Positions 1 to 23,911 of a DNA stretch of 23,911 nucleotides are shown in pieces. Every line of letters starts with the position of its first letter. The first letter of the stretch is position 1. Source of the DNA: a virus; the IMG/VR virus record IMGVR_UViG_3300007520_000078, positions 1 to 23,911 of that record, one strand, 5' to 3'. The notes beneath the pieces are model-generated. The model was not told the origin of the DNA. It saw only the letters and a list, made by a program, of their open reading frames with translations, and ran no database searches. Both the position numbers and the translations under genes were made by a program.

Positions 1-2773
1 AGCCGCTGCCGCCCAGGTGGCCGCCGCCGCCGCCGCCGCCGCCCAGCCGCTCCTGCCCGCCGCCGCCGCCGTTGCTGGCGCCGAAGCCGCCGAAGGCGCC
101 GCCGGCGCCGCCGCCGAACGAGGTGCCGGCAGTGCCGCCGGTGTTGTTGTCGCCCGCGCCGCCGCCGCCGGCACTGCCGTAGCCGCCGCCACCGGCCCCG
201 CCGCCGCCGCCATGGGCGCGCAGCAGGGTGCCGAACGCCGACACGCCGCCGGTGCCGCCGGGCGCGCCCTCGCCCACGCCCGCCTCGCCGCCCGGCGCCA
301 CCGTCACCGCCACGCTGGCGGGCAGTTCCGCCGCGCGGTAGCGGCCCCGCCTTGTGGCCGCGCCGCCGCCGCCGCCGCCGCCGCTCACCGCCGTGCCGGC
401 CGGCGCCACGCCGCCATTGCCGCCGGCGCCGCCGCTGCCCCACAGCTCCACCTCGACATGGGTGGCCAGCGGGTCCTTGGTCCAGGTGCCGTCGGCCAGG
501 AACACCGTCACCCGCGGCGGTGCCGGCAGCGCGCCGCCGTCGCCGCCATGCACCGCCGCCCAGTCGGTGCCGGCCACGTGGCCGCTGCCGGTGGTCAGCC
601 GCAGCCAGCCCAGCAGCGCCTGGCGGTTGGCCACGGCCGGCACGCTGGCGGCCACGAAATGCCCGGCCACATAGGTGCCGGTGGCGGGTTGCAGCGCCGA
701 GGACACCACGGTGGCCGCCTTGATGCGCCCGAACAGCGCATCGGCCGGGTCGCAGGTTTCGATGATGTGCAGCCAGCCCGCCCCGCCCGGCTCCACGCGG
801 CCCACGCCGCGGTTGAGGGTGGAAAAGCCCACCACCACCGGGTCGCAATGCAGCGTGTTGGCGGTGAGAACGTTGTGCGTCGCCGCCCCGATATTCGCCG
901 CCGCGGTCACGTTGCGGAACGCGTTGCCCGACAGCACGAAGCCCGAGGCCGCCGAAAGCTGCACGCCCACCAGCCCGGTGGCCGAACTCCAGGTGCCGCC
1001 GGGCCGCCGGCTGGCCGCCACGAAGCGCGGGTCGCCGTCGATCTCGTTGTCGCGCACCAGCACGCGGTGGGTGCCATTGTTCGGCCCGGCGATGCCCGAC
1101 ACCGTGAAGTCGGCGATGCGGTTGCCCTCGATGGTCAGCCCGTCATAGTCCATGTTGTTGGTGGCCACGATGGTGGCGAACCAAATGCCGTATTGCCCGG
1201 TGGTCTGGATGGTGTTGCGCGCGATGCGGCAGTTGCGCATGGCCGGCTGAAGGCGGATCGCCAGGGTGGAAAGCTGGCTCTCGCTCACCGGCCCGTTGTA
1301 GAACCCGCTGCCGTCGCCGTTGTCGCCCACCCACAGCCCCTCGGCGCCATAGCCCCAGTCCGACACCGCGTTCACCGAGGGCAGGGTGCGCACCAGATGG
1401 TTGTCGGAAATCTCGTTCCAGTAGCCGGCCGGCGAGGCCGAACCCGGATCGTTGGAGTTGTTGGCGTAGAAGTTGCCGGTGTTGCTGCCGTACAGCGAGG
1501 TCACCACCCCGCTGCCCGCCGCCGGTTCGCCCGGGGGCGAGGCGCCGCCGCCGGCATTGCGCAGCCCGCCGGTGACCATGATGTAGAACTGCGTCTGGTT
1601 GCGCGGGTTCGGCTCCGGCCTGCGGAACACGTCGGCCACCACGTTGCCGGTGATGCGCAGCGCGAACTGTGCGGTCTGGCCCTGCGGGTCCACGCCGATC
1701 GGCGCCACCACGCGAATGCCGGTGCCCATGATCCGGCGCAGCACGTTGTTGCTGATCACCACCGACTTGGCGCCCAGCACGGCAATGCCCTGGCTGCCGG
1801 TGATGGTGTTGTTGACGATGACCACGCCCGAGCGCACTGGCAGCGGGCGGGTGTTGCCGCTGTGGGTTGAGATGGCATCGTCGTTGGCATCGATGATCTC
1901 GTTGCCCTCGATGATCACGTTCGAGCTGTCCCACACCGCGATGCCGTCCGCCACGGTGCGATACACCCGGCAGTTGCGCACCACCACCTGGTCGCTGTCG
2001 CTGATCACCAGGCCCATGTTGCGCGAGTACATGAACTCGCAGTTCTCGATGGAGATGTTGGTGCCGAACAGGCGCATCATCTGCGCCCCGGCGGTGCGCT
2101 GCACGTCCGCCCGCCCACGCACGGTCAGGTCGCGCATGTGGAAATCCGACAGCGGCAGCCAGCTCGCCGGAAACACCGAGTTGCTGATGCCGTCGCCGTT
2201 GATGGCGTTGACCGAGTCGTCGATCACGATGACGCTGCGCCCGCGCCCGGCCCCGCGCACCATCACGCCGCTGCGCGGTCGCAACAATGCAACCGAGGTG
2301 TCGAGCCGATAGGTGCCGGGCGGCAGGAACACCTCGCCGCCGGTCGGCTTGGCCGAGGCCGCGTCGAACGCCGCCTGCAGCGCCGGGCCGTCATTGACCA
2401 CGCCGTTGCCCAGCGCGCCGTAGTCCTTCACGTTGACCCGCTCGGATGCGCGCACCGCCAGGCTGCGAAACGCGGTGGAACCGGTCGCCCGCACGGTCAG
2501 CGACGATGCGTTGGTCGCCGGCAGCGTGGTGGCATCCACCGACAGCACGCCCGCATCCATGCGCAGCCCGCTGCCGATCGACACCGGCTCCGGCCCGCCC
2601 GGGAACACGCCGACGCGGCCGAGCAGCTTGCCGGTGGCCAGGGTCAGGCGCGGCTGCATCGGTTCGCGCACCGCCGCGGTGGTGGTCACGTACGACTGGC
2701 CCCCGCGCTCGATCAACATCTTGTCGGTGTCGAGCGTGGTCAGGGTCTGCGGAAGTTCGTCCAACGTGGGCAT
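1..2773 (-). CDS. Beta-helix tailspike with glycine-rich C-terminal domain (partial, 3' end outside window)
   Basis: The frame is open from ATG at 2773 to the left edge, at least 924 residues with no stop. The start is preceded by a GGAGAGGGG purine stretch. Residues 1-80 align without gaps to the N terminus of the neighbouring spike (MPT-DEL at 1-7, LLGR at 50-53, GGPE at 59-62), so both probably dock to the same tail site. Residues about 118-140 (DYGALGNGVVNDGPALQAAF) are the typical entry to a pectate-lyase-like right-handed beta-helix. After that come many short Asn/Gly/Val/Ile turns (NCRV, GNEI, NNTI, NNVL). From about residue 755 the sequence becomes a FLADGTWTK segment followed by a long Gly-rich domain encoded by GGC runs. 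The role inferred is binding or degrading a host surface polysaccharide. No catalytic residues could be assigned. Confidence 0.88.
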   Translation of the reverse strand, partial: MPTLDELPQTLTTLDTDKMLIERGGQSYVTTTAAVREPMQPRLTLATGKLLGRVGVFPGGPEPVSIGSGLRMDAGVLSVDATTLPATNASSLTVRATGSTAFRSLAVRASERVNVKDYGALGNGVVNDGPALQAAFDAASAKPTGGEVFLPPGTYRLDTSVALLRPRSGVMVRGAGRGRSVIVIDDSVNAINGDGISNSVFPASWLPLSDFHMRDLTVRGRADVQRTAGAQMMRLFGTNISIENCEFMYSRNMGLVISDSDQVVVRNCRVYRTVADGIAVWDSSNVIIEGNEIIDANDDAISTHSGNTRPLPVRSGVVIVNNTITGSQGIAVLGAKSVVISNNVLRRIMGTGIRVVAPIGVDPQGQTAQFALRITGNVVADVFRRPEPNPRNQTQFYIMVTGGLRNAGGGASPPGEPAAGSGVVTSLYGSNTGNFYANNSNDPGSASPAGYWNEISDNHLVRTLPSVNAVSDWGYGAEGLWVGDNGDGSGFYNGPVSESQLSTLAIRLQPAMRNCRIARNTIQTTGQYGIWFATIVATNNMDYDGLTIEGNRIADFTVSGIAGPNNGTHRVLVRDNEIDGDPRFVAASRRPGGTWSSATGLVGVQLSAASGFVLSGNAFRNVTAAANIGAATHNVLTANTLHCDPVVVGFSTLNRGVGRVEPGGAGWLHIIETCDPADALFGRIKAATVVSSALQPATGTYVAGHFVAASVPAVANRQALLGWLRLTTGSGHVAGTDWAAVHGGDGGALPAPPRVTVFLADGTWTKDPLATHVEVELWGSGGAGGNGGVAPAGTAVSGGGGGGGAATRRGRYRAAELPASVAVTVAPGGEAGVGEGAPGGTGGVSAFGTLLRAHGGGGGAGGGGYGSAGGGGAGDNNTGGTAGTSFGGGAGGAFGGFGASNGGGGGQERLGGGGGGGGHLGGSG

Positions 2774-2843
2774 GCGTGTCCCCTCTCCAGCCCCGCGGGG
2801 GGGCCGGTCCTGGTAGCTGTTTCGTTCTTAGAAAGTAATGGCG

Positions 2844-5285
2844 TCAGGCCAGGGCGGCCCAGCCCATGCTGCCGCTGCCGTCCTGCTTGATCCAGAACGT
2901 GGCGCCGGCCCCGCCGTCGAGGTTGCGGTAGTCCGACCCCGGCGGCGCCGCCACCACCCCCTGCGGCGAACCGCGCCCGATGGTGGAGGTGGCACCCGTT
3001 GCCTCGGCCTCGCTGGCCAGGCGCAGCCGCCCCGCGCCACGCGGGCGCAGGGTCAGGTCGCCGTCGCCCAGGCTGCCCAGCGTGGCGGTGCCCGAGGCGT
3101 CCGGCGCCAGGTAGTCGGCCAGCGGGAAGCGGCTGGCGCGCCACATGCCCCAGGTGGCAATCCATTCCACATCGGCATCGGCCGGCACGGTCAGGTCGCC
3201 GCGCGTCCAGTTCTCCTGCAGCGGATTGCTGCCGACGCGGCTGAACGTCACCGCGGTGTTGCAGCGCACCAGCAGCGTGCGCTCCTCGTGCAGCGGCGGG
3301 CCGGCATGGGCCACCGCCGCCGCCCCTGCCCCGTCGCCCACGATGCTCACCGGCACGGTGGTGCCGATCGGGCCGTAGCCGCTGCCATGGCTCAGCACGA
3401 CAATGCCGATCACCTGGCCATTGGCGACCATCGCCTCGGCATCCGCCACACCGCCCCCGCCGCCCCCACCTTCAATCGTCACGCTGGCCTGGGTATAGCC
3501 GCTGCCGCCCGCGGTCACGCGCACGAAGCTGATGCGCCCCGCCCACGCCGCCTGGTTGCTCGACATCATCGCCTGCACCCCGTCGGGCGCGTAGGTCACC
3601 ATCACGCTGTCGGCGATGTCGGGGAACACCAGCCGCTGCACCCCGCCCTCGGCCTGCGGGTTGGTCACGAAGCGGGCGGTGAAGTCGTGGCGGTTGCCGC
3701 GCACCAGCACGCTGTCGGTATCGGCGCGCAGGCAGTCCGTGGCCGCCCGCCCGACGAAGTTGTTGTCAGCGACGAGAACGTTGCGCGGCCCGTCGCGCAG
3801 CCACACGCCCGAGGCGGTGCCCGACATGGTGAGCCAGTTGCCGGTGATCGCCAGGTTGGAACACGCGATGCCGAAGTTGAGCGCCCCGCCATCGGTCTCC
3901 ACGTTGTTCACCGTGATGCCCCACAGCGTGAACCCGGCCAGGTAGTTGCCGGCCACGCGCAGGTTGGTGCTGCCGCCGCAGTTGATGGCGAAGCCGTGGC
4001 CCAGGATGTGGTTGTCGCTGAAGTCGCTGTCGATCGCGCCGCCGCAGTCGATGCCGTACAGCGCCGTGCCAGTCATGGTGTTGCCGGCGATGCGCGAGCC
4101 CGCGACATTGGCCAGCATCGCCGCCCCGCTCGGCTCGGTGGTGCCGTTGTCCACCAGCAGGTTGCCGCTGGCCAGCAGCGCGCGGCCGGCCAGCGCCATG
4201 CCGTACACCTGGTTGTCGTGGCAGATGTTGCCGCTGGCCACCACCGCCACCGCGTCGGGGAAGTCGTTGCCCCACACCGGCGGCGAGATGTTCGGCACGT
4301 TGAAGTTGCCGATGGCGATGCCGCGCACGTTGCCCCAGCAGCGGTTGCCGATCACCTGCACCAGGCGCGCCACGCGGCTATGCGCCACGTCGTTGAAATC
4401 GACGGTGATGCCATAGGCGTCGTTGCCGTGCGCCCGGCAATCGCTCACCAGCACCCCGGCACAGGCCTGCACCCACAGCCCATGCGCCGCGTTGCCCGAG
4501 AAGCTGCAGTCGCGCACGATATGGTTGCACAAGGCCGGGTCGGTGGATTGCAGCACCAGCCCGCTGCCCAGCACCGCGCCCGCGGCATTGACGAAGGCAC
4601 ACCGATGCAAATCCGAACTGGTGCAGGCCTCGGTCAGCAGCACGCCCCAGCTTTCCTGGCTCACCACGGCGCGGTTGGCGTCGAAGGTCACGCCGTCGGC
4701 GCGGAACCCCGGCGCCTGCACCGCGATCCATGCGCCATTGCCCATCTGTATCCCACGGCGCAGCACGCTCAGCCCGGGCGTGCCCAGCAGCACGGTGTTC
4801 GGCTGGGTGATCGTCCACTGCCCGTCCACCCGATAGGTGCGCGGCCCCAGCCGCACCGGCCGCCCGCTGCCCACCGCGGCATTCAGCGCGGCGGTATCGT
4901 CGGTGATGCCGTCGCCGACCGCGCCGAAGCTCTCCGGCCCCACCGCATCGGCCAGCAACTCACCCAGCGGGCGCGACGTGGTGGTGCCGCCGGCCAACGC
5001 GCTGGCCTGGGATACGCTGGTGGCCGGCCCCAGCGCCGCGATCGGTGCGGCCGCCAGCACGCCGCCGGCCAGCGCCAGCCCGGCCCCCACGCCCAGCGCC
5101 TCCGGCCCGCCCAGCCCGCCGCTCGCCCGGCCCAGCAATTGCCCGCCCGACAGCGCGATCTGCGGCTGCATGCCCGCCAGAAGCTGGGCGCGCGACACCT
5201 GGCGCACCTCCCCCCCCTGGCTCGCCGGCAGCAAGTCGCTGTCGGCCGACGCGATCGCCACGTCCAGTTCGTCGATGGTCGGCAT
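2844..5285 (-). CDS. Beta-helix tailspike (pectate-lyase-like), 813 aa
   Basis: ATG at 5285 lies 3 bases after the adaptor stop codon, with a GGGGGG tract 7 bases upstream. Residues 1-80 form the same N-terminal module as the next spike. An Ala/Gly-rich linker follows, then SFGAVGDGITDDTAALNAA at about 119-137, the usual opening of pectate-lyase superfamily beta-helices in phage spikes. Residues about 140-560 show repeated coils of the type SGNLLVDN, AGNTMTG, SDNHILG, AGNYLAG and TGNWLTMSG. A Gly-rich stretch and a C-terminal region ending FWIKQDGSGSMGWAALA close the protein. Expected to act at the baseplate periphery as a receptor-binding or depolymerising spike, substrate unknown. The reading frame crosses a run of eight G residues at codons 23-26 (5210-5217), which could make expression switchable. 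Confidence 0.9.
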   Translation of the reverse strand: MPTIDELDVAIASADSDLLPASQGGEVRQVSRAQLLAGMQPQIALSGGQLLGRASGGLGGPEALGVGAGLALAGGVLAAAPIAALGPATSVSQASALAGGTTTSRPLGELLADAVGPESFGAVGDGITDDTAALNAAVGSGRPVRLGPRTYRVDGQWTITQPNTVLLGTPGLSVLRRGIQMGNGAWIAVQAPGFRADGVTFDANRAVVSQESWGVLLTEACTSSDLHRCAFVNAAGAVLGSGLVLQSTDPALCNHIVRDCSFSGNAAHGLWVQACAGVLVSDCRAHGNDAYGITVDFNDVAHSRVARLVQVIGNRCWGNVRGIAIGNFNVPNISPPVWGNDFPDAVAVVASGNICHDNQVYGMALAGRALLASGNLLVDNGTTEPSGAAMLANVAGSRIAGNTMTGTALYGIDCGGAIDSDFSDNHILGHGFAINCGGSTNLRVAGNYLAGFTLWGITVNNVETDGGALNFGIACSNLAITGNWLTMSGTASGVWLRDGPRNVLVADNNFVGRAATDCLRADTDSVLVRGNRHDFTARFVTNPQAEGGVQRLVFPDIADSVMVTYAPDGVQAMMSSNQAAWAGRISFVRVTAGGSGYTQASVTIEGGGGGGGVADAEAMVANGQVIGIVVLSHGSGYGPIGTTVPVSIVGDGAGAAAVAHAGPPLHEERTLLVRCNTAVTFSRVGSNPLQENWTRGDLTVPADADVEWIATWGMWRASRFPLADYLAPDASGTATLGSLGDGDLTLRPRGAGRLRLASEAEATGATSTIGRGSPQGVVAAPPGSDYRNLDGGAGATFWIKQDGSGSMGWAALA

Positions 5286-5288
5286 GGT

Positions 5289-5774
5289 TCAGCCCCCCAG
5301 CAGGATCGGATTGCCGTTCTGGTCGGTGATCGTCAGCCCGCCCGCGGTCTGCAGCGAGCCGACCGGGGCGGCGGATGCGGCCAGCCCCAGCACCGGCAGC
5401 GCCACCGCCCGGCCGAGCACGCGCCCGCTGGTGGTGGTGGCGGTCAGCTGCACCAGGTAGGTCGTGCCCGCCTGCCCGCCCGACAGCCACACCACCACCA
5501 CCGGCCCGTCGACCGACACCTCACCCACCGTCAGGTGCCCGCCCCCGGCCGGGCTCGGCTCCACCGCCACCGACACCACGGCATCGCGCTCGTTGCCGGC
5601 CAGGGCGGCGGAGATGTCGAACTCGTAGTCCAGCACGTCGGCCGGGTCCTTCGCCGGCCACGACAGCGGCGGCGGCGTGGCCTGGCTGGCGCCGCGCGGC
5701 ACCGGGGCGAAGCCGTCCAGCACCACGCGCCGCGCCGTGCTGGGCCGCCATACCTGCGAAACGGAATCGGACAT
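5289..5774 (-). CDS. Phage fibre-tail adaptor-like protein, 161 aa
   Basis: I chose ATG at 5774 (MSDSVSQVWRPS) because AAGGGG lies upstream; a longer in-frame start at 5843 would run into the terminator-like region. The protein is beta-rich: after an N-terminal peptide with a Pro-rich segment it has DVLDYEFDISAALAG, then alternating strands (VVSVAVEPS, VVVVWLSGG, YLVQLTATTTSG). It ends in GGLTITDQNGNPILLGG. This pattern fits the small two-domain proteins that sit between tail fibre and spike genes in many alphaproteobacterial prophages and are annotated as fibre-tail adaptors. It stops 3 bases before the tailspike start, so the two are probably translated together and may assemble together. 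Family assignment is from remembered pattern, not a search. Confidence 0.7.
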   Translation of the reverse strand: MSDSVSQVWRPSTARRVVLDGFAPVPRGASQATPPPLSWPAKDPADVLDYEFDISAALAGNERDAVVSVAVEPSPAGGGHLTVGEVSVDGPVVVVWLSGGQAGTTYLVQLTATTTSGRVLGRAVALPVLGLAASAAPVGSLQTAGGLTITDQNGNPILLGG

Positions 5775-5851
5775 GTCGGTGGTCCCCTTAGAACGGCAGC
5801 CGCGCTGATGGACGCAAGGCTGCCACTCTAGAATTCTGTTCAAGAACGCAA

Positions 5852-5887
5852 ATATTCCGATCGAGCGATCCCACTCGATCGGATATT
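5852..5887 (-). terminator. Hairpin between fibre and adaptor genes
   Basis: CCGATCGAG (5857-5865) and CTCGATCGG (5874-5882) form a perfect 9-bp stem with an 8-base loop. The stem extends through flanking AATAT/ATATT with one bulged base. It starts 3 bases after the stop of the fibre gene (5891). On the minus strand it is followed by an AATATTTGCG stretch rather than a long T run, so it may be a partial terminator or an mRNA 3'-end stabiliser separating fibre from adaptor and spike expression. The symmetric GATCGAGC core could also be a protein-binding site. Confidence 0.5.
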
Positions 5888-5890
5888 GCT

Positions 5891-7150
5891 CTAATATTCG
5901 ACGATGACCGCACCGGCCGCTCCCGGCGCCCCGGCATTGTCGCCGCCGCCGCCCGCCCCGCCGCCGCCCGGCGAGGCCCCGGCACTGGGCAGGCCGGAGG
6001 AGGCACCGCCGCCGCCGCCGCCACCCGCCGCCGCCCCGCCCACGCCGCCGAAGCCGGTCGCGCCGCCGCTGAACCCGGCATTGCCGGCGCCACCCGTCAT
6101 GTTCACCTGGCCGCCGCTGCCGCCGCCGCCCGGCCCGGAATCACCCTGCCCGCCGGCCAGCGAGCCCGCGCCGCCGCTGCCGCCGCTGGCCGAGAGCAGC
6201 CCGCCGACGCCACCCGCCCCGCCGCCACCGCCATTGTTGCCCGCAGCCGAGCCGGAATTGTTCGCCCCGGCCGCACCGCCCGCGCCCACCGTCACCGCCA
6301 GCACCTGCCCCGGTCCCACGGCGAACACGCCCTCGGCATAGCCGCCGCCGCCACCGCCGCCGCCGCCGCCCTGCGTGGTGTTGCCGCCGCCGCCGCCGCC
6401 GCCGCCGATCGCGCGCACCCGCAGCCGCGTCACCCCCGCCGGCACCTGGAAGCTGCCCGAGGCGGTGAAACCCTGCACTGTGGAAAAGCCCGGCCGCAGC
6501 TCCGGCAGCCGGTAGTTCAGCACCGGCGCAGTGGCCAGCCGGGCGATGTCGCCCGCCGTCACGCTGGCCTGGCCATGGGCGACCGTCACCGTCGCCAGCC
6601 CCACCCATCCGGAATCCACCGCCGGCGCCACCTGCGTGCCGGTCGTCGCCGGCACGCCCGCCTTCAGCTGCAGCTGTACCCGCTGCACCCGGCGGGTGTT
6701 CTGCGCCGTGCCCAGGTTGCCCGGCCCCAGATAGGGCTGCGCCGGATTGGCCGCGTTGTAGTACGGCAGCACCACCGGATCGACATCCGCCTCCTGGAAC
6801 GCCGCCTCGATCAGCGAAGTCACCGACTGGCCCGAGGTGGTGGGCACGGCGAGCGCGAAGGCGATGGGCGCCAGATTGATGCCCATCTTCACCAGCGCTG
6901 AGCCGGCATCGGCGGCCAGCGAGCCATAGGCCCCGGCATCCACCGTCGAAAGCTGGGAAATGCTGCCCGGCCCCACCAGCAGGCCCAGCGAGGCCGGCAC
7001 CGTCGGCGCCACCTCCAGCCCGTCCACCACCACCCCGCTGCCCAGCACCGCGCGCATCAGCGCGCCCAGCGCCACCATGGCATGCCGGTTGGTCGATAGC
7101 AGGTCGGTGTCCAGCGGAATCGAGCCGGGATAGACGATGTTGCGATCCAT
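5891..7150 (-). CDS. Tail fibre protein with C-terminal glycine-rich adhesin domain, 419 aa
   Basis: ATG at 7150 (MDRNIVYPGSIPLDTDLL) is chosen because GAGGG sits 5 bases upstream; the longer frame lacks this. Residues 1-220 form a mixed N-terminal region (PGSIPLDTDLLSTNRHAMVALGALMRAVLG), as in fibre or GpH-like proteins that begin at the baseplate. From about residue 228 (FTASGSFQVPAGVTRLRVRA) a Gly-rich domain begins. It has long poly-Gly runs, a conserved YAEGVFAVGPGQVLAVTVGAGG segment and a terminal GAVIVEY. This layout is typical of phage Gly-rich adhesin tips built from polyglycine helices, which bind host receptors. It lies downstream of the GpI-like baseplate gene and upstream of the adaptor, as expected for receptor-binding genes. 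Confidence 0.85.
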   Translation of the reverse strand: MDRNIVYPGSIPLDTDLLSTNRHAMVALGALMRAVLGSGVVVDGLEVAPTVPASLGLLVGPGSISQLSTVDAGAYGSLAADAGSALVKMGINLAPIAFALAVPTTSGQSVTSLIEAAFQEADVDPVVLPYYNAANPAQPYLGPGNLGTAQNTRRVQRVQLQLKAGVPATTGTQVAPAVDSGWVGLATVTVAHGQASVTAGDIARLATAPVLNYRLPELRPGFSTVQGFTASGSFQVPAGVTRLRVRAIGGGGGGGGNTTQGGGGGGGGGGYAEGVFAVGPGQVLAVTVGAGGAAGANNSGSAAGNNGGGGGAGGVGGLLSASGGSGGAGSLAGGQGDSGPGGGGSGGQVNMTGGAGNAGFSGGATGFGGVGGAAAGGGGGGGASSGLPSAGASPGGGGAGGGGDNAGAPGAAGAVIVEY

Positions 7151-7232
7151 TGAGCCCTCGCCTTGAAGATGTGCAAAACCACCCGCTCCCCGAGTACGGA
7201 AAGCGGCGGAGCAGGGCAGCCGCCCTGTTGAG

Positions 7233-7898
7233 TCAGTTGTCGATCCGCACCCAGGCCACGGCACCCACCGGCAGCACCGTGGCCACCGCCTCGTGGATGT
7301 CGGCGTCGGTCACCTGGCCCTCCAGCATCGCCAGGCTGGCCCACGCGCCCGCCCCCACGCCCCAGCCGCCCGAGCCGCCGCCCCAGCCGTTCACCACGGC
7401 AATGCCGCTGCCCAGCGGCCGGCGCGCACTCACGAAACACTGGTAGGGCAGCAACAGGCTGCCCCAGCCGCCGCCCGCGCCATACCCGCAGCCCACGCCC
7501 CAGCCGCCGGTATCGGCCGGCCGCCGCGGCTCGAACACCGCCGGCGCCCGCCCCGTCAGGTCCAGCAGCGCGCCATGCAGCGCCGGGCGCGTCGCCCGCT
7601 CGCGCAGCAACTCGCGCAGAATGGTGGCGCGAAATGCCGCATCGCCCTGCGCCCGCCGGCGGCGCACCCGCGCCCCGAAATAATCCACCGCGATCATGTC
7701 CAGCGCCCGCCCGGTGGCGGTGGCGATGCGCGTCTGCGCCCGCACCGCGCCCAGCAACTCGTGCAACCAGGCCCAGCCCTCGGCCAGCCCCGCCAGCACC
7801 GCCGCCAACACGCCGCCGCCATCCGCAGCCTCGCCGTGCCAGCGCGCCGGCAGCACCGACTGCAACCGCGCCAGCATGTCCTGGGCATCCCCGCGCAT
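7233..7898 (-). CDS. Baseplate/tail protein, GpI-like, 221 aa
   Basis: The 3' neighbour in the V-W-J series is normally GpI, which joins the baseplate wedge to fibres, and this gene occupies that slot. The N-terminal part (MLARLQSVLPARWHG, WAWLHELLGAVRAQTRIATATGRALDMIAVDYFG, then RRRAQGDAAFRATILRELLRERATRPALHGALLDLTG) matches the feel of tail proteins that start with a helical wedge-binding segment. The middle is Gly/Trp-rich (GGWGVGCGYGAGGGWG). The C terminus (QVTDADIHEAVATVLPVGAVAWVRID) is typical of this class. Two ATGs lie close together; 7898 is preferred because GGGAG is 7 bases away, whereas it almost touches the ATG at 7904. Role is inferred from position and pattern. Confidence 0.72.
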   Translation of the reverse strand: MRGDAQDMLARLQSVLPARWHGEAADGGGVLAAVLAGLAEGWAWLHELLGAVRAQTRIATATGRALDMIAVDYFGARVRRRRAQGDAAFRATILRELLRERATRPALHGALLDLTGRAPAVFEPRRPADTGGWGVGCGYGAGGGWGSLLLPYQCFVSARRPLGSGIAVVNGWGGGSGGWGVGAGAWASLAMLEGQVTDADIHEAVATVLPVGAVAWVRIDN

Positions 7899-7964
7899 CA
7901 CCATGCTCCCGAAACATTATTTAGCCCGGCAAGAACGTAAATATCATTCAAGGCCAGGAGGAAT

Positions 7965-8078
7965 CTTCTTTTTCTGAAGAAAAAGAAGCAAAAAGACTTT
8001 ATCCGTTTGGGCGGGGCGCTTGCCGCAAGCACCCGAACAAACGGTGAGAAGTTTTTGGTTCTTTTTTCAAAAAGAACC
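7965..8078. repeat. A/T-rich nested pseudo-palindrome between GpJ and GpI-like genes
   Basis: Three hairpins are seen in order. CTTCTTTTTC/GAAAAAGAAG (7965-7988) is a perfect 10-bp stem with a 4-base loop. GCTTG/CAAGC (8018-8030) has a 3-base loop. GGTTCTTTTT/AAAAAGAACC (8057-8078) is a perfect 10-bp stem. The flanks of the central hairpin are also mutually inverted: CAAAAAGACTTTATCCGTTTG against CAAACGGTGAGAAGTTTTTG. The whole is therefore one imperfect palindrome of about 114 bp. It is far richer in A and T than anything around it and sits in a 194-base gap without a gene. I associate similar elements from memory with dispersed repeats in Acetobacteraceae. It may also end or attenuate transcription. 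Confidence 0.8.
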
Positions 8079-8092
8079 TGTTCCTGCCTCGC

Positions 8093-9202
8093 CTAGCTCA
8101 CGATCACGCTGCCCGCCCGGATCACCCCCGCCGCGCCCGGCGACAGGTCGCCCACGGCCCCGTTCACCAGCACCGCCGACACGTTGGTCACCAGCGGCGA
8201 GGCGTCGTAGGCGAGCTGGGCGATGCGCGACCATGACAGATCCGCTCCGATATCCATCGCGTTCAGGTGCGACGACACCGCAAGCTGCACCATCGCCGCC
8301 ACCTCGCCATGCACCGCCCCCGCCGCGGTGGCGATGGTCAGGCTCACATTCACCAGGTTCACCACGGGCGGCTGCACCACGAAGCTGGTGGCCAACGGCC
8401 GCACCGCGTCGATCGCGTCCGCCGCGTCCGACAGCAGCCCCGCCGACGGCGCGCCGCTGCCGTCATCCACCGTCACCACGAAACCGCCGGTCCCCGGGGT
8501 CTCGGTGATCGTGTAGCGCAGCCCCTGGCGCAGCGAGGCCACGGCATGGCCCACCGCCACGCGCGTCGCCCGGCTGCGGCTGGCCAGGTAGTCGCGGAAG
8601 CGCACGCGCAGCGCATCGTCGCCCTCCGCATCCAGCCCGCCCTGCAGCGCCGCATCGTTGGCCACCGTATCCACCCCGGCCAGCGCATCGGCGATCAGGC
8701 TCACCGCGCCGGGCTGCACATTGCCCGCCGACCCCGGCGCCACCGCCGCCACCTTCACCACCACCCCGGCCACGCCCGCGCCGATCACATAGCCCGCCTG
8801 CGAACCATCCCACGCCGGATGGGCGGGATCGGCCTGCACGCGAAAGCCCTGCTGCGCGTCCGCCGTGCGCACCAGCGTGCCCACCGGCACCAGTGCCACC
8901 TCGGTGGGGGTGAAGCGCGCGAACCGCACCTGGCCCACCGCCGGCACCGCGGGCAGCCGCGCCAGGCCGAAATCCGCCACCCAACTGTCCAGGTCCGCCC
9001 CGTCGCTGGTCGCCGCCCGCGTCATCTTCTGCACCTGCAGGATCAGCCACTGCATCCACAACGCCAGCGAGGCATTCGCCTCCAGGATCGCCCGCAGGGT
9101 AGAGCCCACCGACAAATCCACCAGCAACTTGGAGGCACCTTGCACCGCCGCGGACGCCCGCGCCACGAGCGACGCAAAATCGAGAAGTTTCAGCTGCATC
9201 AT
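8093..9202 (-). CDS. J: Baseplate assembly protein J, 369 aa
   Basis: This is the GpJ baseplate wedge protein of P2/Mu-type tails. The N-terminal helical region (KLLVDLSVGSTLRAILEANASLALWMQWLILQVQKMTRAATSDGADLDSWVADFGL) is the family hallmark, with the S-V-G-S-x-L-R-A-I-x-E-A motif. The middle has PVGTLVRTADAQQGFRV and GSAGNVQPGAVSLI segments. The C-terminal part has EGDDALRVRFRDYLASRSRAT and GFVVTVDDGSGAPS, as in Baseplate_J proteins. Length is in the usual range. The ATG overlaps the GpW stop in ATGA, so translation is coupled; a second ATG follows directly at 9199. The gene ends just before the large A/T-rich palindrome. Confidence 0.95.
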   Translation of the reverse strand: MMQLKLLDFASLVARASAAVQGASKLLVDLSVGSTLRAILEANASLALWMQWLILQVQKMTRAATSDGADLDSWVADFGLARLPAVPAVGQVRFARFTPTEVALVPVGTLVRTADAQQGFRVQADPAHPAWDGSQAGYVIGAGVAGVVVKVAAVAPGSAGNVQPGAVSLIADALAGVDTVANDAALQGGLDAEGDDALRVRFRDYLASRSRATRVAVGHAVASLRQGLRYTITETPGTGGFVVTVDDGSGAPSAGLLSDAADAIDAVRPLATSFVVQPPVVNLVNVSLTIATAAGAVHGEVAAMVQLAVSSHLNAMDIGADLSWSRIAQLAYDASPLVTNVSAVLVNGAVGDLSPGAAGVIRAGSVIVS

Positions 9203-9570
9203 GCATCTCCCACGGGAAAGGACAGGCTCTGCGTGGCACCGCTGTCGGCATCGGCGTAGCGGATGCTCACGAACACCCGCCCGTCGTCGCCCGCCCGCAC
9301 CTCCACCACCGGCTCGGGGCTGCGCGCCACCGCCGCCTCGCGGAAGATCTGGCTGCGCACCACCGCGCGAATGCGCGAGGCCGAGGCCGGCTGGCCGACG
9401 AAGCGCGCCAGCCCCGCGCCATAAGTCGGGTGCCAGATGTAGTCGCCAGGATTGGTCAGCAGCCGCCGCAGCACCCGCTGGCGGCCAAGCGCCGCCCCAT
9501 CGGCCAGGGCAAGGTCGCCCGTCGGCCCGGCCTGCAGGTCGGCACCGAATTCATGCGCAAGATCTGGCAT
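9199..9570 (-). CDS. W: Baseplate assembly protein W (gp25-like), 123 aa
   Basis: GpW and T4 gp25 are small baseplate wedge proteins that initiate sheath polymerisation. Length and pattern fit: GDLALADGAALGRQRVLRRLLTNPGDYIWHPTYGAGL, with the TNPGxYxWxPxYGxGL core at about residues 39-54, then a helical segment and a C-terminal beta strand (RVFVSIRYADADSG). ATG at 9570 comes 3 bases after the GpV stop and has AGGA upstream at usual spacing. The stop overlaps the GpJ start. The V-W-J order is the standard one, which supports all three calls. Confidence 0.95.
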   Translation of the reverse strand: MPDLAHEFGADLQAGPTGDLALADGAALGRQRVLRRLLTNPGDYIWHPTYGAGLARFVGQPASASRIRAVVRSQIFREAAVARSPEPVVEVRAGDDGRVFVSIRYADADSGATQSLSFPVGDA

Positions 9571-9573
9571 TGC

Positions 9574-10098
9574 TCAGTCCTGTGGCCAGGGCAACGTATC
9601 GGAGTCGCCGGGATGGGTATGCTGGTTGTAATGCTGCCGCAACGTATCAAGCGCGCCGTGGCTGTCGTGCAGCTGGCCGGTCACATGCAGGTCGCCCTGC
9701 ACGTGCACCGTGCCGACAATCCGCACCGTGCCGTCATTGGCCAAGCGCAACGTGGTGCCGGTGGCGTGGCGCAGCACCAGCTCGCCCACCGCCCCCTCCG
9801 GCGCCGGTCGCCGGTCGGAGAAACAGGCGCCGACCACCACGCCATGCTCGGCCTCGCCCTCCTGGGCCACAACCAGCACCTGGTCGCCCGGCGCCGGCGG
9901 GCAGAACACCCCCCACCCCGCCCCGATCCACGGCGACAGCACCGGCAGCCACCCCGACAATACCCCCTCGGGCTGCAGACGAACCCGCACGGCATACCTG
10001 GCCGGATCAGTGCTGGCGACCACGCCAAACCGCGCCTGCCCCTGCCCACGATCCAGCGCCGCAGCATGCGCTTTCATCACGTTCATAAAACGATCCAT
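9574..10098 (-). CDS. V: Baseplate spike protein V, 174 aa
   Basis: GpV is the trimeric spike at the tip of a contractile tail that pierces the outer membrane. Residues about 20-100 form an OB-fold-like domain (RFGVVASTDPARYAVRVRLQPEGVLSGWLPVLS, then PPAPGDQVLVVAQEGEAEHGVVVGACFS). Residues about 105-145 are short beta repeats (TVRIVGTVHVQGDLHVTGQLHD), as in the triple-stranded beta-helix. The C terminus carries HTH at residues 160-162 (QHTHPGDSD), the HxH motif that binds iron at the apex in P2-type spikes. I chose ATG at 10098 (MDRFMNVMKAH), which has GGAG upstream; the frame could start at 10185 but would run into the repeat. Much shorter than P2 GpV (211 residues), yet all parts are present. 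Confidence 0.93.
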   Translation of the reverse strand: MDRFMNVMKAHAAALDRGQGQARFGVVASTDPARYAVRVRLQPEGVLSGWLPVLSPWIGAGWGVFCPPAPGDQVLVVAQEGEAEHGVVVGACFSDRRPAPEGAVGELVLRHATGTTLRLANDGTVRIVGTVHVQGDLHVTGQLHDSHGALDTLRQHYNQHTHPGDSDTLPWPQD

Positions 10099-10122
10099 GT
10101 GGTCTCCACGAGCAGAATGCGC

Positions 10123-10278
10123 CAAGGCAAGGCCAGGGGCGTTTCCCGTCGCGCGAAGGCGCGCGTCGGACCTGGACCCCACCAAAGGCGAAGCCTCTGG
10201 AATCCAATGATTGGGGGTCCAATAATTGGGGGTCCGGGGCCTCAGGCCCCGGCGGGTCGAGGGTGGAACCCTCGCCTT
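10123..10278 (+). repeat. GC-rich double-hairpin repeat, copy A
   Basis: This stretch fills the 200-base gap between GpD and GpV. It has an upstream part with a CCGTCGCGCG-AAGG-CGCGCGTCGG hairpin (10146-10169, one T-T mismatch). The core (10228-10278) has stem GGGGCC/GGCCCC, a CGGGTC linker, and stem GAGGGT/ACCCTC followed by GCCTT. The same two-part unit is present in reverse orientation at 14439-14577 with only a few differences in the first 50 bases, and the core alone occurs twice at 21773-21973. No reading frame fits here. Confidence 0.85.
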
Positions 10279-10298
10279 CCTCTCTCCGATAACGCCCT

Positions 10299-11342
10299 CT
10301 ACTGCCCCGCGCTGGCGTTGCGTGCCCGGACCACCTGGGTGAACCCGCGCGCCACGTGCAGGGTTCGTTCCACTTCGTCGATCCAGTATTCCTGGTCGAA
10401 TCCGCTGAGCCCGCTTTGCACCCGCACGGCCATGCGCGGCGTCATCGCCAGTTCGCCCGGCATTTCGGCGACGATTGCTCGTTCATGGCGCGTCAGTTCC
10501 ACCAGGCGGCGCTGTGCCAGTTGCAGGGCCTCCTCGGGCGTCAGGTTCGGCACCACGTAGACATAGCGCTGCACCTCGCCGACCCGGCCGGACTCGCGCC
10601 GGCGCGCTGCCCGTGCGGTGCGCACGAAGGCATTCTGCTGGCGGGCATTCCAGCTTTTCACCACCACCTCGATATCGCGCGCCAAGGTGAGCGACCGTTC
10701 CAGCCGCAGCGCGGTCACGTTTGCCGCCCCGCCGGCGCCGGCCACCGCACGCAGCACGAAGCCGGGTCCCGCCGCCTCGCGCGCCGGGCGGAAGTGCAGC
10801 GTGCCGCCCGCCACCCACACATCGAACCCTTCCAGGGCCGCCAGCGTCACCAGCAGGTCCCATTCGGTGCTGGCCCGGCTGAACTGGTCGAGCGTGATGC
10901 GATCGCGCTGCAACTGCCAGTAGCGGCCCACCGGGGTGGTGGTGGCCTGCACGTCCGCGCCCAGGCCACGCCGCCCGGCGAGCAGCACCGCTATTTCGCT
11001 GGCGGTACGGTTGGCGAAGCTCTCCTGGGTGCGCGCCTCGATCAGGCGCGCCGTCAGGTCGCGCCCGCGCAGGAACGCCAGGCCGCGCACCGGGTCCACC
11101 TCCAACTGGTCCACCTCGCCGCGCACCAGCGGCACGAAGCCGCCGGCGGCACCCAGCGCCACGCTGATCTCCACCTCCAGCGCATCCGTAGAAGCCCAGG
11201 CGGCACCGCCGGAATTGCCGAGTGCCACGGCCAGGGCGAACCGGTCGGCCGCGTAATGGTTGTTGCTGGTCACCCGGGCTGAGACGGCATCGGCCACCGC
11301 CGCCCCGTTGGCGGTCACCAGCAGGCGCGGCTGGCGCAACAT
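10299..11342 (-). CDS. D: GpD-like baseplate hub protein (late control D family), 347 aa
   Basis: GpD forms the central hub on which the spike and tube assemble. ATG at 11342 (MLRQPRLLVTANG) directly follows the GpX stop (TGA, one base, ATG); the in-frame ATG at 11378 would overlap GpX and has no better ribosome-binding site. Visible hallmarks are LVRGEVDQLEVDPVRGLAFLRGRDLTARLIEARTQESFANRTASEIAVLLAGRRGL (about residues 72-127), LDQFSRASTEWDLLVTLAALEGFDVWVAGGTLHFRP (about 151-186), and PEEALQLAQRRLVELTRHERAIVAEMPG near the C terminus. Length fits the family. It is read with GpX and GpU, the P2 order. Confidence 0.92.
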   Translation of the reverse strand: MLRQPRLLVTANGAAVADAVSARVTSNNHYAADRFALAVALGNSGGAAWASTDALEVEISVALGAAGGFVPLVRGEVDQLEVDPVRGLAFLRGRDLTARLIEARTQESFANRTASEIAVLLAGRRGLGADVQATTTPVGRYWQLQRDRITLDQFSRASTEWDLLVTLAALEGFDVWVAGGTLHFRPAREAAGPGFVLRAVAGAGGAANVTALRLERSLTLARDIEVVVKSWNARQQNAFVRTARAARRRESGRVGEVQRYVYVVPNLTPEEALQLAQRRLVELTRHERAIVAEMPGELAMTPRMAVRVQSGLSGFDQEYWIDEVERTLHVARGFTQVVRARNASAGQ

Positions 11343-11343
11343 G

Positions 11344-11529
11344 TCACTGCTCGGCAATGCCGCCTCCCGCCAGCGCATCGCGCGCCGGCAGCTTCAGCGT
11401 CACCACGCCGGTCAGCAACGGGTCATCCAGCCCGTTCAGCCGGGCGATGCGCAGCCACTGCGTCGCATCGCCCAGTTCGGCCGCCGCCACATGGAACAGC
11501 GTGCCGCCGGATTGCATGATCGTGCGCAT
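11344..11529 (-). CDS. X: Tail protein X, LysM-like, 61 aa
   Basis: P2 GpX-type proteins are about 60-70 residues and fold like a LysM domain; they help baseplate assembly. The sequence shows this pattern clearly: GGTLFHVAAAELGDATQWLRIARLNGLDDPLLTGVVTLKLPA, with the G-D-x-T-Q-W and I-A-x-x-N-G-L-D-D-P core. The start ATG at 11529 has GGGGAG 5 bases upstream. It lies between the GpU-like gene and GpD, and its stop is one base from the GpD start, so the two are translated together. Confidence 0.93.
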   Translation of the reverse strand: MRTIMQSGGTLFHVAAAELGDATQWLRIARLNGLDDPLLTGVVTLKLPARDALAGGGIAEQ

Positions 11530-11556
11530 GAAATCTCCCCAATCGTCCCGGAACAG

Positions 11557-12258
11557 CTACAAGCCGAGCGCCTCAAGCCCCGCCCGCGCCCGCCCCAGCG
11601 GCCCGCGCGCCTGCGCCAGCCGGGCCAGCGCCGCCGCCTCGGCCTCCGCCGCGCGAACCCCCGCGGGCGAGCCGGCATCCACCGCGCGCAACCGCGCCCC
11701 GCCGGCCGCCATCTCGCCGTCCAGCGCCACCTCGCGCTCGCGCAGCGACGCCCGCGCCCGCGCCTGGTCCACCGTGCCCGGCCGCAACGCCGACGGCGCC
11801 GCCATCAGCCCCACCGCCGCGCCCAGATCGAACAGCCCCGCCGCCACACCGACATCACCCAGCACCCCGGCGGCCAGCGACAGCCCTTCCTCCACCACCG
11901 CACTCGCCTCGTCGCGCAGCACGGTGCAGGCGATGCGATACGGGATCCAGTTCTCGCGCGAATAGTCCGCGTCGAACCGCGCCACCACCACGGAATAGAA
12001 GAAGCTGCCCCAGGTCAGCGGCCACACGCCCCCGGTGGCGCGCATCAGGTCGAGCTCGCGCGCCCGCAGCACCGCATCGGCGCCGCTGAACACGCCCGAC
12101 CAGACGATGTCGGCATCGTCGCGCCCCATGGCATCCACCACACGCCGCCCACCCGGCAGCCGATGCACCGCCAGGCGCTGCCGCCCGCCCCACAGCACCC
12201 GCTCCGGCAGTTCGAAATCCTGCAGCAGTACCGGCCCGATCAGCAGATATTCGCTCAT
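11557..12258 (-). CDS. GpU-like tail/baseplate protein, 233 aa
   Basis: The first 110 residues (LLIGPVLLQDFELPERVLWGGRQRLAVHRLPGG, then IVWSGVFSGADAVLRARELDLMRATGGVWPLTWGSFFYSVVVARFDADY) match the pattern of GpU and Mu GpN-type proteins, whose N-terminal domain forms a ring at the baseplate hub. The P2 order T-U-X-D supports GpU. The C-terminal half is unusual: residues about 160-233 are Ala/Arg/Glu-rich and likely helical (ASLREREVALDGEMAAGG, AEAEAAALARLAQARG). P2 GpU is about 160 residues, so this looks like GpU plus a coiled-coil extension, or a GpN-type DNA-circularisation-domain relative. The ATG overlaps the stop of the 65-residue gene (ATGA). Confidence 0.75.
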   Translation of the reverse strand: MSEYLLIGPVLLQDFELPERVLWGGRQRLAVHRLPGGRRVVDAMGRDDADIVWSGVFSGADAVLRARELDLMRATGGVWPLTWGSFFYSVVVARFDADYSRENWIPYRIACTVLRDEASAVVEEGLSLAAGVLGDVGVAAGLFDLGAAVGLMAAPSALRPGTVDQARARASLREREVALDGEMAAGGARLRAVDAGSPAGVRAAEAEAAALARLAQARGPLGRARAGLEALGL

Positions 12259-12452
12259 CCCGTTGCCACCTTCGCGCCCTTGCCCGTCACTGCACCACCT
12301 GGCTCCGACACCAGCCGCGCCGGCAGGCTCACCACATCAGGATGCGCCGCCCGCCACGCCCCTGGCGCCTCGGCACCGGGCGGCAGGAACAGGAACGGCA
12401 GGGTCAGCACCCCGCCCACCTCGCGCCCGTCTTCCGCATCGCGCCCGGCCAT
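12255..12452 (-). CDS. Small conserved-position tail protein, 65 aa, function unknown
   Basis: This short gene fills the space between the putative tape measure and the GpU-like gene. The start ATG at 12452 is 5 bases after the upstream stop and has AGGGG upstream. Its TGA overlaps the next ATG (ATGA). The protein starts MAGRDAEDGREVGGVLTLPF and continues LFLPPGAEAPGAWRAAHPDVVSLPARLV. There is no signal peptide, no Cys, and a short hydrophobic patch VLTLPFLFLPP at residues 15-25, too short and Pro-interrupted for a confident membrane segment. I do not recognise the family. Tight coupling on both sides is the main reason to call it. Confidence 0.7.
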   Translation of the reverse strand: MAGRDAEDGREVGGVLTLPFLFLPPGAEAPGAWRAAHPDVVSLPARLVSEPGGAVTGKGAKVATG

Positions 12453-12457
12453 CGCCG

Positions 12458-13486
12458 CTACCCCTGCAACGCGCCGGCCCAGGCCGGCGACATCTGCGCG
12501 TCGAATCCCGTCATTCCCGAGGGCGGCCGTCCGGCCTCGCGCGCCAGGTGCTCGGCGATCCAGCGGCCCAGCAACGCGCCATCGATCTCCAACCGGCCTT
12601 CCACCACGCGCTCGTCCTCCGGCATCTCCTCGGCGTCTGGCCGCGCGGCCTCGGGCAGCATCTCCGGGCGCACCGCCGGGGCCACCGCCCCCCGCGCCGC
12701 GCTCTCCTCCGCCCGCGCCATCGCCACGCCTGTCTCCGTCACGCCCATCTCGGCCACCACGGCGGCCACCGACGAAGCGCCCGCCTCGGCCCGCGCGTTC
12801 GGTGACACGCCAGCGGACGATGCCACCAGCGCCGCCCCGGCCTCGGCCACCGGCGCCCCGGAAAGCCGCCGCCAATCCAACGCGCTCCAATCCACCCGCC
12901 CGGAAGCCGGCCCGGCAGCCATGACGGCGGACGCGGGCACGGCCGACGGCGCCGCCATCCAACCCTGCCACGCCAGCCGCTCCGGCCCGGGCCCCGGCGG
13001 GGAGGCGGGGCCCACGCCCGCAGGCGCCGCTGCCGCCATCCTCCCCGCCGAAACCGCAACCTCCCCCCGCGCCGCCGCCTCACGGGCCTCATCCCGTAGG
13101 ACGGGCGAGGCCACCGGACGCGCCGCCACGGTCACCGGAAACTCCGCCGGCGCCACGGCAACCGCGCCCGCCGCCACCGGGACGGGCACCACCATTGGCG
13201 CCACCATTGGCGCCACCATTGGCACCACCATTGGCGCCACCATTGGCGCCACCATTGGCGCCACCGCCGGGCCCACCGCGAGAAACGCCGCGGTCACCGC
13301 CCGCTCCAGCATCGCCATCTCGCGCGCCAGCAGCGGCCCCGCCGCCGCCACGCCATGATCGAGCGCCACCCCCAGCCCCACCTCCCACGGGTCGTCCGCG
13401 AGCAGCCCGGGCGGCAGCGCCTCATGCGGCACCGGATCGCCCGCCAGTTCCTCCGGCACGTCCTGCTCGTCGGGCGATCCGTCCAT
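12458..13486 (-). CDS. Putative short tape measure protein, 342 aa, Ala/Pro-rich with repeats
   Basis: It occupies the tape measure position: directly after the frameshifted chaperone and before GpU, X and D. Start ATG at 13486 overlaps the chaperone stop (TGATG), with GGAGGG 8 bases upstream. The protein starts with an acidic stretch (MDGSPDEQDVPEELAG). A helical part (AREMAMLERAVTAAFLAV) follows, then six tandem tetrapeptide units (APMV, one VPMV) from a 12-bp repeat (13191-13262), then a long Ala-rich, low-complexity middle. The C-terminal segment is less biased (IDGALLGRWIAEHLAREAGRPPSGMTGF). Known tape measures are usually 600-1500 residues and scale at about 0.15 nm per residue, so 342 would mean a tail near 50 nm. 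An alternative is a tail accessory protein with no true tape measure here. Confidence 0.5.
   Translation of the reverse strand: MDGSPDEQDVPEELAGDPVPHEALPPGLLADDPWEVGLGVALDHGVAAAGPLLAREMAMLERAVTAAFLAVGPAVAPMVAPMVAPMVVPMVAPMVAPMVVPVPVAAGAVAVAPAEFPVTVAARPVASPVLRDEAREAAARGEVAVSAGRMAAAAPAGVGPASPPGPGPERLAWQGWMAAPSAVPASAVMAAGPASGRVDWSALDWRRLSGAPVAEAGAALVASSAGVSPNARAEAGASSVAAVVAEMGVTETGVAMARAEESAARGAVAPAVRPEMLPEAARPDAEEMPEDERVVEGRLEIDGALLGRWIAEHLAREAGRPPSGMTGFDAQMSPAWAGALQG
13191..13262. repeat. 12-bp minisatellite, six copies
   Basis: Six head-to-tail copies of ACCATTGGCGCC are seen on the plus strand; the third has A in place of G (GGCACC), which changes Ala to Val in the product. It lies in frame within the putative tape measure and encodes a Val-Ala-Pro-Met tetrapeptide repeat. 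Multiples of 12 bp keep the frame, so copy number changes would lengthen or shorten the protein without truncating it. Confidence 0.95.
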
Positions 13487-13949
13487 CAGCCATCCCTCCA
13501 GGCCAGCGCATTCCAGTCGAACGACCCGCCCTTCAGCGTGCCGATCGCCACCACCCACGCGAAACGCTGCGTGGCCGAAAGCCCGAAGGCGACATCGTGC
13601 GGCACCCCGTTCATCACGAGATAGAGACAATCCCGCAGATCGGGGTGCCGACTCAGTTTCCCGCCATGGCCCGGTCGAACGCCGGCTCGGGCACCAGGGC
13701 GGCGGCCACCGCGGCGATGCCCGGCTCGTCCAGCCGCCCCACCGCCGCCTCGATCGCCGCCTTGCTGGCGGGAAACGGCACCGGCACCCCGTCGATCGCC
13801 GTCACGCTGGCAGCCAACACCGCCAGCCCCAGCCACCGGTCATTGCGCGAAAGCTCCGCCCCGGCCGCCTCGAACAGCCGCAGCCGGTCCAGCACCCCCA
13901 GCCGCCGCAGCGCCAGGCGCCGTCCCGTCGCATCGATCACCTCATCCAT
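13486..13949 (-). CDS. Tail assembly chaperone, long -1 frameshift fusion (GpE+E'-like), 154 aa
   Basis: The -1 frame continues after GGGAAAC at 13656-13662 with LSRHPDLRDCLYLVMNG and so on, ending SFDWNALAWRDG at 13486. Reading 98 codons plus 56 gives 154 residues. The C-terminal segment has the look of real protein (LRDCLYLVMNGVPHDVAFGLSATQRFAWVVAIGTLKGGSFDW) and no good start codon or ribosome-binding site of its own near its beginning. It overlaps the next gene by TGATG. Frameshift fusion of this pair is conserved in tailed phages (lambda G-GT, P2 E-E'), and the long form is thought to recruit the tape measure. Confidence 0.82.
13600..13662 (-). promoter_or_regulatory. Programmed -1 frameshift signal: slippery site, spacer and stem
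   Basis: Slippery heptamer G-GGA-AAC (13656-13662) in the zero frame allows both tRNAs to re-pair as GGG-AAA in the -1 frame. A 5-base spacer (13651-13655) includes the zero-frame stop TGA. A perfect 10-bp stem follows: CGGCACCCCG (13641-13650) with CGGGGTGCCG (13600-13609) and a 31-base loop. The loop contains GCGGGATT, which might add a pseudoknot, but this is not established. Heptamer, spacer length and stem all fit the known rules for -1 frameshifting. Confidence 0.9.
13653..13949 (-). CDS. Tail assembly chaperone, short product (GpE-like), 98 aa
   Basis: Tail assembly chaperones lie between tube and tape measure and bind the tape measure while the tube polymerises. This frame (MDEVIDATGRRLALRRLGVLDRLRLFEAAGAELSRNDRWLGLAVLAASVTAIDGVPVPFPASK) starts at ATG 13949, 3 bases after the tube stop. 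It is mainly alpha-helical, as expected. It ends FDRAMAGN-stop at a GGGAAAC slippery heptamer, where a minor fraction of ribosomes should shift -1 to make the longer product. The ribosome-binding site is weak, so coupling to the tube gene may matter. Confidence 0.85.
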   Translation of the reverse strand: MDEVIDATGRRLALRRLGVLDRLRLFEAAGAELSRNDRWLGLAVLAASVTAIDGVPVPFPASKAAIEAAVGRLDEPGIAAVAAALVPEPAFDRAMAGN

Positions 13950-13952
13950 GCG

Positions 13953-14381
13953 TCAGATCCGCCGCCGGCTGCTGGCAAAGAACTCCAGCCGCTGGCGCAC
14001 GCTCTGGTCGCCGCGCCACTGCCCGGCCTGGGCGAACCGGAACACCGCGCCGTCATACTGATAGGTGCTGGTCGAGCCGTCCGATTCGCTGATGTACTGA
14101 TACAGCGTGCCCGCCGGCACCGCCCCGCCATCGTTGAACGCGGCCTCGATGCGCGCGATGAAGTCGTCGGCCACCGAACTGCCGCGCTCCAACTCGAACA
14201 TCCCCTCCCACCCCTTGGGCAACTCGGCGGCAAGCTGGGTGCCATCAATGCGGTCCACCCGCACCGACGCCGTCTGCTGGCGGCTGTCGAACCCGGTCAC
14301 ATGGGCCAGGTCCACCCGCCCGAACGGCCCCATCACCACCAGCTGGCAATCACGACCAACCGAAAAATTATTGCTGGGCAC
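13953..14381 (-). CDS. Tail tube protein, 142 aa
   Basis: The gene lies directly downstream of the sheath, where contractile phages encode the tube. Start is GTG at 14381 (PSNNFSVGRDCQLVVMGPFG), with AAGGAG 8 bases upstream. The protein is beta-rich: CQLVVMGPFGRVDLAHVTGFDSRQQTASVRVDRIDG, with a short helix DDFIARIEAAFND and a GTLYQYISESDGSTSTYQYDGAVFRFAQAG strand region. The C terminus is VRQRLEFFASSRRRI. Length fits the tube family. It stops 3 bases before the chaperone start. GTG is the only non-ATG start I needed in this cluster. Confidence 0.85.
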   Translation of the reverse strand: MPSNNFSVGRDCQLVVMGPFGRVDLAHVTGFDSRQQTASVRVDRIDGTQLAAELPKGWEGMFELERGSSVADDFIARIEAAFNDGGAVPAGTLYQYISESDGSTSTYQYDGAVFRFAQAGQWRGDQSVRQRLEFFASSRRRI

Positions 14382-14438
14382 AGTGCGTTCTCCTTATGCC
14401 CTGCTCCAAGCCAGGAGTAGGGGCGAAACGAGGAGTCC

Positions 14439-14577
14439 AAGGCGAGGGCGCCGCCCTCGACCCGCTGGGGCCTGAGGCCCCAGACCCCCAATTGATGACG
14501 GTGAAAGGGCTCGGCCCCTGCTGGGGTCCAGGTCCGACGCGCGCCTTCGCGCGACGGGCAAAGCCCCTGGCCTGTCT
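14439..14577 (-). repeat. GC-rich double-hairpin repeat, copy B (inverted to copy A)
   Basis: In the gap between sheath and tube. Read on the minus strand it runs GGCCAGGGGCTTTGCCCGTC, then hairpin CGTCGCGCG-AAGG-CGCGCGTCG, then CCTGGACCCC, a less conserved 30 bases, and the core stem GGGGCC/GGCCCC, linker CGGGTC, stem GAGGGC/GCCCTC, GCCTT. The first 50 bases match copy A with only a few changes. The core stems differ slightly but in a way that keeps pairing, so the structure is conserved. No coding frame is seen. Confidence 0.85.
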
Positions 14578-14580
14578 TGC

Positions 14581-16140
14581 CTAGGCCGCCGCGGCATTGG
14601 GCAGCGTCTGCCGCTGCACCGCCACCGTCTGGCCGCCTTCCATGTTCACGATGAACTTCTCGTTGATCGCCTGGTACTGCACCTGCGCGTCCGACTGCAC
14701 GTAGCCCAGCCCCGTGCGGCTCAGCGGATTGTTCGACGCATCGCAGATCACGCTGAACGGCAGCGAGCCGTCGCGCGAGCCCAGCAGCCCCTGGCCCAGC
14801 ATGTTCTGCAGGAACGAAAGCTGCGTCGCCCGGATGCGCCGGAACAGCGCCTGGTTGATCACCTGGCCCACATACTGCCCCATCCCCGCGGCCAGCGAGG
14901 CTGCGATGAAGTTGGTCATGCGGGTATAGTTGTCGCCGTTGATCGCCGCATTGCTACTGGCATTGTGCCCGCCGCGCACGCCCCAGAAGTTGCCGCCCGG
15001 CTGCGGGTTGGCGATCACGTCGATCCCCGCCGACAGCAATACGGAAAGCTCGGCCGATGAGTACGCCCCGCGCTGCCCACTGCCCGGGTTGCCGGATTTC
15101 TGGCTGCTCACCACGCCATATAGCGGCTTGTTCAGGCTCGACTGCTCGGGCGACAGATTGGCCAGCCGCCCGGCGGCGAAACCCTGCGGGCTCACCAGGC
15201 GCAGCGTGGCGTTGGCCTGGTCGTTCCACCACAGCCAGTCGCCGAACATCAGCTTGCAGCCATGGCTGTCCAGCCCCGCCGCCGCCTTGTCCGCCACCGC
15301 CCCGGCAATGCCCTGCCCGGCCGGCCCGGTCAGCACCATGTAGATGCCCTCCTGCAGCGCGAAACCCGCCTGCACCGACCATTGCGCCGACGCATCGGCA
15401 TCGGCGAGCAGCCCGATCGAGCAGCCCTGGCCGCGCAGCGCGTACATGCCGCGCCGCGGCACCGTGTCCACGCCCACCAGGTCGCCGGCCGAAGCCCCGG
15501 CGCCGTCGCTGCCGGGAACGCCGGTGCTGAAATCCCACGCGAAACTGCTCGGCGCCACCGCGGTCGCCCCGGCATTGGCCACCACGATCTGGCTCGGCCC
15601 GCGCTGCGGACCCTGCCCTACGTTGATCGCCGCGGCCAACGCTTCCCAGAACGCCGCCCCGCTGGCGGTGATGTTGTCGAACACCTCCGGCGGCAGCCCC
15701 GGCAGCGTCACGGTGAAGCGCCAGCTCGCCGCCTTGGCCCCCGGCGACAGCGCAATGGCGATCGCATTGCCACGGCTGCCAGTGTACAGCGCCGTCAGCA
15801 CGAAGCTGGTCGTTGGAATCTGGAACGCCGCCGCCGTGTCCGTCCCGTCCGTTGCGCGAATGCAGCGGAAATCCGACGCACCCTGCTGCACCGCGGTGGC
15901 CACCTGGGTGCCCATGTCGTGCTTGCGCGCCAGTATCGGCCCGAAGCCGCGCGCGTAGTCGGCCATGGTGCCCACCACCACCGGCTCGCCCACCGGCCCC
16001 CAGCCAGCGGTGCCCACCACGCCCACCACGTTGGTGGGTACGCCGTTGATCACCAGGTTCTGCGGCGGCACGATCTGCACATACAGATCGGGCACCACAA
16101 GCGCGGTGGTGTTGATGCTACCCTGTTGCACGATCGGCAT
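14581..16140 (-). CDS. Contractile tail sheath protein, 519 aa
   Basis: This gene defines the element as contractile. The N-terminal part (TTALVVPDLYVQIVPPQNLVINGVPTNVVGVVGTAGWGPVGEPVVVGTMADYARGFG) has the sheath hallmark of a GTAxWGPVxxPV motif and an early FG-type segment. The C-terminal part (GGNFWGVRGGHNASSNAAINGDNYTRMTNFIAASLAAGMGQYVGQVINQALFRRIRATQLSFLQNMLGQGLLG) is the conserved sheath C-terminal domain, with RMTNFI and a final helix that docks to the tube. ATG at 16140 has AGGAGG upstream at a normal distance, 3 bases after the 49-residue gene. Length is close to Mu gpL (about 495). Confidence 0.95.
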   Translation of the reverse strand: MPIVQQGSINTTALVVPDLYVQIVPPQNLVINGVPTNVVGVVGTAGWGPVGEPVVVGTMADYARGFGPILARKHDMGTQVATAVQQGASDFRCIRATDGTDTAAAFQIPTTSFVLTALYTGSRGNAIAIALSPGAKAASWRFTVTLPGLPPEVFDNITASGAAFWEALAAAINVGQGPQRGPSQIVVANAGATAVAPSSFAWDFSTGVPGSDGAGASAGDLVGVDTVPRRGMYALRGQGCSIGLLADADASAQWSVQAGFALQEGIYMVLTGPAGQGIAGAVADKAAAGLDSHGCKLMFGDWLWWNDQANATLRLVSPQGFAAGRLANLSPEQSSLNKPLYGVVSSQKSGNPGSGQRGAYSSAELSVLLSAGIDVIANPQPGGNFWGVRGGHNASSNAAINGDNYTRMTNFIAASLAAGMGQYVGQVINQALFRRIRATQLSFLQNMLGQGLLGSRDGSLPFSVICDASNNPLSRTGLGYVQSDAQVQYQAINEKFIVNMEGGQTVAVQRQTLPNAAAA

Positions 16141-16143
16141 GTC

Positions 16144-16293
16144 TCAGCCCTCCTGTCCCGCGGGCACGGCGACCCGGACCACGTTGCGCGCCTGCTCGCC
16201 CCCGAGCACCGCCGCGATGGCGGCAGGATCGGCGATCACCTCGCCCTTCGCGTACGGCCCGAAGGCGCGCACCACGACCAGATGCACATTCAT
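16144..16293 (-). CDS. Small protein before tail sheath, 49 aa (Mu gp38 position)
   Basis: ATG at 16293 has GGGAGAG upstream at a normal spacing and the stop is 3 bases from the sheath ATG. The sequence (MNVHLVVVRAFGPYAKGEVI, then ADPAAIAAVLGGEQARNVVRVAV) has an initial beta strand and a short helix with no membrane segment. A very small gene between neck and sheath is usual in Mu-type tails (DUF2635, Mu gp38), but I do not see enough residue similarity to name it so. It could be a stoichiometric tail accessory factor. The coupling argues that it is real. Confidence 0.7.
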   Translation of the reverse strand: MNVHLVVVRAFGPYAKGEVIADPAAIAAVLGGEQARNVVRVAVPAGQEG

Positions 16294-16315
16294 GCTGCTC
16301 TCCCGAAAACCACAG

Positions 16316-16333
16316 GGCGGACCGCGGTCCGCC
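16316..16333. other. Perfect 18-bp palindrome, possible hairpin
   Basis: GGCGGACC-GC-GGTCCGCC reads the same on both strands. It lies in the 80-base gap between the neck gene 16374-17192 and the 49-residue gene. On the minus strand it is followed after a few bases by GGTTTTC, weakly like a terminator, but a protein-binding site is equally possible. Confidence 0.4.
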
Positions 16334-16373
16334 AGAATAAGGCCAGCGCACGGAGCGCCAGACCCGCCATCGT

Positions 16374-17192
16374 TCAACCGATGAACGAGCGCGGCGGCGC
16401 GCCGAACTTCATGTCGCCGAAGATCATCACCGGCAGCGTCTCGGCCACCGTGGTGGCGTAGTCCACCGAGTACAACAGGTCGCGCCGGTACAGCCGTGCC
16501 CGCCGCCCCTGGTCCAGCACGCTGGAGCCGCGGAACAGCAGGCGCCCCGACGTGCCGTCGGCCAGTTCGACGAAATCCACCGCCGACAACCGCGTATCGA
16601 TTGCCGCCGCCACCCGGTCGCGCGTCGCGGGGTCGGGGCACCAGGCAGACAGTCGGAACACCTGGCGCTGGCGCCGCGTCTCCCGCCGCACCGGCTGGTC
16701 GGCGACCACGCGCCCCAGCATCGGCCCCTGCCCCGCCACCGTCAGCGTAGCCCCGTCCACTGTCACGATCAGCCGCGTGCGCAGATAGGTTGCCAGCACC
16801 GCTGCCACCATCTCCGGCGTGTCGCCGCGCGCGGTGCGATGCACCACCGCCATCGCGTCCACCAGCAGCCCTGCCACCTGGCCCTCATGGGCCACGCCCG
16901 CAACGCTCGCCTGCCGCCCTGCCACGCTGATCGACAGCCCCGGCACCACGGTGGCGATCGGCTCATGGCGATCCGGATGGCGCGTCGTCACCACCTGCGG
17001 CCGCGCCTCGGGGAACACCGTCACATGCACCCGCCCGGCCTGCAGGTCGGCATCCAGTGCCGCCCCGGTGGGCCAGCCCCGATATATCCGGCACACCGTC
17101 CCCACCACGCTCGGCGCCTGCGCGCCCTCGGGGTACAGCACGTCCGCGGCCAGGCGCACCAACGCCTCTTCCACATCCGCAAGATCGGCCAT
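16374..17192 (-). CDS. Probable tail completion/neck protein, 272 aa
   Basis: It sits two genes before the sheath, where tail terminator or neck proteins are encoded. The start ATG at 17192 follows an AGGGA sequence. The protein opens MADLADVEEALVRLAADVLYPEG and has VGTVCRIYRGWPTGAALDADLQAGRVHVTVFPEARPQVVTTRHPD at about residues 29-73. It ends in a less conserved Arg-rich part and GDMKFGAPPRSFIG. The V-x-V-F-P pattern and position recall Mu gp37-like and P2-type tail completion proteins. Length is larger than typical terminators (130-200). Function is inferred from context. Confidence 0.55.
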   Translation of the reverse strand: MADLADVEEALVRLAADVLYPEGAQAPSVVGTVCRIYRGWPTGAALDADLQAGRVHVTVFPEARPQVVTTRHPDRHEPIATVVPGLSISVAGRQASVAGVAHEGQVAGLLVDAMAVVHRTARGDTPEMVAAVLATYLRTRLIVTVDGATLTVAGQGPMLGRVVADQPVRRETRRQRQVFRLSAWCPDPATRDRVAAAIDTRLSAVDFVELADGTSGRLLFRGSSVLDQGRRARLYRRDLLYSVDYATTVAETLPVMIFGDMKFGAPPRSFIG

Positions 17193-17201
17193 GGTAATTC
17201 C

Positions 17202-17864
17202 CTAAACGGCGGCCTGGCGCACCAACAGCCGCCAGCCCTGCTCCGACAATTCCGCCCGCGCAACCACCCCGGCACGGCCGAGGTCGTCGCGCATCGTGTC
17301 GCCCGCGCGCAACACCACGCCGCCCGGCGCCGGCAGCATCACCGTCCAGCCGGCAACCGCCGCCTCGCCGGGCAGCCCGCCCGCACCTGCCCCGCCACTT
17401 CCGGCCGGCACCACCGCCGCCGGCCAGCCGCGCAGCAATTCCACCACCGGCCCAGCCCCGCCATAGCCGCCGATCCCCGGCAGCCCCGGCCCCTGCGCGC
17501 GCATGAAATCCACCACCCGCGTCGCCCGCGCGCACAGCACCGGCAGCAAATGCTGCTGGGCGGCGATGAACCACACCCCGCCGTCGCGCGCCCCCGCCCG
17601 GCTCTCCGGCCGGCGCAGGTAGTCGCCAACCCTGGTGTAGGCGGCATCGAAAATCCCGTGCCAGAACACCTGGCCATGCCCTGCCGGCCGCGCGAACCGC
17701 CCGTCGGGCGAGCTGAACGCCGCCTGCAACCGCAGCACCCGGTTGCCCCCCGCCAGCGGATCGATCCCGCCGCGCGGCCGCAAAACGTCGCACCACTGCC
17801 CCACCACGCGCCCGGCCCGGCCCAGCCCGCGATACAAATTGTCCTGCACCCGCCCTGCGTCCAT
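17202..17864 (-). CDS. Conserved-position head-tail region protein, 220 aa, function unknown
   Basis: ATG at 17864 (MDAGRVQDNLYRGLGRAGRVVGQWCD) was chosen because AAGGAG precedes it by 6 bases; the in-frame ATG at 17879 contains the ribosome-binding site and starts further out are unlikely. Residues about 30-130 include GGNRVLRLQAAFSSPDGRF and GQVFWHGIFDAAYTRVGDYLRRPE, then VWFIAAQQHLLPVLCARATRVVDFMR. The C terminus has beta-strand patterns. There is no clear membrane segment. It overlaps nothing and ends 9 bases before the neck gene start. Position suggests head completion, but the family is not recognised. Confidence 0.7.
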   Translation of the reverse strand: MDAGRVQDNLYRGLGRAGRVVGQWCDVLRPRGGIDPLAGGNRVLRLQAAFSSPDGRFARPAGHGQVFWHGIFDAAYTRVGDYLRRPESRAGARDGGVWFIAAQQHLLPVLCARATRVVDFMRAQGPGLPGIGGYGGAGPVVELLRGWPAAVVPAGSGGAGAGGLPGEAAVAGWTVMLPAPGGVVLRAGDTMRDDLGRAGVVARAELSEQGWRLLVRQAAV

Positions 17865-17890
17865 CGCCCTCTCCTTCATCGCGATGCGCG

Positions 17891-18268
17891 CTAAACCACC
17901 ACCATCGGCACGCCCGAGCCCAGCGCTGGCCCCGGCGGCACGCCGAGAAACCCGCACAGCCGCCGCCGCCAATCGTCGAACAGCCGCGTCCGCTCGCGCA
18001 CCTCGCGCGGGTTGCGCTTCCACACCGCCGCCTGCTCGGTATCCAGCATCGCCGAGGCCTCCGGCACCGCCGCCTCAAGCTGCGCCAGCGTGGCCAGGAA
18101 CTGCCGCGCCACCGCCTCCTCCGTGCCCGAAAGCCGCCCCAACCGGAATTCCATCAGCCCGTAGGCCTGGTGGAACCGCCAGCCCTGGAACCCCTCGGCC
18201 CCGCTGCCATAGGCCGGATACCCGCAATGCCTGCGGATATCCGTCCGCTCCGCCTCGGTGAATGCCAT
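17891..18268 (-). CDS. Putative head-tail connector/adaptor, 125 aa
   Basis: ATG at 18268 (MAFTEAERTDIRRHCGYPAYG) has GGAGAG upstream at normal spacing. The frame could extend to 18301 but without a ribosome-binding site. The protein is mainly helical: EFRLGRLSGTEEAVARQFLATLAQLEAAVPEASAMLDTEQAAVWKRNPREVRERTRLFDDWRRRLCGFLGVPPGP. It directly follows the capsid gene, where adaptor proteins that join portal and tail are usually encoded. Length fits adaptor proteins (90-140). No named domain was recognised. Confidence 0.6.
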   Translation of the reverse strand: MAFTEAERTDIRRHCGYPAYGSGAEGFQGWRFHQAYGLMEFRLGRLSGTEEAVARQFLATLAQLEAAVPEASAMLDTEQAAVWKRNPREVRERTRLFDDWRRRLCGFLGVPPGPALGSGVPMVVV

Positions 18269-18346
18269 CGCTCTCTCCGAACATCTTCCCGCCGCACGCA
18301 AATCCGGCCCGGCCGGAAGGGGACGTCGCCGCCCCCTCCCCGTTGC

Positions 18347-19669
18347 CTAGCCGAAATGCTCGACCATCACCGCGCGCTTGAACGCGGCATTGGTGGCGGT
18401 CGGCACCGTCGTCGGGTTGGTGGTCACGTCCGACGGCGCGCAGAACCCGCCGATCCAGTACCAGCTCTGCGCGATGATCTGCTGCAGCCGGTCGATCGGC
18501 TCGCGCGTCACCATGGCAATGCCGTCCACCACCGAAACGATCGAGTTCTTCGGCGCCGTATCGTCCGCCCCGATCCCGGCATAGCCGCCCTCGATCAGCG
18601 CACCCTTGCCGCAGATGATCGGCCGGCGGATGACAGCCCCCGACACGTCGGGATGGTTCTGCACATAGGCCTCGTTGGTGGGGATGAAGCGCAGGCCGAG
18701 AAAGTCGTTGATCATGCCCCGCTTGAACACCTGGTTGGCCGAGGTGGCGCCGGTGAACAGCTGGCGGAAATCGGCGTCGCCGAACAGCTGCCGCGCCGAG
18801 ATCGGGTCGAGGTAGCAGTTGTACACCCCGTCGATCTCCGGCACCGCATTCAGCCGCAGGGTGGCCACCGCGTTCAGCAGCGTGCCCATGGTCAGCGTGT
18901 CGCCAGCCTGCAACTGCGTGCTGGTCAGCCGCCCGTTCGGCCGCGCGATCGAGCTGGCGGTGCTTGCCATCACCGGGTTGCCCGCGGTCGCATCGGAAAC
19001 GGTCACGCTGGCACCGAAGGTCAGCACGCCAGAACGCCCGCCCGGCGCGCTCGACGCGTTGGAGGCATCGACCGAGACACCCACCAGCGTGTAGCTATTG
19101 GCGCCCACCCTCACGGTCAGGCTGGCGCCGGCACCCACCGGCGTCTGCACGCCGTTCGCGAACACATGCTCGAAGCCGCGCACGTCATCCACCGCCACGT
19201 TCACGCCCGGCGCGCCCAGCGTGGTGCGAACCCGGGAGTTGCCGCCGAAATACGGCGCGAACAGCGCATTGCGCGCCAGCTCGTCCAGGCTGCGCGCGGC
19301 CTGCTCGCCGTTGATCGCGGCGTTCTGCAGGAACTGCCCGGCGATGCCCACGCGGTTGGTCACCATGTTCAGGTCGGTGGTCGCCGCATAGTGCTCCAGC
19401 GTAATGGTGTACTGCTCCACGCTGAAGCCGCTCGGCACCAGGCCGTTGTCCAGGTTGGTGTTGGTCGAAGGGGCCAGCGGCGTGGTCACCGCTGCCTTCA
19501 GCCCGGCGCGCGTCTTGGTCAGCGTCTCGCCGATGCCCACGTTGAAGCTCACGCGGTCGGCCACGGCGCGATAGCCCAGCCGGGCCACCAGGGCCTGCTG
19601 GAACTCGCGCTCCAGGTAGCCCAGCTGGATGATCGGCTGCAGGGCGGCGGGGAAATTCTGAATCGGCAT
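18347..19669 (-). CDS. Major capsid protein (HK97-like fold), 440 aa
   Basis: Position after portal and scaffold and before connectors is standard. The N-terminal arm (FPAALQPIIQLGYLEREFQQALVARLGYRAVADRVSFNVGIGETLTKTRAGL) and a spine helix-like segment (AINGEQAARSLDELARNALFAPYFGGN) fit HK97-fold coats. An insertion about residues 150-260 is rich in Gly, Ser and Val and beta-like, comparable to the extra domain of P22/N4-type coats. The region DGVYNCYLDPISARQLFGDADFRQLF and IINDF-like LGLRFIPTNEAYV recalls the N4 gp56 pattern. Length is similar to the P22 coat (430). There is no protease gene nearby, so maturation likely depends only on the scaffold. Confidence 0.85.
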   Translation of the reverse strand: MPIQNFPAALQPIIQLGYLEREFQQALVARLGYRAVADRVSFNVGIGETLTKTRAGLKAAVTTPLAPSTNTNLDNGLVPSGFSVEQYTITLEHYAATTDLNMVTNRVGIAGQFLQNAAINGEQAARSLDELARNALFAPYFGGNSRVRTTLGAPGVNVAVDDVRGFEHVFANGVQTPVGAGASLTVRVGANSYTLVGVSVDASNASSAPGGRSGVLTFGASVTVSDATAGNPVMASTASSIARPNGRLTSTQLQAGDTLTMGTLLNAVATLRLNAVPEIDGVYNCYLDPISARQLFGDADFRQLFTGATSANQVFKRGMINDFLGLRFIPTNEAYVQNHPDVSGAVIRRPIICGKGALIEGGYAGIGADDTAPKNSIVSVVDGIAMVTREPIDRLQQIIAQSWYWIGGFCAPSDVTTNPTTVPTATNAAFKRAVMVEHFG

Positions 19670-19797
19670 GTCTGATCCTCACGGTTTCACGACCCGCAGG
19701 GCGGCGCCCGGCAGGAGTCACTCGGTTCAGTCGTTGTTTTTCAGCAACGGCCGGCTGCACTTCCCCCGCGCATCGGGGGGCAGACCGGAAGGGGGCG
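19670..19797. other. Non-coding gap between scaffold and capsid genes with hairpins
   Basis: 128 bases without a frame. Two hairpins are seen on either strand: CCCCCG/CGGGGG (19763-19779, 5-base loop) and CGTTG/CAACG (19732-19749). On the minus strand the second is followed by CGACTG, not a T run. The capsid ribosome-binding site (GAGGA) is at its left end. A gap here may allow separate high expression of capsid, for example by a promoter or processing site, but no promoter could be defined. Confidence 0.45.
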
Positions 19798-20250
19798 CTA
19801 CCCCCGCCGCAGCAACTCCGCGCGCGAGGCCTGCCACTCCGCCTCGCTCATCTCGGTGGCCAGCTTCGCCCGCGGCGCCTGCGCCGGCGGCGGGGCGGCA
19901 GCCGATGACGAGCTGCTGCCGCCGAACAGCCACGGCTTGGCCCGCCGCATCTCGGCCATCAGCTCGGCCGCGCCCTCCACCTCGTCGCGCTCGTTCAGCG
20001 CCAGGCGGCTGGCATCCACCAGCTTCAGCCCGTCCATGTCCACCATGCCGGCGCGCACCGCATGGGCCTTCAGCTCGGCGCGCACCAGCCGCTCGCGCAG
20101 GCTCGCCTCCAGGGCCGCCAGGCGCTGCTCCAGCGCCGTGCGCACATCCCCGGCCACGTCGCCGCCCGGATCATGTCCGCAATCCTGGCCCGCTTGCGCG
20201 TCCTGCGCGAACCGGCCATCCACGCCCGCCATCCTCGTCGCGTCGCTCAT
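19798..20250 (-). CDS. Capsid scaffolding protein, 150 aa
   Basis: ATG at 20250 overlaps the portal stop (ATGA), with a perfect AGGAGG 4 bases upstream. After an acidic start (MSDATRMAGVDGRF), residues about 36-130 are helical and coiled-coil-like: RTALEQRLAALEASLRERLVRAELKAHAVRAGMVDMDGLKLVDASRLALNERDEVEGAAELMAEMRRAKPWLFG. A Ser-run and Pro/Ala linker and a short C-terminal helix (EMSEAEWQASRAELLRRG) follow. An acidic coiled-coil plus charged tail between portal and capsid is the typical scaffold layout, and the A-D-x-L-K-L-x-D and KPWLFG motifs are common in scaffolds of alphaproteobacterial phages. No protease domain is present. Confidence 0.8.
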   Translation of the reverse strand: MSDATRMAGVDGRFAQDAQAGQDCGHDPGGDVAGDVRTALEQRLAALEASLRERLVRAELKAHAVRAGMVDMDGLKLVDASRLALNERDEVEGAAELMAEMRRAKPWLFGGSSSSSAAAPPPAQAPRAKLATEMSEAEWQASRAELLRRG

Positions 20251-21710
20251 GCTTCCTCCTGCGTGCCACAGCGCGCCGCAGCGCTGCTGCAATCCACGGC
20301 CGCGCCCGCCTTGCCCTGCGCTGCTATCCGCGCCAGCTCGGCATGCACGTCCTCGATGTCGTACACATCGGCGATGCTCTTCACCGCCGTTTCGGTAGAG
20401 ATATGGCCGGCCTCGGCCAGCGTGCGCAGCGTCTGCGCGTCGCGTGCCCGGTCCTCGGCGCCGGGCGCATACCAGCGCGGCCAGATCAGCCCCAGCCGCA
20501 CCGCCGGCACGATCGGCGCCACCGGCTCACCGAACACACACAGCGGATACCGGTTCGATGCCAGAACCACCATGCGCGCCAGCTTCAGCAGCGCATCGCC
20601 GTACGACACGCGCAGGTTGTCGGCCAGCCACACCAGGCCCTGGTTCATCATCTCCATCGCCCGGCCCGACTGCGCGGCCGAAAGCCGGTCGGGGCTGGCA
20701 CGGTTGCCGTGCACCCCCTCCAGCGCCAGCTCGCGCAAGGTCCGCACATAGTCGATCACCGCGGCCGAGGCGGTGCCGTCGATCTCCAGCAGCCGCGCGT
20801 CGCCCTTCTCGCTGACCACCAGCGCATTGCCGCCGCCGCGCACGATCTCGCCGTCGCCGCCGGCCGGCTCGCGGATCAACAGGGTGGGGTCGGAGGAATA
20901 CTTCAAGCCCCGCCCCGCCTGGCTCAATTGGTAGTCGATCTCGATGTTGGTCTCCACCGCGGCGCGAAACGTGCTGGCACCATCGATGGAATCCACGCCA
21001 TCCGGCCCGCCCGGCAGGTTCTTGATCCACACCAGCGGCACGAAGCCCAGCCCGTGGCGCATGCTGCGGTCGGCATCGCGCAGCGGCGGGCGCCGCTCGC
21101 CGGCCACCGCCTGCGGCACGAACCAGGTCTCGTCCACCTTGTCCCAGCAGCGCATGAACCAGTACTCGGCACCCAGGTCGGCAATCTCGTAGCCGCGCGC
21201 TGCCAGTTCCCGGCCCGGCACCTTGTAGCGCTCGATCACCCGCAGCAGCTCGTCCGGCGCCTCCGGGTCCCATTCCGGCATCAGGTACGGCGTCTCCAGC
21301 ACCCGGAAGAACACCCGCCCCTTCAGCACACGAAACCATATCGCCACCGACCCGATCGAGCCGCGCAGCGCCGCCTCCATCATCACCTGGTTGAGCGAGG
21401 ACTCCTTCACCAGGTCGGAGAAGGCCGCGCGCACCACCTGGTCGGCACAGTCGATGGTCGGGAAATGCCCCTCGCTGAACACCAGCGACAGCGAATCGTC
21501 CACCACAATGCGCGCCAGCGGATAGCGCACACTCGGCCGCCGGCTGCGCAGCGGAATATACTCGCCGCCCACCCCGCGCTCCTCGTGGAACTCGAACGGC
21601 AACCCGTCATACAACGTGCCGTCCAGCACCCGCTTCAAAATGTCCAGCCGCCGGGTCCGCGCCGGATAATGCGGATCGGCCGGCACACAACCACACAACG
21701 TCGCGAACAT
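20247..21710 (-). CDS. Probable portal protein, 487 aa
   Basis: I chose ATG at 21710 (MFATLCGCVPADPHYPARTRRL) because AAGGAG lies 5 bases upstream; the longer frame starting at 21839 runs into the repeat region and is unlikely. The portal is the dodecameric ring through which DNA enters. Position between terminase and scaffold is decisive. The sequence has a helical/strand pattern (TIDCADQVVRAAFSDLVKESSLNQVMMEAALRGSIGSVAIWFRVLKGRVFFRVL), a PEWDPEAPDELLRVIERYK part, and a C-terminal region EMMNQGLVWLADNLRVSYGDALLKLARM with LAEAGHISTETAVKSIADVYDIEDV, as in SPP1 Gp6-type portals. Identity to a named family was not established from memory, and the length (487) fits. Confidence 0.75.
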   Translation of the reverse strand: MFATLCGCVPADPHYPARTRRLDILKRVLDGTLYDGLPFEFHEERGVGGEYIPLRSRRPSVRYPLARIVVDDSLSLVFSEGHFPTIDCADQVVRAAFSDLVKESSLNQVMMEAALRGSIGSVAIWFRVLKGRVFFRVLETPYLMPEWDPEAPDELLRVIERYKVPGRELAARGYEIADLGAEYWFMRCWDKVDETWFVPQAVAGERRPPLRDADRSMRHGLGFVPLVWIKNLPGGPDGVDSIDGASTFRAAVETNIEIDYQLSQAGRGLKYSSDPTLLIREPAGGDGEIVRGGGNALVVSEKGDARLLEIDGTASAAVIDYVRTLRELALEGVHGNRASPDRLSAAQSGRAMEMMNQGLVWLADNLRVSYGDALLKLARMVVLASNRYPLCVFGEPVAPIVPAVRLGLIWPRWYAPGAEDRARDAQTLRTLAEAGHISTETAVKSIADVYDIEDVHAELARIAAQGKAGAAVDCSSAAARCGTQEEA

Positions 21711-21772
21711 GCCGACTCCTTCATGGCAAAGGCAAAGCAACAGGGCAGCGCCCCAAAGACGTGAAGCAAAGA

Positions 21773-21973
21773 AAGGCGAGGGCGCCGCCCTCGACCCGCA
21801 AAGGGTCAACGACCCTTTGATCCCATTATTTTGGAACAATTAAAAAATACGCCCAATCAATGCGAATGTTGTTGATACCTATATTGACACAAATACCGTC
21901 TGCACGCATTGTTTTCCAATCAAATAAGGTCCAGGGGCTTGGCCCCTGGCGGGTCTGGGCGGAGCCCAGCCTT
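21773..21973. repeat. Inverted pair of double-hairpin repeats around an A/T-rich core, copy C
   Basis: The gap between portal and terminase is 298 bases. At its portal end lies one copy of the core repeat on the minus strand (21773-21824; stems GAGGGCGG/CCGCCCTC type and AAAGGGTC/GACCCTTT, linker CGGGTC). At the terminase end lies one on the plus strand (21928-21973; stems CCAGGGGC/GCCCCTGG and CTGGGC/GCCCAG, linker CGGGTC). Between them are 103 bases of unusually A/T-rich DNA (for example AATTAAAAAATACGCCCAAT). The core has TTGACA at 21883-21888 on the plus strand but no convincing -10 partner, so no promoter is claimed. No gene fits. Confidence 0.8.
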
Positions 21974-22008
21974 GCTCATCTTTCCTCCTATGGAGCACCG
22001 CCCCAGCC

Positions 22009-23391
22009 TCAGCGCGCCAGCAGCGGCACCATCAGCCGCCGCGCCGGGCGGTGCGTTTCGCCGATCATTGCGTAGGCCCGCGACAGCGCATCCACTTGGT
22101 CGTCCTTGCGGCCATGCGGGAAGTCGCGCATTTCGTTCAGCAGCGGTTGGTTCCAGGCTGCGCGCAGCAGGGCGAGCCGCCCGGCCTCCACCTGTGCCGC
22201 CACCGGCATTGCCCGCGTCAGCTTGGCCCCGGTCTCCGGCGAGGCCACCACCCGGTAGCCGGCGAGTTGGCGCGAAAGCCACGCCACCTGTTGCTTGCCG
22301 GCCTGCCCGGGGTCCTGCGGCAAGCCCACCGCCACCGCCCGCCCGTCGCGCTGCGCGGTCTGCAAAATGCAGTCGGCCACCTCGTGCGGCCCACCGCGGA
22401 ACCGCACCACATCCACCACCACCAGCCCGCCCGCCGCGTCGGCCGCCAGCTTCAGCCCCACCGTCCAGTCCGGGTCCCCGCCCGCCGACGCCTCGGTCGC
22501 CGCCAGGTCCCAGGCCCGCACCATGCGCGCCTCGCCCGGCACCGCCTCGGCGAAACCGATCCGCGCCACCGGGAACAGCGAGCCCTCGTCCGGCCGCGGC
22601 GCCTGCTGGTACAGCGCGTGCCATACCCGCGCCCCCACCGTCAGCCGCTTGCGCGCCAGCGCCGTCGCGTCCTCCCACTCCGGCCACAGCGCCTCCCCCG
22701 GCCTGCGCCCCAACGGATCGCCCTCCGGTTCGGCGAGCGCCGGCAGCCGCAACACGTCCCAGTTGTCGCCCGAAGCGAGCAGCCGCCCGCCCAGGTCGTC
22801 CTCGTGCCAGCGCGTCATCACCAGCACGATCCGCCCGCGCGGCTTCAGCCGGGTGATCAGCTCGGCGCGATACCAGTTCCACAGATGTTCGCGCGCCGGC
22901 GCGCTGTCCGCCTCGGCATGGCTCTTGATGGGGTCGTCGATCACCACCAGGTCGGCCCGCCGCCCGGTCACCGGGCCGTGGATGCCGGTGGCGAAATACT
23001 CTCCTCCCGCATTGATCCGGAACCGGTGCGCGGCATGGTTGTCGCGCGCCAGCCCATAGCCCAGCGCCTCGCTTTGCCCGGCCACCAGGTTGCGCAACTG
23101 TCGCCCGAAATGTTCCGCCAGTTCCGCCGTATGGCTCGCCGCCACCACCGAGCTCGCCGGATGGCAGCGCAGCCACCAGGCCGGGAAGATCAGCGAGGCA
23201 TAGGTCGATTTCGCGCTGCCCGGCGGCATCAGCACCATCAGCCGGTCCACCGTGCCCAGCGCCACCTGCTCCAGCTTTTCCAGCAACAGCGCATGGTGGC
23301 GTGCCGGCGCCTGCCCGGCCGGCGCCAGTACGTGGCGGGCCCAGGCATCGAGCGACAGCCCGTCATCAGCCGCCACAATGTCTGGCGCCAT
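22009..23391 (-). CDS. terL: Terminase large subunit, 460 aa
   Basis: The ATPase-nuclease motor that cuts and packages DNA. Walker A is MPPGSAKS (residues 55-62), Walker B LVVIDDP (148-154), coupling motif MTRWHEDDL (192-200). The C-terminal RNase H-like nuclease domain has WDLA with Asp295, QDPGQAGK (359-366) and FPHGRKDDQVDALSRAYA with Asp430, Asp431 and Asp434. All expected motifs are intact and length fits the family. ATG at 23391 has no clear Shine-Dalgarno sequence upstream (CCGATCCGGATCCGACAT), which is odd for the first gene of the operon; a leaderless or nearby alternate start cannot be excluded. No small subunit gene lies next to it in this window. Confidence 0.95.
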   Translation of the reverse strand: MAPDIVAADDGLSLDAWARHVLAPAGQAPARHHALLLEKLEQVALGTVDRLMVLMPPGSAKSTYASLIFPAWWLRCHPASSVVAASHTAELAEHFGRQLRNLVAGQSEALGYGLARDNHAAHRFRINAGGEYFATGIHGPVTGRRADLVVIDDPIKSHAEADSAPAREHLWNWYRAELITRLKPRGRIVLVMTRWHEDDLGGRLLASGDNWDVLRLPALAEPEGDPLGRRPGEALWPEWEDATALARKRLTVGARVWHALYQQAPRPDEGSLFPVARIGFAEAVPGEARMVRAWDLAATEASAGGDPDWTVGLKLAADAAGGLVVVDVVRFRGGPHEVADCILQTAQRDGRAVAVGLPQDPGQAGKQQVAWLSRQLAGYRVVASPETGAKLTRAMPVAAQVEAGRLALLRAAWNQPLLNEMRDFPHGRKDDQVDALSRAYAMIGETHRPARRLMVPLLAR

Positions 23392-23509
23392 ATGTCGGAT
23401 CCGGATCGGTCTGCGGTGAAGGGGAATGCGCGCCGGGGCGCCGCACTGGTGTGCCGCACAAACCGTCGATCATGGCGCTTTGTATACGCCGAACCGGGGC
23501 GGATGGGAA

Positions 23510-23591
23510 GGAAAATTTTCCATGTGCAGTAATTTTTCCTGTCCGACGCCGAAATGTGGCAAAAAAGGGGCATTCCGAGAGGGAAAAATCC
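23510..23591. promoter_or_regulatory. Cluster of GGAAAAWT sites, possible operator
   Basis: GGAAAATTTTCC (23510-23521) is an exact inverted repeat. A GGAAAAATT half-site follows on the minus strand (23531-23539), and GGAAAAATCC on the plus strand (23582-23591). Three close sites sharing GGAAAA are more than I expect by chance in DNA this rich in G and C. They lie 120-200 bases upstream of the terL start. A phage or host regulator binding here is an inference. Confidence 0.3.
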
Positions 23592-23692
23592 TAGCCCGCC
23601 AAACTCCCCCGAAACCGGCCCCCGCGCCTCGGAACCCCCCCAAAAAATGCTGGCAGATCAAATGCCTAGCCTGCCAGTCCAGGGGTCAATAA
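23522..23692 (+). CDS. Possible small Cys-rich protein, 56 aa
   Basis: ATG at 23522 on the plus strand follows AAGGA at about 9 bases. The product has six Cys at residues 2, 7, 12, 43, 48 and 51: CPTPKCGKKG early and KKCWQIKCLACQSRG at the end, with a Pro-rich middle (PPKPAPAPRNPPKK). The CxxxxC and CxxC pairs could bind one metal, in the manner of small phage zinc-finger proteins. However, codon use is unlike the other genes, with third positions far less GC-rich, and it overlaps the A/T-rich operator-like region. It may therefore be chance. I keep it at low confidence. Confidence 0.22.
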   Translation: MCSNFSCPTPKCGKKGAFREGKILARQTPPKPAPAPRNPPKKCWQIKCLACQSRGQ

Positions 23693-23792
23693 CACGTTGC
23701 GAACCAGTCATGACAGCCCCGCCGCACAGCACAAACCGCCGCCCCATAAGAATCAAGGGTTGATCCGCGGTGCAATGACCGTCTCAATGCCC

Positions 23793-23819
23793 CCCGCCCG
23801 GGGCCGATTTAAGGGCGGG
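23793..23819 (+). other. Hairpin in leader of divergent gene
   Basis: CCCGCCC (23793-23799) pairs with GGGCGGG (23813-23819) around a 13-base loop (GGGGCCGATTTAA). It lies about 80 bases upstream of the plus-strand start at 23902 and could be a leader structure or a terminator-type stem for something from the left. There is no T run after it. Confidence 0.35.
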
Positions 23820-23901
23820 CCCAAACGGACCGACTGCGGATTCTGCCCCCGGAACAACCTCCGGAACCACCCCGCCGCCGGCCACGCGGAAGGAGAGCAC
23901 G

Positions 23902-23911
23902 ATGAACTGCA
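23902..23911 (+). CDS. Start of divergent gene (partial, first codons only)
   Basis: The window ends in GGAAGGAGAGCACG followed by ATGAACTGC. The AAGGAG lies 6 bases before the ATG, the same arrangement as most genes here. Only Met-Asn-Cys can be read, so nothing can be said of the product. If real, it runs away from terL and marks the right edge of the leftward operon. Confidence 0.4.

Follow-up and report, generated by a model that had tools for sequence, protein, structure and literature searches.

Frameshifting in tail assembly chaperone (TAC) genes is widespread in long-tailed phages (PMC5009743), and the G/GT frameshift of phage lambda (Xu, Hendrix and Duda, 2004, as cited in PMC3556154 and PMC5009743) belongs to this group. 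The heptamer GGGAAAC has been published as the TAC shift site of Colossus (PMC3556154) and HCTV-1 (PMC5009743), and simple stem-loops are the standard stimulators of bacterial frameshifting (PMC5009743). A candidate signal of this kind lies on the minus strand of the window, i.e. the whole 23,911-base IMG/VR contig IMGVR_UViG_3300007520_000078 analysed here. The ORF list together with Pfam and PHROG searches revealed genes for terminase, portal, capsid, tail sheath and baseplate and hence a contractile-tailed phage. The gene order is sheath, tube slot, chaperone gene and tape measure slot, with the tail tube and tape measure genes assigned from position and motif. As judged by eye, the 342-aa ORF in the tape measure slot begins like the YxVGxxLALDxxV start of the corresponding ORFs of the relatives. 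A tandem 12-bp repeat of about seven copies within this ORF (13185-13277) encodes repeated MVAP units.

Table 1. Features of the chaperone locus and its neighbours in the window.
Feature	Position	Strand	Basis
Tail sheath protein, 519 aa	14581-16140	-	PHROG 23 (tail sheath), E 1.4e-42; marks a contractile tail
ORF of the tail tube slot, upstream of the chaperone gene, 142 aa	13953-14381	-	PHROG 12993 (unknown function); position after the sheath
0-frame gene, 98 aa, short (gpG-like) chaperone form, ending in AMAGN	13653-13949	-	Position immediately after the tail tube slot; match to PHROG 20383 (unknown function) at E 1.6e-18
Slippery heptamer GGGAAAC, in phase G_GGA_AAC	13656-13662	-	Sequence; homologues with GGGAAAC or another X_XXY_YYZ in the same phase
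0-frame stop TGA directly after the heptamer	13653-13655	-	Sequence; same place in most homologues
Stem 5' arm CGGCACCCCG	13641-13650	-	Conserved 9-bp core includes 13649-13641; core pairing and frozen third codon positions
Loop, 31 nt	13610-13640	-	Stem can continue into its closing part past a 1x1 mismatch
Stem 3' arm CGGGGTGCCG	13600-13609	-	13609-13601 in the core; same evidence as for the 5' arm
-1 frame extension (T-like domain), 56 codons, from CTG (13656) to TGA (13488-13486)	13486-13656	-	Protein conserved in all homologues
Next ORF, in the tape measure slot, 342 aa	12458-13486	-	Position; resemblance of the start motif

The 98-codon gene ends with GCG GGA AAC TGA, the spacer between heptamer and stem is TGAGT (5 nt), and the final A of the extension's TGA is also the first base of the ATG (13486-13484) that opens the next ORF (TGATG). 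The first-pass annotation had placed the signal at 13662-13600 of the minus strand with the 0-frame TGA right after G-GGA-AAC, which is exact to the base, and both the 56-codon -1 frame running to the TGATG overlap and the fusion length of 154 residues (98 + 56) were also given correctly. Folding of a 96-nt region led to an energy of -45.4 kcal/mol (z -3.3). The spacer, 5 nt to the 10-bp stem of the window and 6 nt to its conserved core, lies within the 5-9 nt expected for hairpin-stimulated frameshifting. X_XXY_YYZ heptamers occur 30 times in the window when both strands are counted, and only the one in the chaperone gene has a stem of at least 9 bp within 4-9 nt. Heptamer and stem were found in combination anywhere in 31 of 300 dinucleotide shuffles of the window (71% GC), before frame, stop and gene position were required. 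As about 10% of the shuffles thus give the pair, the pair alone is not decisive and the comparison of homologues decides.

Searches by protein similarity only, with identical copies removed, yielded 285 distinct loci that have the two domains. The -1 frame encodes the extension in 280 of them, and an in-phase heptamer is present in almost every case; GGGAAAC (146 loci), AAAAAAC (81), AAAAAAG (25) and AAAAAAA (14) were detected besides a few others, and the XXX triplet of the heptamer switches from GGG to AAA as one unit. The same gene was recovered independently by a DNA pattern fixing only AAAC and the two arms, with GGG or AAA ahead in 130 of the 141 distinct matches. Since this pattern selects for the stem, its loci were excluded from the conservation counts; chance matches to it showed no extension. 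Slippery sequence and stem had been regarded as specific to this element in the first-pass annotation, which has to be corrected, as hundreds of relatives share both and the heptamer is a published TAC site (see above). The loci support a programmed -1 frameshift in what would be the TAC gene of a myovirus, belonging to a large group of phages and prophages in Acetobacteraceae and other hosts. When the 0-frame protein was compared with named phages by tblastn, no match was obtained, and the signal had no match in Rfam; Pfam searches with both frames returned nothing usable. In seven loci (L012 at 3452-3530, L034, L044, L069, L076, L104 and L165) the next conserved tail gene (xLGGVxFQDxEVPExIxFGG) follows about 80 nt or less past the extension stop, so that a tape measure gene would not fit in between. 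In L099 (10585 onward), AAAAAAC and the stem are present and the extension is one further base out of frame after the stem, either by a sequencing error or in a decayed copy. When 150 genomes of one bacterial family were sampled, 61 contained the 0-frame chaperone domain; the relatives carry the labels Acetobacteraceae, Rhodospirillales or Asaia. The tail gene set is therefore a very common resident of that family.

The extension might also be a separate gene, with translational coupling or re-initiation at the overlap and an incidental heptamer. Three relatives indeed resemble this arrangement, namely L014 with an ATGA stop-start overlap and no heptamer (3270-3310), L011 with a separate ATG after the stop (2782-2820) and L039 with CCCAAAC followed by TGATG (2754-2765), and two genes are annotated in phiKX1 and phiKX2. 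However, in the first set of 166 loci found through protein similarity, which was also used for the stem counts below, 98 offer the extension no ATG, GTG or TTG whatever as a start in its own frame, and a start with a Shine-Dalgarno-like sequence was observed in only six. The extension can thus hardly be made except via entry from the 0 frame. Moreover, the in-phase heptamer is kept in nearly all loci, and the sole upstream -1 frame start listed in the window is a GTG at 13836, which precedes the shift site by 180 nt. A separate gene is therefore very improbable for this locus.

Nine pairs of the stem are formed in 93-100% of the 166 loci, calculated per pair, and the outermost tenth pair, formed in 44%, is judged not to be under selection; of the 5-base spacer, perfect 10-bp stem and 31-base loop described in the first-pass annotation, all present in the window, only nine of the ten pairs are accordingly conserved. 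Conservation of the stem merely through the coding of two conserved peptides (RHP and GVP), with no role of the RNA, would agree with the retention of GVP in most loci without heptamer or stem, but the third codon positions of the arms are frozen (Gly GGG in 159/164, Val GTG in 160/164, Pro CCC or CCT in 149/157), whereas the Pro codon that adjoins the core varies freely (CCG 69, CCC 46, CCA 29, CCT 20). Compensatory changes were found in separate lineages (L015 with GGGATTCCG/CGGAATCCC, L322, L050/L052, L013 and L319), in the first three cases together with an altered peptide, and where the stem is lost, RHP vanishes and GGG GTG has turned into GGC GTN in most such loci. Coding as the only reason for the stem is hence scarcely conceivable. 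Among 82 diverse sequences, 94% of the core cells are paired, with 15 double-sided changes across six pairs, compared to at most 7 changes and five pairs in 1000 shuffles, a control which leaves the relatedness among the sequences in place. Slid registers gave double-sided changes too, yet a pairing of only 39-50%. The strongest co-varying pair overall connects positions 23 and 51 from the heptamer and extends the stem past a 1x1 mismatch. A pseudoknot involving the loop, as suggested in the first-pass annotation, was rejected, since the best helices between loop and downstream sequence in the homologue alignment are at most 0.05 above column expectation; a TCGTG/CACGA complement noticed by eye in the window has no counterpart in the relatives and reflects chance. 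The proposed check of the homologues for a loss of the heptamer or the complementary arms showed that both are kept in the clade of the window. On this comparative evidence, heptamer and stem are both shown to be under selection. Slippage of the RNA polymerase at a homopolymer instead of ribosomal shifting, for which the A6-A7 runs of the AAAAAAC, AAAAAAG and AAAAAAA relatives would be suitable, is barely credible as the source of the fusion, as the three Gs and three As of GGGAAAC are to our knowledge too short for known transcriptional slippage, and the codon phase and the stem 5-6 nt downstream, neither of which slippage requires, are both kept here.

From the frame, the heptamer and the stem, the locus almost certainly carries a hairpin-stimulated programmed -1 frameshift, by which two products would be made from one TAC gene of a contractile-tailed phage. 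This lambda G-GT type reading had already been put forward in the first-pass annotation and has strong support from the homologues; as judged from them, the signal is real and strongly conserved, and the kind of mechanism is already well known. Most ribosomes would terminate at the TGA, giving the 98-aa form. A minority would be delayed by the stem 5 nt downstream with GGA in the P site and AAC in the A site, re-pair on GGG and AAA and continue with CTG to the 154-aa fusion. In analogy to gpG/gpGT of lambda, the short form may serve to coat the tape measure protein, and the tail tube protein may be recruited through the extension; the efficiency of shifting would set the ratio of the two products. 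We infer the occurrence of shifting, its efficiency and the assembly roles from sequence and analogy. An AlphaFold2 model of the 98-aa form (pLDDT 90.7) had the HK97 tail assembly chaperone 2ob9 as its top, albeit weak, fold match in the PDB (E 1.2, TM 0.46), and weak matches to viral models in BFVD include named TACs and Mu FS-gp41; these fold matches are suggestive only of a tail assembly chaperone. As tail assembly chaperones are marked by a location between the slots for tube and tape measure and by the making of two products from a single gene, the assignment as TAC from position, frameshift and weak fold match is likely.

Both domains also occur in a single sister clade, fully supported in the tree (34 of 106 dereplicated rows), that largely lacks the stem; the stem is thus not needed everywhere. 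The shift codons of this clade are AAG, AAA and AAC, including some stemless AAAAAAC members, and AAG as shift codon was found only there. When the dereplicated rows were counted by heptamer, a stem was found in 23/23 with GGGAAAC, 40/53 with AAAAAAC, 3/12 with AAAAAAA and 0/14 with AAAAAAG. A replacement of the need for a stem by AAG-ending heptamers was considered and rejected, as nearly all stemless rows belong to a single clade, in which stemless AAAAAAC members occur as well, and no support came from independent pairs. As stem loss was mainly one event, the association does not establish that shift codon and stem are causally connected. In the few loci without any heptamer (L011 and L014) the RHP peptide is gone, and the frameshift seems to have been replaced by a separate or coupled start. 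Tentatively, and with considerable doubt, the family might be regarded as a natural series of building and loss of a frameshift signal, from a near-invariant 9-bp stem with AAC-ending codons and arms that dictate two peptides, to the stemless clade holding AAG and to lineages with a separate or coupled start. If this were true, the same product ratio could be held either by the stem or by the shift codon, the two being interchangeable.

With this assignment, a likely function as TAC with a short and an extended form can be given to families that are unknown in PHROGs and absent from Pfam. Annotation pipelines split the chaperone gene, as has happened in phiKX1 and phiKX2, and the deep conservation offers a good natural data set on how heptamer and stem set the level of bacterial frameshifting. 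The literature found, with most subscription literature lying outside the search, contained no description of the stem or the protein family.

Among the known systems, lambda G/GT resembles the window in the position of the gene between the tail tube and tape measure genes, in the P-site half of the heptamer (GGGAAAG in lambda) and in a -1 extension that ends at the tape measure gene (T overlaps H in lambda). It differs in the shift codon, which is AAG in lambda and AAC in the window, in the 0-frame stop, which directly follows the heptamer in the window, and in the conserved perfect stem 5 nt after the heptamer, as the lambda sequence has no such stem there; no protein sequence similarity was found between the two. 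Caulobacter phage CcrColossus gp116/gp117 (JX100810; PMC3556154) has the identical slippery sequence with an immediate TGA (GGGAAACTGA) and a chaperone pair ahead of the tape measure gene, but it is a siphovirus and its own record has no long stem at the matching place. E. coli dnaX shares the heptamer and a downstream simple stem-loop at short spacing (PMC5009743), but is a cellular gene with A_AAA_AAG and an upstream Shine-Dalgarno stimulator; no such stimulator was noted in the window. The cultivated Komagataeibacter phages phiKX1 and phiKX2 (LC644975, LC644976; PMC8566455) have a contractile tail, an extension domain with 45% identity and the stem GGCACCCCG/CGGGGTGCC at equal spacing. Their heptamer is A_AAA_AAC, in contrast to the window, and a 171-aa ORF precedes a 742-aa ORF in the tape measure slot. 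The order of sheath, tube slot, chaperone gene and tape measure slot recurs in phiKX1. In the deposited annotation of phiKX1 (L027, 5657-6198) and phiKX2 (L028), two hypothetical genes are given and the fusion was missed. As a rule of thumb, a tape measure protein corresponds to 0.15 nm of tail length per residue, and about 111 nm would be expected from the 742-aa ORF of phiKX1. The contractile tails of phiKX1 were reported to be 98.9 nm (PMC8566455), which fits an ORF of this length in the tape measure slot.
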